Origin: Floccifex porci
Lineage (GTDB): Bacteria; Bacillota_I; Bacilli_A; Erysipelotrichales; Erysipelotrichaceae
Direction of reading: 5' to 3'
Assembly (NCBI RefSeq): GCF_009696175.1
Contig: NZ_VUMM01000001.1
Location: forward strand, 124,001-188,000
DNA length: 64,000 nt
A program made the position numbers and the translations under genes. Below are positions 1 through 64,000 of this stretch, piece by piece. Numbering within the stretch: position 1 is the stretch's first letter; every line of letters starts with the position of its first letter. The notes under the pieces are model-generated. The model saw only the letters and a program-made list of their open reading frames with translations, was not told where the DNA came from and did no database searches.

Positions 1-1052
1 ATGAAGTCAGCTGTGGAGGATGGACAAATGAAGAAATGGAAACATATATTAAAGAACATGATATCTGCTGTCCAAAATGTGGAGCAAAAAACTTTACGGA
101 AATTCGTCAGTTTAATTTAATGTTTAAAACATTCCAGGGTGTTTTAGAAGATGCTAAGAGCACAATTTATTTACGTCCAGAAACTGCACAGGGGATTTTT
201 GTGAACTTTAAAAATGTACAGAGATCTATGCGAAAAAAATTACCATTTGGAATTGGGCAGATTGGAAAAAGCTTTAGAAATGAAATTACACCAGGAAACT
301 TTATTTTCCGTACACGTGAATTTGAACAGATGGAACTGGAATTTTTTTGCAAACCAGGTACAGAATTGGATTGGTTTGATTATTACCGAACAAATTGTGT
401 AAAATTCTTAAAAGATCTGGGATTAAAAGAAGAAAATATTCGTTTACGTGATCATGACCCTGAAGAATTGGCTCATTATTCCAATGCGACAACAGATATT
501 GAATATATGTTTGGAGATCCAATTGACTGGGGTGAACTATGGGGAATTGCTTCCCGTACGGATTTTGATTTAAAAGCACACCAGGAAACATCTAAACAAA
601 GTATGGAATATTTTGATCAGGAAACAAATGAAAAATACATTCCATATGTGATTGAACCAAGTGTAGGAGTGGAACGTTTAATTTTAGCTGTTATGTGTGA
701 AGCTTATACAGTTGAACAACTGGAAAAAGAAGAGCGAACAGTGTTAAAACTGCATCCTTATTTAGCTCCATATAAAGTTGCGATCCTTCCATTAACAAAG
801 AAATTAAGTGATAAAGCCAATGAAGTATTTGCCAATTGTGCAAAAGAATTCACTTGTACATTTGATGAAGCAGGTAATATTGGAAAACGTTATCGTAGAC
901 AGGATGCGATAGGTACACCATATTGTGTGACTATCGATTATGAAACAGAAAAAGATGGATGTGTAACGGTTCGAAATCGTGACACTATGGAACAGGTTCG
1001 TGTTCCATTGGAAAAACTGACAGATTATATTAAAGAACGCATTCGTTTTTAA
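1..1052 (+). CDS. glyS: Glycyl-tRNA synthetase, dimeric class II type (5' truncated by window)
   Basis: Charges tRNA-Gly with glycine in the cytoplasm. The open frame runs in from the window edge (frame of base 3), so the N-terminus is missing and the ATG at 36 is internal. Visible are a Cys pair before the conserved stretch RQFNLMFKT, class II motif 2 (FRNEITPG followed by [10 protein letters not shown]), motif 3 ([10 protein letters not shown]) and a C-terminal anticodon-binding domain ([11 protein letters not shown]). This is the single-chain eukaryote-like GlyRS used by many Firmicutes, not the GlyQ/GlyS tetramer. It ends 12 bp before dnaG, so it probably heads or belongs to a glyS-dnaG-rpoD-trmK operon. 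Confidence 0.95.
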
Positions 1053-1064
1053 AAAGGAGTTATT

Positions 1065-2801
1065 TTGAGCTGGATTAAAGAAGAAGATTTAAAAGAAGTC
1101 CGTTCTCGTGCGGATATTGTGGATATCATAGGTCATTATCTGCCTTTAGAAAAGAAAGGGAAAGACTATCGATGTCTTTGTCCTTTCCATGATGATCACG
1201 ATCCGAGTATGACCATCAATACCCAGAAACAAATCTTTAAATGTTTTGTTTGTGGACAGGGAGGAAATGTTTTTACTTTTGTACAGAAGATAGAAAACAT
1301 TTCATATTTTGAAGCGGTATCTAAAGTTGCCACTATGGTAGGATATCCAATCAATATTCAAAGACAGACTTCTGTTAAAATCGATGAAAATCAGAAATAT
1401 TATGATATTTTAAATACTTTTATTCAGTTCACACAGTACGAACTCAATACGAATGAAGGAACACAATGTCAATTGTATTTGAAAAAAAGAAATATCGATT
1501 CAACGATTCAGAAAAAATTTGAAATAGGATATGCACCGGATGTAAATATCAGTTATAAATTTTTGAAGGCGAAACAGTATTCAAATCAGGATCTGGTCAC
1601 TTCAGGTTTACTATATGAAGCGGATTCTACTCGTGTACTCTTTTCTAATCGACTGATGATTCCCATTCATGATGAGAATGGAAATCCAGTGGGTTTCACT
1701 GCTCGTCGTTTGGAAGAAGACGATATGATACCGAAATATATCAATACTCCTCAAACAAAAATTTATGAAAAAGGAAATTTGATTTTTAATTATCATAGAG
1801 TCAAACAAAGTGCTCGAAAGATGAATCGCTGTATTCTGGTTGAAGGAGCAATGGATGTATTAGCGTATGAAAAGGCAGGAATTCATGAAGCATTAGCCTG
1901 TTTAGGAACAGCTATTACACAAACTCAAATTCGTCTTCTAAAAAGACTTCAGGCTGAAATTTATGTAGGATACGATGGTGATACTGCGGGTTTAAATGCG
2001 ACTTATAAGTTTGGTCAAATGGCATTGGAAAATGGATTGAAATTTCAGATTATCAAGAACAAAACAAAACTGGATCCCGATGAAATCCTTGAAACCTATG
2101 GAAAAGAAGAATTAAAATCGCAATTGTCAAATACAATTTCATTTATAGATTTTTTATTTGATTATTTAAAAACAGTATACGTACTAAATAATTATGAAGA
2201 TAAGAAAAAATATGCACAGGAAATCTATTCTTATGTTTCAAAATATTCAGAAGAATATGAAAAAGCGTTATATATAAAGAAAATACAGACAATTACGGGA
2301 TTTGATTTTACTTATTCAAATCAGAATATAAATAAAAATAGGACAATTGTTCCTCTGTATTTTAATGAATTAAAATCTGGACGAGTCAGTGCTGAAAAAT
2401 CGATTTTAGCTATGATTTTATCCAGTAAAAAAGCGGCAGAACAGTTTAAAAACGAGATTGGTTTTTTTCAGGATCCTGTTTGTGATCAGTTATCCTTATA
2501 TTGTTACGATCTGTATAGACAATTAAATACAATCGATATGGATTTATTGTTGTCTAAAATTGAAGAAGAAGATGTGAGAAATTTATGTATAGATTTAATG
2601 AGCGAATTTGATTTAACATACAATGAATCCTTGTTTTATGACAGTATGCTGAAAATCAAAGAATGTGCTTTACAGGATCAGATTGATTTATTAAATAATC
2701 AGATTGCTAAGCTATCCAATCCATTGGAAAAAGCAAAAATGGCAATGAAAAAAAATGAATTGATCACTCAAAAAATAGAACTTCGACGAAAGGATGGATA
2801 A
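1065..2801 (+). CDS. dnaG: DNA primase
   Basis: Synthesises RNA primers for chromosome replication. The N-terminal CHC2 zinc finger is visible (C39, H42, C60, C63), followed by the primase core and a TOPRIM domain ([15 protein letters not shown], then GYDGDTAG). The C-terminal third is the helicase-interaction region and is weakly conserved. Length, 578 aa, is normal. Start is a TTG with AAAGGAG a few bases upstream; no in-frame ATG is well placed. It sits directly upstream of rpoD, the classic primase/sigma-factor arrangement. Confidence 0.96.
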
Positions 2802-2802
2802 T

Positions 2803-4041
2803 ATGATATTGGATTTAAAAAAGTCAAAATTTTCTTTTGTGGAAGAAATAAAAGAGTTTCTTCTGTCTCAAAATGTCGATGATATTGAAGTATCTCAGGA
2901 TGATTTGATGGATATACTGACAAAGATAAATGCTAATGAGGAAACCATTGATGAATTCTTTGACTGGTGTACACAAAACAATATTAATTTCATTACGGAA
3001 GATGACGTTTTTGAAGAGGTTGATGAAATTCCATTGGATTCACAGCTTGAATCGGATTTAGATTCGGATTATGAAACTTCAATTGAAGATGAAATTTTTG
3101 AATTAGAACAGTCTTTTGCGGCTCAATCTCAAGCAAAAATAAATGATCCGGTAAAAATGTATTTAAAAGAAATTGGACAGATTCCTTTATTAAGTCCAAA
3201 AGAAGAACCTGTTATCGCAAAGGCAATTCAGGATGGTATGTATGCAAAAGAAGAATTAGCTGCATGTCAGGATGACACAAGAATAGAAGAATTAAAACAG
3301 ATTATTGATAAAGGACAACAGGCTAAACAAAAGCTGATTTCTGCAAATTTACGTTTGGTTGTATCAATTGCGAAAAAATATGTAGGAAGAGGAATGCTGT
3401 TTCTGGATTTAATTCAGGAAGGAAATTGTGGTTTGATCAAAGCGGTGGATAAGTTTGATTATACCAAAGGTTTTAAATTTTCCACATATGCAACATGGTG
3501 GATCCGTCAAAGTATTACTCGATCTATCGCCGATCAGGCTCGTACCATTCGTATTCCTGTTCATATGGTTGAAACCATCAATAAATTAACTCGAATTCAG
3601 CGTCAGTTAATTCAGGATTTAGGAAGAGATCCTCTCCCTGAAGAAATTGCGGAAAGAATGGGGAATATATCTGCAGAAAAAGTAAGAGAAATACAGAAAA
3701 TTTCTTTAGATCCGGTTTCATTAGAGACTCCAATAGGTGAAGAAGATGATTCCCACTTAGGGGATTTTATTGAAGATAAAATTACTTTATCTCCTGGGGA
3801 ATATACCAATAATCAACTTTTAAAAGATGAAATTGATCATGCCTTATGTGGATTGACCGAACGTGAAGAAAAAGTACTTCGTTTGCGATTTGGACTGGAA
3901 GATGGTCGTACTCGTACTTTAGAAGAAGTGGGAAAAGAATTTAATGTCACAAGAGAAAGAATACGCCAAATTGAAGCCAAAGCATTACGAAAATTAAAAC
4001 ATCCGAATCGCTCTAAACGATTAAAGGATTTCATGAAATGA
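2803..4041 (+). CDS. rpoD: Primary sigma factor (sigma-70/SigA)
   Basis: Housekeeping sigma subunit of RNA polymerase that recognises the TTGACA/TATAAT promoters seen across the window. Region 1.1 is at the N-terminus ([10 protein letters not shown]), followed by an acidic linker, region 1.2 ([16 protein letters not shown]), region 2 ([31 protein letters not shown]), region 3 and region 4 with its helix-turn-helix ([30 protein letters not shown]). About 412 aa. I chose the ATG at 2803 because GAAAGGA lies 8 nt upstream; an ATG 9 nt earlier sits on top of that site. One base separates it from the dnaG stop codon. Confidence 0.96.
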
Positions 4042-4676
4042 TATCAAAGCGACTACAGGCAATTGTGGAATGGATCGATGGTACTGTTATGGCAGACATT
4101 GGCTGTGATCATGGATATGTATGTATAGAAGCCATTCTTCAAAATAAAGTTAAAAAGGCATATGCTTGTGATATTGCACAGGGACCTTTACAGAATGCCA
4201 AAGAAACGATAAAAAAATATCATCTGGAGAATCAGATTGAATGCCAGTTAATGAATGGGTTATCAAATTTGAAAGAAGATGTGGATCTTATTGTGATTGC
4301 TGGAATGGGAGCGATGACAATGATTGATATATTACAGTCTTATGATATGAAAAAAGGCATGAATCTGATCTGCTGTCCTCATAAGGATGTGGAACTGTTT
4401 CGTAATTATTTATCAAAATCGGGATATGAAATTATAAAGGAGAAAATGATTTTTGAAGATCATTTCTATCCAATCTTATATATAACCTATTCTGGTGTTT
4501 CTTATTCTTTATCCGAGCATGAACAATATTATGGATACCGTATGATTCAGGATGAAATTTTTGGCTCATATATAGAATCAGAGATAAAAAAATGGACAAC
4601 TATCTATCAGAAATGTCCAGATTCAAAAAAAATATCTTTAGAAAAACGATTAGAAGCTTTAAAAAAAATACGCTAG
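4038..4676 (+). CDS. trmK: tRNA (adenine22-N1)-methyltransferase TrmK
   Basis: SAM-dependent methylation of A22 in the D-loop region of some tRNAs (family of B. subtilis YqfN/TrmK). The N-terminal Rossmann fold shows [15 protein letters not shown] (SAM motif I), [11 protein letters not shown], and [12 protein letters not shown] (motif IV region). 212 aa, slightly short for the family but complete. Its ATG overlaps the rpoD stop codon (ATGA), indicating translational coupling. The same rpoD-trmK order occurs in Bacillus. Its 3' end overlaps that of ispH by 4 bp inside a shared terminator hairpin. Confidence 0.9.
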
Positions 4677-4701
4677 AGTATATTTTCTATGCGTATTTTT
4701 T
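4663..4701. terminator. Bidirectional terminator in overlapping trmK/ispH ends
   Basis: Inverted repeat AAAAAATACGC / GCGTATTTTTT with a 17-nt loop; A-rich on the left and T-rich on the right, so it can end transcription in both directions. Both stop codons lie in or beside the loop. The arms encode Lys-Ile-Arg on each strand. Confidence 0.8.
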
Positions 4702-5578
4702 CTTTTACCAGCTGATTTAATAAATAATTATAAATCATATTGGTTAAATAGGATGGAGTACTGGCTCCTGAAGTAATGGCAATGTTGGATCGATCTTCAA
4801 TAAAATCTAAATTGATATCTTCTACTGTTTGGGCTTTGATTATGTTTGGAATCCCGGCAAGTTTACCAATATTTGCCAGCTGTCTTGTGTTGTTGCTGGT
4901 TGGATCTCCTACAACAATGAGTACATCGATTGGCTGATCCTTTAGATCCAGTATTGCCTGTTGTCTAACACGAGTCGCATTACAGATTTCATCATGAATC
5001 AAAGAATGAGGATATCGTTTTTTAATTTCATCAAATATTTTCTGAATATCCAGTATGGACATAGTGGTCTGATTGGTCACAAAGATTTTCTTGTTTTGAA
5101 TATCAGGTATATCTTCTATTTTTTCAATTAAATATACAGAATCGTTTCCTTCATATATGGCTTCCGCTTCAGGATGATGTTTTTTTCCAATATAAAAAAT
5201 CACAAATCCATTATCAATCTGTTCTTTTACAATCTTCTGTGTTTTACATACAAATGGACAAGTGGCATCTACAATGGTCAATCCTTTTTGTTTTGCTTTA
5301 TCGAAAACATCTAAGGACACACCATGTGCTGTAAAAATCACAATTCCTTCTGAAATAGAATCTAAAAGCTCTAATCGAGTTTTATTTTTGACATCGACCG
5401 TTTCTATGTTATGATATTGTAGCGCTAATTGAACGTATCGATTGTGAACAAGATTTCCTAATATGGTGATCTTTTCATCTGGATTTTGTATACGGCACGA
5501 TTTCGCAATTTTAATGGCTCTTAATACACCACCACAATATCCTTGTGGCTGTAACATCTGTACATTGAATTGTTTCAT
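4673..5578 (-). CDS. ispH: 4-hydroxy-3-methylbut-2-enyl diphosphate reductase IspH
   Basis: Last step of the MEP isoprenoid pathway: a [4Fe-4S] enzyme converting HMBPP to IPP and DMAPP. Family features are YCGGVLRAI (first Cys ligand; usually CFGVxRA), FTAHGV, DATCPFVCKTQ (second Cys), HHPEAEAI, VTNQTTMS, EICNATRVRQ (third Cys), SNNTRQLA and SGASTP. About 301 aa. I chose the ATG at 5578; a TTG five codons upstream is possible. There is no SD, but TTGACA-N16-TATCAT lies so that the ATG begins 7 nt after the -10 box, suggesting a leaderless mRNA. IspG is encoded 2.2 kb away. Confidence 0.93.
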   Translation of the reverse strand: MKQFNVQMLQPQGYCGGVLRAIKIAKSCRIQNPDEKITILGNLVHNRYVQLALQYHNIETVDVKNKTRLELLDSISEGIVIFTAHGVSLDVFDKAKQKGLTIVDATCPFVCKTQKIVKEQIDNGFVIFYIGKKHHPEAEAIYEGNDSVYLIEKIEDIPDIQNKKIFVTNQTTMSILDIQKIFDEIKKRYPHSLIHDEICNATRVRQQAILDLKDQPIDVLIVVGDPTSNNTRQLANIGKLAGIPNIIKAQTVEDINLDFIEDRSNIAITSGASTPSYLTNMIYNYLLNQLVKEKIRIENIL

Positions 5579-5584
5579 AGTATT

Positions 5585-5612
5585 ATGATACAAGTTATCT
5601 TTTGATTGTCAA
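5585..5612 (-). promoter_or_regulatory. ispH promoter, leaderless geometry
   Basis: On the minus strand a perfect -35 TTGACA (5607-5612), a 16-bp spacer and a -10 TATCAT (5585-5590). Six bases separate the -10 box from the ATG, so transcription would start at or next to the start codon. Confidence 0.7.
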
Positions 5613-5652
5613 TTTTAAAGATGTTTGTTTTAATAAAAAAAAGGAGGTCAAT

Positions 5653-6957
5653 ATGAATCGAATTCAAGAAATTATGAAAATAGAGCATTTTAAAGAAATG
5701 ACTCCCATTCAAAAAGCAGTTTTAGAAAGAAAAAATAAAAATAGAGACTGCATCGGAATTTCCAGTACAGGTTCTGGAAAAAGTCATGCATTCTTTATGA
5801 GCATATTTGATTGTATAGATATCGAATCACAAGAAACGCAGGCAGTTATATCAGCTCCTACTCGTGAATTGGCTTATCAGCTGTATGAAAGATGTAAAAA
5901 AATTGCTGATCATTTCCAGGTTAAAGTAAAACTGGTTACAGGTGGTATGGAGCGTACATCTTCAAAGATTCAGGCACAGATTGTGATTGGTACACCAGGA
6001 AGAATGAAAGATTTATTTATTAATGAAAATACGTTAAGGCTGGATACAGCAAAAATTATGATCATTGATGAAGCGGATATGACACTGGAATATGGATTTT
6101 TAGAAGACATTGATATAATATTATCAAATATGGATAAAAAAATCCAAATGATGGTTTTTTCTGCAACGATACCACAGGAACTTCAACCATTTTTAAAGAA
6201 GTATTTAACAAATCCAGAAATCATTCAAATTTCTAGCGATGAAGATTTTCAAAGTGATGTAAAACATATTTTAGTCTCCTGTAAACATAAAGACTATAAA
6301 GAAAGATTACTGGATGTATTGCCTTGTATTAATCCATATGTATGTCTGATTTTTGCCAATACCAATTCTCAGGCAAAAGAAATTGCTTCTTTTATGAGGG
6401 AAAAAGGATACGATTTAACTGAACTTCATGGAGATTTAGAATCAAGAGAAAGATATAAATCCATCAAAACAATACAGGAACAGAAAAAAACATATATTGT
6501 TGCCAGTGATGTTGCCAGTCGAGGAATTGACCTGGAAGGAATTACTCATGTTATTTCTTGCGGATTTCCAAAAGATCTGAATTTCTATATTCATAGAGCT
6601 GGTCGTACAGGTCGTGTGAATCGTGATGGAATATGCATTGCCTTATATCAGGAAAACGATCGAAAAGCCATTAAATCTTTAGAAAATAAAGGAATCCATT
6701 TTGAAGAAAGAGATATTCGAAATCATCAGCTGATTGATAAAAAATCAAAAGTGATGAAAAAGAAAGAAGATCCAATTGCGGATGATATCGCTCGTATTAA
6801 AAGTAAAAAAACAAAAGTAAAACCAAATTATAAAAAGAAACAGAAAGAAGAGATTGATCGGTTACGTCGAAAAAAACGTCGTGAGATGATTCGTAATGAC
6901 ATCAAAAGGCAACAGAAAGAAAGAGCTAAACAGAGACAGATGGAGAAACGGTCATGA
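5653..6957 (+). CDS. cshB: DEAD-box ATP-dependent RNA helicase (CshB type)
   Basis: RNA helicase likely acting in ribosome assembly, mRNA turnover or cold adaptation. Motifs in order: Q-motif region (FKEMTPIQKAVLE), I (STGSGKS, with Ser instead of the usual Thr), Ia (PTRELA), Ib (TPGR), II (DEAD), III (SAT), IV-VI (ASDVASRGIDLEG; HRAGRTGR). A very basic tail (about the last 60 aa, Lys/Arg-rich) probably binds RNA. Start ATG 5653 has AAGGAGG upstream; an in-frame upstream ATG has no SD. The neighbours trmK, ispH and nfo match the B. subtilis yqfN-yqfP-cshB-nfo order. Confidence 0.93.
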   Translation: MNRIQEIMKIEHFKEMTPIQKAVLERKNKNRDCIGISSTGSGKSHAFFMSIFDCIDIESQETQAVISAPTRELAYQLYERCKKIADHFQVKVKLVTGGMERTSSKIQAQIVIGTPGRMKDLFINENTLRLDTAKIMIIDEADMTLEYGFLEDIDIILSNMDKKIQMMVFSATIPQELQPFLKKYLTNPEIIQISSDEDFQSDVKHILVSCKHKDYKERLLDVLPCINPYVCLIFANTNSQAKEIASFMREKGYDLTELHGDLESRERYKSIKTIQEQKKTYIVASDVASRGIDLEGITHVISCGFPKDLNFYIHRAGRTGRVNRDGICIALYQENDRKAIKSLENKGIHFEERDIRNHQLIDKKSKVMKKKEDPIADDIARIKSKKTKVKPNYKKKQKEEIDRLRRKKRREMIRNDIKRQQKERAKQRQMEKRS

Positions 6958-7799
6958 TTCTGGGATGTCATGTTTCTATGAAGGCTCCTGACTATCTGGA
7001 AGGTTCGATTCGAGAAGCCTTATCCTATGGTGCCAATGCCTGTATGATCTATACTGGACCTCCCAGTAATTCAAAACGAGTAGATGTTGAAAAATTAAAA
7101 ATTGAACAGGCAAAGGCATTGATGAAAGAAAATGATTTTCAAATGGATCGTGTTATTGTACATGCACCTTATATTATTAATATAGCCAATACGATAAAGG
7201 AAGATACATTTGAATTTGGTGTAACCTTTTTAAAAGAAGAATTAAAGAGGGTTTCGACCATAGGAGCCTCCATCCTGGTTCTTCACCCCGGATCGCATGT
7301 AAATGCTGGAAAAGAAAAAGGACTGGATTCTATTATAAAAGGATTAAATTCTGTTCTGGATTCTGATGATTCTAATGTTGTCATTGCTTTAGAAACAATG
7401 GCAGGTAAAGGAAGTGAATGTGGTTCCAGTTTTGAGGAACTTCAATATATTCTTTCCCATATTCATAAAAGAGATCGCGTAGGAATCTGTTTGGATACTT
7501 GTCATATACACGATGCTGGATATGATGTTTCAAATATAGATTCTATACTGGATGAACTGGATAATCAAATTGGTTTAGAATCTCTAAAGGTATTACATAT
7601 TAATGATTCTAAAAATAAAATAGGAGCACATAAAGATCGGCATGAAAATATAGGAAAAGGATATATCGGATTTGATGCTTTACATACAATTGTTCATCAT
7701 CCAAGACTGTCTTCTATTGTAAAAATTCTGGAAACTCCATATATAGAGGGCAAAGCGCCCTATAAAGAAGAAATATTAAAATTAAAAGAAATTGACTAA
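6954..7799 (+). CDS. nfo: Deoxyribonuclease IV (AP endonuclease)
   Basis: Incises DNA 5' of abasic sites in base-excision repair; a TIM barrel with three metal ions. Signatures seen are HAPYIINIAN, LHPGSH, ALETMAGKGSE, CLDTCHIHDAGYD, HINDSKN and HKDRHENIGKG. 281 aa, full length. ATGA overlap with the helicase gene indicates co-translation. The final codons form half of a terminator shared with the convergent ispG. Confidence 0.96.
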   Translation: MILGCHVSMKAPDYLEGSIREALSYGANACMIYTGPPSNSKRVDVEKLKIEQAKALMKENDFQMDRVIVHAPYIINIANTIKEDTFEFGVTFLKEELKRVSTIGASILVLHPGSHVNAGKEKGLDSIIKGLNSVLDSDDSNVVIALETMAGKGSECGSSFEELQYILSHIHKRDRVGICLDTCHIHDAGYDVSNIDSILDELDNQIGLESLKVLHINDSKNKIGAHKDRHENIGKGYIGFDALHTIVHHPRLSSIVKILETPYIEGKAPYKEEILKLKEID

Positions 7800-7820
7800 A
7801 ATTCGTCAATTTCTTTTTTT
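7784..7820. terminator. Bidirectional terminator in overlapping nfo/ispG ends
   Basis: Perfect 13-bp inverted repeat AAAAGAAATTGAC / GTCAATTTCTTTT with an 8-nt loop and flanking A/T tracts. Both stop codons sit at the loop, and both proteins end with codons for Lys-Glu-Ile-Asp drawn from the same palindrome. Confidence 0.88.
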
Positions 7821-8845
7821 AAACGCGATACAATCTGATCTTGAGGTAATTTTTCAATGATTTTACCTTTTTTGATGAGCAATCCTTCTTCTTTACCACC
7901 CGCAATGGCAATATCAGCATGTTTTGCTTCTCCTGGACCATTAACTGCACAACCCATAATAGCTACGGTTATTTCTTTATTTACTGTTTGAAGATATTGT
8001 TCGATTTCATTGACTGCATTTTCAATATTCCATTGTGTTCTTCCACACGTTGGACAGGCAATCAGATTTGGTACATTGGATATTAAACGACAATCCTTTA
8101 ATAATTCCTTAACAATCGGTATTTCTTTTTCAGGAGAACCATTTACACTGATACGAATCGTATTTCCGATACCTTCCATTAATAAAGTACCTAAAGCCAG
8201 AGAACTTTTAATGGCGCTGGTCAATGTGGTTCCTGCTTCAGTTACGCCTAGATGTAAAGGATAATCAAATGTCGAACAAGCCAGACGATACGCTTCTATG
8301 CATAATAAAGGATCACTGGATTTGAACGATAGAACAGTATCGTAGAAATCACATTCTTCTAAGATGGACACGTGACGTTTGGCACTTTCAATCATTCCCT
8401 GTGCAGTAACTTTTCCATATTTTTCATGAATATCTTTTTCTAAAGAACCGCTATTGATTCCAATACGAATAGGAATGTGTTTCTCTTTACAGGCGGAAAC
8501 CACTTTTTTTACATTTTCTTTCGAACCAATATTTCCAGGGTTTAAACGAATCTTATCCGCCCCGGCTTCAATGCAGGCTAATGCCAGTTTATAATCAAAG
8601 TGGATATCCGCAACCAGGGGAATATGAATTTCTTTTTGAATCTGAGCAATGGCTTTTGCATCTTCCATGTCCAGACAGCTTACACGTATGATTTCACAAC
8701 CCATTTTTTCTAAGGATAAGATCTGCGAAATGACTTCTTTTACGCATTTTGTTGGAATATTACACATCGATTGAATATATACATGTTCGTTTTGCCCTAA
8801 GGGCAGATTTTTAATCATAACCTGTCTTGTTTGTGTACGTTTCAT
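7796..8845 (-). CDS. ispG: 4-hydroxy-3-methylbut-2-en-1-yl diphosphate synthase IspG
   Basis: Penultimate MEP-pathway step: reductive ring opening of MEcPP to HMBPP on a [4Fe-4S] cluster. Recognised by the N-terminal TRQVMIKNLPLG, VADIHFDYKLAL, DKIRLNPGNIG, HLGVTEAGT, and the cluster Cys residues in ACPTCGR and GCAVNGPGEA. About 349 aa, the bacterial two-domain form. I chose the ATG at 8845 (MKRTQTR) over an upstream in-frame codon because it matches the family N-terminus and has a purine-rich GAAGG upstream. It faces away from the PBP gene. Confidence 0.95.
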   Translation of the reverse strand: MKRTQTRQVMIKNLPLGQNEHVYIQSMCNIPTKCVKEVISQILSLEKMGCEIIRVSCLDMEDAKAIAQIQKEIHIPLVADIHFDYKLALACIEAGADKIRLNPGNIGSKENVKKVVSACKEKHIPIRIGINSGSLEKDIHEKYGKVTAQGMIESAKRHVSILEECDFYDTVLSFKSSDPLLCIEAYRLACSTFDYPLHLGVTEAGTTLTSAIKSSLALGTLLMEGIGNTIRISVNGSPEKEIPIVKELLKDCRLISNVPNLIACPTCGRTQWNIENAVNEIEQYLQTVNKEITVAIMGCAVNGPGEAKHADIAIAGGKEEGLLIKKGKIIEKLPQDQIVSRLKKEIDEF

Positions 8846-8939
8846 AATGAACCTTCTTTCAATTCCATTATACACAGATAAAGAAAAATCGCAATTTTTC
8901 AATTTTTATGTATAATATTAACATATAGGGGGATTTTTC

Positions 8940-11015
8940 GTGTTTAAAAGAAAAAAGAAAATTTCTAATATAAATAAAAAAAATATGAATGCCATTATTA
9001 CTCAGCGCATTTTAATATTAACACTTGTTATTTCTGGATGTTTTGTTGCGATATTAGGTAGACTGTTTACCATTCAGATCATTCAACACGATTCCTATGT
9101 AGAGAAAAAAGATGATTATACATCCATTCGACAATATGTAAGTGCTCCTAGAGGAGAAATATACGATTGTAATGGAAAAGTACTGGCAAAAACAGTTGTC
9201 AGTCATAATATTACTTATACATCTCCCCAGAATATGAGCGTTGATGATTATCTGTTGTATGCCCAGCGTATTGTAGAAGTATTTGGTCTGGATGAGGATG
9301 ATTTAAGCGAACGTGATAAAAAAGAAGCATTTATTACGTATCGTACATTAAATTATTCACCATTGGATGATAAATATGCAGCCAGTGATTTATTAACCGA
9401 TAAAGAAAAGCAGGAATATGCAAATGGCAGCTGGGGTGCCGATGCGGAATCCATTCGATATGGTTTATTATACAATCGAATTAAAGAGAAACACTTAAAA
9501 GAAATGAGTGATGATGAATTAAAAACCTGTGTCATTTACCAGAGAATGATTGCCAATGCTTCTACAGGGCAGGAAAATGTTGTTCTGGAAGATGTTGACG
9601 ATGATGAAGTCTCTTATCTGGTGGAACATAAAACAGAATTCCCTGGTTTTGAAGTTGATTTCGGTGGATGGAAAAGAGAATATCCATATGGGGAAAGTTT
9701 ATCGGATGTTTTAGGAAATGTATCAACAAGTACAGAAGGATTGCCAGAAGCCTATTATTCTTACTATATTCAAAAAGGATACCAGCCAAATGCTTCTGTA
9801 GGTACTTCAGGACTGGAATTTCAATACAATGATTTACTGGCCGGTACCAGTGAAGAATCTATTATTACCTATGATTCAAATGGATTGGCACATAAGGAAG
9901 TTATACGAAATGCCGTAAAAGGATATGATATACATTTATCTATTAATATAGATTTACAGGTGTCTTTAGATGATGTACTGAAAAGTGTATTACAGGAATA
10001 TGGAGGTACGGAAAGACGTGAAAATTTCTCTTCTTTATTCATGTGTATGATGGATCCAAATGATGGCTCGCTGCTGGCTTTATCGGGGTATCAGATGGAT
10101 CTGGAAACAAAAGAAATGACATATTATGCATCCGGTAATTATACATCGTTAGTCAATCCAGGATCCAGCATAAAAGGAGCAACAGTTTATATGGGACTCA
10201 TGGAAGGAGTTATTTCCCCTGGAGAAGTTATTATCGATAAAACGATGAATATTGCAGGAGAAGAATTTTCATCTTATGAAGAACATGGACCTGTAAATGA
10301 TATTACGGCTTTGCAGGTGTCCAGTAATATCTATATGTTTAATATAGCCATTCGATTGGCGCATGGAACTTATGTAGAAGGAGAACCACTGCAGGTAAAT
10401 GATGTACCAGAAACTTTGAATCAAATGCGAAGTTATTATACACGTTTTGGTTTAGGAAATTTAACAGGTATTGATGTTCCTGGTGAAGTAGCAGGGTATC
10501 AGTCAGTCAATACATTAGCCGGTATGTTATTAAATTATTCCATTGGACAATATGACATGTATACTCCGGTTCAATTATTAGAATATATTTCGACAGTGGC
10601 AACAACTGGCTATACTTATAAACCAAGAATTTATTCGTATGCAACTGAAGTAAACAGCAGTGAAGTGGTTGAAGTTTATGAAAGTGAATTGCGTAATAAA
10701 CTGGAAGGTGAAAAATCGGATGAATATCTCAATCGAGTTCAGCAGGGATTTAGAGCCTGTGTCACAGGGGGAAATTGTGGAAGTCAGATAAAAGAACGTA
10801 AACAGAGTGTAGCAGGAAAAACAGGAACGGCTGAAGTTGGAGATTGGACGACAGCTATATTTGTGGGATATGCACCTTATGAACAGCCCAAAGTAGCTTT
10901 TGCCTGTGCGGCTCCTACTTCTTCTGTCAATTCACAAAACGTATCCGCAAACATTTGTACAGATACTGTTACAAATAAAGTATTAGATAAATATTTTGAA
11001 TTGTATCCACAATAG
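8940..11015 (+). CDS. Class B penicillin-binding protein (transpeptidase)
   Basis: Membrane-anchored DD-transpeptidase that cross-links peptidoglycan. One N-terminal membrane segment (about residues 21-45) follows a basic cytoplasmic tail. The dimerisation domain begins at SAPRGEIYDCNGKVLA. The catalytic motifs are SSIK (nucleophile about S409), SSN (about 461-463) and KTG (about 627-629). No PASTA domains. At 691 aa it resembles PBP2/FtsI proteins, but I cannot tell septal from elongation type. GTG start with AGGGGG upstream; a TATAAT lies about 25 bp before the start. It is monocistronic or leads into rpmG. Confidence 0.93.
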   Translation: MFKRKKKISNINKKNMNAIITQRILILTLVISGCFVAILGRLFTIQIIQHDSYVEKKDDYTSIRQYVSAPRGEIYDCNGKVLAKTVVSHNITYTSPQNMSVDDYLLYAQRIVEVFGLDEDDLSERDKKEAFITYRTLNYSPLDDKYAASDLLTDKEKQEYANGSWGADAESIRYGLLYNRIKEKHLKEMSDDELKTCVIYQRMIANASTGQENVVLEDVDDDEVSYLVEHKTEFPGFEVDFGGWKREYPYGESLSDVLGNVSTSTEGLPEAYYSYYIQKGYQPNASVGTSGLEFQYNDLLAGTSEESIITYDSNGLAHKEVIRNAVKGYDIHLSINIDLQVSLDDVLKSVLQEYGGTERRENFSSLFMCMMDPNDGSLLALSGYQMDLETKEMTYYASGNYTSLVNPGSSIKGATVYMGLMEGVISPGEVIIDKTMNIAGEEFSSYEEHGPVNDITALQVSSNIYMFNIAIRLAHGTYVEGEPLQVNDVPETLNQMRSYYTRFGLGNLTGIDVPGEVAGYQSVNTLAGMLLNYSIGQYDMYTPVQLLEYISTVATTGYTYKPRIYSYATEVNSSEVVEVYESELRNKLEGEKSDEYLNRVQQGFRACVTGGNCGSQIKERKQSVAGKTGTAEVGDWTTAIFVGYAPYEQPKVAFACAAPTSSVNSQNVSANICTDTVTNKVLDKYFELYPQ

Positions 11016-11018
11016 TTC

Positions 11019-11048
11019 TTGCACTTTAAATGGTAGTTATGGTAGAAT
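11019..11048 (+). promoter_or_regulatory. rpmG promoter
   Basis: TTGCAC (11019-11024), 18-bp spacer, TAGAAT (11043-11048), followed by a short leader carrying AAGGAGG before the rpmG ATG. Confidence 0.6.
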
Positions 11049-11077
11049 ATTGAAGCAATATGTAAGGAGGTCAGACC

Positions 11078-11227
11078 ATGAGAGATCGTATTATTTTTAA
11101 ATGTTCTGTTTGTGGTAATGAAAACTACATCGGTACAAGAAATAAAAAGAAACATCCTGATAAGATGGTTATTAAAAAATATTGTCCTAAATGTAATCAA
11201 AAAACTGATCATAAGGAGAAAAAATAA
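11078..11227 (+). CDS. rpmG: 50S ribosomal protein L33, zinc-ribbon form
   Basis: A 49-aa basic protein of the large ribosomal subunit. It reads MRDRIIFKCSVCG at the start and ends with YCPKC and a Lys-rich tail. The two CxxC pairs (KCSVCG, YCPKCN) mark the Zn-binding form of L33. Strong AAGGAGG 8 nt upstream of the ATG, its own promoter, and a terminator immediately after the stop codon support a real, separately expressed gene. Confidence 0.93.
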   Translation: MRDRIIFKCSVCGNENYIGTRNKKKHPDKMVIKKYCPKCNQKTDHKEKK

Positions 11228-11228
11228 G

Positions 11229-11251
11229 AAAGACCGAGTATGGTCTTTTTT
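11229..11251 (+). terminator. rpmG terminator
   Basis: AAAGACC, 6-nt loop, GGTCTTT followed by more T residues, directly after the rpmG stop codon. Confidence 0.8.
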
Positions 11252-11261
11252 AGTATAGTCT

Positions 11262-11864
11262 ATGAAAGTACTCACATATACATTAGGTCCAGTTCAGGCA
11301 AACTGTTATATTTTAATTGAAAATAATCATGCTTTGATTATCGACCCAGGGGACAGTTTTGATATTCAAAAGCTGATTGATCAGGAAAACATTACTATTG
11401 ATGCGATTGTTTTAACACATGTACATTTTGATCACTTTTCAGGTTTAGAATCTTTATGTAAAAACATTTCCTGTGACATTTACTGTAATGAAAAAGAATT
11501 TGATTTTTTTATGAATCCATATTTGAATGCATCCAGTCATTTTATGTATCCAGTTACATATTCCTGTCAGCCAATCGCTGTAAAAGAAGGTGTTATAAAA
11601 ATTGGTACATTTGAAATGGAAGCTATTTATTGTCCAGGACATACGACTGGTTCTACTGTCTATCGCTATAAAAATTTATTATTTACAGGAGATGTACTAT
11701 TTAAAGGATCAATTGGTCGTTGTGATTTAGAAACGGGTTCTTTTACAGAAATGAAACAATCCATTCAGAAAATAAAAGAAATAAAAGAAAATTTGTATAT
11801 TTTACCTGGACATGGTCCTCTCTCTACTTTAGATGAAGAAAAGAAAGAAAATCCATATTTTTAA
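11262..11864 (+). CDS. Metallo-beta-lactamase-fold hydrolase (YqgX/glyoxalase II-like)
   Basis: Zinc hydrolase of the hydroxyacylglutathione-hydrolase-like group; the true substrate in Firmicutes is uncertain. Metal-binding motifs are THVHFDHFSG (HxHxDH), CPGHTTGS, GDVLFKGSIGR and LPGHGP. 200 aa, usual for YqgX. No SD is visible before the ATG, so the mRNA may be leaderless or weakly translated. In B. subtilis yqgX is also found near comGA, so its place before the comG operon looks conserved rather than accidental. Confidence 0.88.
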   Translation: MKVLTYTLGPVQANCYILIENNHALIIDPGDSFDIQKLIDQENITIDAIVLTHVHFDHFSGLESLCKNISCDIYCNEKEFDFFMNPYLNASSHFMYPVTYSCQPIAVKEGVIKIGTFEMEAIYCPGHTTGSTVYRYKNLLFTGDVLFKGSIGRCDLETGSFTEMKQSIQKIKEIKENLYILPGHGPLSTLDEEKKENPYF

Positions 11865-11883
11865 AAAATATGGTTTTTTTTTA
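11849..11883 (+). terminator. Terminator overlapping the end of the hydrolase gene
   Basis: CCATATTTTT / AAAAATATGG repeat around the TAA stop codon, followed by eight T residues. It would separate the hydrolase from comGA. Confidence 0.65.
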
Positions 11884-11900
11884 CTCTTTTTTGAAATTTT

Positions 11901-11908
11901 TTCGAATA
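11901..11908 (+). promoter_or_regulatory. Possible competence-type -10 box (cin-box-like) before comGA
   Basis: TTCGAATA matches the streptococcal/lactococcal late-competence box TACGAATA at 7 of 8 positions and follows a T-rich stretch. It ends 8 nt before the comGA ATG, which has no SD, so a leaderless transcript would be implied. Speculative: an 8-bp AT-rich motif can occur by chance. Confidence 0.3.
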
Positions 11909-11916
11909 TTAATAAT

Positions 11917-12900
11917 ATGGAACAATTATTAAAAGATTTAATTCAATTCGCATTAAATAAAAGAAGTACAGATATTCATTTTATTCTTTCTAATCATCAA
12001 TTAAAAATCACATTAAGAACACCGAATGGATTTGAATCACTGATACAGGATATATGGAATGAGTCTTTTTTTGAATATTTAAAATATAAGTCACATTTTG
12101 ATTTAACAAATCCATATCTTCCACAAAGTGGACAATTTTCTATCTTTCTGAAAAAAGAAATATTCTGTCGCTTTTCTTTAATCGTAAATCAGCAGCTGCA
12201 AACAGGGGTTTTAAGAATCCTGAATATGAATCTGGATCTGAAAATTGATGAATTGTGTCATGATTCAGAAGTCATTCAATATTTTCATTCTTTAACCTGT
12301 AAGAGAAGTGGGCTGGTCATATTCAGTGGTCCTACAGGATCGGGAAAGACAACTACTTTACATGCAATCTTACATGAAATCAGTCTTCAGGGACTTCATA
12401 AAGTGGTTAGTTTGGAAGACCCTGTAGAAATTAAAGACAATTATTATTTACAGCTGCAGATCAATGAAGCACAAGGATTTACGTATGAGAAAGGAATAGA
12501 AGAATTATTGCGACACGATCCAGATGTAATATTTATTGGGGAGACCCGAAACACGTATACCGCTCAAATGGTACTGAGAGCCTGTCTGACAGGACATTTT
12601 GTATTTACAACCATACATGCGAAAAACGGGTTAGAGACCATTGAACGTTTAATGGATCTAGGTCTACCATACAAAGAATTAAAAATGGTTCTCACAGCTG
12701 TAATATCCCAAAGATTGTATTCGTCAAAAAATGGAAGGGAGTGTATATATGAAATTCTATCGAACGAACAGCTTCAATACGCATTTGAAAATCGAAAATA
12801 CAGTCCAGATTTTGAAAATCTTAAAAGAAAAATTCAAAAAAATATTGAAAATGGAAATCTCATTGACCAGCAGGCAAGATACGATTTGTTGGATCTATGA
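11917..12900 (+). CDS. comGA: Competence pilus assembly ATPase ComGA
   Basis: Hexameric GspE/PilB-family ATPase that powers assembly of the transformation pseudopilus at the membrane. Seen are Walker A (SGPTGSGKTTT), an Asp box/Walker B region (DPDVIFIGETR) and a His box (GHFVFTTIHAKNGLETIERL). About 327 aa, as expected for ComGA, which lacks the longer GspE N-terminal domain. The start at MEQLLKDLIQFA is inferred from homology; there is no SD. The last 50 nt overlap comGB. First gene of comGA-GB-GC-GD-GE-GF-GG. Confidence 0.93.
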   Translation: MEQLLKDLIQFALNKRSTDIHFILSNHQLKITLRTPNGFESLIQDIWNESFFEYLKYKSHFDLTNPYLPQSGQFSIFLKKEIFCRFSLIVNQQLQTGVLRILNMNLDLKIDELCHDSEVIQYFHSLTCKRSGLVIFSGPTGSGKTTTLHAILHEISLQGLHKVVSLEDPVEIKDNYYLQLQINEAQGFTYEKGIEELLRHDPDVIFIGETRNTYTAQMVLRACLTGHFVFTTIHAKNGLETIERLMDLGLPYKELKMVLTAVISQRLYSSKNGRECIYEILSNEQLQYAFENRKYSPDFENLKRKIQKNIENGNLIDQQARYDLLDL

Positions 12901-13816
12901 ACAGGAAATTAAGGATTTTTATTTATTACTGGATCATGGATTGGATATTCAGACTATGATTTCTCTGTGTTTTAAAAATGGAGATTCGATTATTAAAAAA
13001 TTAGAAAATGGAATTTCGTTAAATGAATCTTTCTGTTTTAAAAATAAAAATTTTGAAAATACATTTCGTTTTTTTTCTTCCTTTTTACCAGTCAAACAAT
13101 CGATTTATTCTACTTTCCAATTTATGGATGATTCATATGGTTTTATTAAGAAATGTCTAAAACAGCTGATCTATCCATCGTTCATATTCTTATTCTGTTT
13201 TTTTATGATATATTTTTTATCCGAATCTATTCTTCCTTTTATGGATTCATTTACCAGTGATAACAGACTGTCTTTCTTTATTTATCTATTAAAATATATA
13301 TATACATTTATCCTTCTTTTTCTTTTATTTCTGATTGTATCTTTTCTAATCTTATATAAAAATCACTCTCTTACTTTTTTATTTCAGAAAATAAGCCTCT
13401 TTAGAAAAATGTTGACCCATCAGTTCTGTATTATTTTTATAAATCTATTAAAAGCAGGTATTGATACCTCTACGATTTTATCTTATATGGAAAAAATAAA
13501 ATCACATTACTTAAATCATCTCATTGTAAAGCCTTTATTTGAAGGTTTACAGAAAGGACATACACTTGAAACAATCATAAAAAAGAATTCTTATATGGAT
13601 GAACATTTTCTTCATTTTTATACAATCGGAATACAAAACAATAATTTAATAGAAGTATTAGAAATATATATAAATCGAACAAAAAATCAAATGGAAACTT
13701 ATACAAAAAAATTTTCAGTATATGTTCAGATTTTTTCTTATACCAGTGTAGGACTGATTGCCATTTTAGTTTATCAGATTATGTTTTATCCATTAAATAT
13801 GTTAAGTGGAATATAG
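12851..13816 (+). CDS. comGB: Competence pilus platform protein ComGB
   Basis: Polytopic type II secretion F-domain protein that seats the pilus in the membrane. Three strongly hydrophobic blocks are visible (around IYPSFIFLFCFFMIYFL, YIYTFILLFLLFLIVSFLIL and SYTSVGLIAILVYQIMF). About 321 aa from this ATG, typical for ComGB. Start is uncertain: an in-frame ATG at 12749 is preceded by AAGGGAG and would extend the protein by 34 residues and overlap comGA by about 150 nt. Homologues begin near the chosen start. Confidence 0.85.
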   Translation: MEISLTSRQDTICWIYEQEIKDFYLLLDHGLDIQTMISLCFKNGDSIIKKLENGISLNESFCFKNKNFENTFRFFSSFLPVKQSIYSTFQFMDDSYGFIKKCLKQLIYPSFIFLFCFFMIYFLSESILPFMDSFTSDNRLSFFIYLLKYIYTFILLFLLFLIVSFLILYKNHSLTFLFQKISLFRKMLTHQFCIIFINLLKAGIDTSTILSYMEKIKSHYLNHLIVKPLFEGLQKGHTLETIIKKNSYMDEHFLHFYTIGIQNNNLIEVLEIYINRTKNQMETYTKKFSVYVQIFSYTSVGLIAILVYQIMFYPLNMLSGI

Positions 13817-13825
13817 GAGGGAAAT

Positions 13826-14122
13826 ATGAAACGAAACGCATTTACGATTTTAGAAATGATGGTTGTATTATTAATTGTTGCGATTCTACTTTTTATAACT
13901 TTACCAAATATACAGCAGAAAGAGAAAATTATACGTAATAAAGGATGCCAGGCACTGATTGAAATTGTGAACAGCCAGATTTTACTGTATGAAATAGATG
14001 AAGAAAAAACACCGGATACAGTACAGGAATTAATTGATCAGGGATATTTAAAACAAGGACAGGATGTCTGTCCAAATGGACAGGAGATTGTGATTGAAAA
14101 TGGACAAGCCCGTTCACAATAA
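13826..14122 (+). CDS. comGC: Major competence pseudopilin ComGC
   Basis: Main subunit of the DNA-uptake pseudopilus. Type IV prepilin signal: short basic leader MKRNA, then FTILEMMVVLLIVAILL, with cleavage expected before the Phe and the conserved Glu at +5 of the mature protein. 98 aa, usual size for ComGC. Two Cys residues (in KGCQAL and QDVCPNG) may form the disulphide known in B. subtilis ComGC. GGAGG upstream of the ATG. Needs a prepilin peptidase (ComC), not in this window. Confidence 0.93.
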   Translation: MKRNAFTILEMMVVLLIVAILLFITLPNIQQKEKIIRNKGCQALIEIVNSQILLYEIDEEKTPDTVQELIDQGYLKQGQDVCPNGQEIVIENGQARSQ

Positions 14123-14483
14123 TGGATATACGTTGATGGAAATGTTAATGGTTTTACTGATTGTGACCCTTTTTTCCATTCCGGTTTCGCTTCAAAAAGA
14201 TCATTTAACTCTTTTTATGAAAAAGATGAAAATGTATTCCATAGCTGTTCAGTGCAATGCCTTTCAATTAAAAGAGGTAAAGACAATTCGTATAGGGAAC
14301 AAAGAAGCTCTCTTTGATGATAAATTATTTTATTATCCAGATACGATATCCTGCAACAGTGTCACCTTCCATTATAATGAGAATGGAAATATTTCACAGG
14401 CATTATCGTATACATGTAAAGATTCCAGCCATAAGATGAAAATGATATACCAGTTAGGAAGTGGAAGAGTACGTTATGAATAA
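14100..14483 (+). CDS. comGD: Minor competence pseudopilin ComGD
   Basis: Prepilin-like protein with N-terminal GYTLMEMLMVLLIVTLFSIP, the class III signal and hydrophobic helix, followed by a small variable domain. About 127 aa. The ATG lies inside the end of comGC (overlap about 23 nt), with AGGAG upstream. Assigned to comGD by operon position and by the TLxEML motif. Confidence 0.82.
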   Translation: MDKPVHNNGYTLMEMLMVLLIVTLFSIPVSLQKDHLTLFMKKMKMYSIAVQCNAFQLKEVKTIRIGNKEALFDDKLFYYPDTISCNSVTFHYNENGNISQALSYTCKDSSHKMKMIYQLGSGRVRYE

Positions 14484-14631
14484 TGGTTTTTCTTTAATGG
14501 AAAGTATCCTGGCCTTATTAATTGTATCAATCTGTATACAGATTTTGATAGGATGTATCTGTTCCATTTCAAATCAGGAAGAAAGGATTCTCAATGAAAA
14601 AATCGAAAAGAAATGGTTTTACTCTGATTGA
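14476..14631 (+). CDS. comGE: Short ComGE-like pseudopilin (51 aa)
   Basis: A small ORF between comGD and comGF. It starts MNNGFSLMESILALLIVSI, a type IV prepilin signal with the conserved Glu after Met, and ends after a short basic tail. It overlaps comGD by 8 nt and comGF by 38 nt, as is usual in comG operons. At 51 aa it is about half the normal ComGE length (about 100-115 aa), lacking most of the globular part. It may be a minimal working minor pilin or a truncated one; no frameshift that would restore length is evident. Confidence 0.72.
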   Translation: MNNGFSLMESILALLIVSICIQILIGCICSISNQEERILNEKIEKKWFYSD

Positions 14632-14986
14632 AACTTTACTGGCCTTATTGATCTGTTCGGTTGTTTCCTTATTATGTGTATGCCTGATTCAGACTTCATA
14701 TAAATTGTTTTCTATTACCTCTATTCATCAGCATCAGCTTGCGATATTACAGATTCGTCAGATTTGTTCTTTATCAAATAATATAAATGTTTCAGATGGA
14801 AACTTATCCATGTTATATCAAAGAAAAAATATTACGATTTCTTATAAAAACAATCGTCTTGTGCAGGAAGATGGATATGTAATATGGATGGATGATTTAG
14901 ATTCAGCTGTATTTTATAAAATAGATGAAGATATATATTTGGAATGGGAAGCTTATGGGAAAGCATATCAGGCACAAATCACCTAA
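14594..14986 (+). CDS. comGF: Minor competence pseudopilin ComGF
   Basis: Prepilin-like N-terminus (KRNGFTLIETLLALLICSVV), then a soluble domain of about 95 aa typical of ComGF. GAAAGGA upstream of the ATG. Overlaps comGE and comGG. Family assignment relies on position (sixth gene of the operon), length of 130 aa and the pilin signal. Confidence 0.8.
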   Translation: MKKSKRNGFTLIETLLALLICSVVSLLCVCLIQTSYKLFSITSIHQHQLAILQIRQICSLSNNINVSDGNLSMLYQRKNITISYKNNRLVQEDGYVIWMDDLDSAVFYKIDEDIYLEWEAYGKAYQAQIT

Positions 14987-15344
14987 TGGATATTCATTGT
15001 ATATGAGTCTAATCTGTTTTTTTCTGATGCTGCAATGTGTTGTATTTGTTTGTCTTTATACTATGGAATCTACAAATCTGATCTTATGTAATAAACAATC
15101 TATTATGGATTTGTCCTGTATATCACAGGCAAGGGGGATGATTGAATATAATACATGGATACGAAATTGTTCGAAAGATCAAAGTCAACTCATTCTGGAA
15201 AAACAGATGGAAATACAGGGAAAAAATGTATATTTTAAAGATTGTGAAACTTATATATTGTGTCAATATGAACAGATTCAAATGCGTATATATTATGATG
15301 ATCATTTCGTTTCTGGTTTAGAAATAACTAAAAATGTTGACTAG
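14955..15344 (+). CDS. comGG: ComGG-like membrane protein
   Basis: Last gene of the comG operon. A basic N-terminus (MGKHIRHKSPNGYSLY) precedes a hydrophobic helix (MSLICFFLMLQCVVFVCLY) and a small domain with several Cys residues. About 129 aa from the ATG at 14955, chosen for its GGAAG site; an upstream in-frame ATG lacks one. The conserved Glu of pilin signals is absent, which is normal for ComGG. Named by position. Its stop codon overlaps the -35 box of the leuS promoter. Confidence 0.68.
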   Translation: MGKHIRHKSPNGYSLYMSLICFFLMLQCVVFVCLYTMESTNLILCNKQSIMDLSCISQARGMIEYNTWIRNCSKDQSQLILEKQMEIQGKNVYFKDCETYILCQYEQIQMRIYYDDHFVSGLEITKNVD

Positions 15345-15364
15345 TCAGAAAAAAACAGTAAAAT
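15337..15364 (+). promoter_or_regulatory. leuS promoter
   Basis: TTGACT (15337-15342), 16-bp spacer, TAAAAT (15359-15364). It begins inside the end of the comG operon and reads into the T-box leader. Confidence 0.6.
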
Positions 15365-15394
15365 GGTACATGTAGACGATGATTTAGAGTAGTA

Positions 15395-15580
15395 AACAAA
15401 AATTTCTTGATAGAGAGTCAATGGCTGGTGGAAATTGATAAGAACGATTGTTGAACTTGCTAAGGAGTTGGTAATAAAGTTACCCGTAATTCTTGCGATA
15501 AAAGAGAAAGAGTGTTCCGAAAGGAAAACTAAGGTGGTACCGCGTTTATAACGTCCTTAGACAAGGACGTTTTTTTAGTA
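15395..15580 (+). promoter_or_regulatory. T-box riboswitch, leucine (leuS leader)
   Basis: tRNA-sensing transcription antitermination leader. AGAGAG and GGCTGGTGG elements of stem I are present; the specifier is CTT (15456-15458, in GAACTTGC), a Leu codon. The T-box core AAGGTGGTACCGCG starts at 15531, followed by the terminator hairpin AACGTCCTT / AAGGACGTT and seven T residues (about 15550-15577). Uncharged tRNA-Leu should allow read-through into leuS. Confidence 0.92.
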
Positions 15581-15592
15581 GGAGGAAATATA

Positions 15593-18007
15593 ATGTATAA
15601 TCATCAGGAAATTGAGAAGAAATGGCAAAAATACTGGGAAGAACATGAAACATTTAAGACGGATATCTGGGATTTTTCAAAACCTAAATTTTATGCATTG
15701 GATATGTTCCCATACCCATCAGGTGTAGGGTTGCATGCTGGTCATCCAGAAGGATATACGGCAACAGATATTGTGTCTCGAATGAAACGTATGCAGGGGT
15801 ACAATGTACTGCATCCAATGGGATACGACTCTTTTGGTTTGCCTGCTGAACAGTATGCTGTACAGACTGGAAACAATCCAAATGGATTCACACAGAAAAA
15901 TATTGAGTATTTTACCAGTCAGCTAAAAGAATTAGGTTTTGATTATGACTGGAGTAGAATGGTCGCAACCAGTGATCCAGAATTTTATCATTGGACACAA
16001 TGGATTTTCAAACAGTTATATAAAGATGGGTATGCCAAATATGTAGATATGCCTGTCAACTGGTGTGAAGAATTGGGAACGGTTTTATCAAATGATGAAG
16101 TCATTGATGGAAAAAGTGAAAGAGGTGGATACCCAGTTGTTCGTAAAAATATGAAACAATTGTGTATTGATCAGCCTGCCTTTGCTCAGAGATTACTGGA
16201 TGGTCTGGATGAAATTGACTGGCCAGAATCCACAAAGGAAATGCAGAGAAACTGGATTGGTAAATCAACAGGGGTTGAAGTTGAATTTCAGATTGTGGGA
16301 GGAGGAAAATTCTCTATCTTTACAACCTGCATTGAAACCATCTATGGTATTACATTTATGGTATTGGCTCCAGATGGAAATCTGGTTCAGGAATTAATGC
16401 CTCGTATTCAAAATCAGGAAGAAGTAAAAGCTTATATTCAGGAAACCATCTCAAAATCCGATATGGATCGTACTGAATTAAATAAAGGAAAGACTGGTTG
16501 TCGCTTAGAAGGCATAAAAGCTATCAATCCTGTAAACGGAAAAGAAGTGGAAGTATTTATAGGAGATTTTGTCCTTGCTAATTATGGAACAGGGGCTGTT
16601 ATGGCAGTACCTAGTCATGACCAGCGTGACTTTGAATACGCCATTGCTCATAATATTGAAATGATTCAGGTTATTGATGGACAAGATGTAAGCGAACATG
16701 CATTCGAAAAACAGGATTATTTAGGAAAAGGATGTAAACTGATTAATTCAGAAGAATTCACAGGTTTAACAGTGGAAGAAGCAAAAGTGGCTATCACAAA
16801 AAAATTAGTGAATATGGGTATCGCAAAAGAAACGATCAATTATCGTTTCCGTGAATGGATCTTTGCTCGTCAACGTTATTGGGGAGAACCAGTTCCAATT
16901 GTGCATATGGAAAATGGACAGGATTATGTTCTGGAAGATGATGAACTTCCTTTGATTTTACCAGAGCTAGAAGATTATAAAGGACATAATGGACAGGCTC
17001 CACTTGAAAACGCTCAGGAATGGAAACAATATGAAAAAGATGGATTTAAAGGAAAACGAGAAACAAGTACTATGCCGGGAAGTGCAGGAAGCAGCTGGTA
17101 TTTCTTACGTTACATTGACCCGCATAATAGTTCAGAATTTGCCAATTATGAATTATTGAAACACTGGATGCCAGTGGATTTATATGTAGGGGGTCCAGAA
17201 CATGCCGTTGGACATTTAATGTATTCTCGTATCTGGAATAATTATCTTTATGATAAAGGTTTATCTCCTGTAAAAGAACCATTTAAAAAGCTTGTTCATC
17301 AGGGAATGATTTTAGGAGAAAACGGAATCAAAATGGGTAAACGCTATCCTGAATATGTTGTTAATCCAAGTGATATCGTAAAACAGTATGGAGCAGATAC
17401 GCTTCGTCTATATGAAATGTTTATGGGACCATTAGAAGCCAGCAAACCTTGGAATTCAAAAGGGGTAGAAGGGGCAAAGAAATGGTTAGAAAGAGTCTAT
17501 CGTATATTGATTGAAAGTGATAAATTATCCAATACTAACTCTCATGAACTTGATTATATCTATAATCAGACAGTAAAGAAAGTAACGAATGACTTTGAAA
17601 CATTGGGATTCAATACTGCAATCAGTCAAATGATGGTTTTCATCAATGAATGTTACAAAGTTAATTCCATTTATAAGCCATATGCACAGGGATTAATTCA
17701 GATGTTAAGCTGTATTTGTCCTCATATTGGAGAAGAAATGTGGCAATTATTAGGACACGAAGAGTCGATTGCCTATGAACCTTGGCCAATTTATGATGAA
17801 TCAAAACTTGTATCTTCAACTTTCACTTGTGTTGTACAGGTAAATGGAAAAGTACGTGGAAAATTTGATGTTCCAACGGATACAGATCAGGAAGAATTAA
17901 AAGAAAAAGCTTTATCGCTGGAATCTGTCAAAAAACAGATTGATGGAAAAACCATTCGTAAAATTATTGTAGTCAAGGGCAAAATTGTAAATATTGTAGC
18001 CAACTAG
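15593..18007 (+). CDS. leuS: Leucyl-tRNA synthetase
   Basis: Class I synthetase charging tRNA-Leu. The HIGH signature is PSGVGLHAGHPEGY. The CP1 editing domain is present with GTGAVMAVPSHDQRDFE, but its threonine-rich motif reads TTCIETIYG rather than the common TTRPDTLFG. The KMSKS loop reads KMGKRYPEYVVNP. The anticodon-binding and C-terminal domains look complete; 804 aa is normal for bacteria. GGAGG precedes the ATG. Expression is controlled by the leucine T-box just upstream. Confidence 0.96.
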   Translation: MYNHQEIEKKWQKYWEEHETFKTDIWDFSKPKFYALDMFPYPSGVGLHAGHPEGYTATDIVSRMKRMQGYNVLHPMGYDSFGLPAEQYAVQTGNNPNGFTQKNIEYFTSQLKELGFDYDWSRMVATSDPEFYHWTQWIFKQLYKDGYAKYVDMPVNWCEELGTVLSNDEVIDGKSERGGYPVVRKNMKQLCIDQPAFAQRLLDGLDEIDWPESTKEMQRNWIGKSTGVEVEFQIVGGGKFSIFTTCIETIYGITFMVLAPDGNLVQELMPRIQNQEEVKAYIQETISKSDMDRTELNKGKTGCRLEGIKAINPVNGKEVEVFIGDFVLANYGTGAVMAVPSHDQRDFEYAIAHNIEMIQVIDGQDVSEHAFEKQDYLGKGCKLINSEEFTGLTVEEAKVAITKKLVNMGIAKETINYRFREWIFARQRYWGEPVPIVHMENGQDYVLEDDELPLILPELEDYKGHNGQAPLENAQEWKQYEKDGFKGKRETSTMPGSAGSSWYFLRYIDPHNSSEFANYELLKHWMPVDLYVGGPEHAVGHLMYSRIWNNYLYDKGLSPVKEPFKKLVHQGMILGENGIKMGKRYPEYVVNPSDIVKQYGADTLRLYEMFMGPLEASKPWNSKGVEGAKKWLERVYRILIESDKLSNTNSHELDYIYNQTVKKVTNDFETLGFNTAISQMMVFINECYKVNSIYKPYAQGLIQMLSCICPHIGEEMWQLLGHEESIAYEPWPIYDESKLVSSTFTCVVQVNGKVRGKFDVPTDTDQEELKEKALSLESVKKQIDGKTIRKIIVVKGKIVNIVAN

Positions 18008-18031
18008 GTGTTAGAAATAACACCTTTTTTT
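18007..18031 (+). terminator. leuS terminator
   Basis: GGTGTTA-GAAA-TAACACC tetraloop hairpin followed by seven T residues, starting at the leuS stop codon. Confidence 0.9.
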
Positions 18032-18057
18032 GATTTTAATCTGTTTTATGTTAAAAT
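18030..18057 (+). promoter_or_regulatory. Promoter of the FemABX gene
   Basis: TTGATT (18030-18035), 16-bp spacer, TAAAAT (18052-18057), just after the leuS terminator. Confidence 0.55.
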
Positions 18058-18081
18058 ATGTAAAAGATTGGTAGGTTGTAT

Positions 18082-19332
18082 ATGCAAATAAAAACAATAC
18101 ATTCAGATTTATATGAATCTTTTCTTGAAAAATATCCATATCAAAGTTTTTTACATTCTTCCTATGCGGGAAATAAACTAGAAAATGATGGATGGAATGT
18201 TGAATATTTAGGATATTTTAATCAGGAAGAATGCGTTGCCACTTGTTTACTGGCAACTCTTCCATTAATGAAAGTTTTTCGATATGCCTATATTCCTCGT
18301 GGTATGGCTATAGACTATAAAGAAAAAGGCTTGCTGCAAGCTTTTATTCGTGATTTAAAAAGATACTTAAAGAAAAAGAACGTTGTGTTTTTAGAAATTG
18401 ATCCCAATATTCCATATCAGCAAAGAGATAAAGATGGTAAAATTGTTGAAAATGGATTGAATAATTTTGAAATCGTAAACAATTTAAAGTCTTGTGGTTT
18501 TATTCATTTACCTATGAAAAAAGGTTATGATTCCAGAAAACAATGCCGCTGGATATCAGGCATTGATTTAACGGATCGAAGTGCTGAAGAAGTTTTTTCA
18601 GAATTTTCCTATATGACCCGTCAGGATATTCGTACTTCTAATAAATATCAGGTACAAGTACGTGAACTGCAAAAAGATGAACTATATATATTAGATCAGA
18701 TGGAAAAACAAACCAGTCAGCATCAGGGATTTGAAGCAAGTACATTAACCTATTATCAGGATTTGTATACGTATTATAAAAATCATGTGAAAACTCTATA
18801 TGCCTATCTGGATCTGAATTTATATGGGAATAAAATTAAAAGTGAACTGTCTAAAGTAGAAACCAGTATTGAAAAGACAAAAGAATTTCTTGAAAAGAAT
18901 CCAAATTCTACAAAAAAAATTAATCGTTTAAAAACTGATGAAGAATATTATCAGTCTTTACAAAAAAAGATTGAAAATATATCGAATCTATATTCTAAAT
19001 ATGGAAATGAAGTTCCTTTGGCCTGCTGCTTATTTATTGAATATGGTAAAGAAGTTGTTTATCTTGTTGGGGCCAGCAATTATGAATGTCGTAATTTTAA
19101 AGGACCTTATGCTGTACAATGGGAAATGATACAGCAAGCCATTAAAAAAGGATATACTTATTATAACTTTTATGGAATCAGTGGATATTTTAATGAAGGA
19201 GAACAAGGATATGGTGTCTTTGATTATAAACGAGGATACAATGCAATCGTTACTGAATATATTGGCAATTTTGTTCTTCCAATTCAGAAACCAATATTTA
19301 ACATCTATAAAAAGTTAAAAAAAGAACTATGA
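18082..19332 (+). CDS. FemABX/MurM-family lipid II aminoacyltransferase
   Basis: Probably adds amino acids from aminoacyl-tRNA to the lipid II stem peptide, building the interpeptide bridge. Two GNAT-like halves typical of FemA/FemX/MurM are recognisable: N-terminal SFLHSSYAGNKLENDGW and YAYIPRGMAIDY, and C-terminal YNFYGISGYF with GVFDYKRGYNAIVTEYIG. Between them lies a charged coiled-coil hairpin (about residues 245-305) that in related enzymes binds tRNA. 416 aa is normal. The amino acid added cannot be read from sequence. Start ATG 18082 preferred over an upstream TTG. Confidence 0.88.
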   Translation: MQIKTIHSDLYESFLEKYPYQSFLHSSYAGNKLENDGWNVEYLGYFNQEECVATCLLATLPLMKVFRYAYIPRGMAIDYKEKGLLQAFIRDLKRYLKKKNVVFLEIDPNIPYQQRDKDGKIVENGLNNFEIVNNLKSCGFIHLPMKKGYDSRKQCRWISGIDLTDRSAEEVFSEFSYMTRQDIRTSNKYQVQVRELQKDELYILDQMEKQTSQHQGFEASTLTYYQDLYTYYKNHVKTLYAYLDLNLYGNKIKSELSKVETSIEKTKEFLEKNPNSTKKINRLKTDEEYYQSLQKKIENISNLYSKYGNEVPLACCLFIEYGKEVVYLVGASNYECRNFKGPYAVQWEMIQQAIKKGYTYYNFYGISGYFNEGEQGYGVFDYKRGYNAIVTEYIGNFVLPIQKPIFNIYKKLKKEL

Positions 19333-19369
19333 TTTGAATACGGTTTGATGTATAATCAATGCAAATGCT

Positions 19370-19560
19370 AAAAGAAGAAAAGAACATAGAGAATCGCTTT
19401 TAGAGAGAAGTTGGACGGTGGAAAACTTCAGTAGAATCTATGAAATACACCTTCTTGCTTCGTAAGACGTAATCCCTGCGTTAAAGGATAAAGCGCTCTG
19501 AAAAGAGAAGTAAGGTGGTACCGCGTTTAGAACGTCCTTATATCAGGACGTTTTTTTTTT
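19370..19560 (+). promoter_or_regulatory. T-box riboswitch, tyrosine (tyrS leader)
   Basis: Stem I carries AGAGAG and GGACGGTGG elements; the specifier is TAC (19446-19448), a Tyr codon. The T-box core GGTGGTACCGCG is at about 19514-19525 and the terminator is AACGTCCT / AGGACGTT followed by ten T residues. A TATAAT at 19351-19356 is the likely -10 box. Senses uncharged tRNA-Tyr. Confidence 0.92.
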
Positions 19561-19574
19561 TGAAGGAGGAAATT

Positions 19575-20807
19575 ATGAATTTTTTTGAAGAATTAAAGTG
19601 GAGAGGATTAATCAATGATATTACCAGTCCAGAAGTAGAAGATGTTATCAATAACCAGAAAGTAACTTTTTATATTGGAACGGATCCTACTGCAGACAGT
19701 TTACATATTGGTCATTACTCATCTTTATTAATGGCGAAAAGACTGGAACAGCATGGACATCATCCAATCATGCTTGTTGGAGGAGCCACTGGATTTATAG
19801 GAGATCCAAAAGCAACAGGAGAAAGAAATATGTTAACTCCTGAAGTTTTAAAACATAACTTTGATTGTCTACATGAACAGATTTCTAAATTATGGGGATT
19901 TGAAATGGTTAATAACTTAGACTGGACAAAGGATATGACGGTAATTGACTTTTTAAGAGATTTTGGTAAATTCTTTAATGTCAATTATATGTTAAATAAA
20001 GAAACAGTAAAAAAACGTTTAGATTCAGGTATAAGCTATACTGAATTCTCATATATGATTTTACAGTCTTTGGATTTTTTAACACTTTATCAGACAAAAA
20101 ATTGTGTTATGCAGATTGGTGGACAAGATCAATGGGGAAATATTACTAGCGGTCTGGAATTGATTCGAAAAAAATGTGGGGCAGATGTAAAATGTTATGG
20201 ATTGACAATGCCATTGATTACTAAGGCAGATGGAACAAAATTTGGAAAAAGTGAAAGTGGTACAGTTTGGCTGGACCCTGCAAAGACTTCCCCTTATGAA
20301 TTGTATCAGTTCCTGTTTAATACAGAAGATGCGAAAGTAATTGAATATTTAAAGAAATTGACATTCTTAAGTGTTGAAGAAATTACTAAACTGGAAGAAA
20401 GTTTAAAAAATGAACCACATAAACGTCTGGCACAAAAAGCATTGGCACAAGAAGTTGTTAGAGATCTTCATGGACAGGAAGAACTGGATTCTGCTTTAAA
20501 AATAACGGATGCATTATTTAGAGGAAATCTTCAGAATCTGGAAGCGAAAGAAAGATTATCTGCTGTTAAAAATATGGATAAAATAGAGTGCAATGCAGAT
20601 TTGAATTTAGTGGATTTCTTAATTCAGACAAAAATTGCTTCTTCTAAGCGAGAAGCAAGGGAATGGATCAACGGAAATTCGATTTCTGTAAATGGTGAAA
20701 AAATAAAAGATGTAAACTATATTGTATCGCTAGATAAAGCTTATATTGAAAACTATATTCTGATCAAAAGAGGGAAAAAGAATAATTACTGTGTCATCCT
20801 AAAATAA
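19575..20807 (+). CDS. tyrS: Tyrosyl-tRNA synthetase
   Basis: Class I enzyme charging tRNA-Tyr. Seen are the HIGH-like PTADSLHIGHYSSLL, tyrosine-pocket residues in QIGGQDQWGNITSG, the KMSKS-like KFGKSESG, and a C-terminal S4 RNA-binding domain (DFLIQTKIASSKREAREWI). About 410 aa. ATG at 19575 has AAGGAGGAAA upstream; an in-frame upstream start would lie inside the T-box terminator. Regulated by the tyrosine T-box. Confidence 0.97.
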   Translation: MNFFEELKWRGLINDITSPEVEDVINNQKVTFYIGTDPTADSLHIGHYSSLLMAKRLEQHGHHPIMLVGGATGFIGDPKATGERNMLTPEVLKHNFDCLHEQISKLWGFEMVNNLDWTKDMTVIDFLRDFGKFFNVNYMLNKETVKKRLDSGISYTEFSYMILQSLDFLTLYQTKNCVMQIGGQDQWGNITSGLELIRKKCGADVKCYGLTMPLITKADGTKFGKSESGTVWLDPAKTSPYELYQFLFNTEDAKVIEYLKKLTFLSVEEITKLEESLKNEPHKRLAQKALAQEVVRDLHGQEELDSALKITDALFRGNLQNLEAKERLSAVKNMDKIECNADLNLVDFLIQTKIASSKREAREWINGNSISVNGEKIKDVNYIVSLDKAYIENYILIKRGKKNNYCVILK

Positions 20808-20837
20808 AAATCTATAGTCATTCTATAGATTTTTTTT
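20807..20837. terminator. Bidirectional terminator between tyrS and the radical SAM gene
   Basis: AAAATCTATAG-TCATT-CTATAGATTTT with flanking A and T tracts. The minus-strand gene stop codon lies in the right arm. Confidence 0.85.
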
Positions 20838-21770
20838 GTAGTATTTACCTTGCCATGTATTTCTTTTTACCATCTCTTTATCAATATCATTCAATACGAT
20901 TGTTTTTTTTATTGTCCAATCAGGGGCTATTAAATCACTGGCAATGCCATCTCCAGTCAATCTTTCAATAATCATAGATTCTGGTAAAATTTCAAGTTGA
21001 GAAACAACGATATCTATATATTCTTCTTTTGATAAAAGAGGAAACGGATTCTTTAGATAATCATTTGCCATTTGAGTTCCCTGAATCAGATGAAGCATAT
21101 GTATTTTAATCGCATCACAGTTAGAATGAGCTACCCATTCTGCGGTTTCAATCATTTTTTCTTTTGATTCATAAGGTAAGGAATTCATGATATGGACACA
21201 GCATTTTATATGGGTCTTTTTTATTTTTTGAATGATGTCGTATACAATTTTCGTATTATGACAGCGATTGCATAAATCCATTGTATCTTCGTGAATGCTT
21301 TGAAGGCCCAGTTCAATCCATGTTTCTTTTAGAACACTTTTTTTATCCAGATATTCTAAAAATTCATCATCAATACAATCTGCTCTTGTGGCAATACAGA
21401 TACCAAATACATCCTCTTTTTCAAAAAAGGGATCGTATAGATCTTTTAATACGGAAAAAGGAGCATACGTATTTGAATACGACTGGAAATACGCAAAGCC
21501 TTTACAATCCGGCCATTTTCTTTTCATACGGCTTAAACCGATTTCATATTGTTCCATGACATTTTCATTGAAACCTAAAACACTGTCTCCAGATCCTTTG
21601 CTGGAACAGAATGTACAGCCTCCAATGGATTTTGTTCCATCTCGGTTAGGACAGGTAAAATGGGCGTTTAAAGGAACTTTGGCAATTTTACAATTGTATT
21701 TTGATTTTAAATAGTAATTCATTGTTTGGTAACGTTTGTTATCAAACGAATAACGATATGGATTTTTCAT
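20823..21770 (-). CDS. Radical SAM protein (YhcC/YtqA-like, TIGR01212 type)
   Basis: Radical SAM enzyme of unclear reaction. The cluster motif is atypical: CPNRDGTKSIGGCTFC, with the first Cys far from the CxxC pair, characteristic of the TIGR01212 group. Other family parts are CIATRADC, WIELGLQSIHEDTMDLCNR and HIMNSLPYESKEKM. 315 aa, full length. No SD, but an extended -10 (TGATAAAAT) ends exactly six bases before the ATG, so the mRNA is probably leaderless. Work on relatives suggests tRNA or cofactor roles, but this is not resolvable here. Confidence 0.87.
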   Translation of the reverse strand: MKNPYRYSFDNKRYQTMNYYLKSKYNCKIAKVPLNAHFTCPNRDGTKSIGGCTFCSSKGSGDSVLGFNENVMEQYEIGLSRMKRKWPDCKGFAYFQSYSNTYAPFSVLKDLYDPFFEKEDVFGICIATRADCIDDEFLEYLDKKSVLKETWIELGLQSIHEDTMDLCNRCHNTKIVYDIIQKIKKTHIKCCVHIMNSLPYESKEKMIETAEWVAHSNCDAIKIHMLHLIQGTQMANDYLKNPFPLLSKEEYIDIVVSQLEILPESMIIERLTGDGIASDLIAPDWTIKKTIVLNDIDKEMVKRNTWQGKYYKKNL

Positions 21771-21776
21771 GAGGAT

Positions 21777-21785
21777 ATTTTATCA
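21777..21785 (-). promoter_or_regulatory. Extended -10 promoter of the radical SAM gene
   Basis: Minus-strand TGA-TAAAAT with the -10 box at 21777-21782; six bases (21771-21776) separate it from the ATG. No clear -35 box, as is common with extended -10 promoters. Confidence 0.55.
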
Positions 21786-21880
21786 AAATTATTCGGTTCG
21801 TGGTATGATTTTAACTTAAAATATGATATTATTATTTCGCGTTAAGGGGACATAGGAGAGAAAGGAATTGGTGCTCATCG

Positions 21881-22546
21881 ATGTCAGACGTTAAAAAGGG
21901 TAATTCTTCTAACGCGAAAGCAGTAAACTATACGGTGAAAATTTCACGCCAAAAAGGGATTCGTATGCGTGTGACAGCTCATGGGGAACTGGTTGTTCAT
22001 GCCAATCCGTTCTGTACAAAAGAAGCCATTGATAAATATGTACAGGATCATGTCAACGAATTTAACTATCAGCCTTCGGTACGGATATTTGGACGTAGTT
22101 TTCGCATAAAGAAGGTAAAAAGTCAAACAAGTCACGTTTCTTATAGTGAAAATGAACTTCTTATTCAATATAAGGATAAAGCGGAAATAGAGACATTATA
22201 TAATCGTTTTTTAAAGAAAATATCAAAAGATGTATTTAGTGATGTAGTAGATATGGTTTATTTCCGGTTTTCAGATTATGAATTTGAAAAGCCTAAAATT
22301 ATAATTCGAAATATGAAATCAAGCTGGGGTGTTTGCCATCCAGATAAAAATTCAATCACATTGAATTCTCAGCTGGTGCATTATCCAATTGATTTTATAG
22401 AATATGTAATTTGTCATGAAATGATTCATTTATTAGAACCAAATCATTCAGAAGCATTTTATAGAATATTAAAAGAAGTTATGCCTGACTATAAAAGAAG
22501 ACTGGATTTAATTGAAACAAATGAAGAAAAACAGTATCTAGTGTGA
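21881..22546 (+). CDS. YgjP-like zinc metallopeptidase (DUF45/M48-related)
   Basis: Putative metal-dependent hydrolase with the signature ICHEMIHLLEPNHSEAFY (HExxH plus a downstream His), preceded by MKSSWGVC, both diagnostic of the YgjP/DUF45 family. The N-terminal half is a beta-rich domain. 221 aa, usual size. The cellular substrate is unknown. The ATG at 21881 is 14 nt after AAAGGA, a poor spacing; no better in-frame start was found. It shares its terminator with the convergent aroF. Confidence 0.85.
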   Translation: MSDVKKGNSSNAKAVNYTVKISRQKGIRMRVTAHGELVVHANPFCTKEAIDKYVQDHVNEFNYQPSVRIFGRSFRIKKVKSQTSHVSYSENELLIQYKDKAEIETLYNRFLKKISKDVFSDVVDMVYFRFSDYEFEKPKIIIRNMKSSWGVCHPDKNSITLNSQLVHYPIDFIEYVICHEMIHLLEPNHSEAFYRILKEVMPDYKRRLDLIETNEEKQYLV

Positions 22547-22560
22547 TACTGTTTTTTTTT
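22527..22560. terminator. Terminator between the YgjP-like gene and aroF
   Basis: AAAACAGTATC-TAGTGT-GATACTGTTTT followed by a T run; usable in both directions. Confidence 0.85.
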
Positions 22561-23572
22561 ACATTTCTCGACCAATTACTTTTGCGATCTGTTTTCCTTT
22601 TTCGACCAGTTGAGCATATCGTTTTGGTTTCAAACTCTGTGAACCATCGCTCCATGCATTACATGGATCATCATGCACCTCTATAATTAAACCATCTGCT
22701 CCAGCTGCAATGGAAGCCAAAGATAAAGCTTCAATCAGTTTATAATCACCAGCAGCATGACTTGGATCAATGATGATTGGTAAATGCGTTCTTTCCTTGA
22801 TGATTGGGATTACGGCAAGATCCAGAGTATTTCTTGTATATTTTTCAAATGTACGAATTCCACGTTCACAGAAAATCACATTTGGATTTCCTTCTGACAT
22901 AATATATTCAGCTGCCATGATCCATTCTTCAATCGTATTTGCTAAACCACGTTTTAATAATACAGGTTTTTTGGTTTTACCAACGGCTTTTAATAAATCA
23001 AAATTCTGCATGTTTCGAGCACCAATCTGTATGATATCTACATTTTCTACAAATTCTTCTAAATGTTCAATTGCCATTAATTCCGATACAATTGGTAGAC
23101 CTGTTTCATGACGTGCATTGACCATAGCTAAAATACCAGCTGTACCCATTCCCTGGAATGCATAAGGAGAAGTTCTTGGCTTATAAGCACCACCTCTTAA
23201 CATATCAGCACCTGCTTCTTTTACTTCTTTTGCGATACGGCTGATCTGATCTTGTCCTTCAACGGAACAAGGACCTGCAATCATAACGATCTTTTTTCCA
23301 CCAATCTCAATGCCATTTACATTTACAATGGTATCTTCTGGATGAAACATGCGATTGGCAAGTTTGTATGGTTGAGAAACTCGCTGAATGTCTGTAATAA
23401 TTGGATTAGCCAGCAAATTCTTTTCATCCAGTTTTGAAGTATCTCCTACCAGACCGAATACATTATAGTTTTCTCCTAAAATTAAATGAACCTGTACACC
23501 CTGTAATTCAAGCTTTTGAATTAATAGATCAATATCCTGTTTTTTTGCTTCTTTTTTAACTGTAATAATCAT
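22559..23572 (-). CDS. aroF: 3-deoxy-7-phosphoheptulonate (DAHP) synthase, type I-beta with regulatory N-terminus
   Basis: First committed step of aromatic synthesis: PEP plus erythrose-4-phosphate gives DAHP. Residues 1 to about 70 form the ferredoxin-like (FDE) domain that in Thermotoga-type enzymes binds Tyr/Phe for feedback inhibition. The TIM-barrel core shows MIAGPCSVEG, RGGAYKPRTSPYAFQG, GARNMQNFDLL, KRGLANTIEEW, CERGIRTFE and IDPSHAAGDY. 337 aa. It is the second gene of the operon that begins with the Phe/Tyr leader, 14 bp after the AroE-like/AroK fusion gene, so regulation is probably both allosteric and by attenuation. Confidence 0.95.
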   Translation of the reverse strand: MIITVKKEAKKQDIDLLIQKLELQGVQVHLILGENYNVFGLVGDTSKLDEKNLLANPIITDIQRVSQPYKLANRMFHPEDTIVNVNGIEIGGKKIVMIAGPCSVEGQDQISRIAKEVKEAGADMLRGGAYKPRTSPYAFQGMGTAGILAMVNARHETGLPIVSELMAIEHLEEFVENVDIIQIGARNMQNFDLLKAVGKTKKPVLLKRGLANTIEEWIMAAEYIMSEGNPNVIFCERGIRTFEKYTRNTLDLAVIPIIKERTHLPIIIDPSHAAGDYKLIEALSLASIAAGADGLIIEVHDDPCNAWSDGSQSLKPKRYAQLVEKGKQIAKVIGREM

Positions 23573-23586
23573 AATATACCTTCTTT

Positions 23587-24813
23587 CTATACACTTTTTT
23601 TATTTTTTACAATTCTATTCAATTCACAAATGATTTTTTCTACTGTATCTTCAATTTTATCGTTGTTCTTTACAGTAATATCTGCATATTTCTGATAAAT
23701 AGGAAATCTTTCTTCATACAGCTTTTTAACAGCTTCCTGTGAAGAAGATAAAGGCCGATTGGGATCATATGTGACCAGTTTATCCAGATCACGATCAATA
23801 AAAATGACAACACCATTTAATTTTAATAAATCGATATTAATTTTATTTTTAATGGTTCCTCCACCTGTACCAATGATTTTCTGGTTTAGAACGGATAATT
23901 TTAAAGCAGTCATAGTTTCCAGTTTGCGAAAGCCAGCTTCGCCACTTCGTTTGAATATTTCTGGAATACTGGTATGCGTATCCTGAACAATGATTTCATC
24001 CATATCAATAAAAGATTTATGCAGTTTTGTTTCCAGCAGTTTACCAATTGTGGTTTTACCTGCACTTGGCATACCGATTAATACAATATTCAGTTGATTT
24101 ATATAGTAGGTATCCAGTACAGACTGAAACAACTTTTCCTGAATGGATGCCCCCTTTATCTTTTCAGTGGCAAATTTAATTTTTGCGATTTTTAATTCGA
24201 TACCCGTAATTGTTTGAATGCCAGACTGCAAAGCATCCTGTGCAATTTTAGAAATAAGAGGATCATAGACATAATCAATCAATAATTCACATTTTAAGAA
24301 TAAATGAATGTCTATTGGAATGGAATCAATATCTGGATTCATTCCAGTAAGACCTGTGTGTATGACAATCTGACTGTCAAGATGCCTGGCATAACATTCT
24401 GTATAAGAAATTGAGTCTGCATCTGGATTTTGATCCACTATATAAATTTCTTTTACATTTAAATCTTCTAATGCAGGAAGAATTGATTTTGAAATCCAGT
24501 TATTTCCAATAATCAATACTTTCTTATCTTTAAGATCGATTGCATGTCTATTGATGCAATACATAAATGCATCATAATCACTATTAAAACCATAAGATAA
24601 TTCATTTTTAAAAATAATTGTATCTACTACATTGGATCTTTTACTGTTTTCACTAGGTACATCAATGCGTTCACAATTATTTTCATTTGGAAAATCTATA
24701 TAAATTCCATTAAAATCTAAAGATTTAATATAAGAATTTATTCTTTTACAGGACAGATCAAATTCATTAAAGATCTGTTCTGAAATTTCATTTCCAATTA
24801 AACCTGTTTTCAT
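23587..24813 (-). CDS. aroK: Shikimate kinase fused to a degenerate shikimate-dehydrogenase-like domain
   Basis: The C-terminal half (from about residue 238) is a complete shikimate kinase: LNIVLIGMPSAGKTT (P-loop), FIDMDEII, FRKLE, GTGGGT and lid Arg in DPNRPLSSS. The N-terminal half resembles AroE but has lost the substrate serines (the GHSYS-type motif is absent), the catalytic Lys (PNE where PYK is expected) and the glycine-rich NADP loop (LIIGNNWISKS); NSDYDAF keeps the Asp. It likely only phosphorylates shikimate, while the AroE half may be structural or regulatory. 408 aa. AAGGAGGG upstream of the ATG; preceded by a leader-peptide attenuator. Confidence 0.9.
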   Translation of the reverse strand: MKTGLIGNEISEQIFNEFDLSCKRINSYIKSLDFNGIYIDFPNENNCERIDVPSENSKRSNVVDTIIFKNELSYGFNSDYDAFMYCINRHAIDLKDKKVLIIGNNWISKSILPALEDLNVKEIYIVDQNPDADSISYTECYARHLDSQIVIHTGLTGMNPDIDSIPIDIHLFLKCELLIDYVYDPLISKIAQDALQSGIQTITGIELKIAKIKFATEKIKGASIQEKLFQSVLDTYYINQLNIVLIGMPSAGKTTIGKLLETKLHKSFIDMDEIIVQDTHTSIPEIFKRSGEAGFRKLETMTALKLSVLNQKIIGTGGGTIKNKINIDLLKLNGVVIFIDRDLDKLVTYDPNRPLSSSQEAVKKLYEERFPIYQKYADITVKNNDKIEDTVEKIICELNRIVKNKKSV

Positions 24814-24827
24814 ACTCCCTCCTTATG

Positions 24828-24861
24828 AAAAAAAGCGTTAACAATATGAAGTTAACGCTTT
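24828..24861 (-). terminator. Attenuator terminator of the aroK-aroF operon
   Basis: Minus strand AAAGCGTTAAC, 8-nt loop, GTTAACGCTTT running into a seven-T tract, ending about 4 nt before the aroK SD. A terminator between promoter and first gene implies conditional read-through. The upstream run UUUUUCAAAG overlaps its left arm and could pair with CUUGGGAAA just after the leader stop codon, a candidate antiterminator. Confidence 0.82.
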
Positions 24862-24866
24862 GAAAA

Positions 24867-24895
24867 ACCTTGAAATATAAATTATTTCCCAAGGT
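24867..24895 (-). promoter_or_regulatory. Leader hairpin next to the leader-peptide stop codon
   Basis: ACCTTG / CAAGGT plus AAATA / TATTT with a two-base bulge. Its 5' arm starts at the last base region of the leader ORF stop codon, where a terminating ribosome would cover it. Likely the pause/anti-antiterminator element of an attenuator; pairing alternatives have not been computed. Confidence 0.6.
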
Positions 24896-24939
24896 CATTT
24901 GCTATAAAAATAAAAATAAGAATTCGCAAATTGTTTCAT
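24895..24939 (-). CDS. Phe/Tyr-rich leader peptide of the aroK-aroF operon (14 aa)
   Basis: Encodes MKQFANSYFYFYSK followed by TGA. Six of fourteen residues are Phe or Tyr and five of them are consecutive (YFYFY), the hallmark of a ribosome-stalling leader peptide that senses aminoacyl-tRNA supply. It begins exactly 7 nt after a TATAAT -10 box, so the RNA would start with the AUG (no SD). It precedes a hairpin and an intrinsic terminator ahead of genes for shikimate kinase and DAHP synthase. Inferred mechanism: low charged tRNA-Phe/Tyr stalls the ribosome, favours antitermination and switches on aromatic synthesis. Confidence 0.8.
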   Translation of the reverse strand: MKQFANSYFYFYSK

Positions 24940-24945
24940 GTAAAA

Positions 24946-24974
24946 ATTATAAATGAAAAAGAAAATATTTTCAA
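24946..24974 (-). promoter_or_regulatory. Promoter of the aro leader/aroK-aroF operon
   Basis: TTGAAA (24969-24974), 17-bp spacer, TATAAT (24946-24951) on the minus strand: near-consensus sigma-A promoter. The -35 box is overlapped by the palindrome GAAAATATTTTC. Confidence 0.82.
24960..24973. promoter_or_regulatory. Candidate aro operator, copy 1
   Basis: AGAAAATATTTTCA on the plus strand: the core GAAAATATTTTC is a perfect palindrome and overlaps the -35 box of the aroK-aroF promoter. It lies between divergent aroK and aroD promoters and matches two sites upstream of aroE. Confidence 0.5.
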
Positions 24975-25011
24975 TAAAAATGTAAAAGTTTCATTTATTC
25001 TTTTCAGAATG

Positions 25012-25017
25012 TATAAT
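25012..25017 (+). promoter_or_regulatory. aroD -10 box
   Basis: TATAAT 27 bp before the aroD ATG; the expected -35 position reads TTTCAT, a weak match. The promoter is divergent from that of aroK-aroF. Confidence 0.5.
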
Positions 25018-25043
25018 AATAAAAAAAGATAAAAGGAGCTCAA

Positions 25044-25805
25044 ATGAAAACAGTTCAAATTGGTAAAGTAAACTTTGGAGAAGGGAAACCTAAAATCTGT
25101 ATTCCAATAATGGGGAGTACTTTTGTTGAATTAGAAAAAGAAATAGAAGCATTAAAAGAGCTTCCGTTTGATATGATTGAATGGAGAATGGATTTTTTTA
25201 AAGATATATTCAATTCTAACAAGAAAAGGGAAGCTGTTAATATGATTCGTAAACGATTAAACGATACTGTATTACTGGCTACATTTCGTACATCAAAAGA
25301 AGGAGGACAAACGTATATTTGTAAAGAGGATTATGTTTTATTATATAAAGAAATCATTGATTTAAAACTTGTAGATATTATAGATGTAGAGTTGTTTACA
25401 GGTGAAAAAGAGGTAAAAGAAATTTTAGATTATGCTCATAAACATAATGTTTATGTGATTATGAGCAATCATGATTTTAAGAAAACATTAACATATGAAC
25501 AGATTATCGATCGATTATGCAGTATGCAGGAATATGATGCAGATATCTGTAAAATTGCCCTTATGCCTCAAAATAAAGAAGATGTTCTGACTTTATTGAA
25601 AGCAACAAAAGACATGACAGAAAAATATGCAGACCGCCCTATTGTTTCAATGTCAATGTCTAAGAAAGGTCTGATCTCCAGAATTGCTGGGGAAGTATTT
25701 GGATCCTGTCTGACCTTTGGAAGTGCTTCTAAAGCCAGTGCACCAGGACAGATCAATGCTCGAGAACTGGATACAATACTTGAAATTATACATCATTCTA
25801 TATAA
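25044..25805 (+). CDS. aroD: 3-dehydroquinate dehydratase, type I
   Basis: Third step of the shikimate pathway, via a Schiff base. Family features are ICIPIMGS, DMIEWRMDFF, the catalytic His in IMSNHDF, the Schiff-base Lys in DICKIALMP, and SMSKKGLISRIAGEVFGS with ASAPGQI at the end. 253 aa, complete. AAAGGAG upstream of the ATG. Lies between the two minus-strand AroE-containing genes and ends convergently with aroE. Confidence 0.96.
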   Translation: MKTVQIGKVNFGEGKPKICIPIMGSTFVELEKEIEALKELPFDMIEWRMDFFKDIFNSNKKREAVNMIRKRLNDTVLLATFRTSKEGGQTYICKEDYVLLYKEIIDLKLVDIIDVELFTGEKEVKEILDYAHKHNVYVIMSNHDFKKTLTYEQIIDRLCSMQEYDADICKIALMPQNKEDVLTLLKATKDMTEKYADRPIVSMSMSKKGLISRIAGEVFGSCLTFGSASKASAPGQINARELDTILEIIHHSI

Positions 25806-25836
25806 AAACAGGACCTGGATTTACCAGGTCTTATTT
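25806..25836. terminator. Terminator between aroD and aroE
   Basis: GACCTGG-ATTTA-CCAGGTC hairpin with T-rich flanks in both directions; overlaps the aroE stop codon. Confidence 0.8.
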
Positions 25837-26841
25837 GTTGAACTGATTGACTTTTAACTTGAATTCGCAAATGATTTCATCTGCATTTTTAGACTGGATA
25901 ATAAAACCGTTGCGAGATAATGTTTTTTTATCCTGAGAAGAAGACAGTAATACTTTATTTGAAGAAATAGCTTGTTCTTCATAATTTTCTGAATCTAAAA
26001 CAATACATTCTTTTTTTAATTCTCTGGCAACCTGTAAAGCTGTATCCATGTTTACATCAACTAAAACAACATTAGAAGTTTCAAATAAGATTTCTCGATA
26101 AATTCGATCAATTTGTTTATCTTCAATCTCAATATTTTTGAAAAATTCCAATGCACGTTTCGCTTGTCCAACCAGCATTTCCAATCCTGTTACAGCAACC
26201 TTGATTCCTCTTTCTTTAGCCTGTAAAGTGAATTCAGTATCCTGAGGATTGTATATACAGTCAAACACAGCTTCACATTTTTTGAATTTTGATAGATCCA
26301 CTGCAATACCATGTACTTTTGGATACATACCCATAGGAGTTGTATTGATGATAATATTCACATCCGTATGGTTTTTATAAGCTTCTTCAATGGAAATTAC
26401 ATTATCTTTTAAAAGCAGATCGGTAATAATCATTTCACAGGCACCCAAATCATGAACGACTGCCTGAATGGCCTGGCTGGCTCCCCCATTTCCTAATACA
26501 AGAATTTTCTTTCCTTTCAGGGAAATACCATGTGTTTCTACCATATAGCGAAAACCATAATAATCGGTATTATAACCATACAGTTTACCATTTCTGTTCA
26601 CAATTGTATTAACAGCTCCAATTTTTCTGGCTGCCTGATCCATTTCTTCCAGATAAGGGATGACTGCCTGTTTATAAGGGATGGTAACATTGATGGCTTT
26701 AAATTCTCTTTTTTTCATAAAAGAATCTAAATCTTCTTTTGAAACTTCTTGTATTTCATATGTATAATTGTCTAATAGTTTTTCTTGTATTAATTTAGAA
26801 TAAGAATGACCTAAATGTTCTCCGATTAATCCGTATTCCAT
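25831..26841 (-). CDS. aroE: Shikimate dehydrogenase with a decayed shikimate-kinase-like C-terminal extension
   Basis: Residues 1 to about 260 form an intact AroE: GEHLGHSYS (substrate Ser), NVTIPYKQ (catalytic Lys), NTDYYGF (Asp), LVLGNGGASQA (NADP loop), NTTPMGMYP and TGLEMLVGQA. The last ~75 residues are not part of AroE. They align by eye with the AroK half of the neighbouring fusion (SNVVLVDVNMDTAL against LNIVLIGMPSAGKTT; ADEIICEFK against VEKIICELN) but the P-loop is destroyed and the middle is missing. 336 aa. AGGAGG precedes the ATG; a longer upstream reading frame lacks an SD. Confidence 0.93.
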   Translation of the reverse strand: MEYGLIGEHLGHSYSKLIQEKLLDNYTYEIQEVSKEDLDSFMKKREFKAINVTIPYKQAVIPYLEEMDQAARKIGAVNTIVNRNGKLYGYNTDYYGFRYMVETHGISLKGKKILVLGNGGASQAIQAVVHDLGACEMIITDLLLKDNVISIEEAYKNHTDVNIIINTTPMGMYPKVHGIAVDLSKFKKCEAVFDCIYNPQDTEFTLQAKERGIKVAVTGLEMLVGQAKRALEFFKNIEIEDKQIDRIYREILFETSNVVLVDVNMDTALQVARELKKECIVLDSENYEEQAISSNKVLLSSSQDKKTLSRNGFIIQSKNADEIICEFKLKVNQFNK

Positions 26842-26866
26842 AAAAAACCTCCTGAATATCGATTTT

Positions 26867-26895
26867 ATTATATTGATAATATTTTCAGAATTCAA
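26867..26895 (-). promoter_or_regulatory. aroE promoter
   Basis: Minus strand TTGAAT (26890-26895), 17-bp spacer, TATAAT (26867-26872). Flanked and overlapped by two copies of a candidate operator palindrome. Confidence 0.78.
26874..26887. promoter_or_regulatory. Candidate aro operator, copy 2
   Basis: TGATAATATTTTCA, one mismatch from the palindrome TGAAAATATTTTCA, lying between the -10 and -35 boxes of aroE, 22 bp centre to centre from copy 3. Confidence 0.45.
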
Positions 26896-26909
26896 TGAAA
26901 ATATTTTCA
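26896..26909. promoter_or_regulatory. Candidate aro operator, copy 3
   Basis: Perfect 14-bp palindrome TGAAAATATTTTCA immediately upstream of the aroE -35 box. Shares its core with the site over the aroK-aroF promoter. Confidence 0.5.
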
Positions 26910-27010
26910 ATATAGGAAGGATTGGAATAAAAATTGTCTAAGTTGGTACTTGAAATGACATATTGAGATTTCAATTTTACTATGTATCTAGAAAACAGGA
27001 GGTACGTACA

Positions 27011-27532
27011 ATGAAAATTAATATTGTAGGAAAAAACATTTCAGTTACTCAGGGATTACAGGAAAAAATCACAAAAAAATTATCAGCCCTGAATAAATAC
27101 ATCATAATTGATGATGAAGATGTGGCGAATGTATTGATTCGTACATATCCCACAAAACAGAAAATTGAGGTGACGATCCCAACAAAATATGCGATTTTAC
27201 GTGCTGAAGTAATGGATATGGATGTCTATAATGCGATTGATAAAGTTGTGGATAAATTAGAAGATCAGATTCGAAGACAGAAAACAAGACTGGAAAGAAA
27301 ACATAAAGAATCATTGGCTGAATTCTTAATGAATGAAGAAATGGATCAGGAAGAGGATATTGAAGTAAAAACAAAGTCTATCGTTCCTACCGAAATGGAT
27401 CTGGAAGAAGCAATCATGAAGATGGAATTATTAGGACATGATTTCTTTATTTATATTGATGATGAAACGAAAAAAATTGCCGTAGTCTATAAACGAAATT
27501 TAGGTGGTTATGGACTGATTGAAACCGAATAG
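27011..27532 (+). CDS. hpf: Ribosome hibernation-promoting factor, long form
   Basis: Binds the 30S decoding region and dimerises 70S ribosomes in stationary phase or stress. The N-terminal S30AE domain starts MKINIVGKNISVTQGLQEKI; the C-terminal dimerisation domain shows KSIVPTEMDLEEAIMKMELLGHDFFIY and KRNLGGYGLIE. 173 aa marks the long Firmicute type. ATG 27011 follows AGGAGG; an upstream in-frame codon has no SD. An inverted repeat TTGAAAT / ATTTCAA (26950-26974) lies in the leader. Confidence 0.94.
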   Translation: MKINIVGKNISVTQGLQEKITKKLSALNKYIIIDDEDVANVLIRTYPTKQKIEVTIPTKYAILRAEVMDMDVYNAIDKVVDKLEDQIRRQKTRLERKHKESLAEFLMNEEMDQEEDIEVKTKSIVPTEMDLEEAIMKMELLGHDFFIYIDDETKKIAVVYKRNLGGYGLIETE

Positions 27533-27536
27533 TAAG

Positions 27537-27568
27537 AAAAGATTGAAACGAAATGTTTCAATCTTTTT
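27537..27568 (+). terminator. hpf terminator
   Basis: AAAAGATTGAAAC-GAAAT-GTTTCAATCTTTT, strong stem with T tract. Confidence 0.88.
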
Positions 27569-27633
27569 AAATAAATCCCTTTTCAATTATTAATTATATG
27601 TTATAATTACGAAGTAAGAAGGAGGATTTTCCT

Positions 27634-28077
27634 ATGGGAATTATGGATAATATCAAAAACTTCGTTGCTCCAGTTGAAGATGATGAAGAAGAATATCAGG
27701 AACCTGTTCAACAAGTAGCTCAGCCAGTTGCTGCTGCAGAACCAGAACAGCAGACTCGTTATGAAAGACCAAAACGTCAGAGTGCATCGACTTTAAATGC
27801 GAATACAAAAATGGTTTTATTTGAACCAAGAAGCTTTGGAGAAGCGGAAGAAGTTGGACAGCGCTTAAAAGAAGGACGTGCTGTTGTTGTGAATTTACAT
27901 AAATTGGATCGTGAATATGCACAACGTACAATTGACTTCTTAACAGGTGTTGTTTTCGCTCTGGATGGAAAAATTCAAAAAATTGGACAGAATGTTATTT
28001 TATGTTCTCCAGCACAAATTGGAGTACAGGGTTCAATTAATTTAGGCAGTCCAGACGATTTTGACGATGCCGAATAA
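27634..28077 (+). CDS. sepF: Cell division protein SepF
   Basis: Membrane-binding partner of FtsZ at the septum. An N-terminal amphipathic start (MGIMDNIKNFVAP) is followed by a disordered acidic/Gln-Pro linker (to about residue 55) and the SepF core (KMVLFEPRSFGEAEEVGQRL; VVVNLHKLDREYAQRTIDFLTG; IGQNVILCSP). 147 aa. GGAGG upstream, and a TATAAT about 25 bp before that. Overlaps ylmH by 11 nt. In Bacillus, ylmG lies between sepF and ylmH and divIVA before ileS; neither is here. Confidence 0.93.
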   Translation: MGIMDNIKNFVAPVEDDEEEYQEPVQQVAQPVAAAEPEQQTRYERPKRQSASTLNANTKMVLFEPRSFGEAEEVGQRLKEGRAVVVNLHKLDREYAQRTIDFLTGVVFALDGKIQKIGQNVILCSPAQIGVQGSINLGSPDDFDDAE

Positions 28078-28819
28078 TCTGAATCGTAATTATAAAGGTC
28101 ATGAATTGTTTATTGCTTCTATGCAGGATCAATTTAATCTGGTGCATTTGAGGAAAAAATCAATTGTGACCTCTTTTTTAAGTTTATCACAGCAGGAAAT
28201 TATCAGACAGATTTGTCCAGATATTCTTCATTATTCGTTTTACGGAGGATTTGAAAATGCCATTCGAAAAGTATGCTGCATTCAAATAGATGACTGTGAT
28301 ACGGATTATGAGGTCTGCTGCTTATCATCAAAAATAGATTCTCGTTTTAAAGATATCAATCATAGAGATATTTTAGGTTCTTTAATGAGTCTGGGTATTG
28401 AAAGGAATCAGATTGGGGACCTGGTCATTGATCAGGGATATGTTTATATATTCTGTAAAACAAAAATCAGCGAATATATTATAAATTACTGTACTTTTAT
28501 AAAAAAAGTTCCAGTTTCTTTAAATAGAATTGATTCCTGTGAATTACATGTACAGATGTTTAAAGAAATTCATATAAATTGTGCTTCATTAAGACTGGAT
28601 GCCATTGTGGCTCAATTAGCTCATTGTTCCAGAAAAGAAGCTATGAATAAAATTCAAAGAAAAAGTGTAAAATTGAATGATATCGAGCTTGAACAAAATC
28701 GTCAATTGTGCTTAAATGATATTGTTTCGATTCATAGAATTGGAAAATTTATATATAAAGGTATTGTATCAAAAACAAAAAAAGATCGAATGATATTAAA
28801 GTTTGATCAGTTTATTTAG
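28067..28819 (+). CDS. ylmH: S4-domain RNA-binding protein YlmH
   Basis: RNA-binding protein encoded in the division gene cluster; relatives associate with ribosomes and have been linked to ribosome-associated quality control. The C-terminal S4 domain begins near residue 185 (SLRLDAIVAQLAHCSRKEAMNKI) and ends with a short beta tail. The N-terminal two thirds match the YlmH family (KGHELFIASMQDQF, FYGGFENAIRKVCC). 250 aa from ATG 28067, inside the sepF end. Confidence 0.87.
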   Translation: MPNNLNRNYKGHELFIASMQDQFNLVHLRKKSIVTSFLSLSQQEIIRQICPDILHYSFYGGFENAIRKVCCIQIDDCDTDYEVCCLSSKIDSRFKDINHRDILGSLMSLGIERNQIGDLVIDQGYVYIFCKTKISEYIINYCTFIKKVPVSLNRIDSCELHVQMFKEIHINCASLRLDAIVAQLAHCSRKEAMNKIQRKSVKLNDIELEQNRQLCLNDIVSIHRIGKFIYKGIVSKTKKDRMILKFDQFI

Positions 28820-28849
28820 CTAAGAAAAAGAAAGGTTTTATTTTACCTC

Positions 28850-29040
28850 TCATATTAGAGATATGCTGGATGGTGCAAAGCAGAATGATGTAGAATAAAA
28901 TATCACTTTGAGCTGATTTTCTGAAATAGAGTAAGAAAATCCGGAGAATTCCGTTATCAAATTGAGGGTCTTTTATATTTTATATAAAAGGAACTAAGGT
29001 GGTATCGCGCACAGGCGTCCTTAGATGGATGCCTTTTTTT
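28850..29040 (+). promoter_or_regulatory. T-box riboswitch, isoleucine (ileS leader)
   Basis: Stem I with GGATGGTGCAAAG and the specifier ATC (28902-28904), an Ile codon. T-box core AAGGTGGTATCGCG (28996-29009), then the terminator AGGCGTCC / GGATGCCT (one G-U pair) and eight T residues. It sits directly after ylmH. Confidence 0.92.
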
Positions 29041-29061
29041 TATGTATGGAAGGAGATAAAT

Positions 29062-31788
29062 ATGGATTATAAAGAAACATTACATATGCCTAAAACAGGT
29101 TTTGAAATGCGTGGAAATTTACCAAAAAAAGAGCCTGGTATTCAGAAAAGATGGAAAGATATGCATTTATATGAAAAAATGCTTTCACAAAGAGAAACGG
29201 CAAAACCGTTTATTTTACATGATGGTCCTCCATATGCCAATGGAGATATTCATTTAGGTCATGCATTAAATAAAGTTTTAAAAGATGTAATCAATCGTTC
29301 TCATTATATGATGGGAGAGAAAATCGTTTATATTCCTGGATGGGATACACATGGGTTGCCAATTGAAACAGCTGTAACTAAATTAGGATACGATCGTAAG
29401 AAAATGCCTTTGGCTGAATTCAGAAAAATCTGTCAGGATTATGCTTTAGAACAGGTTGAAAAACAAAAAGCCGGATTCCTTTCTTTAGGATCTATTGGAG
29501 ACTACGATCATCCTTATATAACACTTCAAAAAGAATTTGAAGCGTTACAGATTGATGTATTTGGAAAAATGGCTACAAAAGGTTTGATCTATAAGGGATT
29601 AAAACCTGTTATCTGGTCACCAAGTTCAGAATCTGCATTAGCGGAAGCAGAAGTTGAATATAAAGATGTAAAGAGCCCAACAATTTTTGTCAAATTTCAG
29701 GTTAAAGATGGAAAAGGGGTTTTAACCAGCGATGATTCATTCGTAATCTGGACAACAACACCTTGGACAATTCCAGCTAACTTAGGTATTTCCGTACATC
29801 CAGATTTTGAATATGCTTTAGTAAAAACAGAAAAAGGGAACTTAGTTTTATTAAATGAACTGGTTGATTCGTTATGTGATGAGTTTAAACTGGAACAAAG
29901 AGAAGTCATTAAAACATTTAAAGGTAAAGAATTTGAATATATTACTTGTGTTCATCCTTTATATGAAGATAGAGAATCGCTTGTTATGTGTGGAGAACAC
30001 GTAACAGCAGATGCTGGTACGGGTTGCGTTCATACTGCTCCTGGATTTGGTATGGATGACTTCCTGATTGGAATGAAATACAATCTTCCTGTTTATGTCA
30101 ATGTTGATGAAAAAGGATGTATGACAAAAGACTGTGGAGAATGGCTGGAAGGTCAGTATGTTGAAGATGCCAATAAAACAGTTACTATGAGATTGGATGA
30201 ACTGGGATGCTTACTGAAACTTCAGTTTATTACACACTCTTATCCACATGACTGGCGTACAAAGAAACCTGTAATCTATCGTGCAACAACTCAATGGTTT
30301 GCTTCAATTGATAAAATTCGTGATGAATTACTGGAACAGATTCATAGTGTAGAATGGACACCTTCCTGGGGCGAACAGAGAATGCATAACATGATTGCCG
30401 ATCGTGGAGACTGGTGTATTTCTCGTCAGCGTGCCTGGGGTGTACCAATTCCAATCATTTATGGAGAAGATGATACTCCATTAATTGATGAGGCAATTTT
30501 TGAACATGTTTCAAAACTGTTCGCAGAATATGGTTCTAATGTCTGGTTTGAAAGAGAAGCAAAAGATTTATTACCTGAAGGTTATACTTCTTCTCATTCA
30601 CCAAATGGAATCTTTAGAAAAGAAATGGATACAATGGATGTATGGTTTGATTCCGGTTCTTCTCATACAGGATGTATTAAAGAACGTGGTTTAGATTATC
30701 CAGTGGATCTTTATTTTGAAGGTTCGGATCAGTATCGTGGATGGTTTAACTCCAGTCTGATTGTAGGAACAGCTGTACATGGAAAAGCTCCTTACAAAGC
30801 TGTATTAAGTCATGGATTTGTTATGGATGAAAAAGGACAGAAAATGTCTAAATCTTTATGGAATGCAGTGGCTCCTGGAGAAATTACTAAAAAATATGGT
30901 GCAGATATATTGCGTTTATGGGCATGTTCTGTGGATTATCAGGCAGATGTTTCCATGGGACAGAACATTTTGAAACAAGTCAGTGATAATTATCGTAAAG
31001 TTCGTAATACATTCCGTTTCTTAATGGCAAACCTGGATAATAATGAATTTAGTAAGAAAGATTGTATTCCATTTGATCAGTTAAATGCTTTAAATCAATA
31101 CATTCTGGTACTATTAAAAGATGCTAGTGATTTTGTGATCAAAGCATATAAAGAATATCGTTTCTCTGATGTAGTAAGTTACTTATCAAATTTAATGACA
31201 AACGATTTATCAGCTTACTATCTGGATTATACTAAGGACATTTTATATATTGAAAATGTTGATTCTTTATCACGTAGAGAAGTTCAGACTGTATTATATA
31301 CAGCAGTTGATGTTCTTGCGAAATTATGGTCACCAATTTTATGTCATACATGTGAAGAAATTAATGATTTTATGCATTTTAATTCTGAATCAATTCATCT
31401 TGAATCTTTCGATGATCTGCAATTGAATTTTAACGGTAAAGATATTAAAGATAAAATGAAAGTTTTATTTGAAATTCGTAAAGATGTATTCAAAGCATTA
31501 GAAGAAAAACGTGCAGATAAATTAATTGGAAAACCATTGGAAGCAAAAGTACTTCTTCATGTTAGTGAACAGCAGAAAGCCGTTATAGATGAAATGCTGG
31601 ATAATGTTCCACAATGGTTTACTGTTTCACAGGTTGAATTTGTTCAGGATACATTACCATCCTATGAAGTATGTCAGGTACAGGTAGAAAAAGCACAGGG
31701 AAGTGTTTGTCCTAGATGCTGGAATATCACAAAAACAAGTCATGAAGATGGTTTATGTAATCGTTGTTATGATGTATTAAATAAATAA
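29062..31788 (+). CDS. ileS: Isoleucyl-tRNA synthetase
   Basis: Class I synthetase with CP1 editing domain. HIGH motif in PPYANGDIHLGHAL; editing-site TTPWTIPANLGISVHP and HTAPGFGMDD; KMSKS loop KMSKSLWNAVAP (the usual LGN is LWN here); C-terminal zinc ribbon CPRCW and CNRCY. 908 aa, bacterial type 1. The ATG at 29062 has AAGGAGAT upstream; a longer frame would begin inside the T-box terminator. Controlled by the isoleucine T-box. Confidence 0.97.
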   Translation: MDYKETLHMPKTGFEMRGNLPKKEPGIQKRWKDMHLYEKMLSQRETAKPFILHDGPPYANGDIHLGHALNKVLKDVINRSHYMMGEKIVYIPGWDTHGLPIETAVTKLGYDRKKMPLAEFRKICQDYALEQVEKQKAGFLSLGSIGDYDHPYITLQKEFEALQIDVFGKMATKGLIYKGLKPVIWSPSSESALAEAEVEYKDVKSPTIFVKFQVKDGKGVLTSDDSFVIWTTTPWTIPANLGISVHPDFEYALVKTEKGNLVLLNELVDSLCDEFKLEQREVIKTFKGKEFEYITCVHPLYEDRESLVMCGEHVTADAGTGCVHTAPGFGMDDFLIGMKYNLPVYVNVDEKGCMTKDCGEWLEGQYVEDANKTVTMRLDELGCLLKLQFITHSYPHDWRTKKPVIYRATTQWFASIDKIRDELLEQIHSVEWTPSWGEQRMHNMIADRGDWCISRQRAWGVPIPIIYGEDDTPLIDEAIFEHVSKLFAEYGSNVWFEREAKDLLPEGYTSSHSPNGIFRKEMDTMDVWFDSGSSHTGCIKERGLDYPVDLYFEGSDQYRGWFNSSLIVGTAVHGKAPYKAVLSHGFVMDEKGQKMSKSLWNAVAPGEITKKYGADILRLWACSVDYQADVSMGQNILKQVSDNYRKVRNTFRFLMANLDNNEFSKKDCIPFDQLNALNQYILVLLKDASDFVIKAYKEYRFSDVVSYLSNLMTNDLSAYYLDYTKDILYIENVDSLSRREVQTVLYTAVDVLAKLWSPILCHTCEEINDFMHFNSESIHLESFDDLQLNFNGKDIKDKMKVLFEIRKDVFKALEEKRADKLIGKPLEAKVLLHVSEQQKAVIDEMLDNVPQWFTVSQVEFVQDTLPSYEVCQVQVEKAQGSVCPRCWNITKTSHEDGLCNRCYDVLNK

Positions 31789-31790
31789 AA

Positions 31791-31833
31791 AAAATTGACC
31801 TTTTAAAGCTATGCTTTAAAAGGTCAATTTATT
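31791..31833. terminator. Bidirectional terminator between ileS and yolD
   Basis: Perfect 18-bp stem (31792-31809 / 31813-31830) with a 3-nt loop and A/T flanks; one of the strongest hairpins in the window. Its right arm lies next to the yolD stop codon. Confidence 0.9.
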
Positions 31834-32183
31834 TCATAGATATCTTTTATATAAATGATTTTGTTTTTAAATAATATATATCCGGGCTGTATATCCATCA
31901 ATAAACCGGTATCCATTCTGTAACATTCATTTTCCAAATAAGTAATATGGATATAAGGCTTAGAAGAAAGAATGCCTGAATAATAAGTTAAAATAGATTG
32001 AATCTCTTCTTTCATATTGTCATCTAATTGTACCTTTGTGGTATCTACCTGATTGATTTCATTGATTTTTTCTTCGAATCCTTTTAATGCATTAAACGGT
32101 AAAAAGATTTTTGCACGAGTATTCAAATCCATTTTGGGTTTTGAAAAAGGATAAGGAAAAGTATATAAATCTTCTTCTTTCAT
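31824..32183 (-). CDS. YolD-like protein
   Basis: Small protein of the YolD family, typically encoded with Y-family polymerases in Firmicutes and thought to act with them in SOS mutagenesis (UmuD-like role proposed). The diagnostic stretch is RAKIFLPFNALKGFEEKI near the N-terminus; the C-terminal half is a beta-rich domain (GYILFKNKIIYIKDIYEI). 119 aa. Its ATG overlaps the polymerase stop codon (ATGA), so the two are translationally coupled. Confidence 0.85.
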   Translation of the reverse strand: MKEEDLYTFPYPFSKPKMDLNTRAKIFLPFNALKGFEEKINEINQVDTTKVQLDDNMKEEIQSILTYYSGILSSKPYIHITYLENECYRMDTGLLMDIQPGYILFKNKIIYIKDIYEIN

Positions 32184-33538
32184 GCTTTATGGCCTCCAAT
32201 CTGTCTATTTCTTTCTAAAGTTGTGGCTTCCTGTTCTAAATCGGTTCCTTTTATAACGGAATTTTTTCCATAACGATTCTGAATTTCAATTAAAGTCTGA
32301 TTCAATTTTTCTTCTTTATTTTTTTCATCTATAGAATCAAATAATGAAAGTTGTTCCACTGCATCTTCTTTTGGTTTAAGAAGATTTGCGCTTAAAGAAA
32401 TTCTTCTTATGGATAAAGAAGGATCCACAAGCTTCTCATATAAAGAGAGGATAGTGTTTAGAATGATCTTTTTTGAAGATGTATAGGTAGATAAAGTAAT
32501 AGATTTAGAAACACCTTTCGGCAGTGTTCTTCCATAAGAGTCTTTTATAGATTCCCCTTTATAATTAGAAACAATTTCATATCCTATATAAAAAGAAAGT
32601 GAAATGGTTTTTAAATTCTGTTTGTGCAGGTCCATAATCATCTGTTCAATCATTTCTTTTATAATTACAGTACCTTCTTTTTTTGAATACGCTTTTGGTA
32701 ATACTTGCCCATACGATAAACTTTTCAAAGATGGTTTATAGTGTTTAATATTTTGAATCGTGCATGGTTCATAACCCCATGCATGATCAATCAATATTTC
32801 TGCATCCACTCCAAATTCTTTATAAAACCAGTTTTCGTTTTCAATGGATTCAATCGCGATATCTTTCATCGTATAGAGATGATGATTTTCTAAACGTGAG
32901 GCAATTCCTTTTCCAATACGCCAGAAATCTGTTAAAGGTTTATGATTCCATAGCTGTTTTCGATAAGAAATTTCATCTAAAAAAGCAATACGTGATCCAT
33001 ATGAATCGGGTTTTGTATGTTTTGCAACAATGTCCATACTCACTTTTGCCAGATAAAGATTTGTTCCGATTCCAGCTGTAGCCGTAATTCCGGTTGTTTC
33101 CAGGATATCTCTTAAAATCATACGACACAATGAAAAAGCATCCATTTTATATAAAGACAGATAGGGTTTTATATCAATAAATACTTCATCTATGCTATAA
33201 ACATGGATGTCCTCTGGAGAAATATATTTTGTATAAATTTTATAAATTCGACTTGAATATTCAATATATAAAGCCATTCTTGGAGTGGCGATAATGTAAT
33301 GTGGTTTGTGTCCTGTTTTTCTTTTTATTTCTTCACATTTCTGTTCCACTTCAAATAGACGACATCGACCTGGAAGCCCAAATTGTTTTAAAGAAGGAGA
33401 TACAGCCAGACAGATTGTTGTTCTGGTTCTGGATTCATCCGCAACAACTAAATGAGTTGTAAGCGGATCTAAACCTCTTTCAATGCATTCAACAGATGCA
33501 TAGAAAGACTTTAAATCAATTGCCAGATAGGAATTCAT
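32180..33538 (-). CDS. Y-family DNA polymerase (UvrX/UmuC-like)
   Basis: Error-prone translesion polymerase. The palm begins YLAIDLKSFYASVECIERG (catalytic Asp); the second catalytic site is VYSIDEVFIDI; HhH-type region is TDFWRIGKGIASRL; the little-finger domain follows. About 452 aa, longer than DinB and typical of the UvrX/UmuC group with YolD. I chose the ATG at 33538 because it overlaps the apbE stop codon (ATGA) and starts at the family N-terminus; a longer frame has no SD. No LexA site was recognised upstream of the operon. Confidence 0.92.
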   Translation of the reverse strand: MNSYLAIDLKSFYASVECIERGLDPLTTHLVVADESRTRTTICLAVSPSLKQFGLPGRCRLFEVEQKCEEIKRKTGHKPHYIIATPRMALYIEYSSRIYKIYTKYISPEDIHVYSIDEVFIDIKPYLSLYKMDAFSLCRMILRDILETTGITATAGIGTNLYLAKVSMDIVAKHTKPDSYGSRIAFLDEISYRKQLWNHKPLTDFWRIGKGIASRLENHHLYTMKDIAIESIENENWFYKEFGVDAEILIDHAWGYEPCTIQNIKHYKPSLKSLSYGQVLPKAYSKKEGTVIIKEMIEQMIMDLHKQNLKTISLSFYIGYEIVSNYKGESIKDSYGRTLPKGVSKSITLSTYTSSKKIILNTILSLYEKLVDPSLSIRRISLSANLLKPKEDAVEQLSLFDSIDEKNKEEKLNQTLIEIQNRYGKNSVIKGTDLEQEATTLERNRQIGGHKA

Positions 33539-34626
33539 TGAGTCTGGATCAAGGACACATTTTCTGGATCTGTACAATATATTTTCAGTTTTTTATACTG
33601 ATAGTCTGGAGTCTGACTTCCATTTTCGTATATCCAGATGACTTCTACATCAAAAGATAAATTGTTTACAATCTGTAAACCCTGGTCAATGGGAAGAAGA
33701 AATAAAAGGGTGCTTAATGCATCCGCATAGCTGGAATCTTTTGTGATTACCGTTACACTGCGATTGTATGTAGCAGGATATCCTGTATCAGGATCGATGA
33801 TATGGGAATATTCTGTACCATTTACAGTATAATAACGCTGATAATCGCCACTGGTGACAATGCTTACATCTTCTTTTGTATCAATTTCAAGCAATGAGGA
33901 AGATTCGTCGGGATTTTGAATGCCGATTTTCCATCCTTGTTCTTTACTGGATAGAAGAACGACATTTCCGCCTGCATTAATAAATCCATTGTCGCATCCA
34001 GCTTTGTTTAGAGCTTCTTTTACTTTTTGGGAAGCATAACCTTTTGCGATTCCACCTAAGTCAAGCTGAATATTTTCATCCAGCAGCTCAATCGTATTTC
34101 CTTCTATTCGGATTTTATCAAAACCTCTACAATTTATATCTTGCTGTATTTCATATTCGCTGGGAAGTAAACCATCTAAACCCATTTCATTTTTTTCAAT
34201 GCCTTCTATACGATATGTATGCCATAAAGATAAAAGTTTACCACTTGTAATATCAAATTTAGACTGGATATCATAAACTTCTTTTGCGATTTGAATACAA
34301 TCGATTAATTCTTCATCTACTTCTACAGGATGATGGTATCCCTGATGATTGATCGTATAGACATTTGAAAGTTCATATTCATGATATGGATCAAATAACT
34401 GATTGTAATATGTATATTTTTTACTTAAAAGGGATACATACTGATCAAATTCTTTTTTTGTACATGTAGCAGTAAAAGTAATGGCCGTATCAAAACCGAG
34501 ATTAGTTAATGTGATGCTTTGTTTTTCTGTTTTTGATTTCGGATTGGATAAATAAAATAATAGAGAAATTATAAAAATCAGGAAACAGCAAACAATCATA
34601 AACCAGGATCGAATTGTTTTTTTCAT
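33535..34626 (-). CDS. apbE: FAD:protein FMN transferase ApbE
   Basis: Transfers FMN from FAD onto Thr of target proteins, notably RnfG and RnfD, whose genes lie divergently next door. N-terminal membrane anchor (SWFMIVCCFLIFIISLLFYL, residues about 7-26) without a lipobox Cys right after. Core motifs: LGFDTAITFTA, FDITSGKLLSLW, LDLGGIAKGYA, GFINAGGNV, HIIDPDTGYPA and SSYADALSTLLFLL. About 363 aa. ATG 34626 chosen; it lies six bases after a TATAAT, so the transcript is probably leaderless. First gene of apbE-polymerase-yolD. Confidence 0.93.
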   Translation of the reverse strand: MKKTIRSWFMIVCCFLIFIISLLFYLSNPKSKTEKQSITLTNLGFDTAITFTATCTKKEFDQYVSLLSKKYTYYNQLFDPYHEYELSNVYTINHQGYHHPVEVDEELIDCIQIAKEVYDIQSKFDITSGKLLSLWHTYRIEGIEKNEMGLDGLLPSEYEIQQDINCRGFDKIRIEGNTIELLDENIQLDLGGIAKGYASQKVKEALNKAGCDNGFINAGGNVVLLSSKEQGWKIGIQNPDESSSLLEIDTKEDVSIVTSGDYQRYYTVNGTEYSHIIDPDTGYPATYNRSVTVITKDSSYADALSTLLFLLPIDQGLQIVNNLSFDVEVIWIYENGSQTPDYQYKKLKIYCTDPENVSLIQTQ

Positions 34627-34632
34627 ACCTTG

Positions 34633-34661
34633 ATTATAGTGAGTTTTCTCTGATTTGTCTA
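34633..34661 (-). promoter_or_regulatory. apbE promoter, leaderless geometry
   Basis: Minus strand TAGACA (34656-34661), 17-bp spacer, TATAAT (34633-34638), then exactly six bases to the ATG. Confidence 0.7.
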
Positions 34662-34671
34662 ATATGTGTAC

Positions 34672-34700
34672 TTGAAACAAGGGATAAATGGGACTAAAAT
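34672..34700 (+). promoter_or_regulatory. rnf operon promoter
   Basis: TTGAAA (34672-34677), 17-bp spacer, TAAAAT (34695-34700), followed by GGAGGG before the rnfC ATG. Back-to-back with the apbE promoter. Confidence 0.72.
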
Positions 34701-34723
34701 AAAGCATATTGGAGGGATAAAGT

Positions 34724-36016
34724 ATGTCACTATTTTTAGGACCCATGAGACATCATATTCCGGGAAAAAAAGAATTGACAGATGATAAACCTGTTTTAAT
34801 TTTAAAGCCGGGTAAAGAAGTCTATCTTCCTTTAATTGCAGGAAATAATACGAATTTTAATATTCTTGTAAAGGAAGGGGAAAATGTAAAAGTTGGAACA
34901 AAACTTGCAGAGACAACAAGTGGTTTTTACATTCCAATTTATTCCAGCGCATCTGGTATTTATAAAGGCTGTCAGAAAAGAATGCATAATTCATTAAAAC
35001 CACAGATGCACATGGTGATTGAATGTGATGGGCTACAGGAAAGTATTCCATCGTTTGAACCTTTGGATTATCAGAAAGCAACTCGAGAACAGTGTGTTGA
35101 TTTTGTAAAGAATGCCGGTATTGTAGGACTTGGTGGAGCAGGATTTCCTGCTTATATAAAATATTCAAAACCAGATGGTATTGAAGCTGTCATAATTAAT
35201 GCAGTAGAATGTGAACCTTATATAACAGCTGATTATAAAATGGTTATGGATCATACAAAAGATCTGATAACTGGTGCTTTAATTATGAAAAAGATGGCTA
35301 TGTGCAATACCGTTTATATCTGCATTAAAGAAAGTCATCCAGATCTGATTCAGGTTGTGAAAAATGCAGTTGTTTCAGGTGATGGTATTGAAGTTAAAGC
35401 AGTTCCTGATGTATATCCTATGGGATGGGAACGTGTTCTGGTACGTGAAGTTCTGCATAAAGAATACGATCGTTTACCAGCTCAGGCAGGAGCCATAGTC
35501 TCTAATGCAACTACGGCTATCGCAATGGCCAATGCTTTTGAAAAGGGACAGGCGATTGTTTCAAAAATGGTTACTGTATCGGGAGAAGGTATAAAAAAAC
35601 CACAGAATGTATATGTTCCGGTTGGAATGCCAGTTAAAGAAATTGTAGAAGCCTGTCATGGATACACAAGTGAAAGTGTACGACTGATTGCAGGAGGTCC
35701 TATGATGGGAAAAACGGTTGTAAATGACATGTGGGTTGTGGATCGTGCAACCAATGCCATTACAATTCTTCCTCACGTGCAGGATGATGCCATTGCCTGT
35801 TTACGTTGTGGAAAATGCAGTGATAATTGTCCAGCCGGCTTACAGCCTGTTCGTATTGCACAGGCTGTAAAAGCCAATAATACAAATGAAATGGAAAAAC
35901 GCGGTGCTTTAAGTTGTATTGAATGCGGATTGTGTTCTTATAACTGTCCTTCTCATATTGATGTTACTGAAAATGTTCGTAAAGCCAAACGTGTTTTGAT
36001 GATGAAGAAGAAGTAG
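34724..36016 (+). CDS. rnfC: Rnf electron transport complex subunit C
   Basis: Membrane-associated flavin/Fe-S subunit that exchanges electrons with NAD. N-terminal GGxxxP-type barrel region, Rossmann/NADH-binding part with GLGGAGFPAYIKY and INAVECEPYITADY, SLBB domain, and two [4Fe-4S] motifs, CLRCGKCSDNCPAG and CIECGLCSYNCPSH. 430 aa, as in clostridial Rnf. First gene of rnfCDGEA-orf-rnfB; in the complex, ferredoxin oxidation drives cation export and NAD+ reduction. Confidence 0.95.
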   Translation: MSLFLGPMRHHIPGKKELTDDKPVLILKPGKEVYLPLIAGNNTNFNILVKEGENVKVGTKLAETTSGFYIPIYSSASGIYKGCQKRMHNSLKPQMHMVIECDGLQESIPSFEPLDYQKATREQCVDFVKNAGIVGLGGAGFPAYIKYSKPDGIEAVIINAVECEPYITADYKMVMDHTKDLITGALIMKKMAMCNTVYICIKESHPDLIQVVKNAVVSGDGIEVKAVPDVYPMGWERVLVREVLHKEYDRLPAQAGAIVSNATTAIAMANAFEKGQAIVSKMVTVSGEGIKKPQNVYVPVGMPVKEIVEACHGYTSESVRLIAGGPMMGKTVVNDMWVVDRATNAITILPHVQDDAIACLRCGKCSDNCPAGLQPVRIAQAVKANNTNEMEKRGALSCIECGLCSYNCPSHIDVTENVRKAKRVLMMKKK

Positions 36017-36028
36017 GAGGTTTTTTCA

Positions 36029-37168
36029 ATGAAGTTTAATTTTCATGTAAGCCCAAACCTGAAAGGAAAACAGACTACACAAAAAATCATGAGAGATCTA
36101 ACGATTGGTTTACTGATTGTGTTTGCTGCTTCAGTTCTTTATTATGGAATGGTTTGGTCCTATCGTTATGCATTGCAATGCATACTGTTATTGCTTTCTT
36201 CCTTAGCAACAGTTTTTGTTTGTGAAGCTGTTTTTGCTAAAGTTATGAAGAAAGAGATTAAATCATATTTATTGAATTCTTTTGGATGGGTAACAGCTAT
36301 TATTTTAACATTAATGGTTCCTGTATCCACTCGTATCTACGCTTTGATCATCGCAACAGCATTCTGTATCGTTTTCGGAAAACTTCTTTTTGGAGGTTTT
36401 GGTCAGAATATTTTTAATCCAGCAGCTGTAGGTAGAGCCACTATATTTGCGGCTTTTGCAGGAATGACTACCAATCTTGTAACCAGTGCAACACCAACTG
36501 CTTTATTAGCAAGTTCTTATCACTGGCTTCCATCAACGGCTGTTGCACTGGATGCTTTCTTGAGTGAATTTGGTGGTTTTACCGGACTGGCACTTGGTTT
36601 GTATCCAGGGGCATTAGGGGAAACATTTACTATTTTAATTCTGATAGTTGGAATTTTTCTGATTATAAGAGATGTCATTGACTGGCGTATTCCGGTTGTC
36701 TATTTAGGTACAATTATTGTAATGAGTGCATGCATAGCTTTATTTGCGGGATTGGATTCTTATCATGGAATTCCATCTGTAATCTGGTATCCACTGCTGC
36801 ACCTATTAACAGGAGGAGTGGTATTTGGAGCTGTATTTATGCTTACTGATCCAGTTACATCTCCTACAAGTGCTTCTGGTCGTACTTTATTTGCGATGGG
36901 TGCTGCCATTCTGACTGTTCTGATTCGTGTAAAAGCCAATTTGCCAGAAGGATGTTTATATTCAATTTTATTAATGAATATGTTTACTCCTCTGATTGAA
37001 TCTGTACTGGATGGAAAACAGTTGGAAGTAAAGAAAAAAGCAATAAAAGGTTTTATCTGTTTTGCTTTAATTGGTTTAGCTATATCTGTTTTTGCAGCGA
37101 CTTCCATTGAACCGGTTTCTGAAAAGCCAGCTGCTAAAAATCTAATTATACAGGAGGAATGCTTATGA
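36029..37168 (+). CDS. rnfD: Rnf electron transport complex subunit D
   Basis: Polytopic membrane subunit carrying covalently bound FMN. Eight to nine hydrophobic segments are evident. The flavinylation site is in FMLTDPVTSPTSASGRTLF (Thr in SPTS). 379 aa including a cytoplasmic C-terminal tail. GGAGG upstream; the stop codon overlaps the rnfG start (ATGA). ApbE, encoded divergently upstream of the operon, is the likely flavin transferase. Confidence 0.94.
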   Translation: MKFNFHVSPNLKGKQTTQKIMRDLTIGLLIVFAASVLYYGMVWSYRYALQCILLLLSSLATVFVCEAVFAKVMKKEIKSYLLNSFGWVTAIILTLMVPVSTRIYALIIATAFCIVFGKLLFGGFGQNIFNPAAVGRATIFAAFAGMTTNLVTSATPTALLASSYHWLPSTAVALDAFLSEFGGFTGLALGLYPGALGETFTILILIVGIFLIIRDVIDWRIPVVYLGTIIVMSACIALFAGLDSYHGIPSVIWYPLLHLLTGGVVFGAVFMLTDPVTSPTSASGRTLFAMGAAILTVLIRVKANLPEGCLYSILLMNMFTPLIESVLDGKQLEVKKKAIKGFICFALIGLAISVFAATSIEPVSEKPAAKNLIIQEECL

Positions 37169-37671
37169 AAAAGGCACTTCAATTAGGTTTGTTTTTAGCA
37201 ATCGTTTCTGCCATTGCTGGAGGTGCTTTATCTTACGTAAATGGAATCACATCTCCAATCATTGAAGAAAATAATTTAGCAATTGAAAAAGCCACTTTGC
37301 TTGAAATGTATCCGGAAGCAAATGAAGATGATTTTGAACTGGTGGAAGGTGTAAGTTCTAAAACAATACAGAAAGTATATAAATATAATGATTTTTATAT
37401 TTTTAATATGAAAGTATCTGGATATAAAGATGGAACGACTTATTTGGTTTCTATAGATTCACAAACAGAAGTGATTGATAAATACCAGGCATTGTCAAAT
37501 GGAGATACAAAAGGTTTAGGATCTCAGGTCATGGATGAACCATTTAAAGAATCACTGGAAGGAAAATCAGCTTCTGGTGAATTAGATACGATCAGTGGTG
37601 CAACGGTTTCCAGTACACCTGTTATAGAAGGTATACATGAAGCTGACCAAGTATTAAAGGATATGAAATAG
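37165..37671 (+). CDS. rnfG: Rnf electron transport complex subunit G
   Basis: FMN-bearing periplasm-side subunit with one N-terminal membrane anchor (ALQLGLFLAIVSAIAGGALSY). The FMN-binding motif TISGATVSS near residue 148 provides the Thr modified by ApbE. 168 aa from the ATG at 37165, which has AGGAGG at good spacing; an ATG two codons upstream overlaps the SD. Confidence 0.93.
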   Translation: MKKALQLGLFLAIVSAIAGGALSYVNGITSPIIEENNLAIEKATLLEMYPEANEDDFELVEGVSSKTIQKVYKYNDFYIFNMKVSGYKDGTTYLVSIDSQTEVIDKYQALSNGDTKGLGSQVMDEPFKESLEGKSASGELDTISGATVSSTPVIEGIHEADQVLKDMK

Positions 37672-37682
37672 GAGGTGTTTTT

Positions 37683-38405
37683 ATGAATCGCTGGAAGAAT
37701 TTTAAAGCAGGTTTAATTAAAGACAATCCTGTATTTTCTCTGTACTTAGGAATCTGTTCTACATTGGCTATTACAACAACTGTAAATAATGCCATAGGAA
37801 TGGGAGCGGCTGTTATTATGGTTTTGATTCTATCAAATGTGATCATTTCCTGCATTCGAAAAATCACACCAGATGAAATCCGTATCCCGGTATATATTGT
37901 GATTATTGCATCACTTGTTACGATCATTCAAATGCTGATTCAGGCATTTGCACCTTCATTAAATGACAGTTTAGGTGTATTTATCCCATTGATTGTCGTA
38001 AACTGTATTATTTTAGGACGTGCAGAAGCCTTTGCCAGTAAAAATAACGTACTGGATTCAGCTATTGATGGATTAGGAATGGGTTTAGGATACACTCTGG
38101 CCGTTGTTGTGATGTCATTTCTTCGCGAATTATTGGCAACAGGAGGATGTACTATTACAAATCCATTTAATGTATCCCAGGTACTATTCAGTTTCAGTAT
38201 TATACCTGAAGAATATACAATCAGCATGTTTGGCTCTTCTGTAGGTGCCTTTGTGACATTTGCAATTTTAGCGGCTGTAGTTGCTTTGATGAAAAATAAA
38301 GAAGCCGATCACATTGCTTTAGAGGAAAAAGAAGCAAAGAAAAAGGAAATGGAAGCTAAAAAAGCAGCAGCTTTAGAAGCTAAGAAAGGAGCAAAAGCTG
38401 TATGA
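37683..38405 (+). CDS. rnfE: Rnf electron transport complex subunit E
   Basis: Integral membrane subunit homologous to RnfA, with about six transmembrane helices. Family motifs: NPVFSLYLGICSTLAITTTV and VNCIILGRAEAFASKN. The C-terminus ends in an unusual Lys/Glu/Ala-rich tail (about 30 aa, predicted helical). 240 aa. Overlaps rnfA by 4 nt. Confidence 0.93.
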   Translation: MNRWKNFKAGLIKDNPVFSLYLGICSTLAITTTVNNAIGMGAAVIMVLILSNVIISCIRKITPDEIRIPVYIVIIASLVTIIQMLIQAFAPSLNDSLGVFIPLIVVNCIILGRAEAFASKNNVLDSAIDGLGMGLGYTLAVVVMSFLRELLATGGCTITNPFNVSQVLFSFSIIPEEYTISMFGSSVGAFVTFAILAAVVALMKNKEADHIALEEKEAKKKEMEAKKAAALEAKKGAKAV

Positions 38406-38980
38406 TTCGTGAATTATGTACTTTACTGGTTACAAGTGTACTGATCAATAATGCAATCTTAAATCAGTTTTTAGGTATGTGCCCATTTATGGGAGTTTCT
38501 AAGAAAAGAAACTCTGCACTGGGTATGGGAGTTGCTGTTGTATTTGTCATTGTGGTAGCTTCCATTGTTACGTATGCTCTATATTATCTGGTTTTAGTTC
38601 CTCTTCATATCGAATATATGAAACTGATTACTTTTATTCTTGTGATTGCATCATTAGTGCAATTGTGTGAAATGTTTATTAAGAAAACAAGTCCATCTTT
38701 ATATAAATCATTAGGTGTATACCTTCCTTTGATCACAACAAACTGCGTTGTATTGAATTGTTGTCTGGCAAATATATCAAATGGATATGGAATTGCCCAG
38801 ATGCTGGTTTATTCAATTGGTACACCATTGGGATTTGCTCTGGTTCTTTATATTTTCTCCAGCATTCGAGAAAGACTGGAAACAAGTGAAGTTCCTCGAT
38901 CCTTTCTGGGAAATCCAATTGCTTTGATCGTTGCTGCCATTATGGCGATGGCTTTTAGTGGTCTTGCAGGAATTGTTTAA
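38402..38980 (+). CDS. rnfA: Rnf electron transport complex subunit A
   Basis: Membrane subunit forming, with RnfE, the inverted-topology core of the complex. Six hydrophobic helices; motifs NNAILNQFLGMCPFMGVSKK and TTNCVVLNCCLANI contain the Cys residues that ligate the intramembrane Fe-S centre in related complexes. 192 aa. Starts at an ATGA overlap with rnfE and ends one base into the next ORF. Confidence 0.95.
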   Translation: MIRELCTLLVTSVLINNAILNQFLGMCPFMGVSKKRNSALGMGVAVVFVIVVASIVTYALYYLVLVPLHIEYMKLITFILVIASLVQLCEMFIKKTSPSLYKSLGVYLPLITTNCVVLNCCLANISNGYGIAQMLVYSIGTPLGFALVLYIFSSIRERLETSEVPRSFLGNPIALIVAAIMAMAFSGLAGIV

Positions 38981-39168
38981 TGAAAACGATACTGGCAATA
39001 TTATTTTTTCTGGTAATGGTCTCTCTATATATTGTATTATATCTAATGAATAAAAGAACTCCTTTACCAGAAGGATGCGAAAATTTAAAAGCAGATTGTG
39101 AAGGTTGTCATGATTATTCATGTACGAATAATCCGGCACATTATAGAAAGAAGGAAACAGACCAATGA
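38980..39168 (+). CDS. Small membrane-anchored Cys-rich protein in the rnf operon
   Basis: Not recognised as a named Rnf subunit. 62 aa: one hydrophobic helix (about residues 4-23) and a short soluble tail with four Cys (C33, C40, C43, C48) plus a His in CENLKADCEGCHDYSC. The spacing could hold an Fe-S cluster or zinc. It starts at the rnfA stop codon and overlaps rnfB by 4 nt, so it is made with the complex. FeoB-associated Cys-rich proteins look superficially similar. Possible accessory or electron-carrying subunit; inference only. Confidence 0.8.
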   Translation: MKTILAILFFLVMVSLYIVLYLMNKRTPLPEGCENLKADCEGCHDYSCTNNPAHYRKKETDQ

Positions 39169-39470
39169 TTTATGCGATAATTGTTATGTTGGGATTGGGG
39201 GCTCTTTTAGGAGTCGGTTTAGGAATTGCAGATAAATTCTTAAAAGTGGAAGCCGATCCTCGAGTAGAAAAAGTATCTGCACTTTTACCAAATTATAATT
39301 GTGGTGGATGTGGATATGCAGGATGTTCTTCTTTAGCACAGGCAATGGTAGATAAAGAAGTTTCAACTTTTTTATGTAAACCATGCAAGGCTGATAAAAA
39401 ACAGGAAATTATCGATTATCTGGCCAGTACACCTGGTCCAGATGGTACTACAGTGAATATAAAAGGATAA
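39165..39470 (+). CDS. rnfB: Truncated-form RnfB (Fe-S domain only)
   Basis: RnfB normally receives electrons from ferredoxin through several [4Fe-4S] clusters and is about 270-330 aa. Here only 101 aa exist: an N-terminal membrane helix (AIIVMLGLGALLGVGLGIA) and the first Fe-S domain with Cys 46, 49, 54 and 71 in CGGCGYAGC...C. The ferredoxin-like C-terminal clusters are absent, and no continuation is found before the terminator at 39482. The gene is therefore naturally short or 3'-deleted. Last gene of the operon. Confidence 0.82.
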   Translation: MIYAIIVMLGLGALLGVGLGIADKFLKVEADPRVEKVSALLPNYNCGGCGYAGCSSLAQAMVDKEVSTFLCKPCKADKKQEIIDYLASTPGPDGTTVNIKG

Positions 39471-39481
39471 TAAATGCAAAG

Positions 39482-39516
39482 GCGCATGAAAATAAAAAGT
39501 TTTCATGTGCTTTTTT
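39482..39516 (+). terminator. rnf operon terminator
   Basis: GCGCATGAAAA / TTTTCATGTGC hairpin (one G-U pair) followed by six T residues. Confidence 0.82.
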
Positions 39517-39542
39517 ATAATAATGAAAATTAATTTCATTTA

Positions 39543-39571
39543 TTGAAAGGTTTTCAAGATTTATGTATAAT
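39543..39571 (+). promoter_or_regulatory. opp operon promoter
   Basis: TTGAAA (39543-39548), 17-bp spacer, TATAAT (39566-39571). The region overlaps the small repeat TTGAAA...TTTTCAA. Confidence 0.75.
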
Positions 39572-39604
39572 AAAGTATATTATTACTGAGAGGATGTGAA
39601 TGAA

Positions 39605-40522
39605 GTGTTTAAATACATTGTAAAGCGTGTGCTTATTGGATTTATAACTCTTTTTATTTTGGCAACAGCTACATTTTTCTTAATGAAAATTACACCTGGT
39701 TCGCCATTCAGTGCTGAAAAGTATAAAAGTCCAGAAGCACTTGCAGCAGCTAAAGCAAAATATAATCTGGATAAGCCAATTATGGAACAGTATGTCCTTT
39801 ATATGAGTGATTTAGCTCATGGAGATTTGGGTGAAAGTATGGTTCACCAGGGGAATACTGTCTGGTATTATATTAAACATGGTTTCCCAGTTACAGCTCG
39901 TTTAGGAGTGGTAGCCTTTATACTATCTGTTTTTGGAGGAATATCTCTTGGCGCGGCCGCTGCATTATCTAAGAAAAAATGGATCAATAATTTATGTATG
40001 ATCGTAGCGACTATTGGGGTCAGTGTTCCATCTTTTCTAATTGCCATGTTACTGATTATTGTATTTGGAGTTGAATTAAAATGGCTTCCATTTGTTGGTT
40101 TAACAAAACCTGCCAATTATATTTTACCAGCCATTTCCTTATCGTTATATCCAATTGCGATGATTGCACGATTGACAAGAAGTTCACTTTTGGAAGTTAT
40201 GAAACAGGATTATATAATTTTAGCTCGATCAAAAGGAACTCCATATAAAAAAGTAGTAATTAAGCATGCCTTGAAAAATGCAATGCTTCCAGTTATTACA
40301 TATTGTGGGCCTATGTTTGCTTTCTTATTAACAGGTTCATTTGTTATTGAAAATGCATTCTCTATTCCTGGAATCGGAAAGACATTCATTACCTGTGTTA
40401 CAGACCGTGACTATACAGTCATAATGGGTGTTACCATTTTCTTAGGAATTATCATTATTACATTTAACTTATTATCCGATATTTTGTCGGCAATGATCGA
40501 TCCGCGTATTAAATTGAAGTAA
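39605..40522 (+). CDS. oppB: Oligopeptide ABC transporter permease OppB
   Basis: First permease subunit of a peptide importer. N-terminal FKYIVKRVLIGFITLFILA is typical; the EAA loop for contact with the ATPases is around YIILARSKGTPYKKVVIKHALKNAML. Six membrane helices expected. About 305 aa from the GTG at 39605, placed about 10 nt after GAGAGGA; a GTG three codons upstream sits too near the SD. First gene of oppBCDFA. Confidence 0.92.
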   Translation: MFKYIVKRVLIGFITLFILATATFFLMKITPGSPFSAEKYKSPEALAAAKAKYNLDKPIMEQYVLYMSDLAHGDLGESMVHQGNTVWYYIKHGFPVTARLGVVAFILSVFGGISLGAAAALSKKKWINNLCMIVATIGVSVPSFLIAMLLIIVFGVELKWLPFVGLTKPANYILPAISLSLYPIAMIARLTRSSLLEVMKQDYIILARSKGTPYKKVVIKHALKNAMLPVITYCGPMFAFLLTGSFVIENAFSIPGIGKTFITCVTDRDYTVIMGVTIFLGIIIITFNLLSDILSAMIDPRIKLK

Positions 40523-40534
40523 GGAGGGAACAGA

Positions 40535-41464
40535 ATGGAAGAGAATAAAAATTTTGAAATAACTCCTGATTTATTTGAACGTCTGGATGATTCAGATAAA
40601 AATGCAGAAAAAATTGCTTATGAAAGTAAAACTTATTTTCAGGATGCATGGTCAAGATTTAAACAGAATAAGCTGGCCTTAGCGGGTCTGTGTTTTCTGG
40701 CCATTATGGTTGTCTGCTGTATCGTAATTCCAATGGTTTCACCATATTCTTATGATGCACAGAATATGGCCGTTGCCAGTCAGAATCCTACATTAGCTCA
40801 TCCAATGGGAACTGACCGATTTGGTCGTGATATTCTGGTACGTGTAATGTGTGGTGGGCGTATTTCTTTGAGCGTTGGTGTAATTGCTGCCCTTATCGCA
40901 TTGGTAGTTGGAGTTATTTACGGTGGTATTTCTGGTTATGTTGGTGGAAAAGTGGATATGGTCATGATGCGTATTGTTGACTGTATGTATTCCATTCCGG
41001 ATACTTTATATGTAATTTTAATTGTTGTTGTATTTGAACCAAGTATGTTCTCAATTTTGCTGGGTATTTCTATTTCTAGCTGGATGGGAATGTCCCGACA
41101 GGTTCGTGCTCAGGTATTAACTTTAAAAGAGCAGGAATTCTCACTGGCGGCTTTTGTATTAGGTGCCAGTCCAAAGAGAATTTTATTTAAGCATTTAATC
41201 ATAAATTCAATGGGACCTATCATTGTTCAGTTTACTATGCTGGTACCAGCGGCAATCTTCTCTGAAGCAACATTGGGATATTTAGGAATTGGATTAAGTG
41301 TTCCTCAGGCTTCCTGGGGTACATTGGCTAACGATGCTAAAGGTTTAGTAGCGACACGTCCTCTTGAATGTATGTGGCCTATTTTAGCCATTTGTTTGAC
41401 TATGTTAGCATTGAATTTTATTGGTGATGGACTAGGGGATGCCTTAGATCCTAAAAAGAAATAG
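40535..41464 (+). CDS. oppC: Oligopeptide ABC transporter permease OppC
   Basis: Second permease subunit, with a cytoplasmic N-terminus of about 45 aa, then FKQNKLALAGLCFLAIMVVC and HPMGTDRFGRDILVRVMCGG, both diagnostic of OppC/DppC. EAA loop around LAAFVLGASPKRILFKHLIIN. 309 aa. AGGAGGG upstream of the ATG and 12 bp after oppB. Confidence 0.93.
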   Translation: MEENKNFEITPDLFERLDDSDKNAEKIAYESKTYFQDAWSRFKQNKLALAGLCFLAIMVVCCIVIPMVSPYSYDAQNMAVASQNPTLAHPMGTDRFGRDILVRVMCGGRISLSVGVIAALIALVVGVIYGGISGYVGGKVDMVMMRIVDCMYSIPDTLYVILIVVVFEPSMFSILLGISISSWMGMSRQVRAQVLTLKEQEFSLAAFVLGASPKRILFKHLIINSMGPIIVQFTMLVPAAIFSEATLGYLGIGLSVPQASWGTLANDAKGLVATRPLECMWPILAICLTMLALNFIGDGLGDALDPKKK

Positions 41465-41477
41465 GAGGTTTTGAATT

Positions 41478-42482
41478 ATGGCTATGTTAGAAGTAAATCA
41501 TTTATCCACTGAATTCAAAACGGAAAACGGAGCGGTAAAAGCGGTTCGTGATGTTTCTTTTAAAGTTGAAAAAGGTGAAGTATTGGGTATTGTAGGTGAA
41601 TCTGGTTCTGGTAAGAGTCAAACGATGTTTTCCATTATGGGTCTGTTAAGTGGTAATGGTGAAGTTACAGAAGGAGACATAAAAATTGATGGTAAAGATA
41701 TTTCTCCTAAAAATTACAGTCCAAAGGATTATGAAAGTTTAATGTCTTCCATTCGTGGAAATGACATGGCTATGATTTTCCAGGATCCAATGACATTTTT
41801 AAATCCAGTATTAAAAATTGGTACGCAATTAATCGAACCTATTTTAAATCATAATGATGTTTCAAAACAGGAAGCGGAAGCTCGTGCTATTGAATTGATG
41901 AGAAAAGTAGGAATTCCTTCCCCAGAAACTCGTTTAAATCAATATCCATTTGAATTTTCAGGTGGTATGAGACAACGTATTATTATTGCGATTGCCTTAG
42001 CATGCAATCCTAAAATCATTATTGCCGATGAACCAACAACGGCTCTGGATGTTACCATTCAGGCACAGGTTTTGGATCTGATTGCACATTTAAAAGATGA
42101 AATTGATTCCGGTATTATTATGATTACACATGACTTAGGTGTTGTTGCCAGTATCTGTGATCGTATTAATATTATGTATGGTGGTAAGGTTGTAGAAAGT
42201 GGAACAGCTGATGAAATTTTTTACGATCCAAAACATCCATATACAATTGGATTGTTGTCTTGTATTTCAAATCCAGAAGAAAAAGAAAAGAAAGAGCTGC
42301 ATCCAATCCCTGGATCTCCTCCTGATTTGTTAAATATAGAAAATTATTGCCCATTTGCGGATCGTTGCGAAAAAGCAATGAAAATCTGCAAAATGAGAAT
42401 GCCAGAAGAAAAACAATATTCTAACACACATACTTGTTCCTGCTGGTTGTCTCATCCACTTGCACAAGGGAAGGGAGAATAA
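41478..42482 (+). CDS. oppD: Oligopeptide ABC transporter ATPase OppD
   Basis: ATP-binding subunit. Walker A GESGSGKSQ, Q-loop MIFQDPMTFLNP, signature FSGGMRQRI, Walker B IIADEPTTALD, H-loop MITHDLG. The C-terminal oligopeptide/dipeptide extension has Cys residues (YCPFADRCEKAMKIC, THTC) matching the Fe-S-like motif of OppD/DppD. 334 aa. GGAGG upstream. Confidence 0.95.
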   Translation: MAMLEVNHLSTEFKTENGAVKAVRDVSFKVEKGEVLGIVGESGSGKSQTMFSIMGLLSGNGEVTEGDIKIDGKDISPKNYSPKDYESLMSSIRGNDMAMIFQDPMTFLNPVLKIGTQLIEPILNHNDVSKQEAEARAIELMRKVGIPSPETRLNQYPFEFSGGMRQRIIIAIALACNPKIIIADEPTTALDVTIQAQVLDLIAHLKDEIDSGIIMITHDLGVVASICDRINIMYGGKVVESGTADEIFYDPKHPYTIGLLSCISNPEEKEKKELHPIPGSPPDLLNIENYCPFADRCEKAMKICKMRMPEEKQYSNTHTCSCWLSHPLAQGKGE

Positions 42483-42484
42483 TT

Positions 42485-43453
42485 ATGCCAAAACCAATAT
42501 TAGAAATTAAAGATTTAAAAGTATATTTTGGAGGTGGAGGTTTTATTAAAAAAGCTCCTCTTGTAAAAGCCGTTGACGGATTAAATTTAACCGTTTACGA
42601 AAATGAAACTTTTGGTCTTGTTGGGGAATCTGGATGTGGAAAGTCTACAACAGGACGTGCAATTGTAAAAATCAATAAAATTACTGATGGTCATATTTAT
42701 TATAATGGGGTGGATATTGATACGATTAAAGGTGATCAGTTGAAACAGTTTAAACAGGATGTTCAAATGATCTTCCAGGATCCATATGCTTCATTAAATC
42801 CACGTATGACTGTAGGAGAAATTATACGTGAACCAATGGATATTCATAACATTGGTACAAAAGAAGAAAGAGAAGCTCGTGTTCGTGAGCTATTAGAAAT
42901 AGTTGGATTGAAACCGGATCATATCCGTAGATATCCACATGAGTTCTCTGGAGGACAAAGACAACGTATAGGAATTGCCCGTACATTGGCTTTAAATCCT
43001 AAATTTATTGTTTGCGACGAACCAATCTCGGCTCTTGATGTTTCCATTCAGGCACAGGTTATTAACTTATTAGAGGAACTTCAAAAAGAGATGGGAATTT
43101 CTTATCTATTCATTGCTCACGATTTAAGTATGGTTAAACATATTTCAGATCGAATCGGGGTAATGTATTTAGGAAATTTAGTCGAAGTTGGGGATGCAGA
43201 ACTTCTTTATCGTCAACCTATGCATCCTTATACACAAGCGTTGTTATCATCTGTTCCTATTCCAGATCCAAAAACAGCGCGTGAAAGACAAAGAATCGTT
43301 CTTGAAGGAGAACTTCCGAGTCCAATTAATCCACCTTCAGGATGCGTATTTAGAACACGTTGTCCTAAAGTGATGGATCGATGTGCATCTGAAAAACCTG
43401 CTATGAGAAAAGTAGGAGATCGTCAGGTAGCATGTCATTTATTTGACGAGTAA
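42485..43453 (+). CDS. oppF: Oligopeptide ABC transporter ATPase OppF
   Basis: Second ATP-binding subunit. Walker A GESGCGKSTTGR, MIFQDPYASLNPR, signature FSGGQRQRI, Walker B FIVCDEPISALD, and a C-terminal Cys region (SGCVFRTRCPKVMDRC). About 322 aa from the ATG at 42485, two bases after the oppD stop codon with AGGGAGAA upstream. Confidence 0.95.
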   Translation: MPKPILEIKDLKVYFGGGGFIKKAPLVKAVDGLNLTVYENETFGLVGESGCGKSTTGRAIVKINKITDGHIYYNGVDIDTIKGDQLKQFKQDVQMIFQDPYASLNPRMTVGEIIREPMDIHNIGTKEEREARVRELLEIVGLKPDHIRRYPHEFSGGQRQRIGIARTLALNPKFIVCDEPISALDVSIQAQVINLLEELQKEMGISYLFIAHDLSMVKHISDRIGVMYLGNLVEVGDAELLYRQPMHPYTQALLSSVPIPDPKTARERQRIVLEGELPSPINPPSGCVFRTRCPKVMDRCASEKPAMRKVGDRQVACHLFDE

Positions 43454-43469
43454 AAAAGGAGAAAAGAAA

Positions 43470-45107
43470 ATGAAAAAAGTATTAACTGGTGCAGTTAGTT
43501 TTGCGATGGCTGCAACAATGTTAGCTGGTTGTGGGGGTTCAGATTCTGGTTCTGATACTCTACGTGTAGGTGTTGGTGGGGATATCAATACATTAGACCC
43601 TGCAAAAGTAGATGCTTCTATCGATGCCAATATCTTAAATTCAATGTATGATGGATTGTATAAATTGGATAAAAATGGGAATACAGTTCCTGTATTAGCT
43701 GAAGATTTACCAGAAGTAAGTGAAGATGGATTAACTTATACAATCAAATTTACAGAAGATGCAAAATGGTCTGATGGTGAAGACTTAACAGCGGATGATT
43801 TCATCTACGCTTGGAAACGTGCGTCTGCATTAGGTACTGCAAATGCTTACTATTCAATGTTTATCACTAAATACATCGCAGGTGCCATCGATGGTTCTAC
43901 AGATCCAGATGCGTTCAACAAAATGACTGATTTTGGTGCGGTAGCATTAGATGACCACACAATTCAAATCACATTAAAAGAAAAAGTTCCTTACTTTACA
44001 TCTGTATTAGTAAGTAATGTTTTCTATCCTGTACGTGAAGATGTTGTTGGTGAAAATCCACTAGATGATTCTTGGGCTAAAGGTACAGATTATCCTGTAG
44101 ATGGTGCATTTACTGCTACTTCTGTTGATTATGCAGCTGGTGTAACATTAACTAAGAATGAAAATTACTATTTAGTAGATGAAATAAAATTAAATTCTAT
44201 TGAATACACAGTTATGTCTGATCAGGATTCTGAAGTTTCTGCTTTCCAATCAGATCAATTGGATTTTGCGACTTCTTGTAACCCTGAAACAATTTATGCA
44301 TCTGATGAATTAAAAGAACAAGTTTATATCATCGATCCATTTGTATGTAACTACTATATTTTATTAAACTGCGGAAATGAAAATGATGAATCTACTGAAG
44401 GATTAAAAGCATTAAAAGATGCAGATATCCGTCATGCGATTTCATGGGCTATTAACCGTGACGAAGTAGCACAAGCTTCTGGATACGGTGAAGCTGCTTA
44501 TCCTTTATATGGATATGTTCCAAGTGGTATTCCAGGTGCAACTGGTGACTTCCGTGAAGAAACTGGTGACGAAACTAAATACGATTTAGACGCTGCTAAG
44601 AAGATTATGGAAGACAAAGGTTATAGTGCAGATAACATGTTAACAATTGAATACAAATACAATGACACAGCTATGCACAAAAACATTGCCCAAGTATTAC
44701 AGGCTAACTTAAAAGAAATCTACATTAATTTGAAATGTACTTCTACAGAAAAATCTACATTCTTTGATGCTCGTGACAAAGGTGATGGAGAAATGTTCCG
44801 TCATGCTATGACAGCTGACTACTTCGATCCAATGACTTACTTAGAAATGTTATATGGTAAAGATACAGCTGGTAACTTAACAGACGATGCAACTTATGAA
44901 GGTATGATTGATGCTGCCAATGCGGAAGCTGATCCAGCTAAACGTTTGGAAAAATTAGGTGAAGCTGAAAGATATTTAGTTGAAGATCAGGCTTATATCG
45001 TACCATTAATTGGTTACTCTGAACCTTACTTAAAGAAGAGCAACTTAAAAGGAATTGTTTCTTCTCCTGAAGGACATTACGATTTATCTCGTGCTTATTT
45101 TGAATAA
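43470..45107 (+). CDS. oppA: Oligopeptide-binding lipoprotein OppA
   Basis: Extracellular solute-binding protein (SBP_bac_5). Lipoprotein signal MKKVLTGAVSFAMAATMLAG followed by the lipidated Cys21 and a Gly/Ser/Asp linker. Family features: TLDPAKVDASIDANIL, YTIKFTEDAKWSDGEDLTADDF and DIRHAISWAINRDEVA. About 545 aa. Codon choice is visibly more biased (C-ending codons such as TAC, AAC, TTC) than in neighbours, consistent with very high expression. The binding-protein gene is last in the operon. Confidence 0.95.
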   Translation: MKKVLTGAVSFAMAATMLAGCGGSDSGSDTLRVGVGGDINTLDPAKVDASIDANILNSMYDGLYKLDKNGNTVPVLAEDLPEVSEDGLTYTIKFTEDAKWSDGEDLTADDFIYAWKRASALGTANAYYSMFITKYIAGAIDGSTDPDAFNKMTDFGAVALDDHTIQITLKEKVPYFTSVLVSNVFYPVREDVVGENPLDDSWAKGTDYPVDGAFTATSVDYAAGVTLTKNENYYLVDEIKLNSIEYTVMSDQDSEVSAFQSDQLDFATSCNPETIYASDELKEQVYIIDPFVCNYYILLNCGNENDESTEGLKALKDADIRHAISWAINRDEVAQASGYGEAAYPLYGYVPSGIPGATGDFREETGDETKYDLDAAKKIMEDKGYSADNMLTIEYKYNDTAMHKNIAQVLQANLKEIYINLKCTSTEKSTFFDARDKGDGEMFRHAMTADYFDPMTYLEMLYGKDTAGNLTDDATYEGMIDAANAEADPAKRLEKLGEAERYLVEDQAYIVPLIGYSEPYLKKSNLKGIVSSPEGHYDLSRAYFE

Positions 45108-45131
45108 GTATTAAACAAATGAATAGGAATT

Positions 45132-45166
45132 AAGCTACTTTAGTGATACCATTAAGGTAGCTTTTT
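45132..45166 (+). terminator. opp operon terminator
   Basis: AAGCTACTTTA / TAAGGTAGCTT (one G-U pair) with TTTTT after it. Confidence 0.78.
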
Positions 45167-45182
45167 ATATAGGGAGGTATTT

Positions 45183-46400
45183 ATGAAAATTCGTTCTCTA
45201 AAAGAACAATATGAGATTCAGTCTAAATGTTTAAAAGAAAGATTGGATATTCTTTTACCTGAAGTGATGTTTAATTCTCAGGCAGATATGTGGATCATCG
45301 CATGTAAAGAATACAATGAAGATCCTTTATTCAGAGCTTTAACGCCACCAGATTATCCAACAGCTAGACGAATTACTATGTTTGTATTTGTAAAAGAAGA
45401 GGATTATATTCATCGTTATTCTTTAAGTATGCCAGATGAAAGTTTAGAATTATATTATGAACCATATTATAAACATGGAAAAGAAACTCAGATGGATGCT
45501 TTAAATCGATTATTAAAAAAATATGATCCTGAAAAGATTGCAATCAATACATCTATGAATTTTAGTTTTAATGATGGTTTATCTATGGGAATTTATACGA
45601 TGTTCCTTGAAAATTTATCTGAGAAATGGCTGGATCGTATGATTTGTGATGATTTTTTAGCAATTAAATTAATGGAATTAAGAACGCCTACGGAAATGCA
45701 GATGATGCCTGAAATTATGGAAGTTGCGCATTCGATTATGGAAGAAATGTATACAACAAATACGATTCATCCTGGTGTTACAACATGTGATGATCTGGTA
45801 TGGTTTATGAAAGAAAAAGTTAATCAGTATGGATTGGAATACTGGTTTGAACCGACTATGGACCTTCAAAGAGAAAATGGAACATCCACTCGTATGGAAC
45901 ATTGTGTTATTGAAAAAGGGGATCTGTTACATTGTGATTTTGGGATTCGTTATATGAATATGTGCACGGATACGCAAAGATTGGCCTATGTAGCAAAAGA
46001 TAATGAAGAAAGCATTCCAGAAAAACTAAAACTGGGAATGAAAGTGGGAAATCGTTTTCAGGATATTGTATTAGAAAATCTAAAACCAGGAAGAACTGGA
46101 AATGAAGTTTTTACAGCATCTTTAAAACAGGCAATAGAAGAAAATATTCAGGCTGTTTTATATTCTCATCCTTGCAACATGTATGGACATGGTCCAGGGC
46201 CTACAATCGGTTTATATTCTCAACAGGAAGAAATTCCAGTAAAAGGAGATGTAGAAGTATCCAATAATACATGTTATGCACTGGAATTGAATGTAACTGT
46301 GGATTCTATTGTATATTATTTAGAAGAAACGATATCTGTAACGGATAAAGGAGCCCGTTTCTTATATAAAAATAGAGACCAGATAACACTCATTAAATAG
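45183..46400 (+). CDS. M24-family metallopeptidase (Xaa-Pro aminopeptidase-like)
   Basis: Probable peptidase with a creatinase-type N-terminal domain and a pita-bread C-terminal domain. Metal ligands by position: Asp in LLHCDFGIRY, Asp in MCTDTQRLAY, His in YGHGPGPTIG, Glu in YALELN and Glu in YLEETISVT. 405 aa. GGGAGG upstream. Following the opp genes, it may help degrade imported proline-containing peptides, but it has its own SD and sits after a terminator. Exact specificity is unknown. Confidence 0.85.
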   Translation: MKIRSLKEQYEIQSKCLKERLDILLPEVMFNSQADMWIIACKEYNEDPLFRALTPPDYPTARRITMFVFVKEEDYIHRYSLSMPDESLELYYEPYYKHGKETQMDALNRLLKKYDPEKIAINTSMNFSFNDGLSMGIYTMFLENLSEKWLDRMICDDFLAIKLMELRTPTEMQMMPEIMEVAHSIMEEMYTTNTIHPGVTTCDDLVWFMKEKVNQYGLEYWFEPTMDLQRENGTSTRMEHCVIEKGDLLHCDFGIRYMNMCTDTQRLAYVAKDNEESIPEKLKLGMKVGNRFQDIVLENLKPGRTGNEVFTASLKQAIEENIQAVLYSHPCNMYGHGPGPTIGLYSQQEEIPVKGDVEVSNNTCYALELNVTVDSIVYYLEETISVTDKGARFLYKNRDQITLIK

Positions 46401-46424
46401 ACCTATCGAACACGATAGGTCTTT
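46399..46424. terminator. Bidirectional terminator at M24 peptidase/rqcH ends
   Basis: AGACCTATCG-AACA-CGATAGGTCT. It begins in the M24 stop codon and its arms encode the last residues of RqcH (Thr-Tyr-Arg-Val-Arg). Confidence 0.85.
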
Positions 46425-48034
46425 ATTATAGTTTCAATTTTTTCTGGTTCTGGATCAATATATATTGTTTTATAGCTTTTCATTGTCACAAAACCAATTT
46501 TGGAACCAGGTACTTTTTTCAATTGAGATACAGTACAATAGTCTACAGGGACACTGCTGGATTCTTTTCCTTTAGAAAAATATGCTGACAGATTTGCACA
46601 TAAACGAATATTTTCTTCATTATATTCTTCACTTTTCAATAAAACATGACTTCCGTGATAATCTTTTACATGAAACCATAAATCCTGCTTATGTGCCAAT
46701 CGATGTGTAATGTAGTTGTTCTGAATATTGTTTTTTCCTGCATAAATATCATAATTGTCAAATTTAAGATGAAGTATATTTGGTTTATTCTTTTTCTTCT
46801 TTTTAATATTTTTTGGTTTTAAAATTTTCTGCTGAGTCAGTTCTTCTCGAATTTCCATCGCATCTTCTATACTACAGTGCATCAGCTGTTCTTCCAATTG
46901 TGTAAAATAGTCAATTTCCTTTTTGCAGTTTTCAATTTGCTGCTTTAAAACAATCTGGCTGCGTTTCATCTTATGATATTTCTGATAATATTTGTTCGCA
47001 TTTTCCTTTAAATCATAACGCATATCGATAGGAATCTTAACATCTGTTCCATCTGTAAAAGAAGGAAGTATAACGACTTTTTCTTTTTCAATTTCATTCA
47101 TATAACAGAATAATAAATCTCCATATTCCTGATATTTCTGATAATTAAAAGATTCTTCTAAACTTTTATTTAATTTAGGAAGTTTACGAATGTTTTTATT
47201 TTTCTCTTTCTGTACAGCTTTAAATACATCTCCACATTGTTCTTTTAAGCGTATTTTCGTTTCATCTTCTTTATACAAGATAGATAAACCATTCATTAAT
47301 GGAAATTTTCTATAGGGTTTATGAAGATGTTTACACTCAATACAATGAAAGTCGGATTCATATACATATAAAGAATCAGATTGTAATAAATCCTTTATAA
47401 TCGATCCATAATCTTCATGAAGCTGATTAATACGATATTGAAATTCATTGGATAATAATGGTGAAAATCCATAAACCTGTTTAACAAGCGACTGTTCAAA
47501 ATCAATTGAAACAGGATGAAGCGGATCCTGTTTTACTCCAGGATCTGGAAGGGAATAGATTGCACCAGGGTGAATCAGACGTTTTGAATTTTCGTATACT
47601 GGAATACGTTTTAAAGCATCTATAATTCGATTTTCTTTTACTAATAAAATATTTGCATATTTTCCCATCAATTCGATATATAATTTATGTTTTACCAGAT
47701 CCTGAAATTCATTATATGATGTAATAGTTAAACAAAGGATACGATCGTAATCAATCTGTTCAATTGATTCTATCGTTCCCTGTGATATATTCTTACGAAG
47801 AACCATTACAAAATTACTTGGACTATTTAGAGTTGTAGTTATGGATTCCGTAATATAAATACGATTTGTATTCGAATGTACATTTATAACAAGTTTCTGA
47901 TTTCCATATTCAGGATTATGAAGATGAATCTGTATTTCTTCTTCACTAATATTCTGTATTTTACCTATTTTACAGGGTACCATATTTTTTAATTGATTTG
48001 TAATTGTATGAAGCAATAATCCATCTAGAGCCAT
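46403..48034 (-). CDS. rqcH: Ribosome quality control protein RqcH (NFACT/FbpA family)
   Basis: Binds stalled 50S subunits carrying peptidyl-tRNA and recruits tRNA-Ala to add C-terminal alanine tails. The N-terminal NFACT domain begins MALDGLLLHTITNQLKN with the conserved Asp-Arg pair (IDYDRILCL); a central coiled coil follows (about residues 280-410); the C-terminal NFACT-R domain shows HRLAHKQDLWFHVKDYHGSHV. 543 aa. AGGAGGG upstream of the ATG. An older name links the family to fibronectin binding. Confidence 0.93.
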   Translation of the reverse strand: MALDGLLLHTITNQLKNMVPCKIGKIQNISEEEIQIHLHNPEYGNQKLVINVHSNTNRIYITESITTTLNSPSNFVMVLRKNISQGTIESIEQIDYDRILCLTITSYNEFQDLVKHKLYIELMGKYANILLVKENRIIDALKRIPVYENSKRLIHPGAIYSLPDPGVKQDPLHPVSIDFEQSLVKQVYGFSPLLSNEFQYRINQLHEDYGSIIKDLLQSDSLYVYESDFHCIECKHLHKPYRKFPLMNGLSILYKEDETKIRLKEQCGDVFKAVQKEKNKNIRKLPKLNKSLEESFNYQKYQEYGDLLFCYMNEIEKEKVVILPSFTDGTDVKIPIDMRYDLKENANKYYQKYHKMKRSQIVLKQQIENCKKEIDYFTQLEEQLMHCSIEDAMEIREELTQQKILKPKNIKKKKKNKPNILHLKFDNYDIYAGKNNIQNNYITHRLAHKQDLWFHVKDYHGSHVLLKSEEYNEENIRLCANLSAYFSKGKESSSVPVDYCTVSQLKKVPGSKIGFVTMKSYKTIYIDPEPEKIETIIKTYRVR

Positions 48035-48087
48035 TTTAAACCCTCCTGGCAGACATTATAACATTAATCATTGTTTTATAAAAATCT

Positions 48088-48116
48088 TTGATTATTATTA
48101 TTTGAAATTGTATAAT
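48088..48116 (+). promoter_or_regulatory. gmk promoter
   Basis: TTGATT (48088-48093), 17-bp spacer, TATAAT (48111-48116), then AGGAGA before the gmk ATG. Confidence 0.7.
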
Positions 48117-48136
48117 AATAAGAAAAGGAGAGTTAT

Positions 48137-48715
48137 ATGAAACGTGGTTTATTGATTATTATCAGTGGTCCAAGTGGTGTTGGAAAAGGAACGGTTCGTA
48201 AATATTTTGAAGCCAATAAAGATTTAAATCTTGCGTATTCTACTTCTATGACAACACGTAAGCCTCGTGAAGGGGAAATTGATGGAAAAGATTATTTCTT
48301 TGTAACTCGAGAACAATTTATACAATCCATTCAAAAAGGCGAATTATTGGAATATGCTGAATTTGTTGGGAATTATTATGGAACTCCTTTAAAAGAGGTC
48401 AATCGATTACGAGATGAAGGTAAAAATGTTTTATTGGAAATCGAAGTACAGGGAGCAAAACAGGTACAGGAAAAATGTCCAGATGCGATTAGTATTTTTA
48501 TTATTCCTCCTTCAATGGAAGAACTGGAAAATCGGATTCGTGGACGTAAATCGGAACCAGAAGAAATTGTACAGCAAAGACTGGCTAAAGCTGAAAAGGA
48601 ATTAAAATTGGTTAACCAGTATAAATATATTGTTTGTAACGATGATCCTAAATTAGCGGCGGACTTAATTCAAACAATTATTTATCGTAATATAGAAATT
48701 GAAGAAAATAAATGA
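48137..48715 (+). CDS. gmk: Guanylate kinase
   Basis: Phosphorylates GMP to GDP. P-loop ISGPSGVGKGTV, GMP-binding STSMTTRKPREGE and DYFFVTREQF, LLEIEVQGAKQV, lid RGRKSEPEEIVQQRL. 192 aa, full length. Divergent from rqcH. No rpoZ gene follows it here; the next gene is rimP after about 100 bp. Confidence 0.96.
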   Translation: MKRGLLIIISGPSGVGKGTVRKYFEANKDLNLAYSTSMTTRKPREGEIDGKDYFFVTREQFIQSIQKGELLEYAEFVGNYYGTPLKEVNRLRDEGKNVLLEIEVQGAKQVQEKCPDAISIFIIPPSMEELENRIRGRKSEPEEIVQQRLAKAEKELKLVNQYKYIVCNDDPKLAADLIQTIIYRNIEIEENK

Positions 48716-48775
48716 TTTATAGTTTTATACTTGAATTATGATGTAAATTATGATAAATTTTTATCGATAGAAAAA

Positions 48776-48799
48776 AAGGAGTGGGTAAAACCACTCCTT
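48776..48799 (+). terminator. Hairpin between gmk and rimP
   Basis: AAGGAGTGG-GTAAAA-CCACTCCTT, a 9-bp GC-containing stem ending about 23 nt before the rimP ATG. The downstream T tract is poor (AATTTT), so it may be a weak gmk terminator or a leader structure of the rimP-nusA operon. Confidence 0.5.
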
Positions 48800-48821
48800 A
48801 ATTTTGGAAAAGGAGAAAAAT

Positions 48822-49280
48822 ATGGATCATTTAAAAGAATGGATTGAACCTTTATTGGCAGAAAATGGTTGTAGTCTATATGAAATTGAATGGTTAACAA
48901 ATCAGAATCCACCTTTATTAAGAATATCAATTGAAAAAATAAATGGTACAGTGGATTTAGATGCCTGTGCACTTTGTTCAGATGTAATTTCCACTATGTT
49001 AGATGAAAAAGACTGGTACCAGAATGAATATATGCTGGAAGTTTGTTCACCTGGGGCAGAAAAAGAATTAAAGAATGATGAACAGATCCAGAATGCGATT
49101 GGAAGTTATGTTCATGTAAAATTTAAAAATCCTAAAAATGGTTTAGATTGTGTGACAGGGGATTTACTGGAAGCGGATGAAAGTTCGGTCACTATTTCTT
49201 ATAAAGAAAAAACCAGAAATAAAAAAATTGTAGTTGATAAAGAAAATATAGAATTCATTATGACAGCAGTAAAAATATAA
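48822..49280 (+). CDS. rimP: Ribosome maturation factor RimP
   Basis: Needed for 30S subunit maturation. N-terminal alpha/beta domain (LKEWIEPLLAENGCSLYEIEW; INGTVDLDACALCSDVIS) and LEVCSPGAEKELKND, then a C-terminal SH3-like domain. 152 aa from ATG 48822 with AAGGAGAA upstream. First gene of rimP-nusA-rnpM-ylxQ-infB-rbfA. Confidence 0.93.
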   Translation: MDHLKEWIEPLLAENGCSLYEIEWLTNQNPPLLRISIEKINGTVDLDACALCSDVISTMLDEKDWYQNEYMLEVCSPGAEKELKNDEQIQNAIGSYVHVKFKNPKNGLDCVTGDLLEADESSVTISYKEKTRNKKIVVDKENIEFIMTAVKI

Positions 49281-49290
49281 GGAGAAGAAA

Positions 49291-50883
49291 ATGAAGCAAG
49301 AAATGAGTTTAGCAGCTGCTTTAACAGGTGTTGAAACAGGACGTAAATTACCGAAAGAAGTAGTAGAAGAAGCTTTAAAAGAAGCAATGCAGAAAGCTTA
49401 TCGTAAGCAGATCAATATTCAGGATGCTTATGTAAGAGTGGAAATTGTAAATGGAGAAATTGAAATCTATCATGAAAGAATTGTTGTAGAAGAAGTTTAT
49501 GATGATGAATTGGAAATTTCTTTAGAAGACGCTCGTAAATTAAATCCTAATGCTCAAATTGATGACATGATTGGAGAAAAAGTTGATTTTTCTGGATTTG
49601 ATCGAGCAGCCGTTGTTCTGGCTAAGAATGTTATGAAACAAAAAATTCGTGAAGCTGAAAAACAACTGGTATATGAAGAATATTGTGACAAAATCGATGA
49701 AATGGTTTTGGGTACAATTGAAACTGTTGAAGAAAAATTTATTATTGTCAATATTGGTAAAACTTTAGCTATGATGAAACGTTCACAGGCTATGCCCAAT
49801 GAGACTTATAAAGAAGGTCAGAAAATTCTGGTAATCATTAAAGAAGTAAACAAGGACACAAAAGGGGCTCAAGTTCTAGTATCGAGAGGAACTTCTGTTT
49901 TAGTCAGACGTTTATTTGAAAAAGAAGTACCAGAAATTTATAACGGAACCATTGAAATAAAAGCCATTGCCCGTGATCCAGGTGAAAGATGTAAAATTGC
50001 AGTTTATTCTCATAATGAAAATATTGATCCAATTGGTGCATGTATTGGTCCTAGAGGAGCTCGTGTACAGGCCATTATCAATGAGCTGCATGGTGAAAAA
50101 ATTGATATCTTTGAATGGTCAGACAATGTTACTGATTTAATTTCAAATGCGTTAAGTCCAAGTGAAGCCGTTGCGGTTGTTCCAAATGATCGTGTGAAAG
50201 ATGGTTTAATCGTTGTTGTACCAGATAATCAATTATCTTTGGCAATTGGTAAAAGAGGGAAAAATGCTCGTTTAGCCGTTAAATTAACAAATCAGAAAAT
50301 TGATATCAAATCGGAATCTGAAATGAAGGAAGCGGGTATTGATTATATGAGTATTTCTGCTCAGATGCAAAAAGAATATGAAGAAAAGAAAGCAAAAGAA
50401 AGAGCTTATAAACAGCAACAGAAGATAGATGAATTAAAAGTTGCAAAAGAAGATACTATGGATGTCATTGATGAAATTGATTTTACATATGATGAACCAG
50501 ATGTATTGGATGAATCAGATTTCCATGATGAAGATACTTTATTTGCTTTAGAACAAGAGCAGAAAATGAATGAGATGGAAGAAGCTGCACGCATTGCAAA
50601 AGAATTAAGAAAAGAAAAAGCTTCTATTGGAAACAAAGAATATGTTTCTAAATTTGAAGAATTTGCAGATGCTTCCAATAAAAATGAAGTGGAACCAGCT
50701 CCAAAGAAAAAACAGGAAGAAAAAGAAGAAATCGTTATTAAAAAACCAAAATTTGAACAGATTCAGCCTATTTATACAGAAGAAGAACTTCTTGAAATGG
50801 AAGAAGAGTATGATGATGAGGATGAAGAAAACAAATGGGATGAAGATATTGATTATGAGCAATACGATGAATATTACGATTAG
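49291..50883 (+). CDS. nusA: Transcription termination/antitermination factor NusA
   Basis: Binds RNA polymerase and influences pausing and termination. N-terminal polymerase-binding domain, S1 domain (GTIETVEEKFIIVNIGKTLAMM), KH1 (IGACIGPRGARVQAIINEL) and KH2 (LSLAIGKRGKNARLAVKL). After about residue 370 there is a 160-aa highly charged extension rich in Glu, Asp and Lys ending in a run of acidic and Tyr residues, absent from the ~370-aa B. subtilis protein. Total 530 aa. GGAGAAG upstream of the ATG. Confidence 0.95.
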   Translation: MKQEMSLAAALTGVETGRKLPKEVVEEALKEAMQKAYRKQINIQDAYVRVEIVNGEIEIYHERIVVEEVYDDELEISLEDARKLNPNAQIDDMIGEKVDFSGFDRAAVVLAKNVMKQKIREAEKQLVYEEYCDKIDEMVLGTIETVEEKFIIVNIGKTLAMMKRSQAMPNETYKEGQKILVIIKEVNKDTKGAQVLVSRGTSVLVRRLFEKEVPEIYNGTIEIKAIARDPGERCKIAVYSHNENIDPIGACIGPRGARVQAIINELHGEKIDIFEWSDNVTDLISNALSPSEAVAVVPNDRVKDGLIVVVPDNQLSLAIGKRGKNARLAVKLTNQKIDIKSESEMKEAGIDYMSISAQMQKEYEEKKAKERAYKQQQKIDELKVAKEDTMDVIDEIDFTYDEPDVLDESDFHDEDTLFALEQEQKMNEMEEAARIAKELRKEKASIGNKEYVSKFEEFADASNKNEVEPAPKKKQEEKEEIVIKKPKFEQIQPIYTEEELLEMEEEYDDEDEENKWDEDIDYEQYDEYYD

Positions 50884-50891
50884 GAGCATTT

Positions 50892-51149
50892 ATGAGAAAA
50901 ATTCCAATGAGAAAATGTGTTGTAACACAGGAAAGATATCCTAAAAAAGAATTGATTCGTGTGGTTCGAACACCTGAAAACGAAATTGTTGTCGATATAA
51001 CAGGAAAAAAGAATGGCCATGGTGCTTATTTAAAATTAAGTAAAGAAATTGTAACGCTGGCTCAAAAAAATCATGCACTGAATCGTGCTTTAGAATGTGA
51101 CATCCCAGATGATATTTATTCACAGTTAATGGAGCTATGCAGTGAATAA
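50892..51149 (+). CDS. rnpM: YlxR-family protein RnpM
   Basis: Small RNA-binding protein between nusA and infB; in B. subtilis it binds and modulates RNase P RNA. Signature RKCVVTQERYPKKELIRVV and GKKNGHGAYL. 85 aa. AGGAGC upstream of the ATG; its last codons overlap the ylxQ start. Confidence 0.9.
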   Translation: MRKIPMRKCVVTQERYPKKELIRVVRTPENEIVVDITGKKNGHGAYLKLSKEIVTLAQKNHALNRALECDIPDDIYSQLMELCSE

Positions 51150-51432
51150 AATTGTAAATTATTGTCAGCTTGCACTTCGTTGTGGAAAGACGAGTACAGG
51201 AAGTGATCTGATTCCTTCTATACAGAATCAGAAAGCAAAACTTGTCGTATATTCAAGTGCATGTGGTTTAAATCGAAAAAAGAAACTGAAAGATAAATGT
51301 GCATACTATAAAATTGAATGCATCGAATTAAATGAATTGTTTTTCAATCAGATTACGCAAAAAAATATTCAGTCTTTAGCAATTACAGATCAGAAATTTG
51401 CGGAAATGATTATGAATATAGAGAAAGGATAG
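51142..51432 (+). CDS. ylxQ: L7Ae/L30e-like RNA-binding protein YlxQ
   Basis: Ribosomal protein L7Ae family, probable kink-turn RNA binder. The N-terminal helix NYCQLALRCGKTSTGSD (usually GKLVSG) and LVVYSSACGLNRKKKL match the family. 96 aa. GTG start overlaps the rnpM stop codon by 8 nt. Conserved position before infB. Confidence 0.87.
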   Translation: MNKIVNYCQLALRCGKTSTGSDLIPSIQNQKAKLVVYSSACGLNRKKKLKDKCAYYKIECIELNELFFNQITQKNIQSLAITDQKFAEMIMNIEKG

Positions 51433-51440
51433 GTGATTGT

Positions 51441-53282
51441 ATGGCTCAGCAACAAAACAGAAACAACAAAAAGAAGTTTAAAGGAAAGCCACAAAAAAAC
51501 AATCGAGTATCTAATGCAGTAAAACGCGAAGAAGTAAAAAAGATTACATACAGTGATACTCTTACAGTTGGACAATTAGCAGAATTAATGCATAAAAAAA
51601 GTTCAGACATCATCAAATTTTTATTTATGATGGGAAATATGTCTACTATAAACACCGTTTTATCCGATGAAGATATTGAAATTATATGTTTAGAATTTGG
51701 TATTGAAGTCGAAAAAGAAATTGTGATTGAAGAAGACAACATTGAAGAACAAATTGAATCTATGCATGAAGATGAATCCAAGATGGTATCACGTCCACCA
51801 ATTATTACCATTATGGGTCATGTTGACCATGGTAAAACGACTTTGCTGGATACTATTCGTAAAACCAATGTCACAAGTGGTGAATTTGGAGGAATTACCC
51901 AGCATATAGGAGCTTATCAGGTTAGTGTTAAAGGGAAAAAAGTTACTTTTCTGGATACACCAGGACATGAAGCTTTTACCGCTATGCGTGCTCGAGGAGC
52001 TCAGATTACTGATATCGTTATTATTGTTGTAGCAGCAGACGATGGAGTTATGCCTCAAACAAAAGAAGCCATTGACCATGCCAAAGCAGCTGGAGTTCCA
52101 ATTGTAGTAGCGGTAAATAAAATTGATAAACCAGGAGCCAATATTGATCGTATTAATTCTGAAATGGCTGAAAATGGTGTAATGCCTGAAGAATGGGGTG
52201 GAGAAACGATTTTTGTTCCTATTTCAGCAAAAACGGGAGAAGGAGTTTCTGATTTACTGGAAACAGTATTGCTGGTTGCAGAAATGCAGGAATTAAAAGC
52301 CAATCCAGATCAACTGGCAAGTGGTACTGTTGTTGAAGCAAAACTGGATAAAGGAAGAGGTCCGGTTGCAACTTTGCTGGTTCAAAGAGGTACATTAAAA
52401 GCAGGAGACAGTATCGTTGTTGGTACATGTTATGGACGTATTCGTAAATTAACAAATGACCGTGGTATGGAAATTAAGGCGGCTAAACCAAGTATGCCAG
52501 TTGAAATTATCGGATTGAATGATGTTCCTAGAGCTGGAGATGTATTCATGGCTTACGATACATATAAAAAAGCACAGGAAATTGCATCTCATCGATTAGA
52601 AAAACAGATATTAAAAGAAAGAAATCAGACAAGTGCAATGTCTTTAGAAGATTTAGCACGTAAAATTGATCAGGGAGAAATGCAGGAAATCAATATTCTG
52701 ATCAAAGCTGACGTACAGGGAAGTGCGGAAGCTTTAAAAGCTTCTATTGAAAAACTAGAAGTGGGAAATGTTCGTGTCAGTGTTATTCGTTCAACAGTTG
52801 GAACGATTACAGAATCTGATATTATGCTGGCTACAGCTTCCAATGCGATCATTTACGGATTTAACATTCGTCCAAATGCTGCAATTCGTAAAAAAGCAGA
52901 AGAAGAAGGGGTTGAAATTCGTTTACACAACATTATCTACAAAGCCTTAGAAGAATTAGAATCTGCTATGAAAGGTCTGCTGGCACCTGTTTATGAAGAA
53001 GTTGTAATTGGACAGGCGGAAGTAAGACAAACATATAAAGTATCAAAAGTTGGTACGGTAGCTGGATGTATGATTACATATGGTATTGCCAAACGTGACA
53101 GTAAGATTCGTTTAATTCGTGATGGTATTGTTGTTTATACCGGACAATTGGGTTCTTTAAGACGTTTTGAAAATGATGTAAAAGAAGTCAATACTGGATT
53201 TGAATGTGGTATGACGATTGCGAATTTTAATGATATTAAAATTGATGATATCATTGAAATGTATGAAGATCAGGAAGTTTAA
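51441..53282 (+). CDS. infB: Translation initiation factor IF-2
   Basis: GTPase placing initiator tRNA on the 30S subunit. A short basic N-terminal region is followed by the IF2N domain ([21 protein letters not shown]), G1 [13 protein letters not shown]2 region [11 protein letters not shown]3 DTPGHEAF, G4 NKIDK and G5 SAKTGEG, then domains II to IV. 613 aa, short for the family because the N-terminal extension is reduced. TAGGTG-type SD upstream. Confidence 0.96.
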
Positions 53283-53284
53283 TT

Positions 53285-53632
53285 ATGTCAGTAAAACAAG
53301 AACGTTTAGATATGATCCTGCATCGGGAAATATCAAATATTTTACAGTTTGATTTAAAAGATCCTAAATTAGGATTTGTAACGGTTACAGATGTACAATG
53401 TACAAAAGATTTAAGTGTTGCTAAAGTATATGTTACATTTTTAGGAAAACAGGAAAGAAACGATGCAGGAATGCGTATTTTACAGAAGTCAAAAGGATAT
53501 ATCCGTTCAACTTTAGCTAAACGAATTAAAATACGTAAAATGCCAGATTTAATATTTATTCAGGATACTAGTTTAGAAAAAGGAAATAAAATTGAATCTA
53601 TATTAAAAAATATGAATGGAAAAGGGGAATAA
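53285..53632 (+). CDS. rbfA: Ribosome-binding factor A
   Basis: 30S maturation and cold-shock factor with a KH-like fold. Signature QERLDMILHREISNILQFDLKDPKLGFV (read in two parts: ILHREISNIL, DLKDPKLGFVTVT). 115 aa. Starts two bases after the infB stop codon, indicating coupling. Ends in a terminator. Confidence 0.94.
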   Translation: MSVKQERLDMILHREISNILQFDLKDPKLGFVTVTDVQCTKDLSVAKVYVTFLGKQERNDAGMRILQKSKGYIRSTLAKRIKIRKMPDLIFIQDTSLEKGNKIESILKNMNGKGE

Positions 53633-53643
53633 CCCCTTTTTTT
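53620..53643 (+). terminator. rimP-rbfA operon terminator
   Basis: AAAAGGGG-AATAA-CCCC followed by seven T residues; overlaps the rbfA stop codon. Confidence 0.88.
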
Positions 53644-53644
53644 G

Positions 53645-54112
53645 TTATAGACAGGAATTAAAAAATTCGATTATACCTTGAACAACTTCATTTTTAATTT
53701 CTTTATAATTATGAATTTCATGACGATATCCAGAATATAATTTTGTCTGAACATTATGACCTGTATCAATTAATAAATTTGATGTTTCATAAACACCCTG
53801 ACCACTTAATTCATTTCCACATTTTGAAATAAAATCTCTGGCAATGAAAGATCCCATACTGTGGCCAAATAAGAAATAAGGAAGATCTGGATATTTTTCT
53901 TTTGTGATCTTCAAAAGGGAATATTCATCCTCCATCATAGTATGGATACCAGAATAACCCCAGTCACCCCACATATGTAAATAACTGCGGGAATGTTCAC
54001 CAAAACCATGAATAATATGAATAATTCCTTTTGGTTTACTTGCAGGAACATAAATCCATCCATACACAGTATCTCGTTTATTATAAGATAAAAATTGATT
54101 TTCATGTAATAT
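53645..54112 (-). pseudogene. Decayed alpha/beta-hydrolase (monoacylglycerol-lipase-like)
   Basis: Remnant of a serine hydrolase normally about 300 aa. The frame reads from LHENQFLSYNKRDTVYGWIY through HIIHGFGEHSRSYLHM, then jumps straight to WGDWGYSGIHTMMEDEY (about 30 residues lost), on to GHSMGSFIARDF (nucleophile Ser) and NELSG, then jumps to QGVYETSNLLIDTGHN (over 100 residues lost, including the catalytic Asp) and YRHEIHN (His). Both deletions keep frame. No ATG exists upstream of the conserved part: the expected start reads ATA, just after a TAG. Only internal GTG starts remain, giving at most 140 aa. Probably non-functional. Confidence 0.8.
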
Positions 54113-54164
54113 AAGCTACACCTCATTTTTACTTTATTGTATAAATGGGTTTATGAAATTACAA

Positions 54165-54191
54165 TAAAAAAAAGGATGCAACTGCATCCTT
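54165..54191 (-). terminator. thlA terminator
   Basis: AAGGATGCA / TGCATCCTT; on the minus strand it is followed by a run of eight T residues. Confidence 0.85.
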
Positions 54192-54202
54192 AAACTTAGA
54201 AA

Positions 54203-55387
54203 TTAATCGCGTTCTACGATAGTAGCGCAACCCATTCCTCCACCGATACATAATGTAGCTAAACCACGTTTTGCATCGCGTTTCTGCATTTCATGTAACA
54301 ATGTTACAAGAATACGACAACCGCTTGCTCCAACTGGATGTCCTAATGCAATGGCTCCACCATTAACATTAACTTTTGACATGTCAAAGTTTAAATCACG
54401 AGCAACGGCAATGGATTGAGCAGCGAAAGCTTCGTTTGCTTCAACTAAGTCGATATCATCAATTGTATATCCTGTACGAGCAAATACTTTTTTGCAGGCA
54501 GCAACAGGTCCAACACCCATGATTTCTGGTTCAACTCCACCTAATGCACCAGCAACCCATGTTGCCATTGGTTTAACACCCAATTCTCTTGCTTTTTCTT
54601 CAGACATTACAACTATAGCAGCAGCTCCATCATTGATACCAGAAGCATTACCAGCAGTAATTAATCCGCCAGCTTTTCCTGAGCAGCATTTTAATTTAGC
54701 TAATGTTTCAACTGTAGTACCAGGACGAGGTCCTTCATCTTTATTGAATTCTACAATCTGTTTTTTAACTTTTACTGGAACTGGAACGATTTCATCGTCA
54801 AATTTACCAGCATTGATAGCAGCTTCGCATTTTTGTTGTGAATCAGCAGAGAATTGATCCAGTTCTTCACGAGTGATTCCATATTTATCACAAACATTTT
54901 CAGCTGTAATCATCATATGATAATTATTGAAAGCATCTGTTAATGCATCATTAACCATTGTATCAATGATTGTAGCATTGTTCATACGATATCCAAAACG
55001 TGCTTTTGTCATTGCATATGGTGCCATTGACATGTTTTCCATACCACCAGCAACTACGATATCAGCCTGACCAGCTAAGATCATTGTAGCAGCTTCATTA
55101 ACACATTTTAAACCAGATCCACAAACTACATTTAATGTCACTGCAGGTACTTCAATAGGTAAACCGGCTTTAATAGAAGCTTGACGAGCTACGTTCTGAC
55201 CTTGTGCTGCCTGAATAACACATCCCATTAAGACTTCATCTACTTGTTCAGGTTTAACACCAGCACGATTCAACGCTTCTTTAATTACAATTGCTCCTAA
55301 TTCTGGGGCAGGTGTATTGCTTAATGCTCCACCCATTTTACCAATAGCCGTACGACATGCACCGGCTAAGACTACTTTTTTTGTCAT
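54203..55387 (-). CDS. thlA: Acetyl-CoA acetyltransferase (thiolase)
   Basis: Condenses two acetyl-CoA to acetoacetyl-CoA, the first step of the butyrate-type C4 pathway. Active-site Cys in [12 protein letters not shown], His in [10 protein letters not shown], second Cys in [13 protein letters not shown]. About 394 aa. ATG 55387 chosen from the family N-terminus ([19 protein letters not shown]); GGAGGG lies 11 nt upstream. Divergent from the bcd operon, with a palindrome in between. Confidence 0.95.
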
Positions 55388-55498
55388 GTTATATAATCCC
55401 TCCGTATTATCTACCACCTAAGGGTAACACACGAAAAATAGAAAATCAATGATAAAATAATTTTTTCACAAGTTAGTAATCATTTGAAATTATTTGTT

Positions 55499-55522
55499 TG
55501 TCAATTCACAATTGAATTGACA
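55499..55522. promoter_or_regulatory. Perfect palindrome between thlA and bcd (candidate operator)
   Basis: Inverted repeat TGTCAATTCA, 4-nt centre CAAT, then the exact complement. The right arm contains the -35 hexamer TTGACA of the bcd promoter; the left arm reads TTGACA on the minus strand toward thlA. Well placed for a repressor that controls both units. It does not match the Rex consensus TTGTTAA-N4-TTAACAA. Confidence 0.6.
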
Positions 55523-55544
55523 CTAACAAAATTAGGAGTAGAAT
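55517..55544 (+). promoter_or_regulatory. bcd operon promoter
   Basis: TTGACA (55517-55522), 16-bp spacer, TAGAAT (55539-55544). The roughly 75-nt leader contains an imperfect hairpin (GTGAAA...TTTCAC, about 55553-55575). Confidence 0.7.
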
Positions 55545-55625
55545 ATAAATGAGTGAAAATCGTGAAAGATTTCACATGAGCTGATGAAGTCGTTTAATTC
55601 AAATCAGGAAAGGAGAACTTCATTT

Positions 55626-56795
55626 ATGGATTTTACTTTATCTAAGCAACAGAAACTGGTACAGCAGATGTATCAGGAGTTTGCTCAAAACGAAGTAAAA
55701 CCTCTTGCGAAAAAAGTAGATGCAGAGGAATACTTCCCAAAAGAAACAGTTGAAAAAATGGCTAAATTAGGAATGATGGGTATCTATTTTCCTAAAGAAG
55801 TAGGGGGAGCTGGAGCTGATGTTCTTTCTTATGTAATGGCCGTAGAAGAAATGAGTAAGGTATGTGGTACTACAGGAGTTATCTTATCTGCTCATACAAG
55901 TTTATGTGCTGCTCCAATCTATGAAAATGGAACACCTGAACAAAAGGCTAAATATCTGCCTAAATTATGTTCTGGTGAATGGTTAGGAGCTTTTGGTTTA
56001 ACAGAACCAGGTGCTGGTACAGATGCACAAGGACAGCAGACAACAGCGGTTGACTGTGGGGATCACTGGTTATTGAATGGATCCAAAATCTTTATCACAA
56101 ATGCTGGTTATGCAGATGTATTTATTATTATTGCTATTACTGGTACCGTTACAGATAAACGTGGTCGTAAATCAAAAGAAATTTCTGCATTTATTGTAGA
56201 AAGAAATTTCCCTGGATTCTCTGTTGGTAAACCGGAAGAAAAAATGGGTATTCGTGGATCTTCAACATGCGAATTGATCATGGAAGATTGTATCGTACCT
56301 AAAGAAAACTTATTAGGTAAAAAAGGAAGAGGATTCCAATTGGCAATGGCTACATTAGACGGTGGTCGTATTGGAATTGCTGCTCAGGCATTAGGTATTG
56401 CTGAGGGTGCCTTAGATGAAACTATAGCCTATGTAAAAGAACGTAAACAGTTTGGTCGTTCCATTGCTGCATTCCAGAATACACAATTTGAATTGGCTGA
56501 AATGAAAGCAAGAGTAGATGCTGCCAAATATTTGGTTTATAAAGCTGCATTAAAGAAACAGGAAGCAATGGATGGCGCAAAAGTTCGCTATAGTGTAGAA
56601 GCAGCTGAAGCAAAATTAATCGCATCTAGAACAGCCAGTGATGTAACTCGTCGTTGTTTACAATTGTTTGGTGGTTATGGATACACTCGTGACTATCCAA
56701 TTGAAAGAATGATGCGTGATGCGAAAATCACTGAAATCTATGAAGGAACAAGTGAAGTACAGATGATGGTAATCTCTGGTGCTTTATTGAAATAG
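55626..56795 (+). CDS. bcd: Acyl-CoA dehydrogenase (butyryl-CoA dehydrogenase type)
   Basis: Flavoprotein reducing crotonyl-CoA to butyryl-CoA, probably with EtfAB. Features: FGLTEPGAGTDAQGQQT, KIFITNAGYADVFI, KMGIRGSSTCELI, GGYGYTRDYPIERMMRDAKI, and the catalytic Glu in IYEGTSEVQ. 389 aa from ATG 55626 with AAAGGAGAA upstream. With the etf genes directly after it, it resembles the bifurcating Bcd/Etf complex, but bifurcation is inferred, not shown. Confidence 0.92.
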   Translation: MDFTLSKQQKLVQQMYQEFAQNEVKPLAKKVDAEEYFPKETVEKMAKLGMMGIYFPKEVGGAGADVLSYVMAVEEMSKVCGTTGVILSAHTSLCAAPIYENGTPEQKAKYLPKLCSGEWLGAFGLTEPGAGTDAQGQQTTAVDCGDHWLLNGSKIFITNAGYADVFIIIAITGTVTDKRGRKSKEISAFIVERNFPGFSVGKPEEKMGIRGSSTCELIMEDCIVPKENLLGKKGRGFQLAMATLDGGRIGIAAQALGIAEGALDETIAYVKERKQFGRSIAAFQNTQFELAEMKARVDAAKYLVYKAALKKQEAMDGAKVRYSVEAAEAKLIASRTASDVTRRCLQLFGGYGYTRDYPIERMMRDAKITEIYEGTSEVQMMVISGALLK

Positions 56796-56807
56796 GAGGG
56801 GCAAAGA

Positions 56808-57602
56808 ATGAAAGCTATCGTTTGTGTTAAACAAGTACCTGATACTTCAGGAAAAGTTGCCGTTAAAGAAAATGGACAATTAGATCGTGCATCTATGGCA
56901 ACCATTACAAACCCTGATGATTTAGCCGCTTTAGAAGCCGCTTTAAGATTAAAAGATGCAACAGGATGTGAAGTTGTTGCTGTATCAATGGGTCCTTTTA
57001 CAGCAGAATCTATGTTACGTGAATGTATTGCACGTGGTGCAGATCGTGCCGTTTTGATTTCTGGACGTGAATTTGGTGGATCCGATACATTTGCGACATC
57101 TCAGATCATTGCAGCTGGTATTAATAAAATTGGTGTTGGACCAGAAGATGTTGTATTCTGTGGACGTCAGGCTATTGATGGGGATACAGCTCAGGTAGGT
57201 CCTCAAATTGCAGAAAAATTAGGTCTTCCACAAGTGACTTATGCTGCAGAAATTGAAAAAGATGGAAATTCTTTAATTGTAAAACGTCTATTAGAAGATG
57301 GATATATGAAAATTAAAGTACAGACTCCATGTTTGATCACTTGTGTCAAAGAATTAAATGAACCTCGTTATATGAGCGTTCCTGGAATTTTCTCATGTTT
57401 TGATTCTGAAATCGAAGTTTTAGATTATCCTGCATTACAGGACGATCCTCTAATTGAAGTAGACACAATTGGATTAAAGGGATCCCCTACAAATGTATTT
57501 AAATCTTTCACTCCTCCTCAAAAAGGAGCTGGAACAATGTTAGCTGGAGATGATGTTGCAAATCAATTGGCTACAATTCTGGCTAAAAAACATTTGATTT
57601 AG
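56808..57602 (+). CDS. etfB: Electron transfer flavoprotein, beta subunit
   Basis: Small ETF subunit. MKAIVCVKQVPDTSGKVAV at the start; signature DLAALEAALRLKDATGCEVVAVSMG and FCGRQAIDGDTAQVGPQIAEKL. 264 aa. GGAGG upstream; 12 bp after bcd. In bifurcating ETFs this subunit holds the FAD that splits electrons from NADH. Confidence 0.95.
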   Translation: MKAIVCVKQVPDTSGKVAVKENGQLDRASMATITNPDDLAALEAALRLKDATGCEVVAVSMGPFTAESMLRECIARGADRAVLISGREFGGSDTFATSQIIAAGINKIGVGPEDVVFCGRQAIDGDTAQVGPQIAEKLGLPQVTYAAEIEKDGNSLIVKRLLEDGYMKIKVQTPCLITCVKELNEPRYMSVPGIFSCFDSEIEVLDYPALQDDPLIEVDTIGLKGSPTNVFKSFTPPQKGAGTMLAGDDVANQLATILAKKHLI

Positions 57603-57619
57603 AAAAAAGGAGAATGAAA

Positions 57620-58711
57620 ATGGCAGATTTTAGCGAATATAAAAATGTTTGGGTTTTCTGTGAACAACGTCAGGGAGAATTACAGACAACAGATTTTGAA
57701 CTTGTTTCTGAAGCAACTAAACTGGCATCTGAATTAGGATGTAAAGTTGTTGGTCTTTTATTAGGAGACAATGTAAAAGGTTTGGCAAATGAAATTGCTG
57801 GATATGGAGCAGATGAAGTTGTTGTATGTGAAAGCCCATTATTAAAAGATTATACAACAGATGCTTATGCAAAAGTTTTATGTGATATGGTTAATGAATT
57901 TAAACCAGAAGTATTATTAATTGGAGCTACTAACATTGGACGTGATTTAGCACCAAGAATTGCAGCTCGTTTACATACAGGTTTAACAGCAGATGCCACT
58001 CACTTAGATATCGATACAAAAGGATATGTAGAATATTTACGCGAATCCAGTACAATTGATGTAGATAATACTACATTTGACTGGGAAGATCGTAACTTGA
58101 AGATGACTCGTCCTGCATTTGGTGGACATTTGATGGCTACAATTATTTGTCCTCGTTTCCGTCCACAAATCTCTACAGTTCGTCCAGGTGTTATGAAAAA
58201 AGCTGCATTTGATTCAGCAAAAGCACAGGCTGTTAAAGTCATTGAACCAGCTTTTGAATTAAGTGCGGATGATATTAAAACAGAAGTATTAAGCATTGAA
58301 AAGGCAGCTAATAAACTGGTTGACTTAATCGGTGCTGACATTATCGTTTCAGTTGGACGTGGAATTGGTAAAGATGTTGAAAAAGGAATTGCCTTAGCAC
58401 AGGAATTAGCAGATGTTTTAGGTGGTGGAGTAGTTGGTGCTTCTCGTGCCGTTACAGATGCTGGATGGTTAGATGCTGCTCATCAGGTTGGACAGACTGG
58501 AAAAACAGTTCATCCAAAAATCTATGTAGCTTTAGGTATTTCTGGAGCAATTCAGCATACAGCTGGTATGCAGGATTCAGAATGCATCATCGCAATCAAT
58601 AAAAATGAAACTGCACCTATTTTTGGTGTAGCAGATTATGGAATCGTTGGGGATTTATTTAAAGTGGTTCCACAATTAATTGAAGAAATCAAGAAAGCAA
58701 AAGTTGCTTAA
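57620..58711 (+). CDS. etfA: Electron transfer flavoprotein, alpha subunit
   Basis: FAD-binding ETF subunit. N-terminal domain (NVWVFCEQRQGELQTTDFEL; LLIGATNIGRDLAPRIAARL) and C-terminal FAD domain (SVGRGIGKDVEKGIALAQELAD in parts; GGGVVGASRAVTDAGWL; QVGQTGKTVHPKIYVALGISGAIQH region). No N-terminal ferredoxin domain. 363 aa. Start ATG 57620 has AAAGGAG at correct spacing; an ATG two codons upstream is too close. Confidence 0.95.
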   Translation: MADFSEYKNVWVFCEQRQGELQTTDFELVSEATKLASELGCKVVGLLLGDNVKGLANEIAGYGADEVVVCESPLLKDYTTDAYAKVLCDMVNEFKPEVLLIGATNIGRDLAPRIAARLHTGLTADATHLDIDTKGYVEYLRESSTIDVDNTTFDWEDRNLKMTRPAFGGHLMATIICPRFRPQISTVRPGVMKKAAFDSAKAQAVKVIEPAFELSADDIKTEVLSIEKAANKLVDLIGADIIVSVGRGIGKDVEKGIALAQELADVLGGGVVGASRAVTDAGWLDAAHQVGQTGKTVHPKIYVALGISGAIQHTAGMQDSECIIAINKNETAPIFGVADYGIVGDLFKVVPQLIEEIKKAKVA

Positions 58712-58724
58712 CAGGAGGGTTAAA

Positions 58725-59597
58725 ATGAAAGTCGGTGTAATTGGCGCTGGAACAATGGGGCAAGGAATTGCCAAAGCGTTTGCTCAGGTAGAAGGATATA
58801 CAGTTGCTTTATGTGATATTAAACAGGAATGGGCTGAAAATGGAAAAGCTAAAATTGAAAAAGGTTATGCTCGTCTTGTATCAAAAGGAAAATTAACACA
58901 GGAAAAAGTAGATGCAATCTTAGCTTCAATTGAACCAGGTTTAAAAGAAAATTTATGTGCAGACTGTGATTTAATTGTAGAAGCTGCATTTGAAAATATG
59001 GAAGTAAAACAGAATACTTTCCGTGAATTGGATGCGATTTGTAAAGAAGGATGTATTTTTGCATCCAACACTTCTTCATTATCTATTACTGAAATTGGTA
59101 AAGGTGTAAATCGTCCAGTTGTGGGGATGCATTTCTTCAATCCTGCAGATCGTATGAAACTGATCGAAGTGATTGCTGGAGTGAATACACCAGCTGAAGT
59201 TGTAGAACGCATCAAAGAAATTTCTGTAGAAATTGGAAAATCTCCAGTACAGGTAAACGAAGCTGCCGGATTTGTTGTTAACCGTATTTTAATTCCAATG
59301 ATCAATGAAGCTGCTTTCATTAAAATGGAAGGTGTTTCTAATATTGCAGGAATTGATACAGCTATGAAATTAGGGGCTAATCATCCAATGGGACCATTAG
59401 AATTAGGTGACTATATTGGTTTGGATATCTGTTTAGCTATTATGGATGTTTTATATAAAGAAACTGGAGACAGCAAATATCGTGCTTGTCCATTGATTCG
59501 TAAAATGGTTCGTGGTGGAAACTTAGGTGTTAAATCTGGAAAAGGATTCTATGTATACAATGCCGATCGTACAAAAACACCAGTTGATGAACTATAA
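58725..59597 (+). CDS. hbd: 3-hydroxybutyryl-CoA dehydrogenase
   Basis: Reduces acetoacetyl-CoA to 3-hydroxybutyryl-CoA. NAD(P)-binding GVIGAGTMGQGIAKAFAQ, ASNTSSLSITEIG, catalytic His in GMHFFNPADRMKLIEVI, and GFVVNRILIPMINEA; C-terminal LGDYIGLDICLAIMDVLY. 290 aa. AGGAGGG upstream. Fourth gene of the bcd operon. Confidence 0.95.
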   Translation: MKVGVIGAGTMGQGIAKAFAQVEGYTVALCDIKQEWAENGKAKIEKGYARLVSKGKLTQEKVDAILASIEPGLKENLCADCDLIVEAAFENMEVKQNTFRELDAICKEGCIFASNTSSLSITEIGKGVNRPVVGMHFFNPADRMKLIEVIAGVNTPAEVVERIKEISVEIGKSPVQVNEAAGFVVNRILIPMINEAAFIKMEGVSNIAGIDTAMKLGANHPMGPLELGDYIGLDICLAIMDVLYKETGDSKYRACPLIRKMVRGGNLGVKSGKGFYVYNADRTKTPVDEL

Positions 59598-59611
59598 AAT
59601 GGAGATTGATT

Positions 59612-60403
59612 ATGGAATTTATTACATATGAAACAGAAGGGTATGTAGGTACAATTACAATCAATCGTCCACGTGCCTTAAACGCATTGAATTCTCAGGT
59701 ATTAGAAGAATTGGATGCCACTTTAGATGCTGTAAATTTAGATGAAATCCGTTGTCTGATTTTAACAGGAGCAGGAGAAAAATCTTTTGTTGCTGGTGCT
59801 GATATTGGAGAAATGTCAACTTTAACAAAAGCCCAAGGAGAAGCTTTTGGAAAAAAAGGAAATGATGTTTTCCGTAAACTGGAAACATTCCCAATTCCTG
59901 TTATTGCAGCCGTTAATGGTTTTGCTTTAGGTGGAGGATGTGAAATCGCAATGAGTTGTGATATTCGTATCTGTTCTGAAAATGCTGTATTCGGTCAACC
60001 TGAAACAGGTTTAGGTATTACACCAGGATTTGGTGGAACACAGCGTTTAGCTCGTGTAGTACCAGTTGGTATTGCTAAACAAATGATTTATTCAGCTCGT
60101 AATATCAAAGCCGATGAAGCTTATCGTATTGGTTTAGTAAATGCAGTTTATCCATTGGAAGAATTGATTCCTGCTGCTCAAAAATTAGCTGGAACGATTG
60201 CAAAAAATGCTCCAATTGCTGTACGTAACTGTAAAAAAGCAATTAATGATGGTCTTCAGGTAAATATGGATGAAGCTATCGTTATTGAAGAAAAATTATT
60301 TGGTGACTGTTTTGAAACAGAAGATCAAAAAGCTGGTATGGCAAACTTTTTAGAAAAAGATAAATCTAAAAAATTAAAAGTCGTTCCTTTCCAAAATAAA
60401 TAA
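59612..60403 (+). CDS. crt: 3-hydroxybutyryl-CoA dehydratase (crotonase)
   Basis: Dehydrates 3-hydroxybutyryl-CoA to crotonyl-CoA. Oxyanion-hole motifs FVAGADIGEMS and NGFALGGGCEIAMSCDIRI; catalytic Glu residues around FGQPETGLGITPGFGGTQRL. 263 aa. Last gene of bcd-etfB-etfA-hbd-crt, so this order differs from the clostridial crt-bcd-etfB-etfA-hbd. With thlA it completes the path from acetyl-CoA to butyryl-CoA; no terminal buk/but gene is in the window. Confidence 0.94.
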   Translation: MEFITYETEGYVGTITINRPRALNALNSQVLEELDATLDAVNLDEIRCLILTGAGEKSFVAGADIGEMSTLTKAQGEAFGKKGNDVFRKLETFPIPVIAAVNGFALGGGCEIAMSCDIRICSENAVFGQPETGLGITPGFGGTQRLARVVPVGIAKQMIYSARNIKADEAYRIGLVNAVYPLEELIPAAQKLAGTIAKNAPIAVRNCKKAINDGLQVNMDEAIVIEEKLFGDCFETEDQKAGMANFLEKDKSKKLKVVPFQNK

Positions 60404-60413
60404 TGAATTGATT

Positions 60414-60437
60414 AAGTCCTTTAATAAAGGGCTTTTT
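60414..60437 (+). terminator. bcd-crt operon terminator
   Basis: AAGTCCTTT-AAT-AAAGGGCTT (one T-G pair) followed by T residues. Confidence 0.75.
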
Positions 60438-60482
60438 CTTTTGGTCTATTAATGTTAAAATAAAGCGAATGGAGGGATAATC

Positions 60483-61520
60483 ATGTTATTTTTTAGAAAT
60501 GATTATGGACAAGGTTGTATTGAAGAGATTTTATCTCTATTAAAAGAAATAAATTATGAAAATATTACAGGGTATGGATTGGATCCTTACTGTAATAAAG
60601 CAAAACAATTGATTAAAAATCAAATTCCTGATTTAGATGTAGATGTTCATTTCTTAGCTGGAGGAACCATTGCAAATCAAACAATTATTAAACATATTCT
60701 AAAACCATATGAAGCGGTGATTGCCTGTGATACAGGTCATGTTTCTACACATGAAACAGGATCTATTGAAGCAACTGGACATAAGGTAATCACATTGGAA
60801 AACAACAACGGAAAATTAATTCCGGAAATGATAAAACAGTGTTTTGATGCACATATGTTATCCTATGAACATATGGTTTATCCTAAACTTGTTTATATTT
60901 CAAATGCTACAGAATTTGGAACGGTTTATACAAAAGAAGAATTAATGAAATTGCGTGACGTTTGTGATGAATTGGGTCTTTATTTAATGATGGATGGAGC
61001 TCGTTTAGGACAGGCTTTAATGTCCAGTGTATGTGATTATACCATTAATGATATCGCAAAATGGTGTGATGTTTTCTACATTGGTGGAACGAAAAATGGT
61101 GCTTTATTTGGGGAAGCCTGTGTTATTACCAATCCAAATTTAAAATCTCATTTCCGATTTAATTTAAAACAGAATGGCGCTATGTTGGCAAAAGGATGGT
61201 TATTGGGTGTTCAGTTTATTGGATTATTTGAAAATGAACATTATTTTAAATGTGCAAAACACGCTAATGATTGTTCTAAAATGATACAGGATGAACTGAT
61301 TCGATTAAAATATCCTTTATATATGAAAAGTGATACAAATCAAATTTTTCCAGTTGTCACAAAAGAACAATTTAATTATTTATCCAGCGAAGTAGATTTT
61401 GAAATATGGGACAAAAGAAACGATATGATCGTGATCCGATTTGTTACCAGCTGGTGTACTAAACAGGAAGATGTAGAATCTTTGATACAGCTGCTTCAAA
61501 AAGCAGTCGATCTTAAATAA
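60483..61520 (+). CDS. Low-specificity threonine aldolase-like PLP enzyme
   Basis: Beta-eliminating lyase family: likely cleaves L-threonine to glycine and acetaldehyde. Features: FRNDYGQGCIEEIL, LAGGTIANQTII, HVSTHETGSIEATGHKV, YISNATEFGTVYT, MMDGARLGQAL and the PLP-binding Lys in YIGGTKNGALFGEA. 345 aa. GGAGGG upstream. Independent of the bcd operon (terminator before it). Related family members act on other beta-hydroxy amino acids. Confidence 0.88.
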   Translation: MLFFRNDYGQGCIEEILSLLKEINYENITGYGLDPYCNKAKQLIKNQIPDLDVDVHFLAGGTIANQTIIKHILKPYEAVIACDTGHVSTHETGSIEATGHKVITLENNNGKLIPEMIKQCFDAHMLSYEHMVYPKLVYISNATEFGTVYTKEELMKLRDVCDELGLYLMMDGARLGQALMSSVCDYTINDIAKWCDVFYIGGTKNGALFGEACVITNPNLKSHFRFNLKQNGAMLAKGWLLGVQFIGLFENEHYFKCAKHANDCSKMIQDELIRLKYPLYMKSDTNQIFPVVTKEQFNYLSSEVDFEIWDKRNDMIVIRFVTSWCTKQEDVESLIQLLQKAVDLK

Positions 61521-61540
61521 GGCGGAATACCGCCTTTTTT
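61519..61540 (+). terminator. Threonine aldolase gene terminator
   Basis: AAGGCGG-AATA-CCGCCTT plus T residues, overlapping the stop codon. Confidence 0.85.
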
Positions 61541-61546
61541 AATATA

Positions 61547-61577
61547 AAAAAAAACAGCTGTCTGTCAGCTGTTTTTC
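61547..61577. terminator. Terminator at the end of the esterase gene
   Basis: AAAACAGCTG-TCTGT-CAGCTGTTTT with A-rich left flank, serving the minus-strand esterase; its edge touches the stop codon. Confidence 0.82.
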
Positions 61578-62334
61578 ACTCATCAAATAAAAAGTCTAAA
61601 AACTCAAAACATTCTTTAGCCCAATCCAATTCACAATGATGACCATATGGTTTAACATTTAAGTGAAATTGAACCCCTTTTTCCTGTAATAAATTCACAA
61701 GGTTGGTGCATATTTTTGTTTCTTTAACAAATTCATGTTTTCCATCTTCCAATGCTCCCCATGACATGTATATTTTATTTATATCTTTCATTTCTGTGTA
61801 AAATGCTTCTAAATATAAATAATCTTCAACAGGTGAAACAAAAGGGGAAATCACTAAAGATTTTGAATAGATATCACTATATACCATATGAGCATACAAA
61901 GCCATTAATCCACCACAACTGCTTCCACCAATCCAGGTTGCATCTCTATCTGGATTGGTTGGAAAATGTTCATCAATATATGGTTTTAATTCATTCACGA
62001 AGAAATCCATTGTGATATCTCCAAAACCATCAAAGCATTCTTTGGCATCAAAGTCTGCAAATGGATATGGACCATACTCATTTAAACGATTGTTTCCATC
62101 GTGAGAACATTCCTGACCAACAACGATAATATCTAAATTCTTTTCTATAATCGCATCGGCAAGATTCCAGGATTGATGGAAAGTCGCATCTTCATCTAAA
62201 AATAAGTTCTGACCATCAAACATATAGAGTACAGGATACTGTATTCCACTGTCCTGATAGTTATCTGGAATATACATATGTATCATTCGATCTTCATTGA
62301 ATGCAGACATATGCATACTAAATTTTTTTATCAC
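61576..62334 (-). CDS. Putative esterase (esterase D/Fes-like alpha/beta-hydrolase)
   Basis: Serine hydrolase of the putative-esterase family. YPVLYMFDGQNLF (oxyanion region), nucleophile elbow IGGSSCGGLMALY, and a C-terminal His in YGHHCELDW. No signal peptide, so cytoplasmic. About 252 aa from GTG 62334, which has AAAGGA at good spacing; a TTG two codons earlier is possible. Co-directional with and 17 bp after the ATP-grasp gene, forming a two-gene unit. Substrate unknown. Confidence 0.82.
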   Translation of the reverse strand: MIKKFSMHMSAFNEDRMIHMYIPDNYQDSGIQYPVLYMFDGQNLFLDEDATFHQSWNLADAIIEKNLDIIVVGQECSHDGNNRLNEYGPYPFADFDAKECFDGFGDITMDFFVNELKPYIDEHFPTNPDRDATWIGGSSCGGLMALYAHMVYSDIYSKSLVISPFVSPVEDYLYLEAFYTEMKDINKIYMSWGALEDGKHEFVKETKICTNLVNLLQEKGVQFHLNVKPYGHHCELDWAKECFEFLDFLFDE

Positions 62335-62351
62335 ACACAAAATCCTTTCTA

Positions 62352-63539
62352 TTAGATTGTCATGAGTGCTTTTTGATAGAATTCCTCTCTTCTTTCTTTT
62401 GTTTTCCAGCGAGCTACAACCAGAACATCACCCATGGCAGCAGCAAATGCTTTAGGCAAATGCTTTACATAAATAATTTCTTTACCAAATTCCTTCTTTA
62501 AATCTTCTACACTGTATTTGTAGTTAAGGCTGTTTCGTCTACCTGCAAAACCAGCTGAATAAGGCTTTTCTTTAAATTCTGGGCTTTGTTGAGTTAAAAT
62601 TACTTTTGCCCATAAATCATAAACATCAATATCACAGGAATAATTCATCAAATCCGGACAAATTCCTCCTGGTGGTCTAAAGTTTACTTCCAATCCTAAA
62701 ACAAATCCTTTTTTACCTAATCCTTCTACATCCTGATTTAAACGGAAGAATTCACAATGGAAGAAACGATTTTTTAACTGGAATGCTTTAATTGTTTTTT
62801 TAGCCAGCTGCCAGTATTCATCACTGATTTCCAATGTAGTATAAGAAGCCATACTTAACTGGTTATTTACACTTTCCATACAGCTTCCGATATAATCCAT
62901 ACTGCTTAAGAAACGGATATTACTGTTGGCATCACAGATACCATCCAATGTAAATACAGTACCATCCACAAATTCTTCAAGAATCATATGGTATTGCAGA
63001 GTTTTTTCGTAATAATGTTTTAAATCTTCATCATTGTACAGTTTATAAGTAAAGCTGGCTCCTACACCATGATCTGGTTTTAATACTAAAGGATAACCAA
63101 CCTTATGAGCAAAATCCAATGCAGTATCTAATGAATCCACCAATGTATAACGAGCAGTAGGTATATTAACGGATTCATAATATTTTTTCATAGCTGCTTT
63201 TGACTGAAATTCATCAATCTGTGCAAAACTGAATCCGCTTTTCACATTGAAATCATCACGTAAACGAGCATCCAGTGTTAACCAGGCTTCATTGTTGGAT
63301 TCGATCCAGTCAATCTTACCATATTTAAATGTATAGTAACCTAATGCACGTACCATATCATCATAATTGCTGAAACTTTGAACAACATAACATTCATCAC
63401 AATATTCTTTTAATTCAGGCTGTAATGAATTATAAGGTGTATCTACGATTGCTAATACTTTCGCTCCATATTTTTTTAATCCACGACAGAACATCCAGTA
63501 ATTGTCGGGATAATTAGGGGAAATAAATACAAAATTCAT
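62352..63539 (-). CDS. ATP-grasp carboxylate-amine ligase-like protein
   Basis: ATP-grasp fold enzyme that probably forms a C-N bond through an acyl-phosphate. N-terminal pre-ATP domain (FVFISPNYPDNYWMFCRGL), then GYPLVLKPDHGVGAS (ATP Lys), MILEEFVDGTVF (hinge) and the metal/substrate end LGLEVNFRPPGG. 395 aa. Resembles L-amino-acid ligase or carbamoyl-phosphate-synthase-like families rather than a known housekeeping ligase; substrates cannot be deduced. Paired with an esterase. Confidence 0.83.
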   Translation of the reverse strand: MNFVFISPNYPDNYWMFCRGLKKYGAKVLAIVDTPYNSLQPELKEYCDECYVVQSFSNYDDMVRALGYYTFKYGKIDWIESNNEAWLTLDARLRDDFNVKSGFSFAQIDEFQSKAAMKKYYESVNIPTARYTLVDSLDTALDFAHKVGYPLVLKPDHGVGASFTYKLYNDEDLKHYYEKTLQYHMILEEFVDGTVFTLDGICDANSNIRFLSSMDYIGSCMESVNNQLSMASYTTLEISDEYWQLAKKTIKAFQLKNRFFHCEFFRLNQDVEGLGKKGFVLGLEVNFRPPGGICPDLMNYSCDIDVYDLWAKVILTQQSPEFKEKPYSAGFAGRRNSLNYKYSVEDLKKEFGKEIIYVKHLPKAFAAAMGDVLVVARWKTKERREEFYQKALMTI

Positions 63540-63626
63540 ACTTTTTTCTCACTTTCTTTTTTTTTATAAATATACTCTATTTTTATAGGATTCACAATAA
63601 AAAAAGTATAGGGAATCTAATACAAT

Positions 63627-63657
63627 AAAAACGATTTGAAGCATACAAATCGTTTTT
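63627..63657 (-). terminator. Terminator between the amidase and ATP-grasp genes
   Basis: AAAACGATTTG-AAGCATA-CAAATCGTTTT with T/A flanks; downstream of the minus-strand amidase gene. The rest of the 63540-63703 gap shows only AT-rich sequence and a probable ATP-grasp promoter region. Confidence 0.82.
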
Positions 63658-63703
63658 GAGTGGAATCAGTAAAGACCTGGGCTATTTTATGTTTTGATAA
63701 AGT

Positions 63704-64000
63704 TTAATTGATTTTATTCAGAAAAGCTTTTGCGATTGCCGAAGCTATTTTCTTTTGATATTCGATATCGCTCATTTGTGAGTAATCGGATGGATTGGAA
63801 ACATAGCCAAACTCAATAAATATTGTAGACAGATCGGAATCTGCCAGAATCGGAAAGTTTCCATAATGATCACTATCCAGTCCTTTAAATTCCGAATAAT
63901 TGATCTGCATGAGATTCTGTGCAATTTCATTGGATAAATCAATTAAAGAATCATTTGGCTGAGTAAAAATTGTATATCCTTTTTCCAGAGGATCGCTGTT
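63704..64000 (-). CDS. N-acetylmuramoyl-L-alanine amidase (3' part; cut by window end)
   Basis: C-terminal part of an Amidase_3-type peptidoglycan hydrolase, which cleaves the bond between MurNAc and L-Ala. The frame is open to the window edge and begins with NSDPLEKGYTIFTQPNDS; the ATG at 63910 is internal. ILADSDLSTIFIEFGYVSNPSD contains the catalytic Glu of IEFGYVSN. About 98 aa visible. Zinc ligands and any signal peptide lie beyond the window. Confidence 0.85.
   Translation of the reverse strand, partial: NSDPLEKGYTIFTQPNDSLIDLSNEIAQNLMQINYSEFKGLDSDHYGNFPILADSDLSTIFIEFGYVSNPSDYSQMSDIEYQKKIASAIAKAFLNKIN

Follow-up and report, generated by a model that had tools for sequence, protein, structure and literature searches.

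In the pheA and trp leaders of Escherichia coli, control codons, a hairpin and an intrinsic terminator are combined with a Shine-Dalgarno (SD) sequence and an antiterminator formed by strands 2 and 3. Leader-peptide attenuators of the his operon have been described in Erysipelotrichales, Peptostreptococcaceae and the B. cereus group (PMC9413887), a His leader is found upstream of hisS/hisZ in bacilli (PMC2965389), and, among published candidates, the one closest to the element considered here is the uORFC-13-1 motif, which lies upstream of aroF in Acholeplasma (PMC8632094). A preliminary description of this DNA had treated leader-peptide attenuation as unusual in Firmicutes, which, in light of these three reports, is less so than was claimed. 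In Corynebacterium glutamicum, the aroF gene is preceded by a leader peptide with Phe-Tyr-Phe (PMC4046766), the ilvBNC leader peptide is made, according to Morbach et al. 2000 (cited in PMC4046766), although its ORF has no ribosome binding site, and the ilvBNC attenuator has three hairpins, including an antiterminator (PMC11857589). Among Firmicutes genomes, a minority have been reported to contain leaderless genes, chiefly those of Lactobacillales and Mycoplasma (PMC3160421). Our literature search, which covered few subscription journals, found no paper on Phe/Tyr leaders in Erysipelotrichaceae.

Here, we analyze a putative attenuator in a 64,000-nucleotide stretch of the Floccifex porci genome (the window, meaning the whole of the DNA analyzed). 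Apart from the antiterminator discussed below, the elements noted at the locus are confirmed, and they are arranged in the following order along the minus strand.

24969..24974, minus strand: -35 box TTGAAA, from promoter scoring
24946..24951, minus strand: -10 box TATAAT, after a 17-nt spacer, with the ATG 6 nt further on
24895..24939, minus strand: leader ORF MKQFANSYFYFYSK and stop, without an SD and probably leaderless; this kind of ORF is conserved in 30 of 36 relatives
24866..24896, minus strand: hairpin A (strands 1:2), beginning within the TGA stop, from folding and covariation
24832..24861, minus strand: intrinsic terminator B (strands 3:4), 11-bp stem, loop of 8, U tail to 24828
24818..24824, minus strand: SD AAGGAGG of the first structural gene, read from the sequence; gene ATG at 24813
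23587..24813, minus strand: degenerate shikimate-dehydrogenase-like domain fused to shikimate kinase (PF01202 at residues 250-397)
22559..23572, minus strand: DAHP synthase gene aroF, encoding the first pathway enzyme (PF00793 and PF18152)

The promoter, TTGAAA-N17-TATAAT at 24974-24946, scores 11 of 12 consensus matches on the minus strand. A distance of 7 nt from the -10 box to the ORF had been reported; the gap is indeed short, but we count 6 nt, the A of the ATG (position 24939) being the seventh base. Codons 8-12 of the ORF read Tyr-Phe-Tyr-Phe-Tyr, and the 5' side of hairpin A, which the preliminary description placed at the stop codon, begins inside its TGA; the 3' end of this hairpin enters a UUUUU run at 24863-24867. 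The terminator just before the SD was also recovered: a terminator scan gave one match with 11 pairs at 24861-24832 versus 0.0 expected in shuffles. Folding of the 112-nt leader yields -27.6 kcal/mol (z = -5.0 versus dinucleotide shuffles).

The first structural gene had been called aroK; it does encode a shikimate kinase domain, but as a fusion with the degenerate dehydrogenase-like domain. Two shikimate-dehydrogenase/kinase fusion copies lie in the window, both on the minus strand: in the copy at 23587-24813, the kinase part is good and the dehydrogenase part is poor (top dehydrogenase match 64 bits), and the copy at 25831-26841 has a good dehydrogenase (184 bits) and a kinase that is not recognizable. 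The two seem to have decayed in complementary fashion, and two relatives (G003 and G004) also carry two full-length fusion copies. The separate aroB-aroC operon of F. porci has an ordinary promoter and an upstream region without an aromatic leader; thus, of the two operons checked, the DAHP synthase operon alone is placed under a leader.

The Tyr-Phe-Tyr-Phe-Tyr run had been judged far from chance, a claim that stands only when the relatives are taken into account. Of the 359 upstream regions scanned in the F. porci genome, 15 contain an ATG ORF with at least four aromatic residues in five codons, and four of these 15 regions, the present locus among them, also hold a terminator. With a background of about 1% in its own genome, the single locus is by itself only suggestive, and it is the conservation among relatives that is decisive over chance. 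Relatives were located by protein search, and the region upstream of the first operon gene, either the kinase fusion or aroB, was inspected. A short Phe/Tyr-rich ORF precedes the operon in 30 of the 36 evaluable relatives, nearly always accompanied by a hairpin and a terminator. Relatives that keep the operon and have no detectable leader, which the preliminary description had named as evidence against it, do occur (6 of 36: G013, G017, G023, G035, G040 and G051) and count against the attenuator reading.

The 36 tabulated leaders contain 95 Tyr and 90 Phe (185 in all) and no Trp among 512 residues. Examples of the leader peptides are MKILSNSYFYFFN, MHTTTYETFYFYFR, MNNSRQYYYYFK and MIKHTNVTYFYFYFR, together with MKNLISVSYFMFTFK in Faecalicoccus pleomorphus. 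Residue positions vary and Tyr and Phe interchange freely, so that composition alone is conserved; a final Arg or Lys is frequent. Some genomes have a pair of such leaders, each on its own operon (L008 and L106 in G046, L009 and L056 in G024, L016 and L107 in G053), and a Phe/Tyr leader is also present in one genome from another family of the class (leader L042 of G114). In a neighboring family of the same order, no comparable leader was found at the DAHP synthase genes. A strict leaderless-leader pattern matched the window and 8 further sites in 5 other genomes among 296 genomes of the class, a count too strict to inform since the pattern demands TAG after the aromatic run and a fixed spacing.

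No convincing leader for another amino acid was found in the 397 kb of the F. porci genome covered by our scans. T-boxes had been said to be used elsewhere in the window, and they do precede leuS, tyrS and ileS. In the whole genome there are 21 T-box matches (16 above the cut-off), mostly upstream of tRNA synthetase, Leu, Met and transporter genes. None of these 21 matches to the T-box covariance model (RF00230) falls at the leader locus, where the Rfam amino-acid leader families (Phe, Trp, His and others) likewise gave no relevant match at E <= 5.

The spacing between promoter and start codon bears on how the leader would be translated. Over the 36 leaders, the gap from the -10 box to the ATG is 6 nt in 12, 7 nt in one, 10 nt in one and at least 17 nt in 22, most of the last group having an SD-like stretch. 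A gap of 6 nt puts the A of the ATG at the usual transcription start position. The window's genus and its sister genus form one wholly leaderless clade (7 rows, 100/100 support), and other parts of the tree hold leaderless leaders too, forcing at least three changes. Among 363 genes of the F. porci genome, promoter-like sites before the ATG peak at gaps of 6 and 7 (13 sites), are almost absent at 8-17 and form a second broad hump at 18-31. This peak suggests that leaderless mRNAs are probably in general use in F. porci. Together with the 13 of 36 leaders whose gap is 6-7 nt, it makes leaderless initiation of the window's leader ORF, already proposed in the preliminary description, likely.

Pairing was tested by comparing the binding energies of each species' own strand pairs (matched) with those of strands mixed from different species (mismatched); a MAFFT alignment misplaced the hairpins and was left out of the covariation analysis. 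The window and 20 other leaders make up class I. Hairpin A covaries in class I (p = 0.001) and within the window's clade (p = 0.001), as does terminator B (p = 0.001 and 0.003, respectively). Compensatory pairing across relatives, a check that the preliminary description had recommended together with the search for conserved aromatic codons, is therefore found for both hairpins. They are the only class I helices that clearly pass, and no third helix covaries.

Two defining parts of a ribosome-mediated attenuator are accordingly in place at this locus, namely an ORF with codons for the end products between the promoter and the first gene, and a covarying intrinsic terminator between that ORF and the gene. 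The aromatic richness of the leaders makes Phe/Tyr leader-peptide attenuation well supported. The earlier proposal that a Phe/Tyr leader peptide controls aroK-aroF transcription fits conserved aromatic codons without Trp, a hairpin and terminator, and the appropriate genes downstream. We propose, with a probability of about 0.83 and on sequence evidence, that the element is a Phe/Tyr-sensing leader-peptide attenuator of the kinase-DAHP synthase operon with leaderless ribosome loading. Transcription would start at the leader AUG or at most 2 bases from it, and a ribosome would load on essentially leaderless RNA. If the ORF is translated, the speed through Tyr-Phe-Tyr-Phe-Tyr would be set by charged tRNA-Tyr and tRNA-Phe, and this speed would in turn set how often RNA polymerase passes the terminator, stalling leading to antitermination. 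As for the coupling, our leading guess is that the base of hairpin A is masked while the ribosome sits on the final aromatic codons or the stop; with its own U-run in the window's clade, this hairpin may resemble a first terminator.

The alternative that survives best, a possible though doubtful one, takes this resemblance literally. Hairpin A and its U5 tail would be the regulated terminator, with its base covered by the ribosome, and B would be a second, partly leaky one. The start of A inside the stop codon speaks for such direct occlusion, as does the U-rich run that follows A in L001, L003, L005, L006 and L013, but terminator B would still have to be passed. Since the U-run is missing after A in most relatives whose leaders are SD-led, occlusion could be at most specific to the clade and not the general mechanism.

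A classical switch of the trp/pheA type, in which strand 2 or strand 1 is released by ribosome stalling and then pairs with the 5' arm of the terminator, has the right order of parts in its favor, as well as weak 2:3 hairpins (-5 to -8 kcal/mol) in several relatives and the helices of a sister class described below. We nevertheless regard it as unlikely here. In the window, folding of the 2:3 stretch yields no more than -1.2 kcal/mol (z near 0). Neither the 2:3 antiterminator nor the one suggested in the preliminary description, CUUGGGAAA with UUUUUCAAAG (strands 1:3), showed better binding energies for matched than for mismatched strands (p between 0.49 and 0.93); for the latter, p was 0.49 in the window's clade and 0.93 over all of class I. 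A scan of strand combinations in class I, which took in pairing of the leader codons with other strands and loop-loop pairing, gave weak, uncorrected signals at most (p = 0.025 for 0early:4 and p = 0.03 for 1:3). When the ribosome footprint is removed from the fold, terminator B still forms. Because the matched/mismatched test is blind to pairing between invariant bases, class I may hold a weak kinetic antiterminator that it cannot detect. As no antiterminator is supported, the locus is filed as a variant working like a ribosome-mediated leader-peptide attenuator.

The full switch is found instead in class II, comprising 7 relatives with a leader before aroB (L036, L037, L039, L043, L045, L049 and L051). 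Here, strand 3 has three competing partners, namely strand 0, which consists of the last leader codons, strand 2, and the loop or 5' arm of the terminator, in mutually exclusive helices 0:3 (p = 0.001), 2:3 (p = 0.0002) and 3:4 (p = 0.0004); these strands were delimited by eye, which may favor the fit. A helix mutually exclusive with the terminator is thus present in class II and is not found in the window's class. The class II architecture also includes a short GGGC:GCCC hairpin, and the class II leaders belong to no Rfam family among those scanned. Their helices fit a sensing of ribosome position. A ribosome stalled on the aromatic codons would cover strand 0 only, allowing 1:2 and 3:4 to form and thereby blocking the terminator, and a ribosome at the stop would cover strand 1 as well, allowing 2:3 to form and leaving the terminator free. 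The design of pheA/trp leaders, which the preliminary description had ascribed to this locus, is therefore shown for class II and, with its antiterminator unsupported, not for the locus itself.

Two further readings are far less probable. A nascent peptide that arrests the ribosome upon binding free Phe or Tyr, as in TnaC, instead of a response to tRNA charging, would suit an aromatic run that ends near the C-terminus and the frequent final Arg or Lys, but against it stands the conservation of composition and not of residue positions, with Tyr and Phe varying freely. That the ORF is untranslated, and the U-rich stretch and two hairpins form a constitutive terminator, gains some color from the ease with which U-rich sequence yields Phe and Tyr codons (as in the 15 upstream regions above), but is very improbable given that 30 of 36 relatives, though diverged in sequence, keep the start, the frame, the stop and the aromatic run, and that many relatives place SD-like motifs for exactly this ORF.

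Phe/Tyr-sensing attenuation, if it operates as proposed, adds most of the Erysipelotrichaceae examined, which are common gut bacteria, to the organisms whose shikimate pathway is under leader-peptide control, and does so in F. porci in a genome where many amino acid genes otherwise depend on T-boxes. One family with leaderless and SD-led leaders, and with two-hairpin and multi-helix attenuators, all on the same pathway, offers a natural series. This series bears on how an attenuator may switch without a classical antiterminator, and on how a ribosome on leaderless RNA keeps pace with RNA polymerase. A tentative extension, to which we give rather low odds, is that one lineage of Bacillota uses a leaderless attenuator without an antiterminator, in which a 70S ribosome loaded on a bare 5' AUG would, from a position at the Phe/Tyr run or immediately past it, directly mask the hairpin that starts within the stop codon, its sisters being SD-led or multi-helix.

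How, then, does the locus compare with the systems already described? With the E. coli pheA and trp leaders it shares control codons, a hairpin and a terminator, but their SD and 2:3 antiterminator are unsupported here. The his attenuators likewise represent leader-peptide attenuation in the same bacterial order; they use His codons on the his operon with proposed antiterminators, and the word "leaderless" is absent from the paper (PMC9413887). The uORFC-13-1 motif, from another low-GC Gram-positive lineage, likewise precedes DAHP synthase and shares a candidate upstream ORF with one or more Phe codons, followed by a hairpin and intrinsic terminator (PMC8632094). Compared by its description, that motif has a ribosome binding site, at least one Phe and a position directly before aroF, whereas the window leader has both Tyr and Phe, no ribosome binding site, and the kinase fusion next with aroF second, and so falls outside it. 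C. glutamicum offers an aromatic leader before the DAHP synthase gene aroF and, in the ilvBNC case as cited from Morbach et al., a leader lacking a ribosome binding site, but it belongs to Actinobacteria, an unrelated lineage, and its ilvBNC attenuator has an antiterminator (PMC11857589). Leader-peptide attenuation itself is thus already known, and two traits look like variations on it, namely the missing antiterminator and, within Bacillota, a Phe/Tyr leader that is leaderless in form.
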